The notes beneath the pieces are model-generated. The model was not told the origin of the DNA. It saw only the letters and a list, made by a program, of their open reading frames with translations, and searched no databases. Shown piece after piece: positions 1-64,000 of a stretch of DNA of 64,000 nt. The DNA lies in the NCBI GenBank assembly GCA_020073145.1, contig JAIQFS010000019.1, forward strand, positions 1 through 64,000. Reading direction: 5' to 3'. The stretch's first letter is position 1. Every line of letters begins with the position of its first letter. The translations under genes and the position numbers were made by a program. This stretch comes from Terriglobia bacterium. GTDB lineage: Bacteria > Acidobacteriota > Terriglobia > Bryobacterales > Bryobacteraceae.

Positions 1-34
1 GTTCCTCCAGCATGACTTTGCGAAGACGGGTCAC
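1..34 (-). CDS. start of an integrase-like gene, cut by the window edge
   Basis: On the minus strand an AAGGAGG ribosome site (40-46) stands 5 nt before a GTG codon at 34, followed by an open frame reading MTRLRKVMLEE up to the edge. The spacing makes a real gene start likely. From memory, this N-terminus resembles the first helix of tyrosine recombinases found in transposon- or phage-type integrases (pattern M-T-x-L-R-x-x-M-L-E-E). Eleven residues are too few to be sure, so the function is a guess. If correct, it is the only mobile-element gene touching the window. The start lies inside a perfect hairpin described separately. Confidence 0.4.
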   Translation of the reverse strand, partial: MTRLRKVMLEE

Positions 35-55
35 AGGGACCTCCTTGTGACCCGT
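26..55 (-). promoter_or_regulatory. perfect 10-bp hairpin over the ribosome site and start codon
   Basis: Positions 26-35 (ACGGGTCACA) and 46-55 (TGTGACCCGT) are perfectly complementary with a 10-nt loop. Read on the minus strand, the loop holds AAGGAGG and the descending arm contains the GTG start of the gene that leaves the window. Folded mRNA would pair the start codon and confine the ribosome site to the loop. This is the geometry of translation-limiting hairpins, but function is inferred. Confidence 0.5.
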
Positions 56-190
56 ACACTACTCCTCGCAGAAGACGAGTGCCTCTACCTGCCACCCACG
101 CGAAGCGTCCGCCGCCCAGCGGCTTCGTTCTAGTCGCCGACTCGTGGATATGGCTTCCACCGGCAGCGCGAGCGGGGTTCCCTGCTGCGG

Positions 191-1612
191 TTAGGCCAGC
201 TTGGTTTCGCCCATCAGGTACAGATCGACCGCCCGGGCGGCCTTGCGGCCTTCGGCGATGGCCCACACCACCAGCGATTGGCCGCGGCGCATATCGCCGG
301 CGGCGAAGACTCCGGTCACCGATGACATGTAATTGTCGTCGGTGGCGACGTTGCCGCGCTCATCGAGAGTCACGCCCAACTGCTCGATCATCCCGCTCTT
401 CACCGGGCCGAGGAAACCCATGGCGAGCAGCACCAGATCGGCATCCATCGTGAATTCGGTGCCGGGCAGCGCCTCGAACTTCGGCGGCGGCCCGACACGC
501 ACCGCGTGCAACTGTTTCACGTTGCCGTGCTCATCGCCGGTGAACTTCACCGTGTTGACGCTCCAGTCGCGGATGCCGCCTTCTTCGTGCGAGCTTTCGG
601 AACGCAACTGCATGGGCCACAGAGGCCACGGCGTGGACGCCGCCCGGTCGTCCGGCGGCTTGGGCAGCAGCTCGAACTGGGTGATGTGGGCGGCCTTTTG
701 GCGGTGGCTGGTGCCCAGGCAATCGGCGCCGGTGTCGCCGCCGCCGATGATGACCACGCGCCTGCCTGTGGCGAGAATCGAGCCTTCCGCGGGAACCGTA
801 TCGCCCTCGCAGCGGCGGTTCTGCTGCGGCAGGAACTCCATGGCGAAGTGAATGCCCTTCAGCTCGCGGCCGGGGACGTTCAGGTTGCGCGGATGCTCGG
901 CGCCGCCGGTCAGCAGGAGAGCGCCGAACTCTTTGCGCAGGTCCTCCACCGGCACGTTGCCGCCGACGTGGGCGTTGGTCTCAAACCGCACGCCCTCGGC
1001 CCGCATCTGCTCCAAACGCCGGTCGATGAGGTGCTTCTCCATTTTGAAATTGGGAATGCCGTAGCGCAGCAGGCCGCCGATGCGGTCGTTCTTTTCGAAC
1101 AGCGTCACGTCGTGGCCGGCTCGCGCCAATTGCTGCGCTGCCGCCAGCCCGGCGGGCCCGGAACCAATCACCGCCACCCGTTTACCGGTGCGCACAGCGG
1201 GCGGCTCGGGGCGGATGTAGCCTTCTTCGAAGGCGCGGTCGATGATGGTTTTTTCAATCTGCTTGATGGTGACCGGCGGTTCATTGATGCCCAGCACGCA
1301 GGCCGCTTCGCAGGGCGCCGGACAGATGCGGCCCGTGAACTCGGGGAAATTATTGGTGGCGTGCAACTGGCGGACGGCTTCTTTCCAGCGGCCGCGGTAC
1401 ACCAAGTCGTTCCAATCCGGAATGATGTTGGTCAGCGGGCAGCCGGTGTGGCAGAAGGGGACGCCGCAGTCCATGCAACGCGCGCCCTGGGCCTTGATCT
1501 TGTCCTCGGGAAAGGGGAGGTAGATCTCGAACCAGTCGTTGATGCGCTCCGCGGTCGGACGCCGTGTCGGCGTCTCCCGCGTGATTTCCATAAAGCCTGT
1601 GACTTTGCCCAT
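191..1612 (-). CDS. gltD: glutamate synthase (NADPH) small subunit
   Basis: 473 residues. It passes electrons from NADPH through FAD and iron-sulfur clusters to the large subunit, which makes two glutamates from glutamine and 2-oxoglutarate. The N-terminal cysteine region ([17 protein letters not shown], about 44-60, and [11 protein letters not shown], about 95-106) is the double-cluster domain. [12 protein letters not shown] near 148 is the FAD fold, [15 protein letters not shown] near 287 the NADPH fold, and [13 protein letters not shown] near the C-terminus closes the FAD site. Length is normal for the family. It lies 39 nt downstream of gltB and is surely co-transcribed; the ribosome site (GAAAGA) is weak. 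Confidence 0.97.
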
Positions 1613-1651
1613 TGTCGATATCTTTCAGCCGCAACCAGAGGGAGCGGTGCC

Positions 1652-6199
<4,548 letters not shown>

Positions 6200-6220
6200 G
6201 GCATCTCCGCGGATTGGCCT

Positions 6221-6249
6221 AGTTTACCAATATCAGTAGTATTAGGCAA
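6221..6249 (-). promoter_or_regulatory. gltB promoter with a dyad in the spacer
   Basis: On the minus strand TTGCCT (6244-6249), a 17-nt spacer and TAAACT (6221-6226) form a sigma-70-like promoter 22 nt before the gltB ATG. The spacer, read on the plus strand, is the imperfect dyad CCAATATCAGTAGTATT. This is a plausible LysR-type site, since the LysR gene is the divergent neighbour. The promoter match is seen; regulation is inferred. Confidence 0.6.
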
Positions 6250-6261
6250 GGGAAAAATCAT

Positions 6262-6290
6262 TTGTTATTGAAATTAGCTGCGCTTATGCT
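6262..6290 (+). promoter_or_regulatory. promoter of the LysR gene
   Basis: TTGTTA (6262-6267), a 17-nt spacer and TATGCT (6285-6290) lie just before the GTG start at 6302. The expected transcription start near 6297 would leave a leader of only about 5 nt, so translation may be nearly leaderless. It is back to back with the gltB promoter, allowing one regulator to control both. Confidence 0.55.
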
Positions 6291-6301
6291 AGGATGAAGG
6301 G

Positions 6302-7210
6302 GTGCCCTTCTGGGAATTAAAGCTTTTCAAAGAGATAGCGGCAACTCGGAGCATGAGCAAGGGGGCTTCCCACTGCGGAGTCAGCCAGTCCGCCGCCAGC
6401 CAACATGTCCAGGAACTGGAGCGCCGCCTGGGCGTCATGCTGCTCGATCGCAGCAAGCGTCCGCTGGATCTGACGGCCGCCGGCCGGATCTACGTCGACT
6501 TCTGCCGCGACGTTCTCCGGCGTGAGGAAGAGCTCGGCCTAGCGCTGGAATCTCTGAAAGAACAGGTGGAGGGCGCCGTGCGGGTGGCCTCGATCTATTC
6601 GATCGGCCTGTCGGAAATGAGCCACCTGCAGGAAGAATTCGCGGCGCGTTACCCCACCGCGAGCCTCCACGTGGAGTACATGCGGCCGGAGAAAGTCTAC
6701 GACGCCGTGTTGAACGATGCCGCCGACCTGGGGCTGGTGAGTTATCCGGAAGCCAGCCGTGAAGTCGCGGCGATTCCCTGGCGTGACGAACAGATGCAGG
6801 TGGCTGTGCCGCCGTCGCACCCCTTTGCGGTGCGCTCCGAAGTCTATCCGGCGGACCTGAACGGCCAGACCTTTATCGGCTTCGATGAGGACCTCTCCAT
6901 CCGGCGCGAGCTGGACCGGTACTTCCGCGCGGAAGGAGTCGAGGTCAACCTGGCGATGCACTTCGACAACATTCAGACCATCAAAGAAGCCGTGGCGCTG
7001 GGATCGGGCATCAGCATCCTGCCGGCGCGCACCATGCAGGCCGAAATCGCCCAAGGCCGCCTGGTGGCGGTCAAGCTGCACGCGCCCGAGCTGGTGCGGC
7101 CGGTCGGCATTGTGCATCGCAAGCGCAAGAAATTCAATCGCGCCGCGCAGGCGTTTTTGGAGCTACTGGCCAAGCAGCCGGCGCCGGAGGCGGAACCGGT
7201 CGCGGTGTAG
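6302..7210 (+). CDS. LysR-family regulator, probable regulator of gltBD
   Basis: 302 residues with a GTG start. Residues 3-60 are the winged helix-turn-helix (SKGASHCGVSQSAASQHVQ, ELERRLGVMLLDRS), followed by a linker helix and a substrate-binding-like effector domain from about 90 to 290 (VASIYSIGLSEMS, GSGISILPARTM). The gene is divergent from gltB with a promoter pair between, as for gltC and gltAB in Bacillus subtilis. A role in controlling glutamate synthase is therefore likely but not proven. The effector-domain sequence does not reveal the ligand. It could also be a CysB/CbbR-like regulator that happens to sit here. Confidence 0.88.
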   Translation: MPFWELKLFKEIAATRSMSKGASHCGVSQSAASQHVQELERRLGVMLLDRSKRPLDLTAAGRIYVDFCRDVLRREEELGLALESLKEQVEGAVRVASIYSIGLSEMSHLQEEFAARYPTASLHVEYMRPEKVYDAVLNDAADLGLVSYPEASREVAAIPWRDEQMQVAVPPSHPFAVRSEVYPADLNGQTFIGFDEDLSIRRELDRYFRAEGVEVNLAMHFDNIQTIKEAVALGSGISILPARTMQAEIAQGRLVAVKLHAPELVRPVGIVHRKRKKFNRAAQAFLELLAKQPAPEAEPVAV

Positions 7211-7214
7211 CGGT

Positions 7215-7898
7215 TCACAGTGCGGGTTTCGTTCCGACCGGGCGCACTTCCTGTTCCAGCGCCGACCACTCCACGCTGCGGTATTCGATCTGGTGCGTGA
7301 TGTGGTGGTTCCGGCCCGTCAAGGCGTGCAGAATTGTGGTGCGGGGGCAGTCCCACTGGGTGAACATTCTCATATGCCCCAGTGAGACCGCCAAGCCGAC
7401 CTGGGCGTCGGACGTGAGAATGTTGGCGGGCGACGCCCGGTCCTGGTCCAGATAGCTTTTGGGTTCCAACTGGGTGGAGTCGTCCTCCCAGATGGCGCGC
7501 GAATCGGCCGGCTTCCCGTATTGCCCCAGCAGCAGCGGCTCGACGTTCTTGTAGTCGCCGATGAAATCGTTGGCGTCTGCATGCTCCGCCGAAAACAGGA
7601 ACTTGGCGCGGACCAGGCGGTCGCGCGCAAGAATGTAAACTACCTGGGCGTCGAGGTGCGCGAACGGCACGGAGTCATAGCGCACAATCACTTCCCCGTT
7701 GCTCTCCGTGACGGCAGCTGGTTTGGTTGCTTCAGCGGCCACGACCTGGGCTTTGGTCATACCCCAAGTGGTCTGCCGAAAATCCTTGGGCTCGGGTTGG
7801 GCCAAGGCCAGCCCGGTGAACGCCAGCACGACGAGCAGGCGGGGCAGACGATCGGTTTTTGCCGTCTGCCCACCGCCGCGATTGGCCCGATCAGACAT
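7215..7898 (-). CDS. secreted protein of unknown function
   Basis: 227 residues from the ATG at 7898. That start overlaps the stop of the upstream DinB gene by 8 bp (ATGTCTGA), so translational coupling is likely; an upstream start in the same frame would lie deep inside DinB and is rejected. A hydrophobic stretch (LLVVLAFTGLALA, about 21-33) ahead of QPEPK looks like a signal peptide. The following DFRQTTWGMTKAQVVAAE resembles the W-G-M-S-x-x-Q-V opening seen in many short secreted or lipoprotein families of unknown function. No catalytic motif is seen. Convergent with the LysR gene, 4 bp apart. Confidence 0.7.
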   Translation of the reverse strand: MSDRANRGGGQTAKTDRLPRLLVVLAFTGLALAQPEPKDFRQTTWGMTKAQVVAAEATKPAAVTESNGEVIVRYDSVPFAHLDAQVVYILARDRLVRAKFLFSAEHADANDFIGDYKNVEPLLLGQYGKPADSRAIWEDDSTQLEPKSYLDQDRASPANILTSDAQVGLAVSLGHMRMFTQWDCPRTTILHALTGRNHHITHQIEYRSVEWSALEQEVRPVGTKPAL

Positions 7899-8415
7899 CG
7901 TACGTCGGCGGCGTGACCCCTTTATTGCGCAGGTACATTTCCCCATAGCCGCGCGTGTGAGCGGTGTGGATCATGGCCTGGTAGAGGACCTCCAGGCCGG
8001 TCATGGACGGGCCCCGTCCGGGAGAGAACGCCTTCGTCAAGTCTGCGGCGGTCAGCTGCCCGACCACGCCGATGGCCCAGTCAAACGAATCGGTGAGGTA
8101 CTTCACCGTGGTGGCTTTGCTGGTATCGCCGCGCGGCGCGGCCGGTCCGCGGCCTTTGCCCAGCATGCCAAGGTAGAACCCTTCGGCCTGGCCCAGGTGC
8201 TGCAACTCGCCACCAAACACGCGGGCGTCGGCGAACGGCTTGTAGTCGTAGTTCTCCGCCGGCATGGCCTCGGCCACCTTGAGGGTCAGGTCCTTCGACT
8301 TGCGCCAGTGGTTCACGAGGACTTCAATCTCCGGGTCCGCGGCGCGGGCGATGCGCACGGTGGCGGCCGCAGCGGCTCCCAGGGCGACCGAACCAATAGC
8401 TTTGCGACGATTCAT
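7891..8415 (-). CDS. DinB-family protein with a Tat-like export signal
   Basis: 174 residues from the ATG at 8415, which has GGAGG about 8 nt upstream. An earlier in-frame start exists but lacks this site. MNRRKAIGSVALGAAAAA is a twin-arginine-like signal, unusual because most DinB proteins are cytoplasmic. The rest is a DinB four-helix bundle. ELQHLGQAEGFYLG and MIHTAHTRGYGEMYLR carry the histidines expected to bind a metal ion. DinB-like proteins often act as thiol-dependent metalloenzymes; the substrate here is unknown. Its stop overlaps the next gene. Confidence 0.82.
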   Translation of the reverse strand: MNRRKAIGSVALGAAAAATVRIARAADPEIEVLVNHWRKSKDLTLKVAEAMPAENYDYKPFADARVFGGELQHLGQAEGFYLGMLGKGRGPAAPRGDTSKATTVKYLTDSFDWAIGVVGQLTAADLTKAFSPGRGPSMTGLEVLYQAMIHTAHTRGYGEMYLRNKGVTPPTYDV

Positions 8416-8481
8416 CAATAGCCTCCAGCCGACCATTGTACTGGCTTCGGGAGCGGCCGGCGGGACCGCTCCGGCACGTCC

Positions 8482-9066
8482 TCAGTTCAAATCTGGGCTT
8501 TGCCACAGGGGATTATGCCAAGCCTTGTTGCGGACATGGGTGCGCGACTGGATGCGCCAGCCCGCCGCGGTCTTGACGTAGACATCCTCATATCCGCCAT
8601 GACGCTCCACGCTGCCAGGGCCCTTCACTCCAAGCTGCACCAGGTAGATGCGACCAGTGGCGCCCTCGCGGGTGGGGGTGATCACGTGATTGGTCATGAT
8701 GTGGCTCCAATCCACCCAGATCATCTTGGTCTTACAGCCCTTCGAGCCACCGCCCACCAGCGCCGCCAGCTGTTCTCGGCCGCGCGCCAGCACGCGCCCG
8801 CCCTGCTTGTAGCCCTCATCGGAGTTCTTATCGATGAACACACCGTCGGGCGTGAACACGTCGGCATAGTCGTAGCCGTTGTTGGAGCAGGTGTCGATTC
8901 CGTACGCGTAGCGGTTGGGGAGCTGAACGATTTCCTGGTAATCGAGCGCCGTGAACGCCGGCGCTTTCGCCGGAGCGGCGAGGACCTTCTGTTGCACCCA
9001 CAGGGTGCCCCCCACGCTGAGGCAGGCGCTGGCGGCGATCGTCGTGAACCACTTCCAATTCGGCAT
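8482..9066 (-). CDS. secreted SnoaL-like (NTF2-fold) protein
   Basis: 194 residues from the ATG at 9066, preceded by AAGGAG. The N-terminus (FTTIAASACLSVGGTLWV) is a signal peptide or membrane anchor. ALDYQEIVQLPNRYAYGID, ADVFTPDGVFID and AAGWRIQSRTHVRNKAW match the cone-shaped SnoaL/NTF2 fold, in which an N-terminal helix pair precedes a curved sheet. This fold serves many small-molecule enzymes and binding proteins. No specific substrate can be named. It lies 66 bp upstream of the DinB gene on the same strand. Confidence 0.8.
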   Translation of the reverse strand: MPNWKWFTTIAASACLSVGGTLWVQQKVLAAPAKAPAFTALDYQEIVQLPNRYAYGIDTCSNNGYDYADVFTPDGVFIDKNSDEGYKQGGRVLARGREQLAALVGGGSKGCKTKMIWVDWSHIMTNHVITPTREGATGRIYLVQLGVKGPGSVERHGGYEDVYVKTAAGWRIQSRTHVRNKAWHNPLWQSPDLN

Positions 9067-9163
9067 TCCGGGCTCCTTTGCAGGTCTCAACGTATCAGAA
9101 ACCCGGAACACAGACTAGCGCGGCCGGCCGCGATAGAATAGGCAGGTCCCACGGAGAGAGCTG

Positions 9164-10843
9164 ATGGTTTCGCCGTTCATCCGTGTCTCGGGAGGGTTGT
9201 GGTGCGCTCTGATCCTGGGCGCACAGACGCCCGCGCCGCCGCCCGGCCCGCCCTCCGGGGTTATCGCCGGGACGGTGATGGATGCCGGCAACCGGCAACC
9301 GATCCGCCGCGCCATCATCACCCTCTCCACCGTGGAAGCCCGCCCGCAGGATGCAGTGGCGTGGACCGACGCCACCGGCCGCTTCGCGTTCGGGTATCTG
9401 CCGGCCGGCCGTTATGAAGTGCGCGTCACCAAAGACGGCTATCAAGCGGCGGCCTATGGCGCGGAGACGCCGCGACGGCCTCCGGGCACTCTTCAACTCG
9501 CCGCCGGTGAGGTTCGCAATGACCTTGCCTTCCGTTTGAAGGTGGTCAGTACCATATCTGGGGTGGTGACGGACGCCGACGGCGACCCCCTGGCCAACGT
9601 CCAGATCATGGCCGTGCGGCCGGGTTGGCAACGGGGGAAGCGGCAGCTCCTTCCAGCAGGCGGAGCCAGTACGGACCGCAACGGGCGCTACCAGTTGCGC
9701 GGGGTGCCGGCCGGCCGCTACGTTCTGGCTGCACAATTGCTTTTCGTATTCGGGCCCGCTCTCCAAATTCGGCCGGAGGCCGCGGCCGGAGAGGCCCAGC
9801 TGCAATACTCGTATCCCCCGCAGTATTACCCGGGGACGGATAGGCCGGAGACGGCCGCCACCTTTACGGTCGAGCCCGGGCAGGACTACGAGCAAATCGA
9901 TTTTCAGCTCACGGCGCAGCCCGGTACGGCGGTCCAGGGGAAGGTGGTTCTTCCGCCGGGCATCAAGCCGCCCCAGAGCGTGTTTCTGACCGCGGTTTCG
10001 AATGACTTAGGCCAGGGCGTGAATCGGGGAGCCCCCGTCGGGCAGGATCTCTCCTTCCGCTTCGATCAACTTCCGCCCGGCTCGTACACGATCGCGGCGA
10101 CCGCCACCATCGACGGCCGCGCGTATCGGGGAGTGGCGCCGGTCGCAACCGGATCCGACGGCGGCCGCGACCTGGCGATCATGCTGCGACCGGGTATCGA
10201 TCTTTCGGGCAGTGTGTCGGTAGAAGGGCCGGAAGCAGCAAAACATGCGCCCGGGTTCGTTGCCTTGGTTCCGGGCGACGGGGTCCCGTGGAACGGGGCG
10301 CCGCTCCGGGCCAACGTCGGCAAGGACGGCAGCTTCACCATCACCGGGGTGCCTCCCGGCATTTGGGATATCAACGCCGGACCAATCCCGCCGGGCGGCT
10401 ACATCAAGTCCATGCGGCTGGGAGATCAGGATGTGCTCACCGAGGAGATGTCGATCCAATCCTCCACGCAGGCTCCCTTGAAGATCGTCCTCGGCACGCG
10501 GGCAGCCGCGGTACTAGGCGAAGTCACGAAGGACGGGCAGGCGGCGCGCGCCACCGTCTTGCTGGCGCCAGAGGCGAAGTTCCGCCACGTTCTCAGCTGG
10601 TACCGGTTCGTCGCGGCTGACGCCACCGGCCATTTCGAAATCAAGGGGATCACGCCGGGGACCTATCAACTCTTCGCCTTCGAAGAATTCGATCCGCAAT
10701 CGATCCAAGACCCTGAGTTTCTGAAGCCGTTCGAACCGGAGGGCGTCACGGTGACGCTGAAGGAAGGAGACAATCCGCCTCAGAAACTCAGCCCGGCCTC
10801 AACGAACGCACCGGAGCCCCGGGCGGGCGGAGAAGCGCAATGA
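9164..10843 (+). CDS. secreted protein with carboxypeptidase-regulatory-like repeats (first of tandem pair)
   Basis: 559 residues. A short signal sequence (VSGGLWCALILGA) precedes successive beta-sandwich domains of the carboxypeptidase-regulatory-like type. The repeating pattern is G-x-V-x-D-A-x-x-x-x-P with RYEVRVTKDGYQ-like strands: GVIAGTVMDAGNRQPIRRA (about 31), GVVTDADGDPLANV (about 130), and later copies ending in PPGSYTIAA, PPGIWDIN and TPGTYQLFAF. Such domains bind or scaffold at the cell surface; no enzyme site is seen. The motif PGGYIKSMRLGDQDV near 410 also occurs in the next gene. The start has GGAGAG upstream. Its stop overlaps the next start (ATGA). Confidence 0.85.
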   Translation: MVSPFIRVSGGLWCALILGAQTPAPPPGPPSGVIAGTVMDAGNRQPIRRAIITLSTVEARPQDAVAWTDATGRFAFGYLPAGRYEVRVTKDGYQAAAYGAETPRRPPGTLQLAAGEVRNDLAFRLKVVSTISGVVTDADGDPLANVQIMAVRPGWQRGKRQLLPAGGASTDRNGRYQLRGVPAGRYVLAAQLLFVFGPALQIRPEAAAGEAQLQYSYPPQYYPGTDRPETAATFTVEPGQDYEQIDFQLTAQPGTAVQGKVVLPPGIKPPQSVFLTAVSNDLGQGVNRGAPVGQDLSFRFDQLPPGSYTIAATATIDGRAYRGVAPVATGSDGGRDLAIMLRPGIDLSGSVSVEGPEAAKHAPGFVALVPGDGVPWNGAPLRANVGKDGSFTITGVPPGIWDINAGPIPPGGYIKSMRLGDQDVLTEEMSIQSSTQAPLKIVLGTRAAAVLGEVTKDGQAARATVLLAPEAKFRHVLSWYRFVAADATGHFEIKGITPGTYQLFAFEEFDPQSIQDPEFLKPFEPEGVTVTLKEGDNPPQKLSPASTNAPEPRAGGEAQ

Positions 10844-12534
10844 AGGCCGTTTTGGCGATTCTGGCCGCGGGCCTGGCCAGCCTGAGCGCGCAGGTGGTGC
10901 TCGGGCCGCCGGGACGACCGGCCCCGCAACCCGAGGTGGGGAAGGCCGCGATTCAGGGCAAAGTGCTCGATGCGCTCACACGCGAGCCCGTGCGGAAGGC
11001 TTCGGTCACTCTCAATGGAAGATCCAACCTGACCGCGGTAACCGATGCCGCCGGGCAGTTTGCGTTTCGAAAGCTGCCCGCGGGCCAGTATATGCTCCGG
11101 GCACAGAGCGTCAAATATCCGAATGCAGTCAACGTCTACGACGCCGCCTGGCAAATTTCCGTCACAGTGACGGCCGAAGAAGAAAAGAGTGACGTGGAAC
11201 TGTTGCTGACGCCCGGCGGTTCGTTGAGCGGACGCATCCTGGACGAAGAAGGCAGCCCGATGCCGCGGTGCCTGGTGCGTGCCACGCAGTTTTACGACAC
11301 GGGGACCCGCTTGCAAGTTCTGGCCTCAGGGGGCACGAGCCAGAGCGACGATAAGGGCGAATATCGCATGGAGAATATCCCGGCCGGCAAATATTACGTT
11401 CAGGCGAAGTGCAGTCAGTTCGTACCCTTGCCTCACGCCTTGTTGCGGCGTGACGAGGCGCGGAATGCTCCCGCGCTCATCTACCCAGCGCGGTTGTTTC
11501 CCGGAGCCGCGGAACTCTCGAGCGCAACGCGGATCGCGGTGACCCCGGGTTCCACCATCACGGCGATCGATTTCCATATGATACCGGCGACCGGGATGAC
11601 CGTCCGCGGCCGCGCGCATCCGGTGCCTTCTAATGCGGGGCAACTGCTTCTCCAGCTTCGGCCGAAGGATGCGTCGCCGCTTGAGAACCGCCCTTCGGCT
11701 TCCGTGGACCCGAACACGGGCGAATTTCGATTCAGCAACGTGCCGCCCGGGTCGTACGCGATTGTTACCTCAAACCCGCGGGGCGACTGCGCGTGCTTTG
11801 CGAGTGTACCCGTGGAAGTGGGCGCGACCGCGCCCGATCCGGTGGACGTGCTGATCTCGCCGATGCCGCAACTCATGGGAACGCTTTCCTTCGAGGACGG
11901 CGACAAACCCGAGGGCGTCATCCGAATTGAGGGCCCCCCTCAGAACAGCCGCAGCGTCATGCTGACTCCCCTGGATGACCAGTTCGGAGGACCGCCGTTG
12001 CCCGCGCAGGTGCAGAGCGATGGGACCTTCGTGGTGACGGCGCCGCCCGGCCGATGGCAGGTTCGAGTGAACGGCGCGCCGGGATATGTCAAGTCGGTGA
12101 AGCTCGGCGATCAGGAAGTGCCGCCGGACGACCTGGAAACCGGCGCGGCGCCGGCTGCGCTCCAAATCGTGATGAGCACCAAGTTCGCCCCGATCGAAGG
12201 CACGGTTTCGGGTGTCCCGGCCGGTTCCGGCATGGTATCGGGAATGCTGTGGCCGGCCGCCAGTTTCGGTTCCCAGCAATTCTTCGGCATGAATCCGCAG
12301 GGGAGCGTCACGTTGAGTGTGCCACCGGGCCGCTACTACGCGTGCGCGGTGGCGATCACGCAACCGTCGATGCTGATCCAGAATCCCGCGCTTCTGAAAG
12401 CCTTGGAGGGCCGCTGCGCCACGGTGGAAGCCGTCGCCGGGGACCGCGCGACGTTTACGATGAAAGTGATTTCCGCCGACGAGTTGAAGCGCGTACAGGA
12501 TAGCCTCGACAGCGACCCGGCGACGCCTCAGTAG
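10840..12534 (+). CDS. secreted protein with carboxypeptidase-regulatory-like repeats (second of tandem pair)
   Basis: 564 residues, starting on the ATGA overlap with the preceding gene, so the two are translationally coupled. The N-terminal signal (VLAILAAGLASLSAQ) leads to beta-sandwich repeats (AAIQGKVLDALTREPVRKA, LSGRILDEEGSPMP, IPAGKYYVQA, VPPGSYAIVTS). PGYVKSVKLGDQEVPPDDL corresponds to PGGYIKSMRLGDQDVLTEE of its neighbour, so the pair looks like an old tandem duplication. No catalytic motif is seen. Role is probably envelope-associated; the real ligand is unknown. Confidence 0.85.
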   Translation: MKAVLAILAAGLASLSAQVVLGPPGRPAPQPEVGKAAIQGKVLDALTREPVRKASVTLNGRSNLTAVTDAAGQFAFRKLPAGQYMLRAQSVKYPNAVNVYDAAWQISVTVTAEEEKSDVELLLTPGGSLSGRILDEEGSPMPRCLVRATQFYDTGTRLQVLASGGTSQSDDKGEYRMENIPAGKYYVQAKCSQFVPLPHALLRRDEARNAPALIYPARLFPGAAELSSATRIAVTPGSTITAIDFHMIPATGMTVRGRAHPVPSNAGQLLLQLRPKDASPLENRPSASVDPNTGEFRFSNVPPGSYAIVTSNPRGDCACFASVPVEVGATAPDPVDVLISPMPQLMGTLSFEDGDKPEGVIRIEGPPQNSRSVMLTPLDDQFGGPPLPAQVQSDGTFVVTAPPGRWQVRVNGAPGYVKSVKLGDQEVPPDDLETGAAPAALQIVMSTKFAPIEGTVSGVPAGSGMVSGMLWPAASFGSQQFFGMNPQGSVTLSVPPGRYYACAVAITQPSMLIQNPALLKALEGRCATVEAVAGDRATFTMKVISADELKRVQDSLDSDPATPQ

Positions 12535-12535
12535 A

Positions 12536-13087
12536 TCAGCCTTCCAGCTTCGCCGCCATCTCCGCCAGCTTCGTCACGGTGTTCCAGTTTCTCCCGGTGA
12601 CCGCGGTCTCAAGCGTTTTCTCGATGAGGGGCACCGAGAGTTTGGGACGCCCCATGCCATTCGGGAAATAGATGTAGAGTTCGCGGTCGTGGATGTGCAA
12701 TTCCTCGGGGCTGGTTTCCAGGGCGCGCAGCTTGCCGCGCGCCGCCGCTCCTGGATTCCCTGTGAGGAATAGCACCGCCAGTTTGTTGGGTTCGATACCG
12801 CGCCGCACGGCGAAGGGATTCCGCGCGATCACTTCATTCAGTTCGGACGCGGTTCGCACGATGACGGACGGGCGGAAGCCGAAACCGCGCTCGATCGCCT
12901 TTTCGACGCGCTCGGGCAAGCCCGCCAGATTCCGCTCCGGCGCCTGGAACACAACGTTGCCGCTCTGCACGTAGGTTTGCGGATTACGGACGCCGAGCGA
13001 TTCGAAAATGGCCCGGAGCGCGTCCATTTTGATCAGATGGTGTCCTCCTACGTTGACGCCGCGAAGGAGGGCGACAGCCAGGGTCAT
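12536..13087 (-). CDS. DUF1697 family protein
   Basis: 183 residues. The family hallmark at the N-terminus is clear: ALLRGVNVGGHHLIKMDALR, then GVRNPQTYVQSGNVVF and the C-terminal NWNTVTKLAEM. Proteins of this family have two similar alpha/beta halves and no established biochemical role. The length is typical. Convergent with the regulatory-like-domain gene, whose stop is 1 bp away. Confidence 0.88.
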   Translation of the reverse strand: MTLAVALLRGVNVGGHHLIKMDALRAIFESLGVRNPQTYVQSGNVVFQAPERNLAGLPERVEKAIERGFGFRPSVIVRTASELNEVIARNPFAVRRGIEPNKLAVLFLTGNPGAAARGKLRALETSPEELHIHDRELYIYFPNGMGRPKLSVPLIEKTLETAVTGRNWNTVTKLAEMAAKLEG

Positions 13088-13165
13088 AGAGAGTCCAGCA
13101 TAAACCGCCGGACGGGCCGTGCGCGAGGCGGTGCGGGTTTCCGGGTTTTCCCCGCCCTGCCCGCC

Positions 13166-13195
13166 TTGACAGCCAGGTTGTCCGCCGCCTACAAT
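13166..13195 (+). promoter_or_regulatory. sigma-70 promoter before the alpha/beta hydrolase leader
   Basis: TTGACA (13166-13171), an 18-nt spacer and TACAAT (13190-13195) make a near-consensus promoter, among the best in the window. Transcription should begin near 13202, directly before two hairpins. Confidence 0.7.
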
Positions 13196-13203
13196 CTCAC
13201 TGT

Positions 13204-13262
13204 CGGGTTCCGGAAACGGAACCCGTTTTCATTTGGCGGCCGCGCATTTCGCGCGGCTTTTC
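13204..13262 (+). terminator. two-hairpin leader ending in an intrinsic terminator
   Basis: The first hairpin pairs CGGGTTCCG (13204-13212) with CGGAACCCG (13217-13225) around a GAAA loop. The second pairs GCCGCGC (13239-13245) with GCGCGGC (13251-13257) around ATTTC and runs into TTTTCTATTT, the form of a factor-independent terminator. It lies between the promoter and the hydrolase start, not behind a gene on this strand. It either attenuates the hydrolase transcript or ends a separate RNA of about 60 nt. Confidence 0.65.
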
Positions 13263-13277
13263 TATTTGGGAGGCATC

Positions 13278-14147
13278 GTGATTGGCACTGGTGACGGGCT
13301 GCGCCTCTTCGCGCAAAGGGTCGGAGAAGGGTTGGACACTGTTGTGATTCCAAACCGCATCTATCTGTTCGAGGATTTTCAGGGCCTGGCTCAGAGTCGC
13401 ACGGCGATCTTCTACGATCCGCGCAACCGTGGTCTGTCGGACACCGTCACCGACGAGGAAAAACTCGTGCGCGGGATTCATCATGACGTGGACGATCTGG
13501 AGGCGATTCGCCGGCACTACGGTCTGGATCGAATGGCCATCCTGGCGCATTCCTATATCGGCACCGCTGCCATCCTCTTCGCGGTTGCCCATCCTCACCG
13601 GTTGAGCCGATTGGTGCTCATGGGGCCGATGCCGCCGGATCCTTCCACTGAGTATCCAGCCCACCTCCGGTCCGCGGACGGTACTCTCGAGGCGTTCTAT
13701 CAGCGCTTCTCCGAGCTGCGGAGACGCGCGGCGGGATTGGCCCCGGGGGATTTGTGTCAGGAGAGCTGGGCGCTGCTACGAACGCTCTATGTCGCGGCAC
13801 CCGAAGACTCCGACCGCCTTCACTGGGCGCCGTGCGACGTCCCCAATGAGGTGAATTTCATGCAGCCTTTCCTGAAGTACATCATGCCGTCGCTGTCAGC
13901 CGTCCGGCTGACGAGCGAAACTCTGGCCCACGTGACAGCGCCCGTATTGATTATCCACGGGAGAAAGGACCGGAGTTCCCCATATGGCGGAGGCCGAGAC
14001 TGGGCGCGGCTCCTGCCGAACGCGAGACTGCTCACCATCGACGAGGCAGCGCATGTCCCGTGGATTGAAGCTCCAGAGACCGTCTACGGCGCGATCGATA
14101 CCTTCCTGGACGGGGCTTGGCCCCCGGGCGCTGAGCAATGCCGGTGA
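13278..14147 (+). CDS. alpha/beta hydrolase
   Basis: 289 residues from the GTG at 13278, which has GGGAGG 4 nt upstream; a longer TTG start (13233) would lie inside the terminator hairpin. The alpha/beta-hydrolase plan is visible: TAIFYDPRNRGLSD (oxyanion region), the nucleophile elbow AHSYIG (A-H-S-x-x-G in place of G-x-S-x-G), the acid strand APVLIIHGRKDRSSPYGG and the catalytic histidine in DEAAHVPWIEAP. Members cleave esters, amides or epoxides; the cap (about 130-200) is too variable to name a substrate. Preceded by an unusual two-hairpin leader. Confidence 0.85.
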   Translation: MIGTGDGLRLFAQRVGEGLDTVVIPNRIYLFEDFQGLAQSRTAIFYDPRNRGLSDTVTDEEKLVRGIHHDVDDLEAIRRHYGLDRMAILAHSYIGTAAILFAVAHPHRLSRLVLMGPMPPDPSTEYPAHLRSADGTLEAFYQRFSELRRRAAGLAPGDLCQESWALLRTLYVAAPEDSDRLHWAPCDVPNEVNFMQPFLKYIMPSLSAVRLTSETLAHVTAPVLIIHGRKDRSSPYGGGRDWARLLPNARLLTIDEAAHVPWIEAPETVYGAIDTFLDGAWPPGAEQCR

Positions 14148-14195
14148 GGTTCGAATCTCTGCAAACGGCCTGCTCAGCTTGCGATTTTGGTGCGG

Positions 14196-14554
14196 GTTGC
14201 CGGACTGTAAGCCGGTTTCTGTACCCTTGCGGGCAGCAGTCATTCGTCTGGGCCGCCCATTGCTGAACGGCTCTAGCGACCTACCCGGAAGTCGAGCGGG
14301 ACGGGCCGCCCCTCCTCCCCTATTTGGTCTTGCTCCGCGTGGGGTTTACCCTGCCGGCCGGATTACTCCGGCCGCGGTGCGCTCTTACCGCACCATTTCA
14401 CCCTTACCCTGTTGCCAGGGCGGTATATTTTCTGTGGCACTTTCCGTATCCGCGAACGGACCCCGGCCGTTAGCCGGCACGCTGCCCTGTGGAGACCGGA
14501 CTTTCCTCCCCCGAGCCCCAAACGGCGCCCGGGAGCGACTGCCCATCCGGCAAC
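14196..14554 (-). ncRNA. rnpB: RNase P RNA (bacterial type A)
   Basis: This is the catalytic RNA that trims tRNA 5' ends. On the minus strand GAGGAAAGTCCGG (plus 14496-14508) and ACAGAAACCGGCTTAC (plus 14207-14222) are its two most conserved elements. The outer stem P1 is formed by GTTGCCGGA (14546-14554) pairing with TCCGGCAAC (14196-14204), which sets the ends to within a few bases. About 359 nt, normal for the type. No protein gene is needed to explain this stretch, and open frames through it are chance. Confidence 0.93.
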
Positions 14555-14612
14555 CCTACCTCGACCATTCTCCCATTTCCCTGGGGCCGGCCGCTTGGAT
14601 TACAGTGTACGG

Positions 14613-14994
14613 ATGGCAGTGGCCCGCGCGGCTCTCGGATTCCGGCTCCACACCGGGTGGGCGGCGGTGGTGGCCGCGGCCGGGCAGCCTGGCAAAATCG
14701 AAGTCCTCTTGCGGAGCCGGATCGAGCTGTTGCCGCCCGATGGGTCTATCCCGAGGTTCGTTTACCATGAAGCTGCGGCGTTAGACGCCTCCGGCGCCGC
14801 GGCACTGGTGAAGCGTGCCGCCAGCGCCTCACGGGGAGCGCGACCTGTGGACGCTGGCGGCGCAGCGGCACGGGTTGACCGAGACCGCGTTGCGCAGAAG
14901 CCTTGATGATCTCCGCAAGTCCGTTGGCCCGCCATGGAGCGCCGATCAGAAGATCGCCACCGCGACCGCTCTGTGGGCTGTGCTGGAAGCCTGA
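14613..14994 (+). pseudogene. frameshifted gene of unknown function
   Basis: Two reading frames join into one plausible protein of about 127 residues. From the ATG at 14613 frame one reads ALGFRLHTGWAAVV, SRIELLPPDGSIPRFVYHEA and ALVKRAASASR. From about 14835 the +1 frame reads GERDLWTLAAQRHGLTETAL and ends GPPWSADQKIATATALWAVL before a TGA at 14992. A single missing or extra base near 14830-14845 explains it. The pieces resemble a family of short acidobacterial proteins of unknown function, from memory only. TACAGT (14601-14606) lies 6 nt before the ATG, a leaderless-type promoter. Confidence 0.55.
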
Positions 14995-14996
14995 CC

Positions 14997-15902
14997 TTAC
15001 GGCTGGCCGGCGAGGCGGTTCTCGAGAACCCTCGAGGAACTGAAGTCCTCCAGTTGCAGATAGCGCGCGGCAGCCAAGTCCAGGGCCTTTTGCGGGATGA
15101 GGCCGATCAGTTCGCTGCCCGCGATCGCCACTCCTTCGCGCTCCGCTTCGGCGCGCACGGCTTCGTAGGCCACGTGCGGCGGCGTCCGCTCGAAATCGGT
15201 GAGGTTCATGGAAACTTGGGCCAAGTTGCGCGAGGCCAAGCGGACGCCCATGGCCTTGATGCCCGGCAGACCGCCGGAAGAGAAGCGGATCTTGCGTGCA
15301 ATGCGGCGGGCGATTTCGACGTCAGGCGTGGCGAGGTTGACGTTGAACGCAATCAGGAATTTGCGCGCCCCCACGGCCACGGCGCCGGCCGAGGGGTGAA
15401 GGGCGGGGCCTCCGAAATCGGGGCGGCGGGCGGGATCGGTCAGCACGGCCTGGCTCAGGCCTTCGAAGTTGCCGCGCCGGATGTCGGCCAGACTGCGGCA
15501 CTCGGGACGGAGCGCGGCGGCTTCGTAGAGGTAAACGGGAACTCCCAATTCGTCCCAAATCCGGCGGCCGGTTCGCTCGGCAAGTCTGGCGCAGTCTTCC
15601 AGCGTGACGCCCTTAAGCGGAATGAACGGCACCACGTCGGCGGCGCCGATGCGGGGATGGACGCCGGAGTGGAGGCGCAGATCGATGGACGCTACAGCCT
15701 GGCGGACGGCTTGGAAGGCGGCTTCCTCGATGACGCCGACGGGGGCGGCAAACGTGACGACCGAACGGTTATGGTCGGAGTCGGAGGTGCGATGAAGAAC
15801 GGAAGCGCCCGCCGAGCGGACGGCCTCCACAATGGCATCGATCTTCGCGGCGTCGCGGCCTTCGGAGAAATTCGGTACGCATTCAACTAGGGTCTCGGGC
15901 AT
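14997..15902 (-). CDS. glutamate formimidoyltransferase
   Basis: 301 residues, the formiminotransferase half of the animal bifunctional enzyme FTCD. It moves the formimino group from N-formimino-L-glutamate to tetrahydrofolate, a late step of histidine breakdown. The opening LVECVPNFSEGRD is diagnostic, followed by DSDHNRSVVTF, RLHSGVHPRIGAADVVPF and the C-terminal SELIGLIPQKAL. No cyclodeaminase domain is attached and none is visible nearby. It lies 42 nt downstream of hutI on the same strand, so the two steps are probably co-expressed. Confidence 0.94.
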   Translation of the reverse strand: MPETLVECVPNFSEGRDAAKIDAIVEAVRSAGASVLHRTSDSDHNRSVVTFAAPVGVIEEAAFQAVRQAVASIDLRLHSGVHPRIGAADVVPFIPLKGVTLEDCARLAERTGRRIWDELGVPVYLYEAAALRPECRSLADIRRGNFEGLSQAVLTDPARRPDFGGPALHPSAGAVAVGARKFLIAFNVNLATPDVEIARRIARKIRFSSGGLPGIKAMGVRLASRNLAQVSMNLTDFERTPPHVAYEAVRAEAEREGVAIAGSELIGLIPQKALDLAAARYLQLEDFSSSRVLENRLAGQP

Positions 15903-15944
15903 CTGTCCTATCGTAAACCGGGCATCGTTGACCGGACGAGGCCG

Positions 15945-17150
15945 TTACCAGGCGGGGCGCAGGTCTTCGACGGGCCGCGGAGCGACCACGTCTTGCTCGT
16001 AGATGACTTCGCCGCGTTTCATCGTCATGTGAACCAGATTGGCACCGAAGTGTCGCGCCAAATCGCGGTAGTCGGAGACGTTGAGGACCACCAGGTCTGC
16101 CGATTTGCCGAGTTCCAGAGACCCCACGTGGGCGGCATGACCCAGCGCATGCGCGCCGTTGATGGTGGCGGCGGAGATGGCCTCGGCCGGCGTCAGGTCC
16201 ATGTGCCGGCAGGCTAGTGCGACGACGGTCTGCATGCTGAATGTGGGAGTGTGATGCGGATTGAAGTTGGTGGCCAGGGCAACCGCCACTCCGGCGTCGA
16301 TCAACGCCCGGCCGGGCGCAAACCGTCCCTGCGCGTGGAAAGACGCAGCGGGCAACAGGGTGGCGACGGATTCAGCCCTCCCCAAAAGCGCCGCATCGCC
16401 TTCGGTCACGTGCTCCAAATGGTCGATGCCGACCGCGCCGTGGGCGACTCCCACCCGGACGGCCTCGGAAGGGTTGGCCGAGTCCGCATGCACCTTACAC
16501 CCCAGCCCGAGCCGGCGCGCACTTTGAAAATACTGGGCGGCAAAGCCTTGGATGTCGGACTCGTCTTCCCCGGCGAGATCCGCAAAACGGGCCAGGTGCC
16601 GCCGCCAAACCTTGGGTAGGAACTCATCGCAGACCCATCGCTGCTCCAACGGAAGAGCGTCTTCGCCAGCGCCGGCCCGAAGGCGAAATAGGACGGTGGC
16701 CAACAGACTGATCGGCTCTTGCTTCAGTTCAGCGGCCACGCGGAGAATTTTCAGTTCGGCGCTCTCGTCGGCGCCGCTTCCCGTCTTGACTTCCGCGGTA
16801 GTGGTGCCATGACGGGCCATGGACTCCAGATACGGCCGCGCCAGCGCCCTCAGCCGCAAAGCCGTCACGCCGTGCAGAGCGCGCGCCCCAGGCTCGATCC
16901 CAGGAGAGGGAGCGCCCGGCGCGGGAAAGAGCATGTGGGTATGGCTGTCCACGAAGCCGGGCATCACCACCCGGCCAACCGCACTCACCTCAATCGCTTG
17001 CCGCGCCAGACCAAGGTTCTCGACACGCCGGGTGGGGCCTACCTCTTGCACGATCCCGTCCCGCACCAGGATCGAGCCGTCCGGGATGATGTTAAGTTGG
17101 TTGAGTTCAGACCCGCGGCGAGGTGCGCGGGAGCCACGCAACGTCAGCAA
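15945..17150 (-). CDS. hutI: imidazolonepropionase
   Basis: About 401 residues from a TTG. It opens the imidazolone ring to N-formimino-glutamate, feeding the next gene. VVMPGFVDSHTHMLF carries the H-x-H metal site; KVHADSANPSEAV, GIDHLEHVTEGDA and ALATNFNPHHTPTFSMQ complete the amidohydrolase barrel. The family-typical N-terminal strand (ILLRGARQLLTLRG) begins about 8 codons before this TTG, with an in-frame stop at 17187-17189. Translation may therefore start at a rarer codon near 17175, or a start has been lost. hutH and hutU are not in the window. Confidence 0.9.
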   Translation of the reverse strand: MLTLRGSRAPRRGSELNQLNIIPDGSILVRDGIVQEVGPTRRVENLGLARQAIEVSAVGRVVMPGFVDSHTHMLFPAPGAPSPGIEPGARALHGVTALRLRALARPYLESMARHGTTTAEVKTGSGADESAELKILRVAAELKQEPISLLATVLFRLRAGAGEDALPLEQRWVCDEFLPKVWRRHLARFADLAGEDESDIQGFAAQYFQSARRLGLGCKVHADSANPSEAVRVGVAHGAVGIDHLEHVTEGDAALLGRAESVATLLPAASFHAQGRFAPGRALIDAGVAVALATNFNPHHTPTFSMQTVVALACRHMDLTPAEAISAATINGAHALGHAAHVGSLELGKSADLVVLNVSDYRDLARHFGANLVHMTMKRGEVIYEQDVVAPRPVEDLRPAW

Positions 17151-17242
17151 TTGGCGCGCTCCGCGAAGCAGAATGGTGGCCGTCGATCACCTCTAACCAC
17201 TGTACCATTAGTACTAGATCATCTTACGATTTATTTCCGGTC

Positions 17243-17992
17243 ATGCGGAAGATCACCAAACCCGCTCCGAAGCGTCCGCTAAAAACTTTAGAACGAGTCT
17301 TCTCCAAAGCCGGTCTGGGATCTCGGACGGAAGCCCGGAGTTGGATTGGGGCGGGCCGGGTTCGCGTGAATGGCCGTTTGGTGCAGAGCCCGGACCACTG
17401 GGTGGACCTGGAACGCGACCGCGTCACTCTGGACGGTAAGCCCCTCCGCACGGCCGCCAAAGCCTATATCCTGCTGTACAAGCCGACCGGATATCTCACC
17501 ACCTACCGCGACCCGGAAGGCCGGCCCACAGTCTACGATTTGATCGAAGAGGCGGGCGCGTGGCTGTCGCCGGTGGGCCGGCTGGACCTGGACACAAGCG
17601 GCCTGCTGCTGCTCACCAACGACACCGCGTTCGCGGAACGCGTGATGAACCCTGAGTACAAGGTGCCCAAGACGTACCAGGTGAAGACGGCAACCCCCCT
17701 GAGTGACGAGCAGATCGAGCACCTGCGCCGCGGGGTGGCGCTCTCCGACGGCCCCACCCGGCCGGCCACGGTGACACGGCTGCGGGACAGCGCCAAGTAC
17801 ACCTACCTCGAGCTGACTCTGGCGGAGGGGCGCAACCGGCAGGTGCGGCGGATGATCGAAGCCGTGGACAGCAAGGTGCTCAAGCTGGTGCGCACGGCCC
17901 TTGGCCCGATTCGCATCGGCGACCTGCCCATCGGAAAGTGGCGGCGGCTGACGGCGGAAGAAGTGCGGGCGTTGGGCGGCCGCGCGGATTGA
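17243..17992 (+). CDS. 23S rRNA pseudouridine synthase, RluB/RsuA family
   Basis: 249 residues from the ATG at 17243. An N-terminal S4 RNA-binding domain (TLERVFSKAGLGSRTEA, RVRVNGRLVQSPDHWV) precedes the catalytic domain with YKPTGYLTTYRD and VGRLDLDTSGLLLLTND, whose aspartate attacks the uridine. LAEGRNRQVRRMIEAV closes the fold. The RluB/RluE/RsuA group modifies single uridines in large or small subunit rRNA; the exact site cannot be read here. A divergent promoter region of about 45 bp separates it from hutI. Confidence 0.92.
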   Translation: MRKITKPAPKRPLKTLERVFSKAGLGSRTEARSWIGAGRVRVNGRLVQSPDHWVDLERDRVTLDGKPLRTAAKAYILLYKPTGYLTTYRDPEGRPTVYDLIEEAGAWLSPVGRLDLDTSGLLLLTNDTAFAERVMNPEYKVPKTYQVKTATPLSDEQIEHLRRGVALSDGPTRPATVTRLRDSAKYTYLELTLAEGRNRQVRRMIEAVDSKVLKLVRTALGPIRIGDLPIGKWRRLTAEEVRALGGRAD

Positions 17993-18027
17993 CGGACGCG
18001 CCAAACGAGAGATGGTAGTCTGAAGGC

Positions 18028-18936
18028 GTGCGCAGCCTCTTCCTGTTCCTCTCGCGCCAGAGGCACTTGAGAAGATGGGTGGAGACGTCCAGGCTGGCCC
18101 AGCGCCTGGCATCCCGGTTCGTGGCAGGGGAAACGCTGGATGACGCTCTGCGGGTCAGCCGGCAGATCAACTCCGAAGGCATCGACATCACACTCGACCA
18201 CCTGGGCGAAAGCGTGACCTCCCTCACCGAAGCCGCCCAGGCGCGCGACGTCTACCTCCGTACCTTGAACGCCATCCATGAAAACGGCGTGCAGGGCAAC
18301 GTCTCGCTCAAGCTGACGCAGTTCGGCCTCGATCTCTCTTCCCAAGCGTGCCGCGACAATGTGGCCCGGTTGGTCGAGCAGGCGGCCGGGCTGGGCAGCT
18401 TCGTGCGCGTCGATATGGAGTCGAGCGAATACACCGAGCGCACGCTGCAAGTGGTGGAAGACCTGCACGCGCGCCACGGGTGTGTGGGAACCGTCATCCA
18501 GGCCTACCTTTATCGCAGCCGGAAGGACATCGAGCGGCTGTGCGCGCTCCGGATCCGCGTCCGCCTGTGCAAGGGAGCCTATCTGGAGCCGGCTGGCGCC
18601 GCCTTCCCGCACAAGCGCGAGGTCGATCGAAACTACGTCGAGTTGATGAAATTGCTGCTCGATCAGGGGGAATACCCGGCCATCGCCACACACGACGAGC
18701 GCATGATCGAGCAGACCAAGGCCTATGCGGCGGCCCGGGGAATTCCACCGGAGCGTTTTGAGTTCCAGATGCTCTACGGGATCCGGCGCGATTTGCAGCG
18801 CCGACTGCGGGAGCAAGGCTATCGCCTGCGGCTGTATATTCCCTTTGGTGGGGCCTGGTACCCCTACTTTATGCGTAGATTAGCGGAACGGCCGGCCAAT
18901 GTATTCTTCCTGGCGCGACATTTTTTCCGGCAATAA
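18028..18936 (+). CDS. proline dehydrogenase
   Basis: 302 residues from a GTG. It oxidises proline to pyrroline-5-carboxylate with FAD and passes electrons to the membrane quinone pool. The barrel motifs are present: GIDITLDHLGE, NVSLKLTQFGLDLS, VRVDMESSEYTERT, VRLCKGAYLEP, IATHDERMIEQ, FEFQMLYGIR and RLYIPFG-x-x-WYPYFMRR. The size is that of the short stand-alone enzyme, not bifunctional PutA. TAGTCT (18016-18021) 6 nt before the GTG suggests a leaderless transcript. Confidence 0.94.
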   Translation: MRSLFLFLSRQRHLRRWVETSRLAQRLASRFVAGETLDDALRVSRQINSEGIDITLDHLGESVTSLTEAAQARDVYLRTLNAIHENGVQGNVSLKLTQFGLDLSSQACRDNVARLVEQAAGLGSFVRVDMESSEYTERTLQVVEDLHARHGCVGTVIQAYLYRSRKDIERLCALRIRVRLCKGAYLEPAGAAFPHKREVDRNYVELMKLLLDQGEYPAIATHDERMIEQTKAYAAARGIPPERFEFQMLYGIRRDLQRRLREQGYRLRLYIPFGGAWYPYFMRRLAERPANVFFLARHFFRQ

Positions 18937-19004
18937 TGAGTGCCCTCTTGCGCGAAGCCTCAAGAGCTTAGAAACTAATAGGAGGGGTTGCGAGTCCAAG
19001 AGAT

Positions 19005-19460
19005 ATGAAGTTTTGGGCCTACTTCGCCGCCAAGGTGGCTGCTCTGGCGGCGCCGTTGTTCGGGCTGCGATCGCTGCTGGACGTAATCTGGCCCCCTCTT
19101 CCCCGGATGTTCGAGAATTACCGGCCGTCGCGCTTCGCCTACGACCTGCCCTACACCCTGGCGGTGCTGATCTGGTTCTTGCTGTGCTGCGGGGCGCTGT
19201 ACCTGGCGGTGTGGGACCAGCGCTACCGCTGCCGCGTCTGTTTGCGGCGGCTTCGCATGCCGGTGGAGACCGGCTCCTGGAGCCGCATGCTGCAATTCGG
19301 CCGGCCGCGGATCGAGTACATCTGCCCCTACGGGCACGGCACTCTCAAGGAAGACGAGCTGCAGATCTCGGGACGGGAAACACCCCAGTGGAACGCGCAT
19401 TCCGACGATCTTTGGGAAGAGCTCTGCGCGGCGAGTAAAGAAACCGGCATCGAGCCGTGA
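19005..19460 (+). CDS. small membrane protein with a zinc-ribbon tail
   Basis: 151 residues. Two hydrophobic segments (about 7-24 and 49-69) precede a soluble part in which Cys76, Cys79 (RCRVCLRRL) and Cys107, His111 (ICPYGHG) have the spacing of a zinc ribbon. GGAGGGG lies upstream of the ATG. Its stop overlaps the GTG of the next gene by 4 bp, so the two are coupled. I do not recognise a family. A membrane-tethered zinc ribbon suggests a scaffold or regulator, but that is speculation. Confidence 0.75.
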   Translation: MKFWAYFAAKVAALAAPLFGLRSLLDVIWPPLPRMFENYRPSRFAYDLPYTLAVLIWFLLCCGALYLAVWDQRYRCRVCLRRLRMPVETGSWSRMLQFGRPRIEYICPYGHGTLKEDELQISGRETPQWNAHSDDLWEELCAASKETGIEP

Positions 19461-19801
19461 ACCGCGTCCCTCGTTGGCGCATCGCGGCGGCCTTGGTGGT
19501 GGTGGCCGGGCTGGCTCTTTACGCCGCGAGGTTCATTCCCATCTATCTCCACAGCCGGCAACTGCAAAACTTCGTCACGGAACTGACGGCGCGTTCCGAC
19601 AGCGCGGCGAAATCCGACGACCTGCTGCGAACTTGGGTGCTCGACAAAGCCCACGAGTTCGATCTCCCGGTGAAGCCCGGCGACGTGAAGATTGTACGTT
19701 CTCCGCATGACCTGCGCATCGACGTGCGGTATATCGTGCGGGTGACGGTGCCGGGTTATACCGTGGATCTGCACTTTCATCCCAGCGCCTCCAACCGGTA
19801 G
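19457..19801 (+). CDS. small membrane-anchored protein of unknown function
   Basis: 114 residues, starting at a GTG inside the stop of the previous gene (GTGA). One N-terminal membrane segment (AAALVVVAGLALYAARFI, about 11-28) is followed by about 85 residues, probably outside the cytoplasm, ending in beta-rich VRYIVRVTVPGYTVDLHFHP. The pair with the zinc-ribbon membrane protein suggests they work together. No family is recognised. Confidence 0.72.
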   Translation: MNRVPRWRIAAALVVVAGLALYAARFIPIYLHSRQLQNFVTELTARSDSAAKSDDLLRTWVLDKAHEFDLPVKPGDVKIVRSPHDLRIDVRYIVRVTVPGYTVDLHFHPSASNR

Positions 19802-19861
19802 AATCGCAGACTCGCCCGGGCGGGGGTTGCATCGCCTGTCGCCGAAATGGAATAGTTCAGT

Positions 19862-20167
19862 ATGCTCATCCTCATCGTCAATTTAAAGGTCAAGCCGGAA
19901 TCGGTGGACGCATTTCGCGCGGCTACCATCGAGAACGCGCGCAACAGCGCCCAGGAGCCGGGGATCGCGCGGTTCGACTTCCTGCAGCAGTCCGACGACC
20001 CCACTCGTTTCGTGCTGTATGAGGCGTATCGTGACCCCGACGCCCCGGCCCGGCATCGGGAGACGGCCCATTACAAGGCCTGGGTGGCGAAGGTGCCCGA
20101 CATGCTGGCGGAGGAGCGCACCCGGGTGGTTTATTCCAACGTGCATCCGGCCGATTCGGGCTGGTAG
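19862..20167 (+). CDS. antibiotic biosynthesis monooxygenase (ABM) domain protein
   Basis: 101 residues, one ferredoxin-like ABM domain. [18 protein letters not shown] opens the first strand and helix, [19 protein letters not shown] and [18 protein letters not shown] are the family pattern, and [10 protein letters not shown] closes. LsrG and quinol monooxygenases have this form; the dimer oxidises or isomerises small oxygenated rings without a cofactor. Its stop is 4 bp before the alcohol dehydrogenase start, so the two are probably one unit, perhaps handling a reactive carbonyl compound. Confidence 0.87.
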
Positions 20168-20171
20168 CCGC

Positions 20172-21326
20172 ATGCGCTTCGAGTTCGCCACCGCCACCCG
20201 CATCGTATTCGGCGCCGGCTCGGTGCGCGATGTGGCGCCGGCGGCGGTCGGTCTGGGCCGGCGCGCGCTGGCGGTCACGGGGGCCGCGACCGATCGCGCC
20301 GACCCGCTGGTGGCAGACCTGGCGGCCGCAGGCGTCGCGTGCCTGTCATTCGCAGTGGCGGGCGAGCCCACCGTCGATCTGATCCGGCGCGGCGCCGCGT
20401 TCGCCCGCGCCGAGCGCTGCGACCAGGTGATCGCGATGGGCGGCGGCAGCGCCCTCGACGCCGGAAAGGCCCTGGCCGCCCTGCTGGCCAACTCGGGCGA
20501 TCCGCTGGATTACCTGGAAGTCATCGGCCGCGGACAATCGCCGCCGTGCCCGTCGGTGCCCTTCATCGCTATTCCGACTACGGCCGGGACCGGATCGGAA
20601 GTCACGCGCAATGCCGTGCTGGGTTCGACGGAACATCGCGTGAAAGCCAGCCTGCGCAGCGCCGGCCTGCTACCGAGGCTGTCCGTGGTGGACCCGGAGT
20701 TGACGCTTGGCGTTCCGCGCCCGGTGACCGCGGCGACTGGGCTGGATGCCCTGACGCAACTGATCGAACCCTACGTTTCGGTGCGCGCCAATCCCCTGAC
20801 CGACGGCTTCTGCGTGGAGGGCATGCGGCGTGCCGCCGCCGCTCTGCCGCGGTGCTGGGAAGACGGCGGCGACCGCGAAGCCCGCGCATCGATGTCGCTG
20901 GCTGCCCTGTTGGGAGGCCTGGCCCTCACCAACGCCGGTCTGGGCGTGGTCCACGGTTTTGCCGCCCCCATTGGCGGCATGTTCTCCGCACCGCATGGCG
21001 CCGCGTGTGCGGCCGTGCTGCCCCACGCCATGGCGGTCAACGTGCAAGCGCTGCGCGAGCGGGCGCCGGAGAGCCCGGCCTTGCGCCGGTATCAGGAAGT
21101 CGCACGCCTGCTCACCGGAAGGCCCTCGGCCGAAGCGGAAGCCGGCGTCGAGTGGGTTGCCGAGCTCTGCCGGAAACTCGAGATTCCACCGCTGCGCGCC
21201 TACGGAATACGCGATGAAGACATCTCGGAACTGGTTGAGAAGGCTGCTCAAACGAATAGCATGAAAGGAAACCCCATCGCCCTAACGGGCGAGGAATTGC
21301 GCCAAATCGCCGGGCGGGCGAGGTGA
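20172..21326 (+). CDS. iron-containing alcohol dehydrogenase
   Basis: 384 residues from the ATG at 20172, 4 bp after the ABM gene. RIVFGAGSVRDVAPAAVG and MGGGSALDAGKALAA form the NAD(P)-binding half. IPTTAGTGSEVTRNAV is the family signature. The metal ligands are expected in DALTQLIEPYVS, GVVHGFAAPIGGMF and SAPHGAACAAVLPHAM. The family reduces aldehydes or maleylacetate, or oxidises alcohols, so the substrate stays open. Linkage to an ABM protein fits a small detoxification or aromatic-breakdown unit. Confidence 0.92.
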   Translation: MRFEFATATRIVFGAGSVRDVAPAAVGLGRRALAVTGAATDRADPLVADLAAAGVACLSFAVAGEPTVDLIRRGAAFARAERCDQVIAMGGGSALDAGKALAALLANSGDPLDYLEVIGRGQSPPCPSVPFIAIPTTAGTGSEVTRNAVLGSTEHRVKASLRSAGLLPRLSVVDPELTLGVPRPVTAATGLDALTQLIEPYVSVRANPLTDGFCVEGMRRAAAALPRCWEDGGDREARASMSLAALLGGLALTNAGLGVVHGFAAPIGGMFSAPHGAACAAVLPHAMAVNVQALRERAPESPALRRYQEVARLLTGRPSAEAEAGVEWVAELCRKLEIPPLRAYGIRDEDISELVEKAAQTNSMKGNPIALTGEELRQIAGRAR

Positions 21327-21340
21327 AGGCCGGGCTTCCT

Positions 21341-22351
21341 TCAGCGCATCTCTCGAGCCATCCCTGCGCGCGTCCAGCGGAAGAGGAGCCGGCCCGGCAC
21401 AACCCGCGCCAGGCCGTGGAATGCGGCATGGCTGGCCAGACGCCGCAACAGCGAGGAAATCAGGAAGGGGTGGGCCAGCCGCGCGTGACACGTTCGCCGG
21501 TACTGTTCCGCGGGGATCCCGTGCGCGGCCGCCTGACCCGCCAGCCTTCCGGTCAGCAGGGCATTCAGAATCCCCGAGCCAGTGAACGGATCGACAAAGC
21601 CCAGCGCGTCACCGGCCTCGTACACCCCGTGTCGCGCCCTTCCCGGTGCCGGGGGCGAAAACGAGAGCGGACCGGCAGCGATCCAAGGCATGCGGCGGCG
21701 CAGAGGGCCCAGGCGTTCCGCCAGCGGCGCCGACCGCCGCACCACTTCATCAAACTGGAATCCGTGGCGGCGCAAGAGGGATTCCGGCGCGATCCCGCAG
21801 ACGTTGGTCAGGCCGTCCTCAACGCCGCTGACACCGACGTAGCCGCACGCATCGAAAAACAGCTCCACGGCATCATCGCCCGGGCCCTCGAAATGAGCCT
21901 TGAATCCGAACAGGCGGTCGCTGGGCTCCGGCGATGACTTGCGGCCGCAGGCCAGGACCAGACTCGCGGGAGAGTGGACCTCTCGCCGGCTGTCAAACAC
22001 GTCGCCTCGGCGGACCACCGCGCCCAGAGCCTGCGCTTTTTCGAGCAGCAGCCGGTCCAGACGCAAACGGCTCAGACCCCAACCGGGCTCCGAAAGAGTC
22101 CACCGCTTGGTCTCATTCCCCAAATGCAGTGCGCAGCGCCGAATGGCGCAGGGGCGGAGCGCGGCGAACTCATCCCACACCTGCAACCCTTCCAGAATGT
22201 GCCGCGCACCCGGGGAGAGGAACTCGCCGCAGACTTTGTGCCGCGGCGTCCTGGCGCGATCGATCAACTGGACCGCGGTGCCCTCGAGGAGCCCGCTGAT
22301 CGCGGCCGCGGTTCCCGCGGGTCCAGCTCCGGCGATGAGGATCTCCTGCAT
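21341..22351 (-). CDS. FAD-dependent oxidoreductase, geranylgeranyl-reductase-like
   Basis: 336 residues. ILIAGAGPAGTAAAISGLLE is the FAD dinucleotide fold, RHKVCGEFLSPGA the conserved cysteine loop of the geranylgeranyl reductase/tryptophan halogenase-like group, and GDALGFVDPFTGSGILNALL the second FAD motif. Such enzymes reduce isoprenoids or oxidise polyketide products. It is divergent from an SAM methyltransferase. In many genomes these two flank a type III polyketide synthase, but none is visible here. Confidence 0.88.
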   Translation of the reverse strand: MQEILIAGAGPAGTAAAISGLLEGTAVQLIDRARTPRHKVCGEFLSPGARHILEGLQVWDEFAALRPCAIRRCALHLGNETKRWTLSEPGWGLSRLRLDRLLLEKAQALGAVVRRGDVFDSRREVHSPASLVLACGRKSSPEPSDRLFGFKAHFEGPGDDAVELFFDACGYVGVSGVEDGLTNVCGIAPESLLRRHGFQFDEVVRRSAPLAERLGPLRRRMPWIAAGPLSFSPPAPGRARHGVYEAGDALGFVDPFTGSGILNALLTGRLAGQAAAHGIPAEQYRRTCHARLAHPFLISSLLRRLASHAAFHGLARVVPGRLLFRWTRAGMAREMR

Positions 22352-22484
22352 TCACCCTTCTTCCCATTGTGGGGCACGATGAGGGCCGAAAGACCGATCG
22401 CAGGGACGCCCGTTCACGAGCGCAGCCGGTTTTTACCACTGTTACGCTCCCATTCCGGTTCCGGGACGCGTACAATTCAGGTGA

Positions 22485-23219
22485 ATGCGGAGGGACGACC
22501 AGCCCGAGATCCTGGATGCGGCCGATGTGCCCGATTCGGTGGCGCGGCTTGCGTATCGGGATCTGGCCCGAATCCACCGCTGGCTCGGGGACACGGCTTT
22601 CGTCCTGAGGCGAATCCGGCAAGACACGCTGCCAGTGCACCGCATCCTGGACGTAGGATGTGGCAGCGGCGCAGTATCCGAACACGTCCGCCGCAAACTC
22701 GGGATCGAAGTACTTGGCGTCGACTTGAACCCGCGGCTCTCGGCGGCGGCGATGGTTCCCATTCTGAAGGCGGATGCGGTGCGCGATACGCTGCCCCGCG
22801 CCGATGTCGCGTACTCAATGCACTTAGGCCATCACCTGTCGGAGCGCGAGCTAATCGCTCTCATCCGCAATGTGGGAAAGTTCTGCCGGCGCTTCATTCT
22901 TCTGGACCTGGTGCGCCATCCCTTGCCTCTGGCCTTGTTCCGGGTGTTCGTAGCGCCGTTCGTGTGCCGCATTGTGGTGGACGACGGCCAGACATCCATC
23001 CGCCGCTCGTATACGCCCGGCGAACTCCACCGCATCACCACCGACGCGCTGCGCGACTCCGGCGGCACGTTTCGACAATCGGTGGCGCCCATTTACTCGC
23101 GCCAGGTAATCGACATCTCCTACGCGCCCCAACGGCACCGCGCCGGCAGACAATCCGCCTCCAAAGCCCCTATTCCGGCCGGGTCACGATCTGGAATTCG
23201 ATATCCAGCTCGTTCTTGA
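22485..23219 (+). CDS. class I SAM-dependent methyltransferase
   Basis: 244 residues. RILDVGCGSGAVSEHVRR is the SAM-binding motif I; VLGVDLNPRLSAAAMVPILK and ADVAYSMHLGHHLSERE cover motifs II-IV. It belongs to the group beside geranylgeranyl-reductase-like oxidoreductases, which methylates small lipid or polyketide products. The C-terminal 30 residues are low in structure and overlap the convergent yceI-type gene. TACAAT (22471-22476) lies 8 nt upstream and no clear ribosome site is present, so the message may be nearly leaderless. Confidence 0.86.
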   Translation: MRRDDQPEILDAADVPDSVARLAYRDLARIHRWLGDTAFVLRRIRQDTLPVHRILDVGCGSGAVSEHVRRKLGIEVLGVDLNPRLSAAAMVPILKADAVRDTLPRADVAYSMHLGHHLSERELIALIRNVGKFCRRFILLDLVRHPLPLALFRVFVAPFVCRIVVDDGQTSIRRSYTPGELHRITTDALRDSGGTFRQSVAPIYSRQVIDISYAPQRHRAGRQSASKAPIPAGSRSGIRYPARS

Positions 23220-23739
23220 CTTTGACCGCGCCGCCCGCCACGCTGATGGGCCGGATTCCGAAATCGGTTTGCTTGATCGACGTCCGCCCGGCGTACGTCT
23301 CTCCAGCTTGGGTCACCACCGCGGAAACCGGTCGGGTCACGCCGTGCAGCGTGAGCAGGCCCTCCACCTTCCACGTTCGCGCGGCCTGTGGCTCGACCCG
23401 CGAGGAGCGGAAGACAATCTCCGGATAGCGGGCGCTTTCGAGCACCATCTCCTGCATGGTGTTCTGAATCTCGGCCTGCGTCTTGGAGTCGACCTTGGGA
23501 TCGGGTTTCACGGTCAGGCCGGCGGCCCGCACCGTGAATTCGACATGCGGCTTATCCGAGTTGTTCAGCACGCCGGCACCCAGCGGCGCGCTGATCCAAT
23601 GCTCGTGTCCGGCAATGGAGAAGAGACCGGCCTTGCCGGCGTGCACCGTCATCGTGCTGCGCCCGACATCGATCGCTCGGTCCTGAGCCGCAAGCGGCGC
23701 CACCACCACTGCGATGCAGATGGAAACGGCGTTTCTCAA
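23170..23739 (-). CDS. YceI-family periplasmic lipid-binding protein
   Basis: 189 residues from a TTG at 23739 with GGGAGG just upstream; longer frames run into the tannase gene and are rejected. A signal peptide (VSICIAVVVAPLAAQ) precedes the lipocalin-like beta barrel: IDVGRSTMTVHAGKAG, FSIAGHEHWI, YPEIVFRSSRVE, VEGLLTLHGVTRPV and TDFGIRPISVAGG-x-VKVKNELDI. The family holds isoprenoid or quinone-like lipids; its true role is unsettled. It lies 16 bp downstream of the tannase gene. Confidence 0.9.
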   Translation of the reverse strand: MRNAVSICIAVVVAPLAAQDRAIDVGRSTMTVHAGKAGLFSIAGHEHWISAPLGAGVLNNSDKPHVEFTVRAAGLTVKPDPKVDSKTQAEIQNTMQEMVLESARYPEIVFRSSRVEPQAARTWKVEGLLTLHGVTRPVSAVVTQAGETYAGRTSIKQTDFGIRPISVAGGAVKVKNELDIEFQIVTRPE

Positions 23740-23755
23740 AGGCCTCCCGCGATGG

Positions 23756-25273
23756 CTACTTGCAGGCGAAGTTTCTGGCATCGTCGATACTGCCCGAGCC
23801 CTTGTACTGGGCCACCTGCGGATACGGACACAGCGGGCGGGTGCGGTCGACTTTGCCCCCGGTGCTGTGGGAGGCGACCATCTGTTCTGGCGCACGGCCG
23901 TGCTCCACCCACGTCTCCATTGCGCCGACTTTGTCGAACACGTTCGGGCCCTCCCCGCCGCCGCAATGCCCCATGCCGGGCTCCAGGAAGAGCCGGATGT
24001 TCTTGGACGTCTTGGCCGCTCCGCCCATCGTGTCTACCACGCTTTTGAAGTACTGGATGGTGGCCAGCGGAGTGATGTTGGGATCGCTCCAGCCGTGGTA
24101 GAGCAGCAGCTTGCCATCATGGCCGAAGAACGACGTCAAATTGGGATTGGTGGCGTTCATGACCAGAATATCGGGCTTCTCGGAGCGCACAATGTCCTGG
24201 TCGAAATCGAAGGTCTTCCAGTCCCAATTGGGATCTTGGAACGCCACATATCGATACTGGTCCAGAATGATGGGAGACGGCCCCGGCCCCGCCCCCAAGA
24301 CGCCCCAACCCAATTCCGAACCCGGGGCCAGCGACGGAAACAGGGTCTGGCCGGTGCGCGGGTTGGTGGCCGGGGTGTAGATCTTCCGAACGGCCTCCAC
24401 TTGCGCGGCCGTGAGACAGGAAGCGGAGTCCGCGCCCTGGCACTGAAGCACTTTGGGATCGAAGTGGCAGGAAGTCGGATCCTCGATGAGTCCGTCTTTG
24501 ACCCCGTCGTGGGCATCGCACGCCTGGAGCACGGCCCGGTGCACGAGCGGGTACTTTTCCTTGGGAATGTAGCTGGCCGGATCCTTCAGCTCCGCGAATG
24601 CGAACCACAACGCCAGGGCGGTCCGATTGGCGGGCGCGCCGGCGATAATGCCGTCGTAATCGGCGGGGAACATCTGAGCCTCTTTGAGCCCCTGGCGGCC
24701 GCCGGTGGAACACCCGTTCCAATACGAGTACTTGGGAGCATTCCCGTAGAAGGCCTGGATGATGGCCTTGGCTTTGACGGTCATCTCATGTTCCGATCGC
24801 CAGCCGAAGTCGATCAGCTTTTCCGGATGCCCGTAAGCGAACTGGCCGCTGCCACCAACGTGCCCCGTGTCCGTGGAAGCGGTGGCGTACCGCTGCCGGA
24901 GAGCATCGCTCAACTCCCGGTAACTGATGACTCCAGCCCAGCCGCCATTGCCCACCGCCTGGAACTTGCCGTTCCATTCCGTTAGGGGCAGCCAGACTTC
25001 GATCTTGATGTCTGAATCGCTGGTCGGCTTCAGTGTCGCCGCGATGCGGCAGAAAGCGGGCAGATCCTGGTAGGCGGCAGCCGCGTTCGGTCCACGACCG
25101 CCAGGCGCGGCGAAAGCGCCGGCGGCCACGACGCTGGATACAGAAATCGTTGTATCCGGCAAGGTCAGAGAGGTCAGGCTCTCGCAGGAAGCAGCGTTGG
25201 CTTGCATGCAAAAGTAGCCGGCCACCAAACAAGCGGCCGCCCGGATAACCAAAGTTGACGTTTTGAAGTCCAC
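23756..25273 (-). CDS. secreted tannase/feruloyl-esterase family protein
   Basis: 505 residues from the GTG at 25273, which has GGAGGG upstream, better placed than the GTG at 25288. A signal peptide precedes the mature part. Numbered from this start, Cys188-Ser189 (NGCSTGGRQG), Asp397 (HGWSDPNI) and His436-Cys437 (PGMGHCGGG) form the CS-D-HC triad with its supporting disulfide. CDAHDGVKDGLIEDP (about 252-266) is the calcium loop. The family cleaves galloyl, feruloyl or mono-aryl esters, so plant phenolic esters are the likely target; the exact substrate cannot be read. Confidence 0.92.
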   Translation of the reverse strand: MDFKTSTLVIRAAACLVAGYFCMQANAASCESLTSLTLPDTTISVSSVVAAGAFAAPGGRGPNAAAAYQDLPAFCRIAATLKPTSDSDIKIEVWLPLTEWNGKFQAVGNGGWAGVISYRELSDALRQRYATASTDTGHVGGSGQFAYGHPEKLIDFGWRSEHEMTVKAKAIIQAFYGNAPKYSYWNGCSTGGRQGLKEAQMFPADYDGIIAGAPANRTALALWFAFAELKDPASYIPKEKYPLVHRAVLQACDAHDGVKDGLIEDPTSCHFDPKVLQCQGADSASCLTAAQVEAVRKIYTPATNPRTGQTLFPSLAPGSELGWGVLGAGPGPSPIILDQYRYVAFQDPNWDWKTFDFDQDIVRSEKPDILVMNATNPNLTSFFGHDGKLLLYHGWSDPNITPLATIQYFKSVVDTMGGAAKTSKNIRLFLEPGMGHCGGGEGPNVFDKVGAMETWVEHGRAPEQMVASHSTGGKVDRTRPLCPYPQVAQYKGSGSIDDARNFACK

Positions 25274-25364
25274 GGCGCCCTCCGTCACGTACGGCGGTAA
25301 TTATATCGCAAGGGCCTGGAAACCCCTCCGAAATCGTGTGGCACGAATTGATGAAATCAGGCAC

Positions 25365-25415
25365 TTGCGCTCGGATGCCGCTGCATTTTAAGATATTCGG
25401 AGTAGAGTTTTCCGA
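25365..25415 (+). promoter_or_regulatory. promoter and inverted repeat before the Rrf2 gene
   Basis: TTGCGC (25365-25370), an 18-nt spacer and TAAGAT (25389-25394) form a promoter. Directly downstream TCGGA (25397-25401) and TCCGA (25411-25415) make an inverted repeat at the likely transcription start. That is a fitting place for the Rrf2 protein to repress itself. The sequence match is seen; binding is inferred. Confidence 0.45.
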
Positions 25416-25434
25416 TTACCGCGGGGAGAAACGC

Positions 25435-25911
25435 ATGATTTACTCTCGTTCGGCCGAGTATGCCATTCGGGCTTTCGTACACCTGGCGCAAGTGCCGGAG
25501 GGCAAATTCGCCATGGTGAAGAATATCGCGGAGCAAGAAGATATTCCGGCCCACTTCTTGGCGAAGATATTACAGCAGCTTGCCCGCAAGGGCCTGCTCC
25601 GCTCTAGCAAAGGCCCGACGGGCGGATTTGCTCTGCGGGTCGAAGCCGGTGAAGTCCGGCTGCTCGACATCGTCGAAGCCCTGGACGGCCTCGCGCCCTA
25701 CCAGCAGTGCGCCAGCGGACTGTCGGAATGCTCCGACGAGATGCCCTGCTCGATGCACGATAGCTGGGTGAGCCTCCGTTCGCGTATCATGGATTATCTG
25801 GGGCGGAATACGATCGCCGACCTGGCCAAAGCGCTGGAGATCAAGAAAAAGAACCTGGCGGCGACCAAACAGCGCAAATCCAAGCGGACGGTTGGCGCCA
25901 AACGGGCTTAA
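25435..25911 (+). CDS. Rrf2-family regulator with three cluster-type cysteines
   Basis: 158 residues from the ATG at 25435, where MIYSRSAEYAIRAFVHLA begins the family pattern; GGGGAGA lies upstream. Winged helix residues about 1-65 (FLAKILQQLARKGLLRSSKG, PTGGFALR) are followed by a dimer helix and QQCASGLSECSDEMPCSMHD. Its cysteines are spaced C-x6-C-x5-C, close to the iron-sulfur ligands of IscR and NsrR. It could sense cluster status, nitric oxide or oxidants. It precedes clpP by 27 bp and may share its transcript. The lysine-rich C-terminus is unusual. Confidence 0.88.
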   Translation: MIYSRSAEYAIRAFVHLAQVPEGKFAMVKNIAEQEDIPAHFLAKILQQLARKGLLRSSKGPTGGFALRVEAGEVRLLDIVEALDGLAPYQQCASGLSECSDEMPCSMHDSWVSLRSRIMDYLGRNTIADLAKALEIKKKNLAATKQRKSKRTVGAKRA

Positions 25912-25938
25912 CTCGCATCTAATTAATCCGGAGGCAGG

Positions 25939-26559
25939 ATGGGAAACTCAGTCCTTGTCCCGATGGTGGTCGAACAGACCTCTCGGGGCGAACGCGCATA
26001 CGACATTTATTCCAGGCTACTGAAAGAGAACATCATCTTCCTGGGGACGCCGATCGACGATCAAGTGGCCAACCTGATCATCGCTCAGCTGTTATTCCTG
26101 GAAGCGGAGGATCCGGAAAAGGACATCTCGATTTACATCAACTCGCCGGGCGGCTCCATCACCGCCGGCCTGGCGATTCTGGATACGATGGCATTTATCC
26201 GGCCGGATATTGTGACCATTTGCGTCGGCCAAGCGGCCTCCATGGCGGCCGTGCTGCTCGCTAAGGGCACCAAAGGCAAGCGCTTCAGCCTGCCGAATTC
26301 GCGCATCATGATCCATCAGCCATCCATGCAAGGCTTGGCGGGGCAGGCGGCCGACATCGACATCTACGCCCGGGAAATTCTCCGCATGCGTGAGATCTTG
26401 AACAAGATGTTGGCGGATGCCACGGGCCAGCCCATCGACCGGGTGGCTAAGGATGTGGACCGCGACTACATCATGGAGCCGGACGGGGCGGTCGAATACG
26501 GCATGATCGACCGCGTGATCACCAGCCGCGACCTGGCGCCTGTAGCCGTCAAAGGATAA
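25939..26559 (+). CDS. clpP: ATP-dependent Clp protease proteolytic subunit
   Basis: 206 residues with GGAGG before the ATG. The catalytic triad is Ser101 ([10 protein letters not shown]), His126 (RIMIHQPSM) and Asp176 (DRDYIM). [15 protein letters not shown] is the conserved strand-helix. Fourteen subunits form the barrel that degrades proteins fed by ClpX or ClpA. Usually clpP lies between tig and clpX; here it follows an Rrf2 regulator and precedes msrA. It may be a second ClpP or a separately regulated copy. Confidence 0.96.
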
Positions 26560-26599
26560 GCTCAACGGGCGGACGTTGCCGGCTCCCCAAGTGTGAAAA

Positions 26600-27145
26600 A
26601 TGCCTCACGACGAAGTTGCCACGCTGGCCGGAGGCTGTTTCTGGTGCCTCGAAGCCGTGTACCAGGAGATGGAAGGCGTGCGCCTGGTGGAATCGGGCTA
26701 CATGGGGGGGGCGGTCGAGAACCCCACCTATGAGCAGGTCTGCAGCGGCCGGACCGGACATGCCGAAGTCGTGCAGGTCACCTTCGATGCGGACATCACG
26801 TCCTATCGCGACGTCCTCGAAGTGTTCTTCGCGATCCATGATCCGACTACGCCCGACCGGCAAGGCAATGACGTCGGCACGCAATATCGGTCCGCGATCT
26901 TCTATCACGATGAAGGCCAGAAGGCGGAGGCCGAAGGTCTGATTCGCGAATTGACGGCGGAGGCGGTGTTCCCCGCGCCGATTGTGACCCGGGTGGAGCC
27001 GGCAGCCCGATTCTACAAGGCCGAAGACTATCACCAGGAGTATTTCCGCAACCATCCCCAGCAGCCGTACTGTGCCTTCGTGGTGGCGCCTAAGGTCAAC
27101 AAGTTCCGCGAGAAATTCGCGGCCCGGCTGCGGCGCAGGGCGTAA
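26600..27145 (+). CDS. msrA: peptide methionine sulfoxide reductase MsrA
   Basis: 181 residues. It reduces the S-form of methionine sulfoxide in proteins. LAGGCFWCLEAVYQEMEGV holds the active Cys13 with Cys16 beside it; ESGYMGG, CSGRTGHAEVVQVTFD and GTQYRSAIFYHDE are further family blocks, and KAEDYHQEYF is near the end. It follows clpP by 40 bp, so protein repair and protein turnover may be expressed together. Confidence 0.96.
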   Translation: MPHDEVATLAGGCFWCLEAVYQEMEGVRLVESGYMGGAVENPTYEQVCSGRTGHAEVVQVTFDADITSYRDVLEVFFAIHDPTTPDRQGNDVGTQYRSAIFYHDEGQKAEAEGLIRELTAEAVFPAPIVTRVEPAARFYKAEDYHQEYFRNHPQQPYCAFVVAPKVNKFREKFAARLRRRA

Positions 27146-27159
27146 CGTAAGGCGGCCGT

Positions 27160-27396
27160 TCAGGCGGCTTCGGCGTCGCCGTCGAGAATCAACGCGCCGG
27201 CGCGCGCCGTGGCCTGCTCGAATCCGAAGTCAAAGCCGAGGCGCTGGCCGCGGGCTTCCAGCAGGAGGCAGGCTTGCGCTTCCGGCGCGGCCAGCTCATC
27301 GCACATGGTGTTGAAGCGGTGCGCCAACCCAGCCGGCAACACCACCATCGGCCAGCCCGACGGAATCTCCCCACCGCAGAGGACGCATGTCTTCAT
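27160..27396 (-). CDS. small protein with a CxxC motif
   Basis: 78 residues. MKTCVLCGGEIPSG begins with a CxxC knuckle as in zinc ribbons, but only Cys4 and Cys7 are so placed; Cys32 and Cys43 are scattered. GGAGGG about 8 nt upstream of the ATG supports translation. Hydrophobic, alanine- and leucine-rich helices follow. No family is recognised. Convergent with msrA. Confidence 0.6.
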   Translation of the reverse strand: MKTCVLCGGEIPSGWPMVVLPAGLAHRFNTMCDELAAPEAQACLLLEARGQRLGFDFGFEQATARAGALILDGDAEAA

Positions 27397-27623
27397 CTGT
27401 TCCCTCCAGCGCCTTCCCGCCCTGTCTCTCTTTTCGTCAGTTTTTCTGAGATTTTAGAGGATTTTGTCCGCTCGCTTCAGGCGCTTCTTCTATTCCCAGG
27501 ATCGCTCCGCCGGCGCGGACAGGGCACTTACCGAGGGCCTGGAAAACGGCCTAAATGAAGGGGGCGCGTAGAGTTGGCGATTTTTTCGGAAGGCGTGACC
27601 CGACTTCTGCGGCCCGCTTGGAT

Positions 27624-28211
27624 TCAGACGATCCCCAGGCGCTTCTTGACTTCGGCGACCGGCAAATCGCCCCAGTGGCGCGTCAGATTGTCGACGGTCA
27701 TCAGCGACCGGGTCTGCATCCGGTCCACGTACAGAGTGCCGAACAGGTGATCGATCTCATGCTGCAGAATGCGCGCGTACCAGCCATCGGCGCGGATCGA
27801 TTTCGATTCGCCGCGTTCGTCCAGGCACTCCACCTGGACCCGCGCCGCGCGTGGCACCAGGGCGCTCCAGCCGGCCACACTCAGGCAGCCTTCGAAGAAC
27901 TCCACCGGGTCGCCTTCGGTGGTAAGGCGCGGGTTCACGACGACGTGGAAAGGGACGGGACGGCGCCCGCGCTCGGCCAGCCGTTCCGGCGGCACGGTGC
28001 GCTGCACCGCTTCCGGATCTTCGATCACCGCCAGTTGCAGCGGCAGCCCGACTTGGGGCGCGGCCAGGCCCACGCCGGGCGCGTCCCGCATGGTCTCCCG
28101 CATCCACTCGATGAGCTGCTGGATCTCGCTGCCGCGGATCTCTTTGCGCGACAGTTCCCGGGCGCGCTGGCGCAACACCGCCTCTCCGGCCTGGACGATC
28201 TTTAATCGCAT
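27624..28211 (-). CDS. def: peptide deformylase
   Basis: 195 residues. It removes the formyl group from new proteins. GVGLAAPQVGLP (47-58), EGCLSVAGW with the metal ligand Cys109, and LQHEIDHLFG with His151, Glu152 and His155 are the three family motifs. Its start is 3 bp after the mutS2 stop, so it is the last gene of the long minus-strand run. Confidence 0.97.
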   Translation of the reverse strand: MRLKIVQAGEAVLRQRARELSRKEIRGSEIQQLIEWMRETMRDAPGVGLAAPQVGLPLQLAVIEDPEAVQRTVPPERLAERGRRPVPFHVVVNPRLTTEGDPVEFFEGCLSVAGWSALVPRAARVQVECLDERGESKSIRADGWYARILQHEIDHLFGTLYVDRMQTRSLMTVDNLTRHWGDLPVAEVKKRLGIV

Positions 28212-28214
28212 GGG

Positions 28215-30626
28215 CTAGTCCTTGAGTTCCACAATCGTCGCCCCGGAGCCGCCTTCCTGCTGCGGGGCCGGGTAGAAGCGCGCCACATGCGGGTGGCGGC
28301 TGAGCAGTTCCTGGATGGTCTTCCGCAGAATCCCCATGCCGTGGCCGTGCACAATGCGCACGCGGCTGGCGGTGGCCATTACGGCACGGTCGAGGAACTC
28401 GTCGACGGCGTCGCGCGCCTCCTCGGCGTGCTGGCCGATGACATTGATCTCCTGGTGTACGGGAGCGAGTTCCGGCGCCGGCCGGTAGCTGACACCTTGC
28501 GGAAGCCTGCTGGCAGCGGGCGTGCTGGTCTCGGGCAGCACCTCGATCACCTCGTCCACCGACACCTGCATTTTCAGGAACCCGGCTTCCACTTCCAGGC
28601 GGTCGCCGCTCAACTTGCGCCGCACGCGCGCCGGCTCGCGAATATCTTTGAGGCGGACGCGCGCGCCTTCCTCGATGCGCAAGGGCCGGATCTCCCCCTG
28701 ACGCGAGTCTTCCTGTGTGGCCAGAACGGTGGTCTGGAAATCTTCGCGCATTTCCCGCTTGGTTTTGGCGATGCGACGCTGGGCGTCCTGCTCGGCTTTG
28801 CGATGCTCCGCACCCTGCGCAATCTTGCCGAGCGTCTCCCGCGCCTGTTCCTCGAAGCGCGCCAGCGCCTGATCGGTGCGGCGTTCCAGCTCCTTTAGCT
28901 TCGCCGTCTCGCGCTTCTCCCACTCGCGCGCCAGATCTTTTTCGCGCTGGGCCACCTCCGCCATCTTCTGGCGCAAGCTCTGCTCCAACGCCTGAGTCTC
29001 TTCGATCCGCCGGTGCAGCTCGCTCACGAATCGGGTGACGTCGCGGTCACGGTCGCCCATCGACTGCCGCGCGCGCCGCATAATGTCCTCGGGCATCCCC
29101 AACCGCGTCGCAATCTCGATGCCCGCCGACTTGCCGGGCAGCCCCGCGCGGAACTGATACGTCGGTTCCAGCGTTTCCTCGTCGAAGCCCATCGAGCCAT
29201 TCACCACGCCGTCCGTGCTGGAACCGTAGATTTTGAGCGCCATCAAGTGCGTGGAGACCAGGGTCACGGCGCCGGCCGCGCGGAAATGCTCGACGATGGC
29301 GACGCCCAGAGCGCCGCCTTCCTCGGGATCGGTGGCCGCTCCCAGTTCGTCCAGCAACACCAGCGACTCCGGCGTCACGTCGAGCGCCATCTCGCGGATG
29401 TTGGAAACGTGCGCGGAAAACGTGCTCAGGTTCTCCTGGATCGACTGATAATCGCCAATGTCCGCCAGCACCTGCTCGAAGACCGGAAACTCGGCCTCCA
29501 AAGCCGGCACCGGCAGCGCGGATTGCGCCATCAAACTGAGCAGCCCCACCGTCTTCAGGGTGACCGTCTTGCCGCCGGTATTGGGGCCGCTGATGAGCAG
29601 GGTCCGGCCCGCGCGGGTCAGCTCGAGCGTGACCGGCACCGCAGCCTTGCCGCGCCGCCGCAGGACATCTTCCAACAGTGGGTGGCGCGCCTCCTTGAGC
29701 AGCAGCCGCTCGCCAAAGCGCGGAATGGCGCAACCGAACTCCGCGGCGAAGCGGGCCTTGGCGAAAATCAGCTCCAGCTCGGCCATGGTCACCAGGGTCT
29801 GGCGGATGGAATCGCCGTAGCCGCGCAGACGGTCGGTCATCTCGAGCAGGATGCGGTGCACTTCGCGCATCTCTTCCTCGGCCAGCCGCACCAGCTCGTT
29901 ATTCAGGTCGATGGTCTCCAGCGGCTCGATGAACAGGGTGTGGCCGCTCGAGCTGGCGCCGTGGATCACGCCGTCGAGCTTGCGCTTTTGGCCGGCGATC
30001 ACCGGCACCACAAAGCGCTCATTGCGGATGGTGACGAACTCCTCCTGCAGCACGCCTTCCTCGCGGTGGGCGCGAAGAAACCGCTCGAGCGATTCCTGGA
30101 TGGACTTCTTCTGCCGCTCGCTATCGCGGCGCAGACGCGCCAGCGCCACGCTGGCATGGTCGGACACGGTGCCGTCGGGCAGAATCTTGCCTTCCAGGTC
30201 CTTCAACAGCGCGCGAAAATCGCCGATGGTCTGCGCACGGCGGCCGAGCCGCGCGAACCGCTCCGCCGAGGCCGTGAGCACCGACTTGGCGTCGGCCGCG
30301 CGGTCCAGCAGCAGCAGCACGTCGGAGATTTCCTTGGGCTCCAGCGACGCGCCTTCGATCCGCATCTTGTCGACGGTCGCTGCCAGATCCGGCAGCCCGC
30401 CGAAGTCGATGCGGATGGCCGCGCCGCGAGCCGCCGGCTGTGGACGCCCGGCCACCCGGAGGTATTCGATCGCCTCTCCGGTTTCGGCCAGGTCTTCGGT
30501 GAGGCGGGCTCGATCGGTGTGCGGTTGGACCTTTTCCAGTTCGCGGCGGCCGAGCGGGCTCGACACAAACCGGCCCACCAGTTGCCGCAGGGCTTCGTAT
30601 TCCAGGACTTCAGCGCTGGTTTTCAA
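28215..30626 (-). CDS. mutS2: MutS2 family ATPase/endonuclease
   Basis: 803 residues. MutS2 acts on recombination intermediates or collided ribosomes rather than mismatches. GPNTGGKTVTLKTVG is Walker A near 345, LLDELGAATDPEEGG near 425 is Walker B and signature, VSTHLMALK follows. A charged coiled coil spans about 510-610. The Smr nuclease domain ends the protein (VRIVHGHGMGILRKTIQ). The N-terminal mismatch-binding domains of MutS are absent, as usual. Confidence 0.96.
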   Translation of the reverse strand: MKTSAEVLEYEALRQLVGRFVSSPLGRRELEKVQPHTDRARLTEDLAETGEAIEYLRVAGRPQPAARGAAIRIDFGGLPDLAATVDKMRIEGASLEPKEISDVLLLLDRAADAKSVLTASAERFARLGRRAQTIGDFRALLKDLEGKILPDGTVSDHASVALARLRRDSERQKKSIQESLERFLRAHREEGVLQEEFVTIRNERFVVPVIAGQKRKLDGVIHGASSSGHTLFIEPLETIDLNNELVRLAEEEMREVHRILLEMTDRLRGYGDSIRQTLVTMAELELIFAKARFAAEFGCAIPRFGERLLLKEARHPLLEDVLRRRGKAAVPVTLELTRAGRTLLISGPNTGGKTVTLKTVGLLSLMAQSALPVPALEAEFPVFEQVLADIGDYQSIQENLSTFSAHVSNIREMALDVTPESLVLLDELGAATDPEEGGALGVAIVEHFRAAGAVTLVSTHLMALKIYGSSTDGVVNGSMGFDEETLEPTYQFRAGLPGKSAGIEIATRLGMPEDIMRRARQSMGDRDRDVTRFVSELHRRIEETQALEQSLRQKMAEVAQREKDLAREWEKRETAKLKELERRTDQALARFEEQARETLGKIAQGAEHRKAEQDAQRRIAKTKREMREDFQTTVLATQEDSRQGEIRPLRIEEGARVRLKDIREPARVRRKLSGDRLEVEAGFLKMQVSVDEVIEVLPETSTPAASRLPQGVSYRPAPELAPVHQEINVIGQHAEEARDAVDEFLDRAVMATASRVRIVHGHGMGILRKTIQELLSRHPHVARFYPAPQQEGGSGATIVELKD

Positions 30627-30696
30627 AATGGAATTCCCAACCGCTTCCTACCCTCGCGGCTCCGCATCGGTTCCGGGCCGCGATCGTAGGGAGCGG

Positions 30697-31140
30697 TCAC
30701 TTGTATTTTCGGCGTTCGCGAAAGCCTTTTTCAATCACCGCCAGGGTGCCTTCGGTGATCTTCAATTGTTTCAGGTCGCGCCGCCGCACCCATTCGGCGC
30801 GGCTGACATCGTCTCCCGCGCGCAGCGTGCCGCCCGCGATCCGGCAGACATAATCGATCAGCACGTAATGATACTCGGCCGCCCCTTGTGGGTCGCGGAT
30901 GATGCGCTCGAAGATCTGGAGGACTCCCAGCGGCTTGACGTCCAGGCCGGTTTCCTCCATCATTTCGCGGCGGAGCGCGGCCTCCAGCGCTTCCCCGGTC
31001 TCCACCAGCCCACCCGGAATCGACCACCAGCCCTTGAGCGGCTCCCCGCCCCGTTCGGCCATCAGAATCCGGTCGCCGTCAAAAATCAGCGCGCCCACGC
31101 CGAGCAGCGGGTGCTTGGGGTAGCGGCGATCTTCCTTCAC
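30697..31140 (-). CDS. NUDIX hydrolase
   Basis: 147 residues. The NUDIX box lies at about 44-66 (GLVETGEALEAALRREMMEE, TGL), with all acidic residues present. The surroundings resemble ADP-ribose/nucleoside-diphosphate hydrolases that clear toxic nucleotides, but the substrate is not fixed. Its start overlaps the SMP-30 stop by 4 bp; a 70-bp gap leads to mutS2. Confidence 0.92.
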   Translation of the reverse strand: MKEDRRYPKHPLLGVGALIFDGDRILMAERGGEPLKGWWSIPGGLVETGEALEAALRREMMEETGLDVKPLGVLQIFERIIRDPQGAAEYHYVLIDYVCRIAGGTLRAGDDVSRAEWVRRRDLKQLKITEGTLAVIEKGFRERRKYK

Positions 31141-32003
31141 GGATCCGCCGGGCGCATCCGGTACACGAATCCGCGCGCCGTCACGAACAGGAACGGAGAG
31201 CCCGAGGACTCGTCCAATGCGCAGCTCGACGCCGGGTCCTGCATCTCAATGGTATGCAGCAGCTGGCCCTGCGGGCTGTAGATCGCCATCCCCTTGCCGG
31301 CAACCCACAGGTTTCCCTTCTCATCCACACTCATTCCGCCGGGCACGCCGGCGATGCCCGAAATCAGGACGCGCTCGTTCGAGGCCTCGCCGTTCCGGTC
31401 CAGATCGTAAGCGCGGATGTTGTGTTCGTCCGTGTTGGACACGTAGAGCGTGCGGCTGTTGGGCGAAAGCGCGACGCCGTGCGGCCGTCCTTTGGGCCGC
31501 GCCACCAGCTGCATCGGCCCCTTCGGCGGAATGTGGTAGACACCGTAGAAATTGAGCTCGCGCTGGTCCGCCTGGTATCCGAACGCCGGATCGGTGAAGT
31601 AAACGTGCCCGGACTTGCTCACCGCAATGCCCGCCGGCGCGTTCAACCGCTTGTCTTCCCAGCGTTCCGCCAGCACCTCAATGGCGCCGCTCTTGTCCGT
31701 CCGGGTGACGCGCCGCGCCCGCGTTTCGGCGGTATACAGCCGGCCTTGCGCATCGAAGGCGTTGCCGCTCGGGCCGTTGGCGTGTTCGCGAAGCACCTCC
31801 GCCTGGCGGCCTGGAACCCATTTCAGCAGACGGTTGTTGGGGGTGTCACTGAAGACCAGGAACCCGTCCTTGGACCACGCCGCGCCTTCCGTGAAGCGGT
31901 AGCCCGCCGCGATCTTCTCACTGACAAACTGGGGAAATTGCTGCCCGAATGCGGCCCAGCAGAAAACGGGAACCAGCCACCACCACCGCGCCCGACTCTT
32001 CAT
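31137..32003 (-). CDS. secreted SMP-30/gluconolactonase-like protein
   Basis: 288 residues. A signal peptide (WWLVPVFCWAAFG) precedes a six-bladed propeller: FTEGAAWSKDGFLVFSD, GPSGNAFDAQGRLYTAE, RLNAPAGIAVSKSGHVYFTD, GRPHGVALSPNSRTLYVSN and GGMSVDEKGNLWVAG. The expected metal site has acidic and asparagine residues in these blades. Members hydrolyse lactones; the substrate is unknown. Coupled at both ends by 4-bp overlaps within the era-mutS2 run. Confidence 0.9.
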   Translation of the reverse strand: MKSRARWWWLVPVFCWAAFGQQFPQFVSEKIAAGYRFTEGAAWSKDGFLVFSDTPNNRLLKWVPGRQAEVLREHANGPSGNAFDAQGRLYTAETRARRVTRTDKSGAIEVLAERWEDKRLNAPAGIAVSKSGHVYFTDPAFGYQADQRELNFYGVYHIPPKGPMQLVARPKGRPHGVALSPNSRTLYVSNTDEHNIRAYDLDRNGEASNERVLISGIAGVPGGMSVDEKGNLWVAGKGMAIYSPQGQLLHTIEMQDPASSCALDESSGSPFLFVTARGFVYRMRPADP

Positions 32004-32299
32004 TTCCCGTTGTTATTCGAGCGAAGCGTGATGTTGTTGATCACCTGCTTGACGCCCTTGACGCTTTTGGCCAGTTTCGTGGCGCGGTCCTTCTGCTTGT
32101 CTTGTTCGACTTGACCGGACACCGTCACCACCCCGTTTTTGACGTCGACCTCCAGGGCGCCGCCCTTCACGACCGCGTCACTCGCCAGCTTGATGCGGAC
32201 GTTGTTGTAAATCATGTCGTCGGTCACCGCGTCTTTCGCCAAGCCAACGCCGGCCATCATCAGGGCCATCAACAGGAATGCGCAGATTCTAGTTTTCAT
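32000..32299 (-). CDS. secreted BON-domain protein
   Basis: 99 residues: a signal peptide (CAFLLMALMMAGVGLA) followed by one BON domain (DDMIYNNVRIKLASDAVV, LEVDVKNGVVTVSGQVEQ, VKGVKQVINNI). BON domains attach to membranes or bind phospholipid, and appear in envelope-stress proteins such as OsmY. The start lies 11 bp inside the end of era. Confidence 0.88.
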   Translation of the reverse strand: MKTRICAFLLMALMMAGVGLAKDAVTDDMIYNNVRIKLASDAVVKGGALEVDVKNGVVTVSGQVEQDKQKDRATKLAKSVKGVKQVINNITLRSNNNGK

Positions 32300-33206
32300 C
32301 GTCCCCGGTCATTGTACGCCAGTCGAGGGCATTCAGGAAGGCGGGCTTGTCCCGCCAGCCCGGCTGCACGCGAACGTGCAGATTGAGGTAGATCTTCACG
32401 CCGAAGAGCCGCTCCATTTCCTGACGCGCCAGCGTGCCGATTTTTTTCAGCATGATGCCCTGAGACCCGATCACGATGGCCTTCTGGCCCGGCCGCTCCA
32501 CCCGGATGGTGGCATAGATGCGTGTGATCCGGGGGGTCTCGTTCCACTGGTCCACCGCGACTCCCACCGAGTGCGGTACCTCCTGCCGGGTGGCCAGCAG
32601 GACTTTTTCCCGAATCAACTCGGCCGCCAAGAAACGTTCAGGCTGGTCGGTGACATGGTCCTCCGGAAAATAGGCCGGCCCTTCCGGAAGCCGCTCCAGA
32701 ATCACGCGCCGCAGTTCCTCCAGCCCAACGCGTTTAGACGCCGAAACCGGCACATACTCGGCGAAGTCATACGCAGCCTTATACTGCTCGATTAAGGGCA
32801 GCAGCATGGCCTTCTCGCGCAGAAGATCGACCTTGTTCAGCACCAGCACCACGGGGGTGTTGGTCCGGCTCACCGTTTTCACGGCACGCCGATCCTCCTC
32901 CTGGAAAGGCCGCGCCGCGTCCGCGAGAAACAGCAGCAGATCGCGCTCTTCCAGGGCCGCGTGCACGGTGTCCATCATCCGCTTGTTGAGCGGCGTATCG
33001 GCCCGGTGAATGCCGGGGGTGTCGACAAAAATGACCTGCGCTTCGCCGGGCAGCGTCAGCACGCCCTGAATCGAGGTTCGGGTAGTCTGCGGCTTATCCG
33101 CCACGATGGCCACCTTCTGCCCCACCAGCGCGTTCAGTAACGTGGATTTGCCGGCGTTCGGACGGCCCACCAGCGACACGAATCCGGACCGGAATGTTTT
33201 GCTCAT
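32289..33206 (-). CDS. era: GTPase Era
   Basis: 305 residues from the ATG at 33206, which overlaps the previous stop (ATGA); a longer frame upstream lacks support. Era binds the 3' end of 16S rRNA during small-subunit assembly. [15 protein letters not shown] is the P-loop, FVDTPGIHR the G3 motif and LVLNKVDLL the G4 motif. The C-terminal KH domain contains VIGSQGIMLKKIGTLAR. Its place downstream of ybeY and phoH is the common bacterial order. Confidence 0.97.
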   Translation of the reverse strand: MSKTFRSGFVSLVGRPNAGKSTLLNALVGQKVAIVADKPQTTRTSIQGVLTLPGEAQVIFVDTPGIHRADTPLNKRMMDTVHAALEERDLLLFLADAARPFQEEDRRAVKTVSRTNTPVVLVLNKVDLLREKAMLLPLIEQYKAAYDFAEYVPVSASKRVGLEELRRVILERLPEGPAYFPEDHVTDQPERFLAAELIREKVLLATRQEVPHSVGVAVDQWNETPRITRIYATIRVERPGQKAIVIGSQGIMLKKIGTLARQEMERLFGVKIYLNLHVRVQPGWRDKPAFLNALDWRTMTGDDEN

Positions 33207-34498
33207 GAGTTCGATTCGTGGGCGACGGTTTGCGACTTGCGGATGCAGACCTGGCCGACGCGCAATTCGTCGCTGGCACGCACCTCGACTCGAATGCCAT
33301 CCCGGTCGACAAACTCGCCCGCTTTGGGGACGCGGCCCAGCCACTCCGTCACCAGACCGCCGACGGTGGTGGACTCGATGTCATCCTCGCGGTGGAAGGA
33401 CTCGAACAAGTCCCCCACGCGATCGAGATCGAAACTGCCGGACACGATGTAGCCGCCATGTCCGTCTTCGGCGACGTCGCTATCCGGCTCGTGTTCGTCG
33501 CGGATCTCTCCGATGATGACTTCCAGCAGGTCTTCCATGGTGGCGAGGCCGGCCGTGTTGCCGTACTCGTCCACCACGATCACCATGTGGGTGTTCTCCT
33601 GCTGCATCTGGCGCATCAGGTCGTTCACCGGCTTGCTCTCCGGCACGAACAGGATGGGCCGCAGCAATTCGCGCACCGTGCGCTTCTCCCGCTCTTCTTC
33701 TTCCACCTCAAACATGTCGCGCACGTGGACGAAGCCGAGGATCTGGTCGATGTTCTGCTCGAAGGCCGGGATGCGCGAGTACTGCTCGGTGATCACGAGC
33801 TGGCGCAGGATTTCAAGCGTGGCATCGGCTGAGATCGAAACGATGTTCGGCCGCGGCGTCATGACCTCGCGCACCACCTTGTCGCCGAACTCGACCACGG
33901 ACTGGATCAGCTTGCGGTCCTCTTCCTCGATCAAGCCCTCTTCGGCGCCGGCCGAGATGAGCGCTTCGATGTTTTCGGCCTGCGTGGGCGTCTCTTCGGC
34001 GGCGGCCGCGTCATCGGTGAGATCCACCAGCGACTGGAAGAACGAAAGCAGCGCTTCGCACGGCCGGGCGAGCCAGCCCATGCCGCGCAGCAGGGGGACC
34101 AGCGGCAGCAGCCAGTGCCCGGCGGTCCGACGATAGAGAAGTTGCGGAATCGCGTAGGAAGCCGCGATCATCGTGAACCACGCAGCCACGGCCGCCTGCC
34201 AGAATTCGGCAGCGGTCCAGGTAGCGCCATCGATGAACCCGGAATGGCGCCCGGCGAAGAGGGCAAAGTACAGGATGCCGAGCAGCACCAGCAGCGTGTG
34301 CTTGATGAGCGAAAACACGCCGGCGCCCTGTTCCGTGCTCATGCCGAGCTTGTCTTCCAGCGTCTCCTTGAAGAACTTGAGCGAAGGCAGATCCCGCGTG
34401 CGCAGCCGCATGCTCTCCAGAAAGAGCACCTGGACGAAGGTCACGAGGCCCAACAGCGGAATCGCCGCAAGGGTCACCAGGGCCGTCGCGAGCATCAT
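33203..34498 (-). CDS. CBS-domain membrane protein, CorC/CNNM family
   Basis: 431 residues. Hydrophobic segments near 4-24, 66-85 and 100-140 anchor it. A CBS pair (about 210-330: VREVMTPRPNIVSISADATL, FVHVRDMFE, THMVIVVDEYGNTAGLATME) precedes the CorC/HlyC C-terminal domain (GGYIVSGSFDLDRVGDLFES). The family is linked with magnesium or cobalt efflux. It overlaps ybeY and era by 4 bp each, consistent with a ribosome/metal operon. Confidence 0.93.
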   Translation of the reverse strand: MMLATALVTLAAIPLLGLVTFVQVLFLESMRLRTRDLPSLKFFKETLEDKLGMSTEQGAGVFSLIKHTLLVLLGILYFALFAGRHSGFIDGATWTAAEFWQAAVAAWFTMIAASYAIPQLLYRRTAGHWLLPLVPLLRGMGWLARPCEALLSFFQSLVDLTDDAAAAEETPTQAENIEALISAGAEEGLIEEEDRKLIQSVVEFGDKVVREVMTPRPNIVSISADATLEILRQLVITEQYSRIPAFEQNIDQILGFVHVRDMFEVEEEEREKRTVRELLRPILFVPESKPVNDLMRQMQQENTHMVIVVDEYGNTAGLATMEDLLEVIIGEIRDEHEPDSDVAEDGHGGYIVSGSFDLDRVGDLFESFHREDDIESTTVGGLVTEWLGRVPKAGEFVDRDGIRVEVRASDELRVGQVCIRKSQTVAHESNS

Positions 34499-34944
34499 CG
34501 CCGCACCCGCTCGATCAAGCCGTTGGGCAGCCTCAAAGCAGCCCGCCAGCGTTTCTCCGCCCGAGCCATCCGGCCGCGGTCGGTTTCATGGTCCATCCCC
34601 AGCAGGTGCAAGACCCCGTGCAACATGAGGATCTGGATCTCCTGCTCGACGGTATGTCCGAATTCGCGGGCTTGCGCCCGCGCCCGCGCGGCCGAGACGG
34701 CGACGTCGCCCAAAAAGTGTTCCAAAATGGAGCCGGCCGGGAACGACAGCACATCGGTCGTTGCGTCTTTTCCGCGATACTCCCGGTTCAGCCGCCGCAG
34801 CTCGGCGTCGGTGGTGACCAGGCAATCGAAGCGCCGGCCGCGCGCCACCTCCGCTTCGAGCGCACGGGCGAACCGCTCGATCGGCCGGCGCCGCACGCTG
34901 CCCGGAATACCTCGAAATATAACGGTACTGCCGTCGGGAGACAT
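34495..34944 (-). CDS. ybeY: endoribonuclease YbeY
   Basis: 149 residues. A single-strand RNase that matures 16S rRNA and helps discard bad ribosomes. The zinc site is His109, His113 and His119 in LMLHGVLHLLGMDHETD; DVLSFPAG is the other family block. It lies 11 bp after phoH and overlaps the CBS gene by 4 bp. Confidence 0.97.
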   Translation of the reverse strand: MSPDGSTVIFRGIPGSVRRRPIERFARALEAEVARGRRFDCLVTTDAELRRLNREYRGKDATTDVLSFPAGSILEHFLGDVAVSAARARAQAREFGHTVEQEIQILMLHGVLHLLGMDHETDRGRMARAEKRWRAALRLPNGLIERVRR

Positions 34945-34955
34945 CGGCGTGACGC

Positions 34956-35996
34956 TCAGGCTTCGGGCGCGGTCTCGGAACTGTCCGGCATGCCGTTGCC
35001 GTTCTCCGCTGCGGGCTCGGCCAGCTTCAAAGCCAGTTGCCGCCCCGCGCCCACGGTTTCGTTGTAGCGTTCGTAGGCTTTGACGATGCGCTGCACCAGC
35101 GCGTGGCGCACCACGTCCTTCTCATCGAACTGCACGAAGCTGATGCCCTCCACGCCCTTCAGTACGTCGAGGGCGTCAATTAACCCGCTCCGCCGCGCGT
35201 TGGGCAGATCGATCTGGGTGATGTCGCCGTTCACCACCATCTTCGAGTTGAAACCCTGGCGGGTGAGGATCATCTTCATCTGCTCCGGTGTGCTGTTCTG
35301 CGCTTCGTCCAGAATGATGAAGCTGTCGTTCAGCGTGCGCCCGCGCATAAACGCAATCGGCGCCACCTCGATGACGTTGCGCTCCAGCAGCTTCTCCACG
35401 CGATCGGTATCCAGCATATCGTAGAGCGCGTCGTAGAGCGGGCGCAGGTACGGATCCACCTTTTCCTGCAGCGTGCCGGGCAAGAAGCCCAGACGCTCGC
35501 CGGCCTCTACCGCCGGCCGCGTGAGAATGATCCGCGCCACCTGCTTGTTGATCAGCGCCGAAACCCCCATGGCCACCGCCAGGTAGGTCTTCCCCGTGCC
35601 CGCCGGGCCCACCCCGAACACCATGTCGTTGCGCTCGATGGCTTCCAGGTACCGCCGCTGATTCACCGACTTCGGCGCCAGCGCCTTCTTGCCGAAATTG
35701 CGCTGCCGCCCGCTCTGCACCAGCGCGCGCAGCGACACCTCGCGGTCGAGCGTCACCACCCGCAGGTATCCGTTCAAGTCGCCGTTGTTAAAGACGTGGC
35801 CTTCGCGGATGAGCGTATTGTAGTCTTCCAGAATATTCTCGACGCGCGAGACGTTTTCGGCCTCCCCTTCGATCTCCAGGTTGTTGTCCACCAGTTGGGT
35901 ATGAACGCCCAGCCCGCTTTCGAGCAACCGGATATTTTCATCGCGCGTGCCGAAGAGGTTTTCGACGCCTTTGCTGATGCGAACGCTGGCTTTCAT
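34956..35996 (-). CDS. phoH: PhoH-like ATPase
   Basis: 346 residues from the ATG at 35996. A longer frame exists, but a TATAAT promoter at 36118-36123 lies inside it, so the shorter start is right. The N-terminal KH-like part ([20 protein letters not shown]) leads to the PhoH ATPase: [35 protein letters not shown] and [13 protein letters not shown]. PhoH acts in RNA metabolism with YbeY. No clear ribosome site precedes the ATG. First gene of the run ending at def. Confidence 0.95.
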
Positions 35997-36117
35997 TGAA
36001 GGGGTACTGGATGCCTCCGAACAGACGAAAGAACAGACGGGGTTTCGTTTTGGACTGGGAAGGAATTCGAAACTGCGTCGGCCCGCTGCAGCGGGCGGAT
36101 CAAAACCATCTGCCTTT

Positions 36118-36146
36118 ATTATACTATTGTTCCGCGCAGGGCTGAA
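36118..36146 (-). promoter_or_regulatory. promoter of the phoH-era run
   Basis: On the minus strand a perfect TATAAT (36118-36123) lies 17 nt after TTCAGC (36141-36146). The expected start near 36111 leaves a leader of about 115 nt before phoH. The -35 match is weak; the -10 is consensus. Confidence 0.6.
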
Positions 36147-36179
36147 AAAACAGGATTTCGTGGCCGGCCCTCTCTCCAA

Positions 36180-36457
36180 CTAATTGATTCCATTGCACAA
36201 TAGATTACCCTGGTCGGGCTCTTTCTGCGTCGACCATCGAAGAGCCGCTTGGTATCGCTCATGGTGGGGCCAATGATCTTCAATGGTCGGCAAGCCGAGG
36301 CCGCGACCTCCCTCCGGCGAAGCCTCCCACCGCAGGCGTCCTTCGAACAAAGACTCAGATGGGACCGCCATAAGCGAAAGAGGACAGCCGGTTTTCCGCC
36401 TTCTTTCCCTTCCAGATAAAATGCACGTTCCGCAATCATGTCATCACTATCCGGCAT
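36180..36457 (-). pseudogene. remnant of a DUF6968-like gene
   Basis: An ATG at 36457 with GGGAGGG upstream opens a frame reading DDMIAERAFYLEGKEGGKPA. From about 36371 a different frame reads LFEGRLRWEASPEGGRGLGL, PTIEDH, and stops at 36180. From memory these are the first and last parts of a family of about 100-130 residues (DUF6968-like: M-I-A-E-R-x-F ... LRW ... GFP). The middle is missing and the frame has shifted, so this is a deletion remnant. It fills most of the gap between phoH and the suf regulator. Confidence 0.4.
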
Positions 36458-36531
36458 GATCCCTCCCTGTCTATGTCAGAGATCCTTCCGGACACCAGGC
36501 GATGCAGCCGGTTCAAAAGGTCGGCGGGGTA

Positions 36532-37008
36532 CTATTGAACCAGCCGCAGCCCGGCCGGTCCTGGAATGGTGCGCACCCAGGAATTCATGTCTTCTTCATT
36601 TTGAAGCAGATCCCGCAGCGTGGCCTTGCTCAAGACATGGTCCACCGCCACCTGGACGGCGCGCCACAGCGACCGCACCGAGCAATCCACCGAACGGGTG
36701 CAGATGGCCGCCTGCCCGGAATGGCTGTCGCAGAACTTGCTCTCAAACAACCGCCCGCCCAGCGCATCGATGACGTTGCCGATGACAATCGCCTCGGCCG
36801 GCCGCGCCAGAGTGTAGCCACCCTCTTTGCCGCGGGCCGCTTTCACGAAACCACCTTTGCGCAGCACGCGGAGAATTTTGGCCGCGTAGGACGGCGACAC
36901 GCCTTCGGCCTGGCTGATCTCGGGAATCGTCAGGCTGCCGCCCTCCCCGGCATACCCGATGCGCACCAGGCACCGCAGACCGTATTCTTCGTTGGCGGAA
37001 AGCTTCAT
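36532..37008 (-). CDS. Rrf2-family regulator of the suf operon
   Basis: 158 residues. MKLSANEEYGLRCLVRIGYA starts the winged helix; PSYAAKILRVLRKGGFVKAA is the recognition region. Three cysteines (SKFCDSHSGQAAICTRSVDC) in a C-x9-C-x5-C arrangement replace the IscR spacing and could hold an iron-sulfur cluster. It is the last gene of the suf operon, 24 bp after sufT, so a feedback role on cluster assembly is the natural reading. Spacing differs from the other Rrf2 protein in this window. Confidence 0.9.
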   Translation of the reverse strand: MKLSANEEYGLRCLVRIGYAGEGGSLTIPEISQAEGVSPSYAAKILRVLRKGGFVKAARGKEGGYTLARPAEAIVIGNVIDALGGRLFESKFCDSHSGQAAICTRSVDCSVRSLWRAVQVAVDHVLSKATLRDLLQNEEDMNSWVRTIPGPAGLRLVQ

Positions 37009-37032
37009 CAGCGCACCCTCATCTCCGCGGTT

Positions 37033-37365
37033 TCATCTCCTCAACCTGGCGATCGGAATGATGTCTTCAATCCCCAACGCCAGCTTGGCGGCTTCTGACA
37101 TCCGCGCTTTCGTCCACGGAGGGTCGAACGTCAGTTCCAGCTTCACATCCGTCACCCCGGGAACTGCGCGCACCGCGCGTTCCACATCAGCCGGCAGCGT
37201 GCCGGCTACCGGGCAATTGGGTGCGGTCAAGGTCATCCGGATCGCCGCCCGCCCTTCGGCGTCCACTGACGAATCGTAGATCAGGCCGAGCTCGTAAATG
37301 TTCACCGGCATCTCCGGGTCGTAGACCGTCTTCAACGCGGCGGTGATGGAATCTTGCAAGCTCAT
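37033..37365 (-). CDS. SufT-like MIP18/DUF59 protein
   Basis: 110 residues. ALKTVYDPEMPVNIYELGLI, then MTLTAPNCPVAGTLPADVER with the conserved cysteine, and FDPPWTKARMSEAAKLALGI are family hallmarks. SufT-type proteins help move iron-sulfur clusters to target enzymes. It overlaps sufU by 4 bp within the suf operon, the usual place for this family. Confidence 0.93.
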   Translation of the reverse strand: MSLQDSITAALKTVYDPEMPVNIYELGLIYDSSVDAEGRAAIRMTLTAPNCPVAGTLPADVERAVRAVPGVTDVKLELTFDPPWTKARMSEAAKLALGIEDIIPIARLRR

Positions 37366-37799
37366 TCAGTGGTAGTCAAATCGCCCGTGCCGTTCAGCGC
37401 CGATTTCAGCGTGTGCCAGGCCAAGGTGGCGCACTTCACGCGCCCCGGGTAGTCGCGGACGCCGCAGAAGACCACCAGCTTTCCCAGGTCCTGCGTGGAA
37501 GCCGCGTCCTGGGTCAGCAGATCGTGGAACTTCTCCAGCAGATGAAGAGCTTCGTCTTTCGTCTTCCCTTTGAGGCTCTCGGTCATCAACGACGCCGAGG
37601 CGGTCGAAATCGCGCATCCGCAGCCTTCGAAGCTGGCGTCCTGCACGATGTCGTTCTCCACCTTCAGGTACAGCTTCAGCTTGTCTCCGCACAGCGGGTT
37701 GTAGCCGTCGGCGGTGCGGTTGGCATCCTGCATGATGTGGAAATTCCGCGGACGCTTGCTGTGATCGAGTATGGTTTCCTGATACAGGTCGTCGACCAT
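37362..37799 (-). CDS. sufU: SufU-type iron-sulfur/sulfur-transfer protein
   Basis: 145 residues from the ATG at 37799, which shares a base with the sufS stop. LYQETILDHSKRPRNFH opens; the cysteine ligands are in YNPLCGDK, FEGCGCAIS and RVKCATLAWHTLK. SufU accepts sulfur from SufS through a zinc-held cysteine swap. The order sufS-sufU is typical. Confidence 0.95.
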   Translation of the reverse strand: MVDDLYQETILDHSKRPRNFHIMQDANRTADGYNPLCGDKLKLYLKVENDIVQDASFEGCGCAISTASASLMTESLKGKTKDEALHLLEKFHDLLTQDAASTQDLGKLVVFCGVRDYPGRVKCATLAWHTLKSALNGTGDLTTTE

Positions 37800-39046
37800 C
37801 AGTCGAAAACCTCCTTCACTTTGCGCAGACCCTCCACCAGCAGGTCGATTTCCGCCTTCGTGTTGTAGAACGCCAGCGAAGCTCGCGTGGTGGCGGGAAT
37901 GTGGAACCAGTCCATCACCGGCTGCGCGCAATGGTGGCCGGTGCGCACCGCGATCGCCATCCGGTCGAGGACGGTGCCGATATCGTGTGGGTGGATGCCC
38001 TCGATGACAAACGAAAGCACCGCCGCCTTCTCCCGTGCGGTTCCGATCATTTTCAACCCCGGAATCTTCGATAGAGCCTTGGTGCCGTAAACCAGCAGCT
38101 CGTGTTCGTAAGCGGCGATCTTGTCGAGACCGATGTGGGTCGCGTAATCCAGCGCCGCGCCCAGCCCGATGCCGCTCGCGATGTTGGGCGTCCCGGCTTC
38201 GAACTTGTAGGGCACTTCGTTGTAGGTGGTCTTCTCGAAAGTGACCGTGCGGATCATGTCTCCGCCGCCCTGATACGGCGGCATGGCGTTCAGCAGCTTC
38301 AACTTCCCGAAGAGCACGCCGATGCCGGTCGGTCCGAACACCTTGTGGCCGGAAAAGGTGTAGAAATCGGCGTCGAGCTCCTGCACATCGACCTTCATGT
38401 GCGGCGCGGCCTGCGCTCCGTCAATCAACGTGAGCGCGCCGGCCTCGTGGGCCATCTCGATGATCTTGTGAACCGGGTTGATGGTGCCGAGCGCATTCGA
38501 GACGTGGCCCACCGCCACCATCCGGGTCCGCGGGCTGAGCAGCTTCTCGTACTCGTCCAGCAACAGCTCGCCACGGTCGTTCATCGGGATCACCCGCAGC
38601 TTTGCGCTTTTCTCCTCGCACAGCATCTGCCAGGGCACGATGTTGGAGTGGTGCTCCAACGCCGAGATGACGATCTCGTCGCCTTCTTTCACGGCCTGCC
38701 GGCCCCAGGTGCTGGTCACCAGGTTGATGCCTTCGGTGGCGCCGCGCACGAACACAATCTCGTTCTTGCTGCGCGCGTTGAGAAAGCGCTTGGCCTTGAC
38801 TCGCGTTTCTTCGTAGGCTGCCGTAGAACGCTGGCTCAGCTCATGGACGCCGCGGTGAATGTTGGCGCAGTCCACTTCGTAGAACTTGCGAATGGCCTCG
38901 ATGACCGCGTAGGGCTTCTGCGCGGTCGCCGCGCTGTCGAAATACACCAGGGGCTTGCCGTGGATGGTCTGCTTCAGAACCGGGAAGTCTTCCCGAATCT
39001 TTTCCACGTCGAACCCCGCCGCCACCATTCTACTTGCCGTGCTCAT
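37799..39046 (-). CDS. sufS: cysteine desulfurase SufS
   Basis: 415 residues. It takes sulfur from cysteine using pyridoxal phosphate bound to Lys235 (FSGHKVFGPTGIGVL). Cys373 in VRTGHHCAQPVMDWF carries the persulfide. LVYFDSAATAQKP and ALEHHSNIVPWQ are further family blocks. The start overlaps sufD. Confidence 0.97.
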   Translation of the reverse strand: MSTASRMVAAGFDVEKIREDFPVLKQTIHGKPLVYFDSAATAQKPYAVIEAIRKFYEVDCANIHRGVHELSQRSTAAYEETRVKAKRFLNARSKNEIVFVRGATEGINLVTSTWGRQAVKEGDEIVISALEHHSNIVPWQMLCEEKSAKLRVIPMNDRGELLLDEYEKLLSPRTRMVAVGHVSNALGTINPVHKIIEMAHEAGALTLIDGAQAAPHMKVDVQELDADFYTFSGHKVFGPTGIGVLFGKLKLLNAMPPYQGGGDMIRTVTFEKTTYNEVPYKFEAGTPNIASGIGLGAALDYATHIGLDKIAAYEHELLVYGTKALSKIPGLKMIGTAREKAAVLSFVIEGIHPHDIGTVLDRMAIAVRTGHHCAQPVMDWFHIPATTRASLAFYNTKAEIDLLVEGLRKVKEVFD

Positions 39047-40205
39047 GGAGTTTCTCGGTCAGCGCCTTTTCCAACTGGTCCTTCAGAGCCGGAACCTTGA
39101 TGCGGTCCAGGATGTCCTGCGCAAACGCATAGGTGAGCAGGCTGCGCGCCTCGCCCTTGCCGATCCCGCGGGATTGCAGGTAAAACAGCGCCTCTTCGTC
39201 CAGTTGCCCAATCGTCGCGCCGTGCGTGCAGCGCACGTCATCGGCGAGAATCTGCAACTCCGGTTTGGTGTCGATCACCGCTTCGTCCGACAAAACCAGG
39301 TTCTTGTTGGTCTGCTTGGAATCGGTCTTCTGCGCGTCTTTGCGGACGATGATCCGCCCGTTGAACACCGCGGTGGCCTGGCCGTCCAGAATTCCCTTGT
39401 ACACCTCGTGGCTGGTGCCGTGCGGTTTGGCGTGATCGATCTCGGTGTGATTGTCGATGTGCTGCTTGCCGTTCACGATGTAGAGGCCGTTCAGCGTCGC
39501 GTCGCTGCCTTCGGAGAGCGTCGCATTGGCGTCATTCCGCACCAGCGCGCCGCCCAGCGCGATCGAATGCGACGAGAAATTCGCGCTGCGCCCCAACGTG
39601 GCCCGCAAGGTGGAGATGTGGTACGCTTCCCGGCTCTCCTGCTGGACTCGGTAGTGATCCACAACCGCACCTTCGCCCGCCACGATTTCGGTCACCGCGT
39701 TCGTGAGATACCGGCCTTCGCCGCTGTATCGCTCGACAATCGCGCACTGGGCATTCGCCTCCACCACGATCAGAATGCGGGGGTGGACCGCTGCCGGACG
39801 ATCTCCCGCTGCCGCGATCTCATAGGTAATCTCGATCGGCTCTTCGACGACCGCGCCTCTCGGCACCCGCAGCACGCACGGTCTGTCCGTGAAGGCCGCG
39901 TTCAGCGCCACGAAGGCGTTCGGTTCCGCCGCCAATCGCGCCGCGTCGAAACATTTGCCGCCCGCCTCTATTTTCTCCGCGCCCCGGAACCGGGCCGCGA
40001 AGCCGGCCGCCGACACCCGGAAGGTCGTGCGCGCGATGGGCGCCACGTTCGTGAACCGCCACTCTTCGTTCTTAGTCGTGGGAAAGCCCAGCTCCGCGAA
40101 CCGCTGGAACGCGGCGTTCCGCAGTTCCTGCAACCATGGCTCCGCGGGCTTTTGCGCGGTAAACTCCGCCAGCCAGGCGCCGGTCTGTTCCGCTACGGCC
40201 GTCAT
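39030..40205 (-). CDS. sufD: SufD, scaffold subunit of the SUF assembly complex
   Basis: 391 residues. A right-handed beta-helix protein that pairs with SufB and SufC. DVRCTHGATIGQLDEEALFY, LQSRGIGKGEARSLLTYAFA and EEWRFTNVAPI are characteristic. It overlaps sufC by 4 bp and sufS by 17 bp. Confidence 0.95.
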   Translation of the reverse strand: MTAVAEQTGAWLAEFTAQKPAEPWLQELRNAAFQRFAELGFPTTKNEEWRFTNVAPIARTTFRVSAAGFAARFRGAEKIEAGGKCFDAARLAAEPNAFVALNAAFTDRPCVLRVPRGAVVEEPIEITYEIAAAGDRPAAVHPRILIVVEANAQCAIVERYSGEGRYLTNAVTEIVAGEGAVVDHYRVQQESREAYHISTLRATLGRSANFSSHSIALGGALVRNDANATLSEGSDATLNGLYIVNGKQHIDNHTEIDHAKPHGTSHEVYKGILDGQATAVFNGRIIVRKDAQKTDSKQTNKNLVLSDEAVIDTKPELQILADDVRCTHGATIGQLDEEALFYLQSRGIGKGEARSLLTYAFAQDILDRIKVPALKDQLEKALTEKLHEHGK

Positions 40206-40978
40206 CGCTTGCCGACCGCCTCCTCTTCGTCCACAATCCCCAGCCCGGCGTAGCCGCTCTCTTCGAGCTGCAACGCCAGCTCCTTGCCGCCCGACTTCAC
40301 GATCCGTCCCTCGGACAGCACATGCACAAAGTCCGGCACGATGTAGTTCAAGAGGCGCTGGTAGTGCGTCACTACGATCATCGACCGCTCCGGCGATCGC
40401 AGCGCGTTCACGCCGCCCGCCACCGTCCGCAGCGCGTCGATGTCCAATCCTGAATCGGTCTCGTCCAGAATCGCCAGCTTCGGCTCCAGCACGGCCATTT
40501 GAAAGATCTCGTTGCGCTTCTTTTCGCCGCCGGAGAATCCCGTGTTCACCGGCCGGTTGAGCAGCGCCTGCTCCATTTCCATGAGCTTCATCTTTTCCCG
40601 CACCAGGTTCAAGAAATCCATGGCGTCGAGTTCCGGCAGGTTCTTGTTCTTCCGGATGGTGTTCAGCGCGGCCTTCAAAAAATACATATTGCTGACGCCG
40701 GGGATCTCCACCGGATACTGGAACGCCAGAAAGATGCCTTCGCGCGCCCGGTCTTCCGGCGCCATTGCAAGCAGGTCTTTGCCGTCGTAGAGAACCGACC
40801 CGCTGGTGACGTGGTACAGCTCGCGCCCTGCCAACACGCCCGCCAGCGTGCTCTTGCCCGAACCGTTGGGCCCCATGATGGCGTGGACTTCGCCGGCGTT
40901 GACCGTCAGGTCAATGCCCCTCAGAATTTCGCGCTCGCCTACCGAGGCGTGCAGATCGTTGATTTCCAGTAAAGCCAT
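40202..40978 (-). CDS. sufC: SufC, ATPase of the SUF assembly complex
   Basis: 258 residues. Walker A is GPNGSGKSTLAGVLAG, the signature FSGGEKKRNEIFQMAVLEPK, Walker B LAILDETDSGLDIDAL; VVTHYQRLLNYIVPD is the switch histidine. It powers remodelling of SufB/SufD during cluster building. The ATG shares a base with the sufB stop (TAATG). Confidence 0.97.
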   Translation of the reverse strand: MALLEINDLHASVGEREILRGIDLTVNAGEVHAIMGPNGSGKSTLAGVLAGRELYHVTSGSVLYDGKDLLAMAPEDRAREGIFLAFQYPVEIPGVSNMYFLKAALNTIRKNKNLPELDAMDFLNLVREKMKLMEMEQALLNRPVNTGFSGGEKKRNEIFQMAVLEPKLAILDETDSGLDIDALRTVAGGVNALRSPERSMIVVTHYQRLLNYIVPDFVHVLSEGRIVKSGGKELALQLEESGYAGLGIVDEEEAVGKR

Positions 40979-42423
40979 TACCCTACGCTTCCTTCTAAGC
41001 TGATCCCCAGCAGCTTCTGTGCTTCCACCGCGAATTCCATCGGCAGCTCGCGGAATACTTCCTTGCAGAACCCATGCACAATCATCGAAACCGCGTCTTC
41101 GGTCGAAATCCCGCGCTGCCGGCAGTAAAAGATCTGGTCTTCTCCGATCTTCGACGTCGATGCTTCGTGCTCCACCTGCGACGACGTGTTTTTAACTTCC
41201 AGGTACGGAAACGTGTGCGCGCCGCACTGGTCGCCCATCAGCATCGAGTCGCACTGCGAGTAGTTGCGCGCACCCGTCGCCGACTTCAGAATCTTGACCC
41301 CGCCGCGGTACGTGTTCTGCCCGTGTCCGGCCGAAATGCCCTTCGAGACGATGGTGCTGGTGGTGTTCTTCCCGATATGGATCATCTTCGTGCCGGTATC
41401 GGCCTGCTGGTAGTTATTGGTGACCGCCACGGAATAAAACTCGCCCACCGAGTTGTCGCCCATCAACAGGCACGACGGATACTTCCAGGTGATGGCCGAC
41501 CCCGTCTCTACCTGCGTCCACGAGATCTTCGAGTTCACCCCGCGGCAAGCCCCGCGCTTGGTCACGAAGTTGTAGATTCCGCCCTTGCCTTCTTTATCGC
41601 CCGGATACCAGTTCTGCACCGTTGAGTACTTGATCTGCGCATTGTCCAGCGCCACCAGCTCGACCACCGCGGCATGCAACTGGTTGGTGTCGCGCATCGG
41701 CGCCGTGCAGCCTTCCAGGTAGCTGACGTACGCCCCTTCATCGGCCACAATCAGCGTCCGTTCGAACTGCCCGGTGTCCTTGGCGTTAATGCGGAAGTAC
41801 GTAGACAGCTCCATGGGGCAGCGCACGCCCTTCGGCACGTAGCAGAACGACCCGTCGCTGAAGACCGCGGAGTTGAGCGCCGCGAAGAAATTGTCCGAAG
41901 CAGGCACCACCGAACCCAGGTACTTCTTCACCAGCTCCGGATGTTCCTGCACGGCTTCCGAGAACGACCCGAAGATGATCCCCATGTCCTTCAATTTGCC
42001 CTTGAAGGTGGTGGCCACCGAGACGCTGTCGAACACCGCGTCCACCGCCACGCCCGACAGCAGTTCCTGCTCCTTGAGCGGGATGCCGAGCTTGGCGTAG
42101 GTCTTGAGCAGTTCCGGATCCACCTCGTCCAGACTCTTCGGCCCGTCCTTCTTGGCCTTGGGAGACGAATAGTAGATGATGTCCTGGTAGTCGATCGCCG
42201 GGTAGTGCACGTTCGCCCAAGTCGGCTCCTTCATCGTGAGCCAGTGGCGATACGCCTTTAGCCGCCACTCCAGCAGCCACTCCGGCTCGTTCTTCTTGGC
42301 GGAGATGAGCCGGATGACGTCCTCGCTCAGCCCGCGGGGAATGGCATCGGCTTCGATGTCCGTGACGAAGCCCCACTTATACTCTTGATTTGCAAGGCCC
42401 TCAAGGGTGTTCGCGCTGCTCAC
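40978..42423 (-). CDS. sufB: SufB, cluster scaffold of the SUF complex
   Basis: 481 residues from a GTG with AGGAG 5 nt upstream. It builds the nascent cluster. [57 protein letters not shown], and [20 protein letters not shown] followed by GISTEDA are all family blocks; the cysteine of SQCDSM and a glutamate are the expected ligands. First gene of the operon. Confidence 0.97.
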
Positions 42424-42454
42424 TGTGGCTCCTGTTAACTATCGTTCTATCATC

Positions 42455-42483
42455 AGCCTAGCTAATCTGTACTTTATAGTCAA
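42455..42483 (-). promoter_or_regulatory. suf operon promoter with an Rrf2-like dyad
   Basis: TTGACT (42478-42483), a 17-nt spacer and TAGGCT (42455-42460) lie 32 nt before the sufB GTG. The -35 box overlaps the partial dyad ACT-TTAT-AGT (42471-42480). This resembles the GACT...AGTC core of IscR-type sites. The promoter is likely; the operator is a suggestion, supported by the Rrf2 gene at the operon end. Confidence 0.55.
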
Positions 42484-42562
42484 GATTGCCCAGCTAATGG
42501 ATGCGGGCGGGGGCCGAACGGGTGCAGAGCGAGCCCAAAAGGAAAGCGGTGGGGCCGCCGTC

Positions 42563-42626
42563 GGGCAGGCCATCGGTTGTTCGCGGTCTGCCCCGTTCGC
42601 ACACGGCGAGAGCCAATCGCCTGCCC
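42563..42626 (+). promoter_or_regulatory. speA leader with two exclusive stems
   Basis: GGGCAGGC (42563-42570) can pair its first six bases with CTGCCC (42588-42593) or all eight with GCCTGCCC (42619-42626), but not both. The stretch lies in the roughly 300 bp between sufB and speA, about 100 bp before the speA start. If transcribed with speA it could switch structure. I see no known riboswitch core. Confidence 0.35.
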
Positions 42627-42728
42627 CACGACGAGATCACAGGACAATGACAGCGTGAAGCAACGCTCGATTCTTCTTGCCACATTGCATCTTTCGAAGG
42701 ACACTGGTGAGTTAAGGAGATCCGCGCG

Positions 42729-44675
42729 TTGGCGACAAATGGCCGCAAAGGCTCGATGGTCATCGAGCCGACCGAGCGCTGGACACCCCAGGTGGCCAGC
42801 GACCTCTACGATGTCGCCAGTTGGGGCAAAGGCTATTTCTCGGTGGGCGACAACGGGCACGTGCGCGTGCATCCCGAAAAGGACCCCGCCCGCTCCATCG
42901 ACCTCAAGGAACTCGTCGACACCCTGGTCCTGCGCGGCATCAACCTCCCCATCCTGATCCGCTTCGCCGATATCCTGCGGCACCGCCTCGGCGAGATGCA
43001 CAGCGCTTTCGCGACCGCCATTGCGGAGCACAAGTATCAGGGCGGCTACTCCTGCGTCTATCCCATCAAGGTGAATCAGCAGCGCCAGGTGGTCGAAGAA
43101 GTCCTGGAATTCGGCAAGCCCTACAACTTCGGGCTGGAAGCCGGCTCCAAACCCGAGTTGATGGCCGTCATGGCCTTGGCGGACAACGATACCCCCATCG
43201 TCTGCAACGGCTTTAAAGACGACGAGTACATCGAGATGGCCATGCTGGCCCAAAAGATGGGCCGCAAGATCATCCCCGTGGTCGAAAAGTACACCGAGCT
43301 GCACCTGATTCTGAAGTACAGCGCGCGCGTCGGCGTCCGCCCCTCCATCGGGCTGCGCGTCAAGCTCGCCAGCCGCGGCTCCGGCAAGTGGAAATCCTCG
43401 GGCGGCTACCGCTCCAAATTCGGCCTCTCGGCGACCGAGGCCGTTCGCGCCCTCCAGGAGTTGAAAGATCTGGGCATGGCCGACTGCCTCAACCTACTCC
43501 ACTTCCACCTGGGCAGCCAGATCACCAATATCCGTCAGATCAAGGCTGCGGTAAATGAGGCAGTGCGAGTGTATGTCGATCTCGCCCGCGCCGGCGCCGG
43601 ACTGAAATTCCTCGACGTGGGCGGCGGCCTCGGCATTGACTACGACGGTTCGCAAACCGATTTCGAATCGAGCGTCAACTACACCCTGCAGGAATACGCC
43701 AACGACATCATCTACCACGTCCAGAACGTCTGCGACGAGGTCGGCGTGGCGCATCCCACCATCGTCACCGAAAGCGGCCGCGCCATCACGGCGTACCATA
43801 GCGTGCTGGTCTTCAACGTCCTGGGCGTGGCCGGCATGGGCGAAGCCGACGTGCCGTCCGAGTTGCCGCCGGATGCCGAGCAGCCGCTGATTGACCTGCT
43901 CGAGACCAACCGCAACCTCAGCGCCAAAAACCTGCTCGAGAGCTATCACGACGCCCAGCAGGCGCTCGACCAGGCGCTCAACCTCTTCAGCCTGGGCTAC
44001 CTCTCGCTCGAACAGCGCTGCATCGCCGAGAACTTGTATTGGTCGATTTCGCGCAAGATCCAGAAACAGGCGCGCGAGCTGGATTATTTCCCCGAAGAGC
44101 TGGAGGGCATCGAAGCCATGCTCTCCGATACCTACTTCTGTAATTTTTCGCTGTTCCAGAGCATGCCCGACAGTTGGGCCATCAAGCAGCTCTTTCCCCT
44201 GATGCCCATCCACCGGCTGGAGGAAGAGCCCACCCGCCACGCCGTGCTGGGCGATATCACCTGCGATTCCGACGGCAAAGTGGACGCCTTCATCGACCGG
44301 CGCGACGTCAAGCGCACACTCTCGCTACACACGTTCCAGGGCGGCGACTATTATCTGGGCGCGTTCCTGCTGGGCGCCTATCAGGAGATCCTGGGCGACC
44401 TGCACAATCTGTTCGGCGACACCAACGCCGTCCATGTCCGCCTCGGAGCGAACGGCGAAGTGATTCTGGATTCGGTGATCAAGGGTGACACGGTGCGCGA
44501 GGTGCTCGACTACGTGCAGTTCAAGTCCGACGCCCTGGTGACCAAACTCCGCCGCGACGTCGAGAGCGCGCTCCGCGAAGGCCGTCTCACTTACGAAGAG
44601 ACCGGCAACCTGCTCCGCTTCTACGAAGAAGGCCTGCACGGCTACACCTACCTCGAAGAAGCCCACGAGCGGTAG
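42729..44675 (+). CDS. speA: biosynthetic arginine decarboxylase
   Basis: 648 residues from a TTG with AAGGAG 9 nt upstream; a later ATG (42756) has no such site. It converts arginine to agmatine, the entry to polyamines. Lys114 (CVYPIKVNQQRQ) binds pyridoxal phosphate; NFGLEAGSKPELMAVM, FKDDEYIEMA, HFHLGSQITNIRQIK, LDVGGGLGIDYDGS and VTESGRAITAYHSVLVF are family blocks. The length is typical of SpeA. Confidence 0.96.
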   Translation: MATNGRKGSMVIEPTERWTPQVASDLYDVASWGKGYFSVGDNGHVRVHPEKDPARSIDLKELVDTLVLRGINLPILIRFADILRHRLGEMHSAFATAIAEHKYQGGYSCVYPIKVNQQRQVVEEVLEFGKPYNFGLEAGSKPELMAVMALADNDTPIVCNGFKDDEYIEMAMLAQKMGRKIIPVVEKYTELHLILKYSARVGVRPSIGLRVKLASRGSGKWKSSGGYRSKFGLSATEAVRALQELKDLGMADCLNLLHFHLGSQITNIRQIKAAVNEAVRVYVDLARAGAGLKFLDVGGGLGIDYDGSQTDFESSVNYTLQEYANDIIYHVQNVCDEVGVAHPTIVTESGRAITAYHSVLVFNVLGVAGMGEADVPSELPPDAEQPLIDLLETNRNLSAKNLLESYHDAQQALDQALNLFSLGYLSLEQRCIAENLYWSISRKIQKQARELDYFPEELEGIEAMLSDTYFCNFSLFQSMPDSWAIKQLFPLMPIHRLEEEPTRHAVLGDITCDSDGKVDAFIDRRDVKRTLSLHTFQGGDYYLGAFLLGAYQEILGDLHNLFGDTNAVHVRLGANGEVILDSVIKGDTVREVLDYVQFKSDALVTKLRRDVESALREGRLTYEETGNLLRFYEEGLHGYTYLEEAHER

Positions 44676-44687
44676 GCGGCTGCCGCG

Positions 44688-45350
44688 CTACCGCGCTTTC
44701 CGGAACGTCAGATTGACGCGGCAACGCCCGGTGGCCGGGTGTTCGCCATCCGCGAGGGGAGCAATGCCGTGGTACACCAGGCGCGACGGCCCGCCCCACA
44801 CCACCACATCGCCGTTTTCCAGCCGGATGCGCCGCGGACGGTCGCTGCGCTTCAGCCCGCCCCACAAAAAGACCGCCGGGAGCCCCAGCGAAACCGAGAC
44901 GATGGGCGCCGCGAAGTCGCGCTCGTCTTTATCCTGGTGCAGCGAGAGCTTGGCGCCCGGCTCATAGCGGTTGACCAGGCAGCAGTCCGGCTCGAACTTC
45001 TCAAAACCGGCGGCGGCCGCGGCCTGCCGCGCCAAATCCAGAAACTCCGCGGGCATCGGCGGCCAAGGCTGCCCGGTTTCGGGATCGCTCGCGTCGTAGC
45101 GATACCCGCTCGGGTCGCTCACCCAGCCCACCGGCCCGCAGTTGGTCATGGCGACCGACATCCGGTACCCGCCGGGTGTCACCATGTGGCGAAACGAGGC
45201 TACTTCGGCTACCCGCCGCAAAGCCGCAATCAGTCCGTCCGTAGCAGCGGAAGCAAAGCCGCGCAGATGCGCCGCGCCCTCCGCCAGCGGCTGCGGCTGG
45301 TCTTCGCCCGGAAGGCCGTCGAACAATCCTCCGTTGGTTTTCCGGCTCAC
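44688..45350 (-). CDS. alkB: AlkB-type 2-oxoglutarate/iron dioxygenase
   Basis: 220 residues from a GTG. It repairs alkylated DNA or RNA bases by oxidative removal. The iron ligands are His138 and Asp140 (SLHQDKDERD) and His194 (RLVYHGIAPL); Arg211 and Arg217 (CRVNLTFRKAR) bind 2-oxoglutarate. WPPMPAEFLDLA and PDCCLVNRYEPGAKL match the Escherichia coli type. Convergent with speA. Confidence 0.94.
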   Translation of the reverse strand: MSRKTNGGLFDGLPGEDQPQPLAEGAAHLRGFASAATDGLIAALRRVAEVASFRHMVTPGGYRMSVAMTNCGPVGWVSDPSGYRYDASDPETGQPWPPMPAEFLDLARQAAAAAGFEKFEPDCCLVNRYEPGAKLSLHQDKDERDFAAPIVSVSLGLPAVFLWGGLKRSDRPRRIRLENGDVVVWGGPSRLVYHGIAPLADGEHPATGRCRVNLTFRKAR

Positions 45351-45495
45351 CTCGTCTCCTCACCCGACAGTGTAGCGGAGGCGTGCGCCTTCGCGGCCGG
45401 CGATCCAGCACCCCACCCCGGCTCACGGGTGCCGCTGGAATCCGCCGGACTTATACTGAAAGTAGGGAGGCATCCAGCACGATCGGGAGGACGCC

Positions 45496-45672
45496 ATGCC
45501 GTTTCTCATTGTGTTCATGTTGCTCTTCGTCGGTCTGGGACTGATCTGGATCGTCGCGGCCGGCCTGCTCGCCGCCACCGCGCTCTCGCGCAGCCCTCGC
45601 GTCATCGACAAGGTCCTGGATTATCAGGGCAAACATCGCGCCTGTTACTATCCGTTTCATCGTCACCCGTGA
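45496..45672 (+). CDS. very small membrane protein
   Basis: 58 residues. ATG at 45496 has GGGAGG 5 nt upstream, and TATACT (45452-45457) may be its -10 box. A membrane helix (FLIVFMLLFVGLGLIWIVAA, about 3-22) is followed by a short basic tail with Cys51 (RACYYPFHRHP). No family is recognised. The DUF2180-like gene follows after 36 bp and is probably co-transcribed. Confidence 0.6.
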   Translation: MPFLIVFMLLFVGLGLIWIVAAGLLAATALSRSPRVIDKVLDYQGKHRACYYPFHRHP

Positions 45673-45708
45673 GCCGGCCGTTCCGCCGCAAGGACGAAGG
45701 GAGGGATT

Positions 45709-45930
45709 ATGCATTGTTATGAATGTTCCGAGACCGGCGAAAGCCGCGAGGCCGTAGGCCTGTGTCACCACTGCTCCGCGGCGCTGTGCGCCGAGCACAT
45801 CTTCGCCATTACGGATCCGATGATTGCGCAGGTTCCGCTCTCGAAAGAAATCACGCTCCCGAAGCGAGCCCGCGTGCTGCTCTGCCGCACCTGCAAAGCT
45901 GCCCTAGAGCAGGCCCGGCGTGTGGCTTGA
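45709..45930 (+). CDS. small cysteine-rich zinc-binding protein, DUF2180-like
   Basis: 73 residues with GGGAGGG before the ATG. MHCYECSETGESREAVGLC starts paired knuckles (Cys3, Cys6, Cys19, Cys22 region), continuing HHCSAALCAEHIF and LLCRTCKAAL. This looks like a two-site zinc finger of the DUF2180/B-box-like kind. Function unknown; it may bridge protein partners. Confidence 0.72.
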   Translation: MHCYECSETGESREAVGLCHHCSAALCAEHIFAITDPMIAQVPLSKEITLPKRARVLLCRTCKAALEQARRVA

Positions 45931-45961
45931 ATTCGGGCGGACCCAGGCTTCGCCTCTACCG

Positions 45962-46381
45962 CTACTGAGGGGGCGCCTCGCCCGCCCGCACCGGAGCTGA
46001 CGAACCGACGAACAGCTTTTTGCCATCGGGAAACGTGATGTCGCGGCCGTTGGCGCGCGCTGCGCCGTCCTTGGATTGATAGCCTTCCACCGCAATCTCC
46101 GTTCCTTCGGGCAGGGAGTGCTTGGTGAAGCCGCGGCGGAGCAGCGCGTTGGGCGGGCCGCCTTCCACCATCCAGTTGACAGTTTTTCCATCCGCGCCTT
46201 TTACATCGAGATGGATCCACACGTGCGGATTGATCCATTCCACCTGCGTGACTCTCCCCTTCAACTCGACGTGCTTGTTGGCGTCAAACTCCGCTTCAAA
46301 CGCGTGGTGCGCCCACACGGGCACGGCCGCCAGGAGAAGCCCCGCGCCAGCCAGAATCATCGAAACAGCTCGTGTTCGCAT
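45962..46381 (-). CDS. DUF6152 family secreted protein
   Basis: 139 residues. A signal peptide ends at VPVWA, then HHAFEAEFDANKHVELKG, VEWINPHVWIHLDV, NWMVEGGPPNALLRRGF and GTEIAVEGYQSKDG form the family's small beta barrel. No activity is known. It is the third gene of a minus-strand unit of three secreted proteins. Confidence 0.86.
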   Translation of the reverse strand: MRTRAVSMILAGAGLLLAAVPVWAHHAFEAEFDANKHVELKGRVTQVEWINPHVWIHLDVKGADGKTVNWMVEGGPPNALLRRGFTKHSLPEGTEIAVEGYQSKDGAARANGRDITFPDGKKLFVGSSAPVRAGEAPPQ

Positions 46382-46392
46382 CGGAGGTTCCC

Positions 46393-47400
46393 CTACCTCT
46401 TCGGCGCGGCCTCTTCGGCGGCCTTCTTTTCCTCGGCGCGCGCCGCGCTCAAAATGTTCCGCAGCCCGTAGTTTCCTTCATGGCAGGAGTACTCCAGCAC
46501 CGGCTGCGTGTCGTCCCTGGTCAGCGGCATGGCAAAGGTCCAGGGACTGGTCCACGTTTCCGGATCGTCCAGCGTGACCGCCCACCGGACTCTGTCCGGG
46601 GCCACGCGGCGGAAGCGCTCGGTCACTTTCAAGGTGGCGCCATTGGCGCCCCGGTACGTCGAATCGTCCCGGAAGTTCGTGGTCTCCACCACCAGTGTGT
46701 CGCCTTCCCAATGGCCGCGCGGATCGCCCATATACGAGCGGATCGCGGGCGCCACGTGCGGGCTGCCGTCCAGCGGAATGACGCGCGTTTCGTGTACCAT
46801 CTCGATGCGAATCGTGACGTAGCCGGGCGCCTGCAGGATCTGGTACGAGTTGCCGTAGATCACTGGCATCATCGAGCCTGGCATGCCGCGCGTGATGCAC
46901 CGGTCGTACAAGCTGCGGTCCAGCCAGGAATCAGCCGGACCATGTCCGCGCCGGGCTGCGGCGCGCGCTGCCGCGCGATCCTTGCCGGGCTGGGTGAGCG
47001 GAGGGACCTTCCCGTCGAGCGGATCGATGATCAGCCACGCCTGGCTGCCCTTCACCATGTTGAGATCATCCTGCCACCAGTGTTCCGGCGCGGAGAGCGG
47101 CCCCTTGAACCGGTCCACCGTCTGATCCTGCTGCTTCTGTTTGATGGCGGCCAACTCAGCTCCCTGGATCTCCTCCAGTTTGCGCCCTTCAAACTGGGCC
47201 GGCCGCTCCAGCGGCGTGCCGTTTTCGCTGCGGTTGGTGAACCAGCCCTGCAGATCCGGATCGCCCCAGGGCGTCCGCGGCGTCCGATACGCGGCCGCGG
47301 AGGCCTTAGCGGCAACTTTCGGCTCCTGAGCCGCAGCCGTCAGCAGCAACAACGTCCCGGCTGCCACGGCGCCCACTGCCCCCCAACGTCGATGCCTCAT
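46393..47400 (-). CDS. secreted protein of unknown function, WGDPDLQG type
   Basis: 335 residues with a signal peptide (VGAVAAGTLLLLTAAAQ). RTPWGDPDLQGWFTNRSENG (about 42), then YGNSYQILQAPGYVTI, GDPRGHWEGDTLVVETTNF and ATLKVTERFRRV recur in a large family common in Acidobacteriota, often beside DUF6152. No catalytic site is known. It lies 11 bp before the DUF6152 gene and 8 bp after the cupin gene. Confidence 0.82.
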   Translation of the reverse strand: MRHRRWGAVGAVAAGTLLLLTAAAQEPKVAAKASAAAYRTPRTPWGDPDLQGWFTNRSENGTPLERPAQFEGRKLEEIQGAELAAIKQKQQDQTVDRFKGPLSAPEHWWQDDLNMVKGSQAWLIIDPLDGKVPPLTQPGKDRAAARAAARRGHGPADSWLDRSLYDRCITRGMPGSMMPVIYGNSYQILQAPGYVTIRIEMVHETRVIPLDGSPHVAPAIRSYMGDPRGHWEGDTLVVETTNFRDDSTYRGANGATLKVTERFRRVAPDRVRWAVTLDDPETWTSPWTFAMPLTRDDTQPVLEYSCHEGNYGLRNILSAARAEEKKAAEEAAPKR

Positions 47401-47408
47401 GCGCCTCC

Positions 47409-47858
47409 CTATTTGGTGTCGACCTTCACCACCTGAATCACCAGCGATTTGGGCACGAGCATCTGGTGCGGCACTTTGGCCGGAATATGGAAGACGTCGC
47501 CGGGCGCCATCGGATGGCTGGCGCCGCCCGTAATCGACTTGCCGCGAATCTCGCCAGGCGCCGTGGTACGGGGCTCTACCGTCGTGCCCCCCACGATGAG
47601 CGTGCCTGCGCCTGAAATGACCGTGACGACGTCCACCTGGGTGTCGTGCACCTCCACTTCGCCATCGCCTTCCCGATGGACCAGCAACAACGAATGGTTC
47701 CCCCAGTTCGCGACTCGATCCAGACCGACTTTGTGTTCGTCGATCTTGGCGGCTTTCGCCCGGGACTGAAGGTCGGAGCTCGTGTACGCGGCGAAGCCTT
47801 GCGGATCGGCCGCCAGCAGCGGCATCGCGGCCACGGTAAGAAGCAGTAACGTTTTCAT
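47409..47858 (-). CDS. secreted cupin-domain protein
   Basis: 149 residues from the ATG at 47858, with a signal peptide (MKTLLLLTVAAMPLLA). The two cupin motifs appear as SLLLVHREGDGEVEVHDTQV and MAPGDVFHIPAKVPHQML. The usual first-motif histidine pair is incomplete, so metal binding may be altered. First gene of the three-gene secreted unit. The ribosome site is weak, and longer frames upstream overlap the divergent amidohydrolase. Confidence 0.8.
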   Translation of the reverse strand: MKTLLLLTVAAMPLLAADPQGFAAYTSSDLQSRAKAAKIDEHKVGLDRVANWGNHSLLLVHREGDGEVEVHDTQVDVVTVISGAGTLIVGGTTVEPRTTAPGEIRGKSITGGASHPMAPGDVFHIPAKVPHQMLVPKSLVIQVVKVDTK

Positions 47859-47951
47859 GGGTGGAATCTTATCAAGACCCACAGCGTGCGGCAACTTGCC
47901 CGCGGTGTCGGGTACAATCTCCAAAGGCGAGACGCCCGACAAGGAGTGAGT

Positions 47952-49268
47952 ATGCGCACACCGCAGTTTTTGGCCCGTGGATTTCTTCTGGCAGCCTTCA
48001 GCCTTTCGGGCGCCGCCCAGCCGGTCTTGTTCGAAGGCGCCCGGCTCATCGTCGGCGATGGCTCCGCGCCCGTCGAGAACTCGGCCTTCGTAGTCGAAAA
48101 CAACCGCATCGCCCAGGTCGGCCGGAAGGGCCAGGTGACCGCCCCAGCCGGCGCGACGCGCGTCGATCTCACCGGCAAGACCGTCATGCCCGCTCTGGTC
48201 GACACCCACACGCACGTCGGCTGGGCCGTGCTGCGCACCGGCGCCATCGACAAGGACACCTACACCGCCGAAAACCTGATCGACCACCTGCGGCGGGAGG
48301 CCTACTACGGGATCGCCGCAGTCCAGAGCATGGGAATCGACCGCGGCGACATCGCCTATGACGTGCGCGCTCATCCGGTCTTCGACGCAGCTTTATTGCA
48401 CACCGCCGGTCGCGGCATGGCCATGCCCAACGCCGGGCCCGGCCGGTCGATCTGGGCGCCGATCGCCTACGGCCTTCAAACCGAGGCCGATGCGCGCGCC
48501 GCCGTGCGCGAACTGGCCGCCAAAAAGGTGGACCTGGTCAAGATCTGGGTCGACGACCGCAACGGCACCGTTCCCAAGCTGACCCCGGCGCTCTATCGCG
48601 CCGTCATCGATGAGGCCCACAAGCACAACCTGCGCGTCGCCGCCCACATCTTCTATCTGGCGGATGCCAAGGAATTGCTACGCTCGGGCATCGACATCTT
48701 CGCCCACGGCATTCGCGACCGCGATGTCGACGACGAAGCCATCGCGCTTTTCAAGCAACACCCCAACGTCTGGGTCATCCCCAACCTGCCCGATCGCGAA
48801 ACCACCGACGCCGACATCCGCTTGGCCGCCGAAACGCTGCCGCCCGCCGAAGTGCAGAAGATGCGGTCCGCGCGCGCCGCCGTCAATCCTGATGACGCCA
48901 AGAAAGCGCGCGACTTCTATAACCTGCAAGCGCGCAACCTGGCCAAGCTGTCGGCCGCCGGCGTGCACATCGCCTTCGGCACCGACTCCAGCACCGCCGT
49001 CGGCTGGAACGGGCACCAGGAGCTGACCGATATGGTGGCGGCCGGGCTGACGCCGTCGCAGGTGATTGTCGACGCCACCAAGAATGCCGCCGAATTGATG
49101 AAGCTGGATCAACTCGGCGCCGTCGCCATCGGCAAGAGCGCCGACTTTCTCGTGCTCGACGCCAACCCGCTCGACAACATCAACAACACCCGCCGCATCA
49201 CCCGCGTCTACCTGCGCGGCAGAGAGCTCGACCGCGCCGCCATGCGAGCGGCCTGGGTGAAGCCGTAA
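47952..49268 (+). CDS. secreted amidohydrolase
   Basis: 438 residues from the ATG at 47952, with AAGGAG 5 nt upstream and TACAAT at 47913-47918. A signal peptide (LARGFLLAAFSLSGAAQ) precedes the metal-dependent barrel: VMPALVDTHTHVGW (H-x-H), VAAHIFYLADAKELLRSG, FAHGIRD and AFGTDSSTAVGWNG with the catalytic aspartate. The family hydrolyses dipeptides, imides and similar bonds; the substrate is unknown. Confidence 0.9.
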   Translation: MRTPQFLARGFLLAAFSLSGAAQPVLFEGARLIVGDGSAPVENSAFVVENNRIAQVGRKGQVTAPAGATRVDLTGKTVMPALVDTHTHVGWAVLRTGAIDKDTYTAENLIDHLRREAYYGIAAVQSMGIDRGDIAYDVRAHPVFDAALLHTAGRGMAMPNAGPGRSIWAPIAYGLQTEADARAAVRELAAKKVDLVKIWVDDRNGTVPKLTPALYRAVIDEAHKHNLRVAAHIFYLADAKELLRSGIDIFAHGIRDRDVDDEAIALFKQHPNVWVIPNLPDRETTDADIRLAAETLPPAEVQKMRSARAAVNPDDAKKARDFYNLQARNLAKLSAAGVHIAFGTDSSTAVGWNGHQELTDMVAAGLTPSQVIVDATKNAAELMKLDQLGAVAIGKSADFLVLDANPLDNINNTRRITRVYLRGRELDRAAMRAAWVKP

Positions 49269-49280
49269 GGCCGGCGGCAC

Positions 49281-49706
49281 CTATCGGTTGGAGGCCACGT
49301 TCACGGTTACCGTGGTGGTGACTTCCACCGGCTGGCCGTTGAGGAGCGTCGGCTCATACACCCACTGTCGTACCGCCTGGAGCACCGGGGCGACCAGCGG
49401 CGGAGGACCATTGAGCACCTGAATGTTCCGCACCGCTCCGTCCTTAGCGATCGTCACGCTCAATTCGACCCTTCCCGAGACGCCGGCCTGGATCACCTCC
49501 GGAGGAATCGCGGGGTTGACCTGCTTCACCAGTTTCGCGGCTTCCACGTTCCCGCCAATCGCAGCGCCTTGCCAATTCGCGGTGGGGGTGGGGGCGGGGG
49601 CGGCGGCGCCGACTCCAGAGCCGCCCGCTCCGCGTCCTGGCCCTGCACCACCGGCCGCGGATGGTTCGCCTATTTCTTCTTCGCGTCCAGCGTCTTCGCC
49701 ACCCAA
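49281..49706 (-). CDS. TonB C-terminal domain, separated from the M56 gene by a frame change
   Basis: Up to 141 residues. NVEAAKLVKQVNPAIPPEVI, GVSGRVELSVTIAKDGAV, LNGPPPLVAPVLQAVRQWVY and EPTLLNGQPVEVTTTV form a complete TonB domain, which couples inner-membrane energy to outer-membrane receptors or acts in signalling. It has no membrane anchor and only a weak TTG start overlapping the end of the M56 frame. In related genomes this domain usually ends an M56 peptidase, so it may be the cut-off tail of that protein. Confidence 0.6.
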   Translation of the reverse strand: MGGEDAGREEEIGEPSAAGGAGPGRGAGGSGVGAAAPAPTPTANWQGAAIGGNVEAAKLVKQVNPAIPPEVIQAGVSGRVELSVTIAKDGAVRNIQVLNGPPPLVAPVLQAVRQWVYEPTLLNGQPVEVTTTVTVNVASNR

Positions 49707-50836
49707 TCATTGGCTTGAGCGATCAGGTCGTTCAACTGCGCCTCGATGTCGACCAGCCCGGCCTCCATGCGGTCGAGGAGGTTCATGTAAGCCATCGCTT
49801 CGGCATAGTCAGGATCGATCTGCAGGGCCGCCTCCAGCATATGGATGCCTTCTTCGATCTGGCCCCCGTGTTCGGCGCGGACAGCCTGCCGCAGACCGGA
49901 GTCTGGGATGATGCCGGAATCCCAATCCGCCATGCCGGCCGCCTTCCGCGCTTGGTACACGTCCGGATAGCTCAGGTTCCAGTCGAGGAAGCCCACCGCG
50001 TAATAGGCGAATTTGTTGGTGGCGTCGGCCTGAATGGCTTTCAGCGCCCACTCGCGCGCTTCCGTGAACTGCCTGGTATTCGTATCCAGCCACACCAGGC
50101 CATCGAGGGCCTGCAGGTTCCGCGCATCGCGCGCCAGCACGTCGAGAAACTGCCGGCGGGCCCCGGCGACGAACGGGCTCTTGGGGTCCGTGCCGGGTAC
50201 AGATTGCGCCAGCAGCGCGCTGGCGAGAGACAGCTTGGCCCTGAGGTTCGCCGGCTCGAGCTGGACCGCGGCCGCAGACAGTTCGGCCGCCCGTTTGCTA
50301 TCGCCGCTCCGTAGGGCCGCCTGGGCCTGTTGCAGGATGCCCTCGGCAGGGCCTTGGGCGCGGGCCAGCAACGCCAGGCTGGAGGCCGCCACCGCGCACA
50401 ACGCCAGCGCCGACAGCCCTCCGGCCAGCAGCAGGCGCGCTCGTTTCAGATTGGCGGCCGGCCTCTCCAGCAGGCGCCGGATGCGCTCTTCGAGAATGTC
50501 GCCGTCGAAGACGCCGAGGGTGTAACCGGGCCGCGGCAGCGCCGTCATCGCCGTCGCGATGCGCACGATCGACCGGGCATAGACGCCGGCATCCAGGAGC
50601 CGCGAGGTGACCAGTTCGTCGCAGGCGATCTCACGCGTGCGTTCGATGTGGCGATGAATCAGCCAGGCTGCCGGGTGAAAACTCACCGGCATGTAGAGCA
50701 GCTCATAGAGAAGGTTCCAGGCGAAATCGCGCCGGGCGATGTGGGCCATTTCATGACCGATGGCCGTGGTGAGCACTTCCTCGGAAGGCTCGTCGCGCAG
50801 CGATTCCGGCAGGATGATCGTCGGCCCCGCCATCAC
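49670..50836 (-). CDS. M56 (BlaR1-type) peptidase lacking its N-terminal membrane part
   Basis: 388 residues from GTG/ATG at 50836/50833. TTAIGHEMAHIARRDFAWN carries the HExxH zinc site and ERTREIACDELVTSRLLDAG the third ligand. One membrane helix (about 137-158) and TPR-like repeats (AELSAAAVQLEPANL, LEAALQIDPDYAEA) follow. BlaR1-type proteins normally have about 100-200 residues with several helices before this point; here the frame upstream is closed by a TAG. Truncation plus the misframed TonB tail suggests decay, though a soluble form is possible. Confidence 0.65.
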   Translation of the reverse strand: MMAGPTIILPESLRDEPSEEVLTTAIGHEMAHIARRDFAWNLLYELLYMPVSFHPAAWLIHRHIERTREIACDELVTSRLLDAGVYARSIVRIATAMTALPRPGYTLGVFDGDILEERIRRLLERPAANLKRARLLLAGGLSALALCAVAASSLALLARAQGPAEGILQQAQAALRSGDSKRAAELSAAAVQLEPANLRAKLSLASALLAQSVPGTDPKSPFVAGARRQFLDVLARDARNLQALDGLVWLDTNTRQFTEAREWALKAIQADATNKFAYYAVGFLDWNLSYPDVYQARKAAGMADWDSGIIPDSGLRQAVRAEHGGQIEEGIHMLEAALQIDPDYAEAMAYMNLLDRMEAGLVDIEAQLNDLIAQANDWVAKTLDAKKK

Positions 50837-50995
50837 CGGGCCGGCCGCAGCCAGAATCAGGGCGTCTGGAAGGCCGCCCTCCCGGCCGAAGCCATCGGCG
50901 GCCCTCCCTTGCTAGAACTACTGAACCGGCCTGAACTCGCGCCGGCGGCCCTGATTTTTGCCGCCAAGAATTCCTCCTTTCGCGGCCTCATTTCA

Positions 50996-51024
50996 TTGAT
51001 TTGAGTCCATCCCGATGATAAGAT
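50996..51024 (+). promoter_or_regulatory. promoter before the ECF sigma gene
   Basis: TTGATT (50996-51001), a 17-nt spacer and TAAGAT (51019-51024). Transcription would begin near 51031, followed at once by two hairpins. The M56 gene is divergent. Confidence 0.5.
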
Positions 51025-51030
51025 CGACAC

Positions 51031-51100
51031 CGGTCTGTCATCCTCCGAGACAGATGCAGTAGACTTCGAGGCCCCGCGCCCGCTGGCACGGGGCTTTTTT
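51031..51100 (+). ncRNA. candidate small RNA or attenuator with an anti-Shine-Dalgarno loop
   Basis: About 70 nt after the promoter. Hairpin one pairs TCTGTC (51034-51039) with GACAGA (51049-51054); its loop ATCCTCCGA exposes TCCTCC, complementary to the GGAGGA-type ribosome sites common in this window. Hairpin two pairs GCCCCG (51071-51076) with CGGGGC (51089-51094), with three inner pairs, and is followed by six T: an intrinsic terminator. No gene lies between promoter and terminator. It could be a free RNA or a stop point in the sigma operon leader. Confidence 0.5.
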
Positions 51101-51157
51101 GCGGGTTTCTACATCGACCGGGGCGCTAATTCCTCCCCCTTCGGCCCGTCTCTTCAC

Positions 51158-51733
51158 ATGGATGGGCCTGATAGGATGAAAGCGCAAGCCGCTATCGCCA
51201 TGGAACCGGCCACTGTACCCGCGGCGGATCTGGAACGGATCTTCCGGGAAAACCACGCCGCCGTGTTCCGCGCGGCCTATCGCATCACGGGCAACGCCAC
51301 CGACGCCGAAGACGCCCTGCAGACGGTGTTTCTGCGGATGGTGAAACGCGGCCCGGACGCCGAGCCGGTGGACAACATGTCCAGTTTTCTGCATCGTTCC
51401 GCCGTCAACGCGGCGCTCGACTTGGTCCGTGCCCGCCACAACGTGCGCCATGTGCCGCTCGACGACCTGGAACCGGTGCTGGCCGAACCCGCCCAGCATC
51501 GCCCCGACCGCCTTCACGGCGCCGTCGAGATCCGCGAGTGGCTGCGCGGCGCGCTGGCCCGCTTGAATCCGCGGATCGCGCAGATGTTTGCCCTCCGGTT
51601 TTTTGAAGGAAAAGAGAATCCCGAGATCGCGCGCCTGCTGAACACCACCCCGGGCACGGTGGCCGTTACCCTGTCGCGGACACGCGACCGCCTGGAAAAA
51701 GAATATCGAGAATACGTGGGAGGTGTTGCATGA
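51158..51733 (+). CDS. ECF-type RNA polymerase sigma factor
   Basis: Up to 191 residues; ATGs at 51158, 51176 and 51200 are possible starts and none has a clear ribosome site. Region 2 (LERIFRENHAAVFRAAYRIT, GNATDAEDALQTVFLRMVKR) and region 4 (IAQMFALRFFEGKENPEIAR, LLNTTPGTVAVTLSRTRDRL) are intact, with the short linker of ECF factors. Its stop overlaps the FecR gene (ATGA), the usual place for an anti-sigma partner. Confidence 0.9.
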   Translation: MDGPDRMKAQAAIAMEPATVPAADLERIFRENHAAVFRAAYRITGNATDAEDALQTVFLRMVKRGPDAEPVDNMSSFLHRSAVNAALDLVRARHNVRHVPLDDLEPVLAEPAQHRPDRLHGAVEIREWLRGALARLNPRIAQMFALRFFEGKENPEIARLLNTTPGTVAVTLSRTRDRLEKEYREYVGGVA

Positions 51734-54150
51734 CCCCCGAAGACAAACCCATGAACCCCGCCCTGGAGCGAGCCGTCACCGAGATCCGCGACGAAGCGAT
51801 CCCCGATGCCGTCGTCGAGGCGGCCGCCGCGCGCGTTTGGGCACGGCTGGCCTCGGCCGCCGACCTGCCCGCCGAGCACATCCGCAGTTGCGCCGATTTC
51901 CAATCGCTGATCCCCGATTTCCGCGCCGGCAGCCTGAGCGAGGCGCGTGCCCTGCTGCTGCAAGACCACCTCCACGAGTGCGTGACGTGCCGTCATGTGT
52001 TCGAAGGAAAACCGGCTATTTCCGAAAAAGTGATTCCGATGCCGGCGCGCGGCCGGAACTACACCTCCCGCTGGGCCATGGCCGCGGGCGTGATCGTGGC
52101 GGGCGGCCTGGTGGTCTGGTTCTCCGTGATTCAATCCGGGCCGCACGCCGGCCGGGCTATGGTCCAAGCCGTGAACGGTAATCTGTATGCCGTGTCCCCG
52201 GCCGGGTTGCGCCTCATGAAGGTAGGCGACGATCTGTCCGACGGCGTGGAAATCCGGACCGCCGGCGATTCCGACGCCACCCTCATGTTGCGCGACGGGT
52301 CGCGCGTCGAGATGCGCGAGCGCTCCGGCTTCACCACCTCGCAGGCCGGCAACGAAATCACGGTTCACCTGGACCGCGGCAGCCTCATCGTCGAGGCCGC
52401 CAAACGCCGGTCCGGCCACTTTTACGTAGCGACCGCCGATTGCCGGGTGGCCGTCACCGGCACCATTTTCAGCGTCAGCTCGGGCGTGAAGGGCTCGCGC
52501 GTGTCGGTCCTGGAAGGCGAAGTGCACGTCAGTCACGATAACCAGGAAAGTATCCTGCATCCGGGCGATCAAACCACCACCAGCGCCAGCCTGGCCCCGG
52601 TTTCCGTCAAGGACGACCTGGGCTGGACGCGCAACCCTTCTCTGCTCGGCCAGTTGGCCAAGCTGCACGCCAGCTTGTCGCACCTGCCGCTGCCGCAGTT
52701 GCGGTATTCCAGCCGGCTGCTGGGGATGCTGCCCGCGTCCACCGTATTTTATGCCAGCGTACCGAACCTGGCGGACTATCTGGGCCAGGCTCAATCGGTC
52801 TTCCGGCGCCAGGCCGCCGACAGCCCCGAACTGCGGGCCTGGCTGACCGGTCCGGGCGCTTCGGTGGAGCCGGTGCTCGAAAAGCTGCGCACCGCCAACG
52901 AATACCTGGGCGAGGAAATCGTCGTCTTCGGGACTTCACAGACCCACGCGCCGGTGTTTCTGGCCGAGGTCAAGCGCGAAGGCCTTTCCGACTTCTTGAA
53001 GAAGCAAGGGCTGCCGCTGGCTTATGCCACCCGCCCCGGGCTGGTGCTGTTCAGCCCGTCTCGCGAAGCCCTCGACACTGCGCTCGATTCGGGCTTCCAG
53101 AAGACCGAGCTCTACACTCGCATTGCCGAATCGTACCGCCAGGGAGCGGGCCTGCTGCTATGCGCCGACTTGGCGGGCCTGGCGCCGCAAGCCGGACCTG
53201 CCGCCCACGCGCGCTACCTGATCGCCGAGCAAAAGCAGGCGGGGGGACAGATGGAAACGCGCGCGACGCTGGCGTTTGACGGCCCGCGCACCGGCATGGC
53301 CGCCTGGCTGGCGCCGCCTTCGCCGATGGGCGCGCTCGATTACATTTCCCCGGATGCCACGTTCGTCGCCGACTTTGCCGTGAAGGCCCCCTCCGCGATC
53401 CTGACCGAGGCCTCCGCCACCTTCCATCTCCCGGGCCTGGACGCCCCGAATGGCGTGGCTTCCAGTCTGGGGGGCGAGTTCGCCGTGGCATTGGACGGCC
53501 CTGCGTTTCCCGTGCCTTCCTGGAAACTGGTGGCCGAGGTCTACGACCCCGTCCAGTTTCAATCCGCCCTGCAACCCTTCGTGGAACGGTACAACAGCGA
53601 AGCCCCGGCCCGCGGAGCAAAGCCTCTGCGCACCAGCCAGGACACCGCCGACGGCCGGACTTATTACCTGATCGCGGGCGGCGACCCGAACCCGCTGACC
53701 GAAGTCCACTACACGTTCTCGAACGGCTACCTGATCGCGGCGCCCACGCGGGCCCTGCTGCTGCGCGCCTTGCAGTCCAAAACCAACGGTGCCGGCATCG
53801 CGCGAACGCCGTCGTTCACTTCTTTGATCCCGCGCGACCACTACGCCAACTTTTCGGCCGTGGTGTACCAGAACCTGGGGACCACGCTGGCGCCGCTGGC
53901 AAGCTTGCTCGGCGCCTTCCAGCCGCCCAACGCCGGGCCTCATCCGCCGCTCCCCAATCTGAGCAACTTGAAGCCCTTCCTGCTTGCCGCCTACGGGGAG
54001 CCGGATCGGATTACCATAGCCAGTAATGGCGAGGTGCCGGGAATCAGCCTCAACAGTTTCCTCAGCGGGGGCGTGCTGGGAATCGCCGCCAACGGCCTGC
54101 AATTCGGTCAGTTTGCGGGAACAAGCCGCGGCCGTCTCTCGTCTCGGTAA
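51730..54150 (+). CDS. large anti-sigma-like protein with zinc finger, FecR domain and unknown C-terminal region
   Basis: 806 residues. Cys54, His80/82, Cys84 and Cys87 (QDHLHECVTCRHVF) suggest a zinc-binding anti-sigma region. A membrane helix lies at about 114-134, then a FecR domain at about 150-290 (GSRVEMRERSGFTTSQAGNE, VAVTGTIFSVSSG, VLEGEVHVSHD). The remaining 510 residues (from about 330: LPASTVFYASVPNLADYL) are probably outside the membrane and vaguely recall DUF3352. This is far larger than ordinary FecR or zinc-finger anti-sigma factors. It is coupled to the sigma gene and 3 bp before an ABC gene. Confidence 0.82.
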   Translation: MTPEDKPMNPALERAVTEIRDEAIPDAVVEAAAARVWARLASAADLPAEHIRSCADFQSLIPDFRAGSLSEARALLLQDHLHECVTCRHVFEGKPAISEKVIPMPARGRNYTSRWAMAAGVIVAGGLVVWFSVIQSGPHAGRAMVQAVNGNLYAVSPAGLRLMKVGDDLSDGVEIRTAGDSDATLMLRDGSRVEMRERSGFTTSQAGNEITVHLDRGSLIVEAAKRRSGHFYVATADCRVAVTGTIFSVSSGVKGSRVSVLEGEVHVSHDNQESILHPGDQTTTSASLAPVSVKDDLGWTRNPSLLGQLAKLHASLSHLPLPQLRYSSRLLGMLPASTVFYASVPNLADYLGQAQSVFRRQAADSPELRAWLTGPGASVEPVLEKLRTANEYLGEEIVVFGTSQTHAPVFLAEVKREGLSDFLKKQGLPLAYATRPGLVLFSPSREALDTALDSGFQKTELYTRIAESYRQGAGLLLCADLAGLAPQAGPAAHARYLIAEQKQAGGQMETRATLAFDGPRTGMAAWLAPPSPMGALDYISPDATFVADFAVKAPSAILTEASATFHLPGLDAPNGVASSLGGEFAVALDGPAFPVPSWKLVAEVYDPVQFQSALQPFVERYNSEAPARGAKPLRTSQDTADGRTYYLIAGGDPNPLTEVHYTFSNGYLIAAPTRALLLRALQSKTNGAGIARTPSFTSLIPRDHYANFSAVVYQNLGTTLAPLASLLGAFQPPNAGPHPPLPNLSNLKPFLLAAYGEPDRITIASNGEVPGISLNSFLSGGVLGIAANGLQFGQFAGTSRGRLSSR

Positions 54151-54153
54151 GTA

Positions 54154-55086
54154 ATGGAGCCAGTCATTGAGCTGGATGGTCTGGAGGTCCGCTTTGGCGG
54201 GCGGCCGATCCTCAAGAAGCTGAACGCTTCCCTGACCGGCCGGTCGATCGGCCTGCTGGGGCCGAACGGGGCGGGCAAGTCGACCCTCCTCAACACCCTG
54301 CTGGGCTTCCACAAACCCTTTAGCGGCACGGCACGAGTGTTGGGCCGGGACATCCGCACGCATGCGCGCGAGGTGCGGGGTTGGATCGGCTACATGCCGG
54401 AGAACGACGCCTTTATCGCCTCTATGACCGGCGTCCGATTCGTGCGGCTGATGGCGGAACTCGCCGGCCTGCCTCCAGAGCAGGCTCTGGAGCGGGCGCA
54501 CGAAGCGTTCTTTTACGTCGGGCTGGGCGAAGTGCGGTACCGCACGCTCGGCACGTATTCGCTGGGCATGAAGCAATCGGCCAAGCTGGCGCAGGCCATC
54601 GCGCACGGTCCCAAGCTGCTGTTTCTGGATGAGCCGACCAATGGACTGGACCCGCCGGCCCGCGCCCGCATGATCGCGCTGATCCAGGAAATCCGCGACC
54701 GCGGCGACCTCCGGTTGATCCTCTCTTCGCATTTGCTGCGCGACGTGGAAGAGTGCTGCGACCAGGTGCTCATTTTGAAGGACGGCAACATCGCCGCGCA
54801 CTGCGACTTGGAAGAAGAGCGCCGCTCCAACCGCCGATTCCTGGAGCTGGAAACGCGCGGCGCTTCCAACGGTAACTTTCTGGAAGCGCTGGAGAAGCTG
54901 GGCTGCGAGACCGCGCAAGGCGCGCAAGGCCGCACCAAGCTGGTGCTGCCCGAAGGCCTGGAAATCCGGCGGCTCTATGAACTGGCCGCCGAACAGAACG
55001 TGCAGATCCGCCGCTTGAACCACAAGCGCGACTCGCTCGAGGATATTTTCCTCAAGGCCATGGAGGCTGCCGATGGCCGTTTATAA
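54154..55086 (+). CDS. ABC-2 transporter ATPase (first)
   Basis: 310 residues. Walker [16 protein letters not shown], signature [15 protein letters not shown] (the SxGMxQ variant of ABC-2 exporters), Walker [18 protein letters not shown] and switch [16 protein letters not shown]-terminal extension of about 90 residues may contact the permease. It follows the FecR gene by 3 bp and overlaps its permease by 14 bp. The substrate is unknown. Confidence 0.92.
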
Positions 55087-55975
55087 GAAGACCTACCGGC
55101 CCTACGAAGGCCGGCTGACGGCATCGTGGTCGCGCTTCCTGGTGATCCGGCGCTATGCGTTCGAAGATCTGCGCCGCTCCCGCTTTCTGACCGTCTTCTA
55201 CCTGGCCAGCTTTCTCTATCCGCTGATCGCCGCGCTCATCATCTGGGTGCAGCACAACGCCAGCGCGCTGCAACTGCTGAACCTGAACGGCGCATCGCGC
55301 CTGGTGCCAATCAACGCCGGATTCTTCATGACGGTGCTGGGCTGGCAGAGCATGCTGGCGCTGTTTCTTTCGGCATTCGTGGGGCCGGGGCAGGTCTCAC
55401 CCGATCTGACGAATAACGCTCTTTCGCTGTACCTGGCGCGGCCGTTTTCGCGCGCTGAGTACGTGTTGGGCAAGCTCTCGGTGCTGCTCATTCTGCTTTC
55501 GCTGATGACCTGGGTGCCCGGTTTGCTGCTGTTCGGTCTTCAGGGATATCTGGAAGGCTGGAGCTGGATGACGGACCACGCCCGCATCGCTGCAGGACTG
55601 TTTTTTGGAGCCTGGATCTGGATCCTGGTGCTGGCGTTGCTGGCGCTGTCTCTGTCCGCCTGGGTGAAATGGAGGCCGGCCGCCGGCGCGCTGCTGTTCG
55701 GCGTCTTTTTCGTCGGCTCCGGATTCGGCGCGGCCATCAATACCGTGCAGGAAACGCAGTGGGGCTCGCTGCTGAACATCAGCAACCTGATGGGCACGGT
55801 CTGGGTGCAATTGTTCGAAGGCAACGACCCGACCAGTAACGGCGCACTCTTCTTCCGCGTCAGCGCGGGCGGGCACCTGCCGGTGTGGTGCTGCTGGGCG
55901 GCACTGCTGATTCTGTGCGGGATCTGCCTGTCCATGCTGTCGCGCAAGATCCGCGGCGCGGAGGTGGTGCGGTGA
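55073..55975 (+). CDS. ABC-2 transporter permease (first)
   Basis: 300 residues with about six membrane segments ([111 protein letters not shown]). The N-terminal TYRPYEG stretch recurs in ABC-2 permeases of this kind. Its stop overlaps the next GTG (GTGA). Confidence 0.88.
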
Positions 55976-56928
55976 GCGGCCCCCTGACCAACCGGCTCAT
56001 CACCTTCGGCGAGGTTTCGCGCTTCTATGGCGAAGTGCTGGGGATCAACCGCGTGAACCTGACGATTCCGCCGGGCATCACCAGCCTGGTAGGCCCCAAC
56101 GGCTCGGGCAAGACCACGCTCATGAACCTGATGACGGGGCTGATCCGCCCCACGCGCGGCGACATCCGGGTGCTCGGCATTCCGCCGGACCGACCCGAAG
56201 AACTCGGTCCCATTGTGGGCTACTGCGCCCAGTTCGACAACTTTCCCAAGGGCCTCACGGGCTACCAGTTCCTGCACTCGTTTTTGCGGATTCGAGGCAT
56301 GAGCGAGGTCGAGTGCGCGGAACGAACGCGATCGGCGCTCGACACCGTCAACATGACCGACGCGGCGCAGCGGCCGGTGGGCGCCTATAGCAAGGGCATG
56401 CGGCAGCGCATCAAGCTGGCTCAGGCGATCGCGCACGATCCGCAGGTGCTGGTGCTCGACGAGCCGCTGAACGGCCTCGACCCCATGGCCCGCGCCGAAA
56501 CCATCGCGCTGTTTCAGCAATGGGGCGCCCAGGGCCGGCACGTGATCGTCTCCAGCCACATTCTGCACGAAGTCGACCGCATCTCCGACCAGGTGATCCT
56601 GCTCAGCCACGGCTACGTGGTCGCGGAAGGCGAGATCCAGGGCGTGCGCAGCGAGGTCAAAGATCAGCCGATGCAGATCCTGATCCGCTGCGACCATCCC
56701 AACGCGCTGGCGGCGCGCTTGTTCCAGCAGGACCACGTGGTGGAGGCCAAAATCCATCCCGACGGCAAAGGCATCCTGCTGCGCACTACCGACGCCGACC
56801 GCTTCTACCTGCTGCTGAACCGCGTCGTTCTGGAAACCGGCCTCGACGTGGAATCCGTGGCCCCGGCCGACGACGACGTCAATTCGGTCTACCAATATTT
56901 GATCGGCGGCGAGGGAGGAACCGTATGA
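55972..56928 (+). CDS. ABC-2 transporter ATPase (second)
   Basis: 318 residues from the GTG at 55972, coupled to the permease stop. Walker [17 protein letters not shown], signature [15 protein letters not shown], Walker [17 protein letters not shown] and switch [16 protein letters not shown]. The C-terminal extension is about 90 residues. It resembles the first ATPase only in the core, so the two pairs are distinct rather than a recent copy. Confidence 0.93.
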
Positions 56929-57746
56929 ACCCCGCGTGGATGCGGCAGCTCACGGGCGTGATCGCTCTGGAGTGGAAGAAAACCTTCCTTTCGCGGCGCG
57001 GATGGTGGGTCTACTTGTTAGCCTTGGGGCCGGTGGTCCTGACCTTCCTGCATTCGCTCATCCGGGCCCGCAATCAGGGAGGCCACAGCCTCTTCCAGGA
57101 CACGCAGATCTTCGCCGGCATGTTCGAGCTGTATTTCCTGCGCCTGGGCATTTTCTTCGGCTGCCTGGGAATCTTCTCGAACCTGTTTCGCGGCGAGATG
57201 CTGGAGAAGACGCTGCACTACTATTTCCTGACGCCGATGCGGCGCGAGCTGCTGGTGGTTGGAAAGTACCTCTCCGGCCTGATCGTGGCGCTAGTGCTGT
57301 TCGTGGCCAGCACCGGGCTCTCGTTCTGGCTCATTGGGCGGCATCAGGGCGCCGCCTGGAGCGAGTTTCTGCAGCACGGCGCCGGCCTGTCGCAGATGAT
57401 CTGGTACATGGTGGTGGCGGCGCTGGCCTGCGTGGGATACGGCGCGGTCTTCCTGGTGGCCGGCCTGTTCATTCGCAACCCGTTGATCCCGGCCGCGGTA
57501 GTGATGGTATGGGAAAACCTGAACCCGTTCCTGCCCAGCCTGCTCAAGAAATTCAGCGTGATTTTCTACCTGAAGAGTTTGTGCCCGGTGCAGATCAACG
57601 TGCCGCCGCCGCTGAACGTGCTGGTGACGGACACGGATCCCGCATCGGCCTGGATTGCCGTGCCTGGGCTGTTAGTAGTGGCGATGCTGGTGCTGGCGTA
57701 CGCGGCGATTTCCGCGCGCCGCGTCGAAATCAGCTACGGAGAGTAG
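56925..57746 (+). CDS. ABC-2 transporter permease (second)
   Basis: 273 residues from the ATG at 56925 on an ATGA overlap. Six hydrophobic segments are visible ([73 protein letters not shown], and two near the end). Pairs with the preceding ATPase. Last gene of the sigma operon. Confidence 0.86.
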
Positions 57747-58067
57747 TTTTCCGCAGGAAATTCAGTCTTTTCTTTGCGGCGCCTTCGCGCCGTCACTGGG
57801 GAACCGGTTCCTCCCTCCTCCACAAGAGGAGTTAGCGAGTGAGGCCGCCTTACGAACGTTGCACCCCGCGGTACCCAGCATTTGCGCCCCCTAGGTATTA
57901 GGCAGCTGGACGGGGCTCCGAAACAAGCTGCTTCACGGCGGCGAGCAGCCTTTTTTCAATTCCAACTGTAGCTCGCCGGCGGGCCGAGATTTCCTCCACC
58001 GAACCATAAGTACGTTTAGAAAGAGCGAAAGAAATTTTCGAAAGTCGGTGATCGCGCGGCAGTGTGA
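57747..58067. other. region without a recognisable gene
   Basis: About 320 bp between the ABC operon and gene debris. A small hairpin (GGCGC-CTTC-GCGCC, near 57778) lies just after the last permease and could help end its transcript, but has no T run behind it. A minus-strand frame (57898-58233) crosses the debris and has no recognisable motif; I do not count it as a gene. Confidence 0.4.
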
Positions 58068-58345
58068 TGCGGAGAGGCGGGAATCCCATGCCGCCACGGC
58101 CCGCGCGAGACCGTCGATTCGTCCCATTACCCGGACCTGGTGGTGATCTACTTGGAAAGCGGGTGAACGTGTTGACCGGCATCACGACCTTGCTGGGATT
58201 CGGCCCGAAGTTTTCCGGCGCGGTGGAGGCCAAGCCGGACGGACTCTTGTTGCACGAAGACCTGTTGTATTCCCTGCGGCATCGCCCACGGGGATGGCGC
58301 GGTTTGCGCAGGCCTCAGCCAAAAGGAATTCTACTCCGAATCGTA
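58068..58345 (+). pseudogene. remnant of a DUF4188-like monooxygenase-family gene
   Basis: One frame reads ETVDSSHYPDLVVIYL (ending about 58154). The next frame continues KRVNVLTGITTLLGFGPKFS, then GAVEAKPDGLLLHEDLLYSL. Together they give the pattern Y-P-D-L-V-V-I-Y-L-G-x-R-V-N I associate with DUF4188-like proteins. A single missing base near 58155 breaks it, no start codon is available upstream, and similarity is lost after 58285. Clearly a broken gene, though the family name is from memory. Confidence 0.45.
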
Positions 58346-58352
58346 GCGGCGT

Positions 58353-60578
58353 TCAGGCTCGCGCCAGCGCCGCCTTCACGCGTTCCGCCGTGAACGGCAC
58401 GGTGCGGAGGCGCACGCCGGTGGCGTCAAAGACCGCGTTGCCAAGCGCTGCGGCGACGGGGGCCGCGGCGGCTTCGCCGGCGCCGTAGGGCGCGAGCGCG
58501 GGGCGGTCGAGCAGCGCCACCTGGACGGCCGGGGCTTCCGGAAAACGCAGGATGGGATAACCGGCCCAGTCGACGCTGGTCACGCGCGCGCGGTCGAACT
58601 TCACTTCTTCGTGGAGCGTGCGGCTGAGGGTTTGCAGAATGTTCCCTTCGATCTGGTTGCGCAGCGAATCGGGATTGATGACCAGGCCGCAATCGTGAGC
58701 GCAGGCGACGCGCCGCACGCGAGTCTCACCCGTGGTGCGTTCCACCTCCACCTCCATGGCCATCGCGACGTAGTTCTCCGACTGCTTATAGCGGACGTAG
58801 GCCAAACCGCGGCCCGTCAGCAGGGCGCCTTGCAGGGCTTGCGGGTTGGGGGAGGGGCGGGCCTGCCAGTCGATCATCGCGCCAACCCGCTTCAAGACAT
58901 CGAGGGCCCGCGGATCGGACAGGCCGCGCATCCGGTAGGCCAGGGGATCGAGACCAGCAGCGGCCGCCAGTTCATCGATGAAACTTTCCACCGCGAAAGC
59001 ATTGGCAATTTTACCGGGCGCGCGGAGGTTGGAAAGCCGCAGAGGCACTTCCTTCAGCCAGTGCGACACCACCCGGACATGCGGCGCAGCGTACGGAGGG
59101 TCGGCGTTCTGAGAGAGGAGACCGGCGTTCTGGCCGCGCGGCTGGGTCACACCGGCGGCGTCGGCGGCGAGCAGAGGCCGTGTGCCGGGCACGGTCACGG
59201 GCAGCCACATCTCGGTTTCCCAGGCCACGATGCGGCCGTCGCCATCGATACCCGCGCGCAGATCCAGAAGCTGCGGCGGGCCTTTGGGGTCCCACCCGTG
59301 CTCATCGCCGCGCATCCATTGCACGCGCACCGGCCGGCCCACGGTTTGGGAGAGCAGCAGGGCGTCGGCGGCCACGTCATCCGCGCCGTTGGTGCCGTAG
59401 GAGCCGGCGCCATCGAGATAGATGACGCGCAGTTGATCTTGCGGAATGCCGAACGTCCGCGCCAGCGTGTTGCGGAGGCCATGGGAGCCTTGCGAGGAAG
59501 ACCAGACCGTGGCGCCCTCGGAGCGCACATCCGCGATAGAACACGACGGCCCGAGGGAAGCGTGACTCTGGAACGGCCAGTAATACGTAGCCTTCAGTTG
59601 CCGGGCCGAGCCCGGCATGGCAGCCGCAGGGTCGCCGCGATTGACGATGGCCTCGTCGCGCTCAACGGCGCTGGAGCGGAGATGGCTCTCCAAGTTCTCG
59701 CTGCCGGGCAAAGTTTGCACGTCACTCCAGGAAGCTTTCAACTCGCGGGCCGCCCGCACCGCCGCCCACTCATCCGCCGCCACGACAGCCAGGAAATCCT
59801 GCCGGCGCACGACACGAACGTCGGGGATCGAGGCGACGGAGGATTCGTCCACGGAAAGAAGCTTCGCGCCGGCAGCGGGCGGACGGACCACTCGGGCGTG
59901 CAGCATCCCGGGAACGGAGAAATCCTGCAGATAGACGTGCTGCCCGGTGCATTTGCCGGGCACGTCGGGCCGCGCGAGCGGCTTGCCGACGACGGCGTAG
60001 CGCGCGGGATCCTGCAGCGGGGCCTTGGGGTTGACCTCCAACGACAAGCGACGGCCCCCGACCAGAGTGCCGAAGGGAATGCCCGAGCCGCCGGAGACAG
60101 GCCACACCGCACTGGCCGCGATGGTGAGTTGATCCGCCGGGCGCTGCAGCCGCTCGGCTGCAAGTTTGAGGAGCGCCTGGCGCACGGTGGCGGCTGCCTG
60201 GCGAATCTCGACGCCGCCGCGCGGAATGCCGGTGCTGCCGCCCGTGCCGCCCTGATCGGGGGTCAGCGCGGTGTCGCCTTCGACGAAGGCAATGCGGTCC
60301 ACCGGAACGTCGAGTTCCTCCGCCACCATCTGGCGGACGGCAATGCGCAGACCGGTGCCGACATCTACCTTGCTGGTATAGACCGTAATGGAACCGTCCG
60401 GGTGAATGGCGAGGAAACTATCGACCTGGCGCGGATCGAGCGGTTTACCCAGATCGGCAGCCGCGCCAGCCTGCGCCGCAACGCGCCGGGGAAGTCCCGC
60501 CCCGAGGGCGAAACTCACGACGAGCGCGCTTCCTTGCTGAAGCAGACTGCGGCGGGAAATGGAAGTCGGTGCCGTCAT
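58353..60578 (-). CDS. Tat-exported molybdopterin oxidoreductase large subunit (xanthine dehydrogenase family)
   Basis: 741 residues from the ATG at 60578 with GGAGG upstream. SISRRSLLQQGSALVVSFAL is a twin-arginine signal. The molybdopterin-binding halves show VDVGTGLRIAVRQMVAEEL, VEGDTALTPDQGGTGGSTGI, GSYGTNGADDVAADALLLSQ and CAHDCGLVINPDSLRNQIEG. It belongs to the isoquinoline 1-oxidoreductase/aldehyde dehydrogenase type that hydroxylates N-heterocycles or aldehydes using water. Substrate open. Works with the 2Fe-2S subunit next to it. Confidence 0.92.
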   Translation of the reverse strand: MTAPTSISRRSLLQQGSALVVSFALGAGLPRRVAAQAGAAADLGKPLDPRQVDSFLAIHPDGSITVYTSKVDVGTGLRIAVRQMVAEELDVPVDRIAFVEGDTALTPDQGGTGGSTGIPRGGVEIRQAAATVRQALLKLAAERLQRPADQLTIAASAVWPVSGGSGIPFGTLVGGRRLSLEVNPKAPLQDPARYAVVGKPLARPDVPGKCTGQHVYLQDFSVPGMLHARVVRPPAAGAKLLSVDESSVASIPDVRVVRRQDFLAVVAADEWAAVRAARELKASWSDVQTLPGSENLESHLRSSAVERDEAIVNRGDPAAAMPGSARQLKATYYWPFQSHASLGPSCSIADVRSEGATVWSSSQGSHGLRNTLARTFGIPQDQLRVIYLDGAGSYGTNGADDVAADALLLSQTVGRPVRVQWMRGDEHGWDPKGPPQLLDLRAGIDGDGRIVAWETEMWLPVTVPGTRPLLAADAAGVTQPRGQNAGLLSQNADPPYAAPHVRVVSHWLKEVPLRLSNLRAPGKIANAFAVESFIDELAAAAGLDPLAYRMRGLSDPRALDVLKRVGAMIDWQARPSPNPQALQGALLTGRGLAYVRYKQSENYVAMAMEVEVERTTGETRVRRVACAHDCGLVINPDSLRNQIEGNILQTLSRTLHEEVKFDRARVTSVDWAGYPILRFPEAPAVQVALLDRPALAPYGAGEAAAAPVAAALGNAVFDATGVRLRTVPFTAERVKAALARA

Positions 60579-60589
60579 CGTTGCCTCCT

Positions 60590-61051
60590 TCACGCCTTGG
60601 CCGCGCGCATCACCGCGGCCAGGATGCGGGTGTGGGTGCCGCACCGGCAGAGGTTGCCGGCGAACCCCTGCTTGACCTGTTCGAGCGACGGCTGGGGCGT
60701 CTGGTTCAGCAGCGAACGGGCTGTCATGATCATGCCATTGGTGCAATAGCCGCACTGGGCGGCTTGCTCCGCGATAAAGGCGGCTTGGACCGGATCGGGC
60801 TTTTCGGGAGTGCCCAGCCCTTCGAGCGTGGTGACCGCGTGATTCGCAGCCTGGCGCACGGGGGTGACGCACGAACGCACCGCCTTGCCATCGAGCAGCA
60901 CGGTGCAGGCGCCGCATTGGGAGAGGCCGCAGCCGAACTTGGGCCCGTGCAGGCCCAGGCTATTGCGAAGCACGTAAAGGAGCGGCTGGCCCGGGTCCCA
61001 GGATTCCACATCGACCGCCCGGCCGTTGACCTTCATGCTGTACCTGGCCAT
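60590..61051 (-). CDS. 2Fe-2S subunit of the molybdopterin oxidoreductase
   Basis: 153 residues. GCGLSQCGACTVLLDGKAVR forms the plant-type 2Fe-2S site; QCGYCTNGMIMTARSLL and NLCRCGTHTRI the second cluster site. It carries electrons from the molybdenum subunit. It is 11 bp upstream of the large subunit and has no signal of its own, so it probably leaves the cell with its partner through Tat. Confidence 0.95.
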   Translation of the reverse strand: MARYSMKVNGRAVDVESWDPGQPLLYVLRNSLGLHGPKFGCGLSQCGACTVLLDGKAVRSCVTPVRQAANHAVTTLEGLGTPEKPDPVQAAFIAEQAAQCGYCTNGMIMTARSLLNQTPQPSLEQVKQGFAGNLCRCGTHTRILAAVMRAAKA

Positions 61052-61341
61052 GGATGGCCTCCTTCCGTAGTCGCCCGGCGCGGATTTGCGCCACGCCTTG
61101 GTCTACTATACTCCAACCGAAATTCGGCGTTCGCGGCCCGTCCCGGCACCCGGCGGAGGGCCGACGGCTACGGGTTCTTACCTGACGGGCACCGGTGCAG
61201 ATCGGTCTCTGGGTACGGAATCTCACATGAACAGCGGGTTGCGAAGCGGTTGTCACAACTTCGGCATTTGGTGCGGGTTATTCTTATGGTCAGTCGCACG
61301 AGGGCCTCCGCTTTGCTTCGGAAGGCGCCCGGGAATAGACC

Positions 61342-61722
61342 ATGTCCAGACCGCCCCGCACCGATCTGAAAGCGCTGTTTCCGATAGGACTATCCGTGAG
61401 GTACGAGGCGGAATCGCCAGACTGCGCCGGCCAGGGCAAGACGGTGGCTATTGGAAGCGAACTGGTCCGTTTTCTCAGTGATCGAGATCTGGACGTGGGC
61501 CAGAAGATCCGGTTGGAGTTGGCCTGGCCGGCGCCCCTGCCGGACGGAACCGGCCTGAATCTGTGGATGTTCGGAAAGGTAGCCAAGGCATCGTTTCTGG
61601 AGGTTGAAGTTCGAGTCTCCAACTACGAATTCAGAACGCGGCGCAAGGCGCGGCCGGCCCCGGCGGTACCCGCAACCCATTCCGTGGCCGGATTGGCCCG
61701 GGTTGCGCGGACGGGAACGTAG
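61342..61722 (+). CDS. PilZ-like domain protein
   Basis: 126 residues. LKALFPIGLSVRYEAES, GKTVAIGSELVRFLSDRDLD, VGQKIRLELAWPAPL, NLWMFGKVAKASFLEVEVRV and SNYEFRTR show a PilZ-like beta barrel. The classical RxxxR and D/NxSxxG residues for cyclic-di-GMP are not obvious, so nucleotide binding is doubtful. It may serve as a PilZ-fold adaptor. The 290 bp upstream hold no gene I can support. Confidence 0.68.
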   Translation: MSRPPRTDLKALFPIGLSVRYEAESPDCAGQGKTVAIGSELVRFLSDRDLDVGQKIRLELAWPAPLPDGTGLNLWMFGKVAKASFLEVEVRVSNYEFRTRRKARPAPAVPATHSVAGLARVARTGT

Positions 61723-61733
61723 ATCCGCCCGGG

Positions 61734-62930
61734 CTAGTTCAGCAGCCGGCCCTGCCGCAAATAGGCCGGGGTATCCAGATCGTCGAGGTCGAGCGGCGGC
61801 TCTCCGTCGGCCATCAGCACCGGCTCCGGGTCCAACTCGGGTTCCAAGGTCACGGGAGCAGGTTCGAGCTCCGGCTCGGGTTCGCTGGCCGGGGCCGCCA
61901 CTTCCAGCGCGCGCCGGCGCTCGGCCACGGGGGCATTCTGCGGCTGGAATCCGGTGGCGATGACGGTCACCTTGACCGCATCGTCCATGCCTTCGTTGAG
62001 GATCACGCCGAAGCTGATCTGGACGTCTTCGGTCTCGGCCGCCTGCCGTATGATCGAACAGGCTTCGTTGACGTCGTGCAGGCCGAGACGGCTCGACCCG
62101 GTGATGTTGATGAGCACGCTGCTGGAGCCGGCGATGCGGGAATCTTCGAGCAGAGGGCAATTGATGGCCTGGCGGGCCGCCTCGATGGCGGCATTCTCGC
62201 CGCGCGCCACGGCCGTTCCCAGCATGGCGTAGCCCATCCCCATCATGGTGGCCTTGATATCGGAGAAGTCGCGGTTGATCAAGCCAGGAGTGACCATGAT
62301 GTCGCTGATACCCTGCACCGCCTGGCGCAACACATCATCCGCGATTTTGAAGCCTTCGACAAAACTGGCGCCGCGCGGCACCAAGGCCAGGAGGCGGTCG
62401 TTGGGAATGGCGATGACCGTGTCGACCACGTTGGCCAGTTGGCCGAGGCCCTGCTCGGCCAGGCGCATGCGCCGCGGACCTTCAAATGCGAACGGGCGGG
62501 TGACCACCGCCACGGTCAGCGCATCCAGTTCCTTGGCGAGCGAGGCGATCACGGGTGCGGCGCCGGTGCCCGTGCCGCCGCCCAGCCCAGCGGTGACAAA
62601 AACCATATCGGCGCCCTGTAGCACTTCGACAATGCGGTCGGTGTTTTCGAGCGCCGCCTGCCTGCCGATTTCGGCATTGGCCCCTGCGCCCAGACCATTG
62701 GTCATTTTGGCGCCGAGTTGCAGCCGGTTTGGCACCGGGCAGGCGGTCAGGGCCTGCAGGTCGGTATTCATGGCAAAGAATTCGACGCCCTCCAAGCCCG
62801 CCTGGAGCATCCGCGCCACGGCATTGCAGCCGCCGCCGCCCACACCGACCACTTTGATGCGGGCGCCGGAATGCGCCTCCTCTTCGATCTCGTATTTCAA
62901 ATCGTCCATGTCGGACTCGATCAAGGCCAT
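61734..62930 (-). CDS. ftsZ: cell division GTPase FtsZ
   Basis: 398 residues with GGAGG 6 nt before the ATG. Polymerises into the division ring. VVGVGGGGCNAVARML, the GTP loop AGLGGGTGTGAAPVIASLA (114-132) and FSDIKATMMGMGYAMLG (T7 loop) are intact. An acidic N-terminal tail of about 20 residues precedes the core. A proline/glutamate-rich linker (about 330-380) leads to the conserved tip DLDTPAYLRQGRLLN that binds FtsA. Confidence 0.98.
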   Translation of the reverse strand: MALIESDMDDLKYEIEEEAHSGARIKVVGVGGGGCNAVARMLQAGLEGVEFFAMNTDLQALTACPVPNRLQLGAKMTNGLGAGANAEIGRQAALENTDRIVEVLQGADMVFVTAGLGGGTGTGAAPVIASLAKELDALTVAVVTRPFAFEGPRRMRLAEQGLGQLANVVDTVIAIPNDRLLALVPRGASFVEGFKIADDVLRQAVQGISDIMVTPGLINRDFSDIKATMMGMGYAMLGTAVARGENAAIEAARQAINCPLLEDSRIAGSSSVLINITGSSRLGLHDVNEACSIIRQAAETEDVQISFGVILNEGMDDAVKVTVIATGFQPQNAPVAERRRALEVAAPASEPEPELEPAPVTLEPELDPEPVLMADGEPPLDLDDLDTPAYLRQGRLLN

Positions 62931-62954
62931 CGCACGCCTCCAATTCTTCAGATG

Positions 62955-62973
62955 GGACCGTCCCCGACGGTCC
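62955..62973 (-). other. hairpin between ftsA and ftsZ
   Basis: GGACCGTC and GACGGTCC pair perfectly over a 3-nt loop, 25 nt before ftsZ. There is no T run, so it is not an intrinsic terminator. It may influence mRNA cleavage, pausing or the ratio of FtsA to FtsZ. Confidence 0.4.
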
Positions 62974-63014
62974 AGTTACCGCAAGACTCTTCCCAACCAA
63001 CCGGCCGATTCCCG

Positions 63015-64000
63015 CTACCGGCCGGCCTGCACTTTCAACTTGGCGGAATACATGGCCAGGCCCGCGGCCGTGGCCCACTCGGGCGCCCGCATGTCCTCCG
63101 GCAAGTCCAGAATTCCCGCCGGCAGGCCAAAGCGCGCCGGACACTGCAGCACGCGCTCGGCCACGTCGCAAAGATCCGGAAGCCGGGACCCGGCCCCGGT
63201 CAGAAACACGCCGCCGAGCAGCGCGTGCTCCATCCCCACCCGGGCCAACTCTCCCCGCACCAGATGGAACAGCTCGGTGGAGCGCGCCTCCAGAATCTGG
63301 TTGAGCAATTTGCGCTGCACGTGGCGCTGCTCGCGATCCTCCGGCATGGGCACTTCCACGGTGACATTGTCGGGGCAGTCTTCGGAAAGAGCGCCGCCAT
63401 ACTCGGTCTTCACCAATTCGGCGTCTTCGTAGCTGAGGCACAGCACTTGCGCCAGGTCGCGGGTGAAATGGTCGCCGCAAAGCGGCAGGGCCGAGGTCAG
63501 TTGCATAGCGTCGCCGTAGTACACGGCCATCTCGGTGGATTCGGCGCCGATGTCGATGACGGCCACGCCTTGGCGGCGCTCCTCGGGAAGGACGGCGGCG
63601 TAGGCCGCGGCCAGCCCCTCAAAGACCGTCTCCTCCACCGTCAAATGGGCCTGGTTGACCGCGCCCACCAGAGCATGGTGCTCCTGCACCGAGGCTGTCA
63701 CCAGATGGACGTTGATCTCCAGACGCGTAGCGAGCATCTTGCGCGGGTCCCGGTGTCCGGGGTGGTCATCCACCACGAAGTCCTGGGGAAACAGTTGCAG
63801 CACCATGCGGTCTTCGAGCAGCTGTACGCGAGCCGCCCGGTTGACCACGCGGTTGACGTCGCGCTGGTCGATCTCCCGGACGTAGCCCAGCTCCAGCACC
63901 CCGCGCGCATTGGCGCCGCGCGCCCCTTTGCCGCCCATGCCGACCACCGCGGCCTCGACCGAGACGCCTGCTGCCGCTTCGGCCTCGCGCAGCGCCGCGC
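63015..64000 (-). CDS. ftsA: cell division protein FtsA, N-terminus outside the window
   Basis: About 328 residues of the C-terminal part; the frame continues to the edge. FtsA is an actin-like ATPase anchoring FtsZ to the membrane. GVLELGYVREIDQRDVNRVV, VLQLFPQDFVVDD, QGVAVIDIGAESTEMAVYYG (phosphate loop), GDHFTRDLAQVLCLSYEDAE and GGVFLTGAGSRLPDLCDVAE are characteristic. It lies 84 bp upstream of ftsZ, the standard order. The membrane-targeting C-terminal helix is short or absent (LAMYSAKLKVQAGR is the end). Confidence 0.94.
   Translation of the reverse strand, partial: AALREAEAAAGVSVEAAVVGMGGKGARGANARGVLELGYVREIDQRDVNRVVNRAARVQLLEDRMVLQLFPQDFVVDDHPGHRDPRKMLATRLEINVHLVTASVQEHHALVGAVNQAHLTVEETVFEGLAAAYAAVLPEERRQGVAVIDIGAESTEMAVYYGDAMQLTSALPLCGDHFTRDLAQVLCLSYEDAELVKTEYGGALSEDCPDNVTVEVPMPEDREQRHVQRKLLNQILEARSTELFHLVRGELARVGMEHALLGGVFLTGAGSRLPDLCDVAERVLQCPARFGLPAGILDLPEDMRAPEWATAAGLAMYSAKLKVQAGR

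Follow-up and report, generated by a model that had tools for sequence, protein, structure and literature searches.

Hairpin loops bearing a C/U-rich anti-Shine-Dalgarno motif are a feature of the alpha-r14/NfeR1, or cuckoo-type, small RNAs of Alphaproteobacteria (Rfam family RF02344), which reportedly occlude a ribosome binding site (PMC10746234, PMC3927594). NfeR1, for example, is reported to silence ntrB through anti-Shine-Dalgarno motifs in its loops (PMC10746234). The alpha-r14/NfeR1 RNAs have three hairpins (a sister family has four), every one carrying CCUCCUCCC; their stems are described as hypervariable, with only the loops fixed, and NfeR1 is reported to have six loci in S. meliloti (PMC7143759). 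MmgR (alpha-r8) of Sinorhizobium also has a predicted anti-Shine-Dalgarno motif, in the first of its three stem-loops, no direct target being described there either (PMC7143759). Two other small RNAs deserve mention here: Yfr10/Yfr1 of cyanobacteria, which is short and has a conserved motif containing UCCU, and the Betaproteobacteria toxic small RNA (RF02278), which is ~60 nt long, combines a 5' UGUC-UCC stretch with a terminator hairpin, and has a function in B. cenocepacia that is reported as unknown (PMC4603805).

The candidate small RNA (sRNA) described here shares features with all of these. It lies in a 64,000-nt stretch of DNA (the window) from a Terriglobia bacterium of the family Bryobacteraceae. 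Like the alpha-r14/NfeR1 RNAs it presents a C/U-rich anti-Shine-Dalgarno motif, but in one hairpin with the loop AUCCUCCGA; its stem is nearly fixed as well as its loop, and it occurs once per genome rather than at several loci. At the window element RF02344 scores 16.3 bits against a gathering cut-off of 58.8. Yfr10 and MmgR are set apart by description, the former belonging to a different phylum and being poorly conserved outside its motif, where the stem is nearly fixed here, and the latter having three stem-loops. RF02278 is the top sub-threshold Rfam match, at 16.9 bits against a cut-off of 50. At the gathering level, Rfam 15 places no family at the element, and RNase P is its sole match in the window (a bacterial class A RNA at 14192-14554 on the minus strand); across 20 member loci the gathering-level matches comprise none at the element and a single nearby tRNA. 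No listing in the open-licence literature searched describes this RNA.

We favour, with a probability of about 0.68, the reading that the element is a free-standing sRNA gene. On sequence comparison, its own promoter, a near-invariant hairpin showing the loop, a partly conserved linker and its own terminator form a unit kept within part of one Bryobacterales family; the RNA would accumulate as a ~70-nt transcript whose C/U-rich loop, probably with Hfq, pairs with ribosome sites of the GGAGG(A/AU) type in several mRNAs, so that their translation would be blocked. The promoter, the hairpin with its loop and the six-U terminator put forward in the preliminary description were all located (Table 1). 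TTGATT-N17-TAAGAT, the promoter sequence, carries a TG extension and agrees with the consensus at 8 of 12 letters; its pattern, picked post hoc after being seen, is found in 0 of 100 shuffles of the window, and the start of the sRNA was placed ~7 nt past the -10 box. A generic scan of the window listed neither this promoter nor this terminator. The loop 9-mer by itself is unremarkable (one occurrence in the window, 0.66 expected), and the fold energy of the 75-nt segment (z = -2.1) is weak evidence on its own because 6 of 200 shuffles fold equally well. A short open reading frame was considered and set aside, as the sole ATG of the window's transcript runs straight to a stop (ATG-CAG-TAG). The decisive support for the putative unit is instead comparative and comes from sequence: promoter boxes, the core and the terminator are seen throughout an alignment of 25 copies, the window's and those of 24 relatives.

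Table 1. Features of the candidate sRNA locus and its neighbours (positions in the window)
Feature	Position	Strand	Details
sRNA promoter	50996..51024	+	-35 TTGATT 50996-51001; spacer 17 nt; extended -10 TGATAAGAT; -10 hexamer 51019-51024
Predicted sRNA, ~70 nt	51031..51100	+	Covariance model; window copy 78.6 bits
Hairpin 1, GUCUGUC/GACAGAU stem	51033..51055	+	Fold and alignment
Loop AUCCUCCGA, anti-Shine-Dalgarno-like	51040..51048	+	Identical in 25/25 aligned copies; CUCC most exposed
Linker GCAGUAGA..., partly conserved, mostly unpaired	51056..51067	+	Alignment, predicted folds
Intrinsic terminator, G+C-rich hairpin then U6	51068..51100	+	T6 at 51095-51100; two pairs vary on both sides (25 copies)
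M56 peptidase gene without N-terminal part, divergent	49670..50836	-	Profile positions 176-272 of 296
Neighbouring ECF sigma factor gene, outside sRNA	51158..51733	+	Sigma70_r2 4.5e-13, Sigma70_r4_2 6e-12
Promoter-like boxes of sigma gene, outside sRNA	GCTAATTCC 51125-51133, CGTC 51147-51150	+	By eye

The distribution of the element was assessed at several depths. When 60 relatives were searched with a 126-nt query, seven gave clear homologues (E 1.3e-10 or better; the best remaining match among those listed had E 0.03), and a 19-nt core is exact in all seven. The 237 genomes of the window's family were then searched with the 19-mer, allowing up to two mismatches, followed by a covariance model built from 25 copies. 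This revealed members in 26 of the 237 genomes, at 70-97 bits with the next match at 31.5 bits, and each as a single copy at this level; a sample of 399 genomes of the class gave seven matches above 70 bits, the window's included, all within the same family. The covariance searches of genomes ran Infernal's stricter filters, so that diverged copies may be missed in these counts. The 22-mer core is also present on 21 named contigs, assigned to Bryobacterales, Bryobacteraceae, Solibacter/Solibacteraceae or, more broadly, to Terriglobia, Acidobacteria, Acidobacteriia and Acidobacteriota metagenome-assembled genomes (MAGs), and each of the 21 has a 67-nt stretch in common with a member genome. Several of the named MAGs carrying the core are labelled as from palsa, bog or peat soil. 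As to a mobile element, the exact core is absent from the viral contig collection and has no match among plasmids.

Within the alignment, the core columns carry 1.76-2.0 bits against an upstream background of ~0-0.4 bits, and the information rises again at both promoter boxes. In most of the 25 copies, boxes of TTG[AC] and TGNTANNAT type keep the same spacing to the core, the departures being G005 at -10 and G639 and G644 at -35. Of the 26 members, 24 share an identical 19-nt core and the other two carry one pair-keeping change each, although this invariance is overstated by an unknown amount because the core served to collect members: all were gathered by likeness to it or to the model from such copies, the first 126-nt search alone being free of that restriction.

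Several of the weaker matches were read individually and rejected. With up to two mismatches the core matches in 10 of 396 genomes of the phylum, the window included, and the other nine sites show no promoter and no terminator by eye (~55 nt upstream and 66 nt downstream). The 19-mer search of the family matches in 32 of 237 genomes, with seven two-mismatch sites beyond the 26 members; promoter and terminator are both absent from the five of these that were read (all except G003:C471 and G648:C143). The four weak covariance matches read from below the score gap (L114-L117, 28-31.5 bits) appear to be terminators only.

The predicted structure is well maintained across the copies: 98.9% of 450 pair cells are standard, compared with 29-54% in a control in which the partner was slid. 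The two-sided changes are confined to the terminator (two pairs, 8 cells against 2.5 +/- 2.0 in shuffles, with 0 of 500 as high), and two of five whole-structure measures fall within the shuffles (of 500, the number of two-sided pairs is equalled by 104 and that of further pair types by 159). In hairpin 1, 99.6% of the cells of its 10 consensus pairs are paired; six pairs are invariant, four vary one-sidedly and none shows two-sided covariation. UC and GA may pair within the loop, in which case CUCC and a bulged A would be most exposed; CUCC is unpaired in all 25 predicted folds, with a probability of 0.98-1.00. As to whether the UCCUCC loop is the conserved part, a check proposed in the preliminary description, the loop is invariant in 25 of 25 copies, and most stem letters are equally fixed.

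The fixed stem of hairpin 1 is unexplained by loop-only seed pairing, and two other explanations of the element have to be weighed. The sRNA might work mainly through a protein or the ribosome, with stem and loop forming a binding site, for example for protein titration or 30S occupation. Such a site would account for stem letters that are mostly as fixed as those of the loop and needless for loop-only target pairing, and is in keeping with our finding no conserved mRNA target (see below); against it, we recognise no known protein motif, GGA is missing from the window's transcript and Rfam yields no family at the element, and we consider it unlikely. A CsrA sponge in particular, GGA being the CsrA motif, was set aside for the absence of GGA from this transcript; some other sRNA copies have GGA, outside the core. 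One form of this idea, for which we see a rather small chance, has the stem and the CUCC loop of a lineage-specific RNA as a structured ligand for the 30S subunit or for a protein, Hfq-like or otherwise, which would tune translation broadly and without a fixed list of targets. Alternatively, TCTGTC-N9-GACAGA could be a DNA operator just past the promoter, the RNA being incidental. The dyad does begin a few bases past the inferred start and both its arms are nearly fixed, but the 9-nt spacer between them is no less fixed, and in all 25 copies a terminator comes within ~20 nt, so that no gene would be controlled by the operator; this we hold to be very improbable.

While stem, loop, promoter and terminator are kept as a unit in relatives, the flanking genes are not fixed, a comparison which the preliminary description had proposed and which upholds its candidate sRNA. 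Of the 25 aligned copies, 18 have a KorB-like gene upstream, which mostly ends ~65-180 nt ahead of the core, and 14 have a sigma gene no more than 1.3 kb downstream; eight copies have both neighbours and one has neither, and the 26th copy (G649) has both. Behind these counts, the flanking sequence is limited to 254 nt on the upstream side of G005 and, on the downstream side, to 110 nt for G646, 261 nt for G004 and 615 nt for G034. Against NCBIfam PorB_KorB the KorB-like protein reaches 204 bits, short of the cut-off of 262; it exceeds the cut-offs of Pfam TPP_enzyme_C and PFO_beta_C, and is therefore a relative of 2-oxoacid:ferredoxin oxidoreductase beta-subunits. Its position just ahead of the core would be expected if the element were simply the terminator of this gene next to a chance promoter. 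For the window that is refuted, the upstream neighbour there being the M56 gene on the opposite strand. More generally, seven of the 25 copies, the window's included, retain core and terminator without an adjacent KorB-like gene (in one of the seven, G005, the KorB-like gene sits elsewhere), and the KorB-like genes of seven non-member genomes end without the element, which leaves this explanation with hardly any probability. The M56 gene itself does look truncated, as had been noted, the first ~175 profile positions being missing, and sub-threshold TPR-like matches lie behind.

The arrangement downstream bears on the proposal that the element attenuates the sigma operon, the transcript stopping at the terminator unless a signal permits readthrough. 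A sigma gene in the same direction does follow in the window and 13 other copies. An attenuator, however, should always stand before one operon, and in 10 of the 25 copies, all with the KorB-like gene upstream, no sigma gene was found downstream. Eight of the 10 have 1.5 kb visible (G034 and G646 have just the short flanks given above), and six of those eight, viewed over 2.9-5.7 kb, still show none; that of G642 is 4 kb away. Other genes come next in copies without a sigma gene, in some cases what we take, by eye from translations, to be release factor 2, RibBA or EF-Tu. In addition, the alternative antiterminator fold is absent from the MFE and centroid structures, and the sigma gene carries separate promoter-like boxes. 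The proposal is thus unsupported, and we give it very little weight. Because the neighbours vary and the sigma gene has such boxes, the element is best read as a free-standing sRNA.

The boxes before the sigma gene, G[CT]TAA and CGTC, precede it in every one of the 14 rows scored (13 members plus G034; by eye, with no shuffled control, and leaving seven outgroup rows out of the scoring), although in G001 they stand further upstream than elsewhere. In G034 the sigma gene is on a separate contig from the genome's sole core match, and since the boxes are present there too, the sRNA and sigma units look separate. In the window the boxes end ~7 nt before the ATG. Taken at face value, these sequences would be a sign of autoregulation and of a nearly leaderless mRNA in this family.

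Potential targets were assessed first in the window. It had been claimed that GGAGG(A) ribosome sites complementary to the loop stand before many genes here; in fact GGAGG before ATG is at chance level (18 occurrences against 16.5 +/- 4.3 in shuffles, hence no excess), and no GGAGGAT precedes an ATG anywhere in the window. The site near 60578, which had served as an example, is GGAGGCAACGATG on the minus strand. Exact 9-nt complements of the loop before ATG were then sought in 12 of the 26 member genomes, yielding 71 matches where the reversed pattern gives 16, an excess which may merely reflect general GGAGG use. For 8-nt complements in six genomes the figures are at least 173 and 30 backwards, and the sites fetched came mostly from five genomes, with few from G644. 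These patterns were run on member genomes alone, with ATG starts and 8-9-nt seeds, and as non-member genomes lay outside the search we claim no enrichment for loop complements. In all, 187 distinct target sites were read, an open reading frame of at least 60 aa being present at 89; L166 and L230 were dropped, having no site under the limits set.

Among the loop-matching gene starts examined in this partial search, none is common to more than two genomes. The 9-nt complements gave one orthologous pair, whose gene has matches in just 9 of 30 genomes searched, including two non-members, and the 8-nt complements gave three further cross-hits among the matches listed, none of which extends to a third genome. 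The cross-hits are a small zinc-ribbon-like protein in G000 and G004, a second protein pair in these two genomes of the same genus, a G005/G588 pair resembling internal coding sequence and a local match of 27 residues between G024 and G000. The zinc-ribbon-looking protein (L194 at G000:C61 and L184 at G004:C319) is 64-65 aa long with a CxxC end, and TCGGAGGAT is found before the gene in both; it is this protein that has matches in 9 of the 30 genomes.

The Hfq family matches in all 11 genomes tested, nine members and two non-members. The window's genome has three such matches (G000:C78:44678-44866, G000:C21:33211-33381 and G000:C76:22750-22896), one strong at 95.6 bits, one just above and one just below the cut-off of 27; three are likewise seen in nine of the 10 other genomes tested, and two in G622.

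Two properties of a trans-acting anti-Shine-Dalgarno RNA are present at the locus, namely, as judged by sequence, a promoter and intrinsic terminator of its own that are kept in relatives and, from the sequence and predicted fold, an exposed C/U-rich motif complementary to GGAGG. Together with the Hfq matches and the published action of NfeR1, the exposed loop makes this the best reading of the sRNA, and such a mode of action is plausible. What stands of that earlier suggestion is the invariant loop with its exposed CUCC; the mostly invariant stem and our failure to find a conserved target in the partial search tell against it.

On sequence grounds, we regard the element as a new family of a known kind of small RNA, seen in our searches in a single family of Acidobacteriota. 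Few sRNAs are annotated for Acidobacteria, a review table having four distinct ones (PMC9029176). The present candidate family is well delimited and strongly conserved, with a mode of action that can be tested, and adds a lineage that apparently uses a UCCUCC loop. Its fixed stem raises the question of what, beyond seed pairing, constrains RNAs of this sort.
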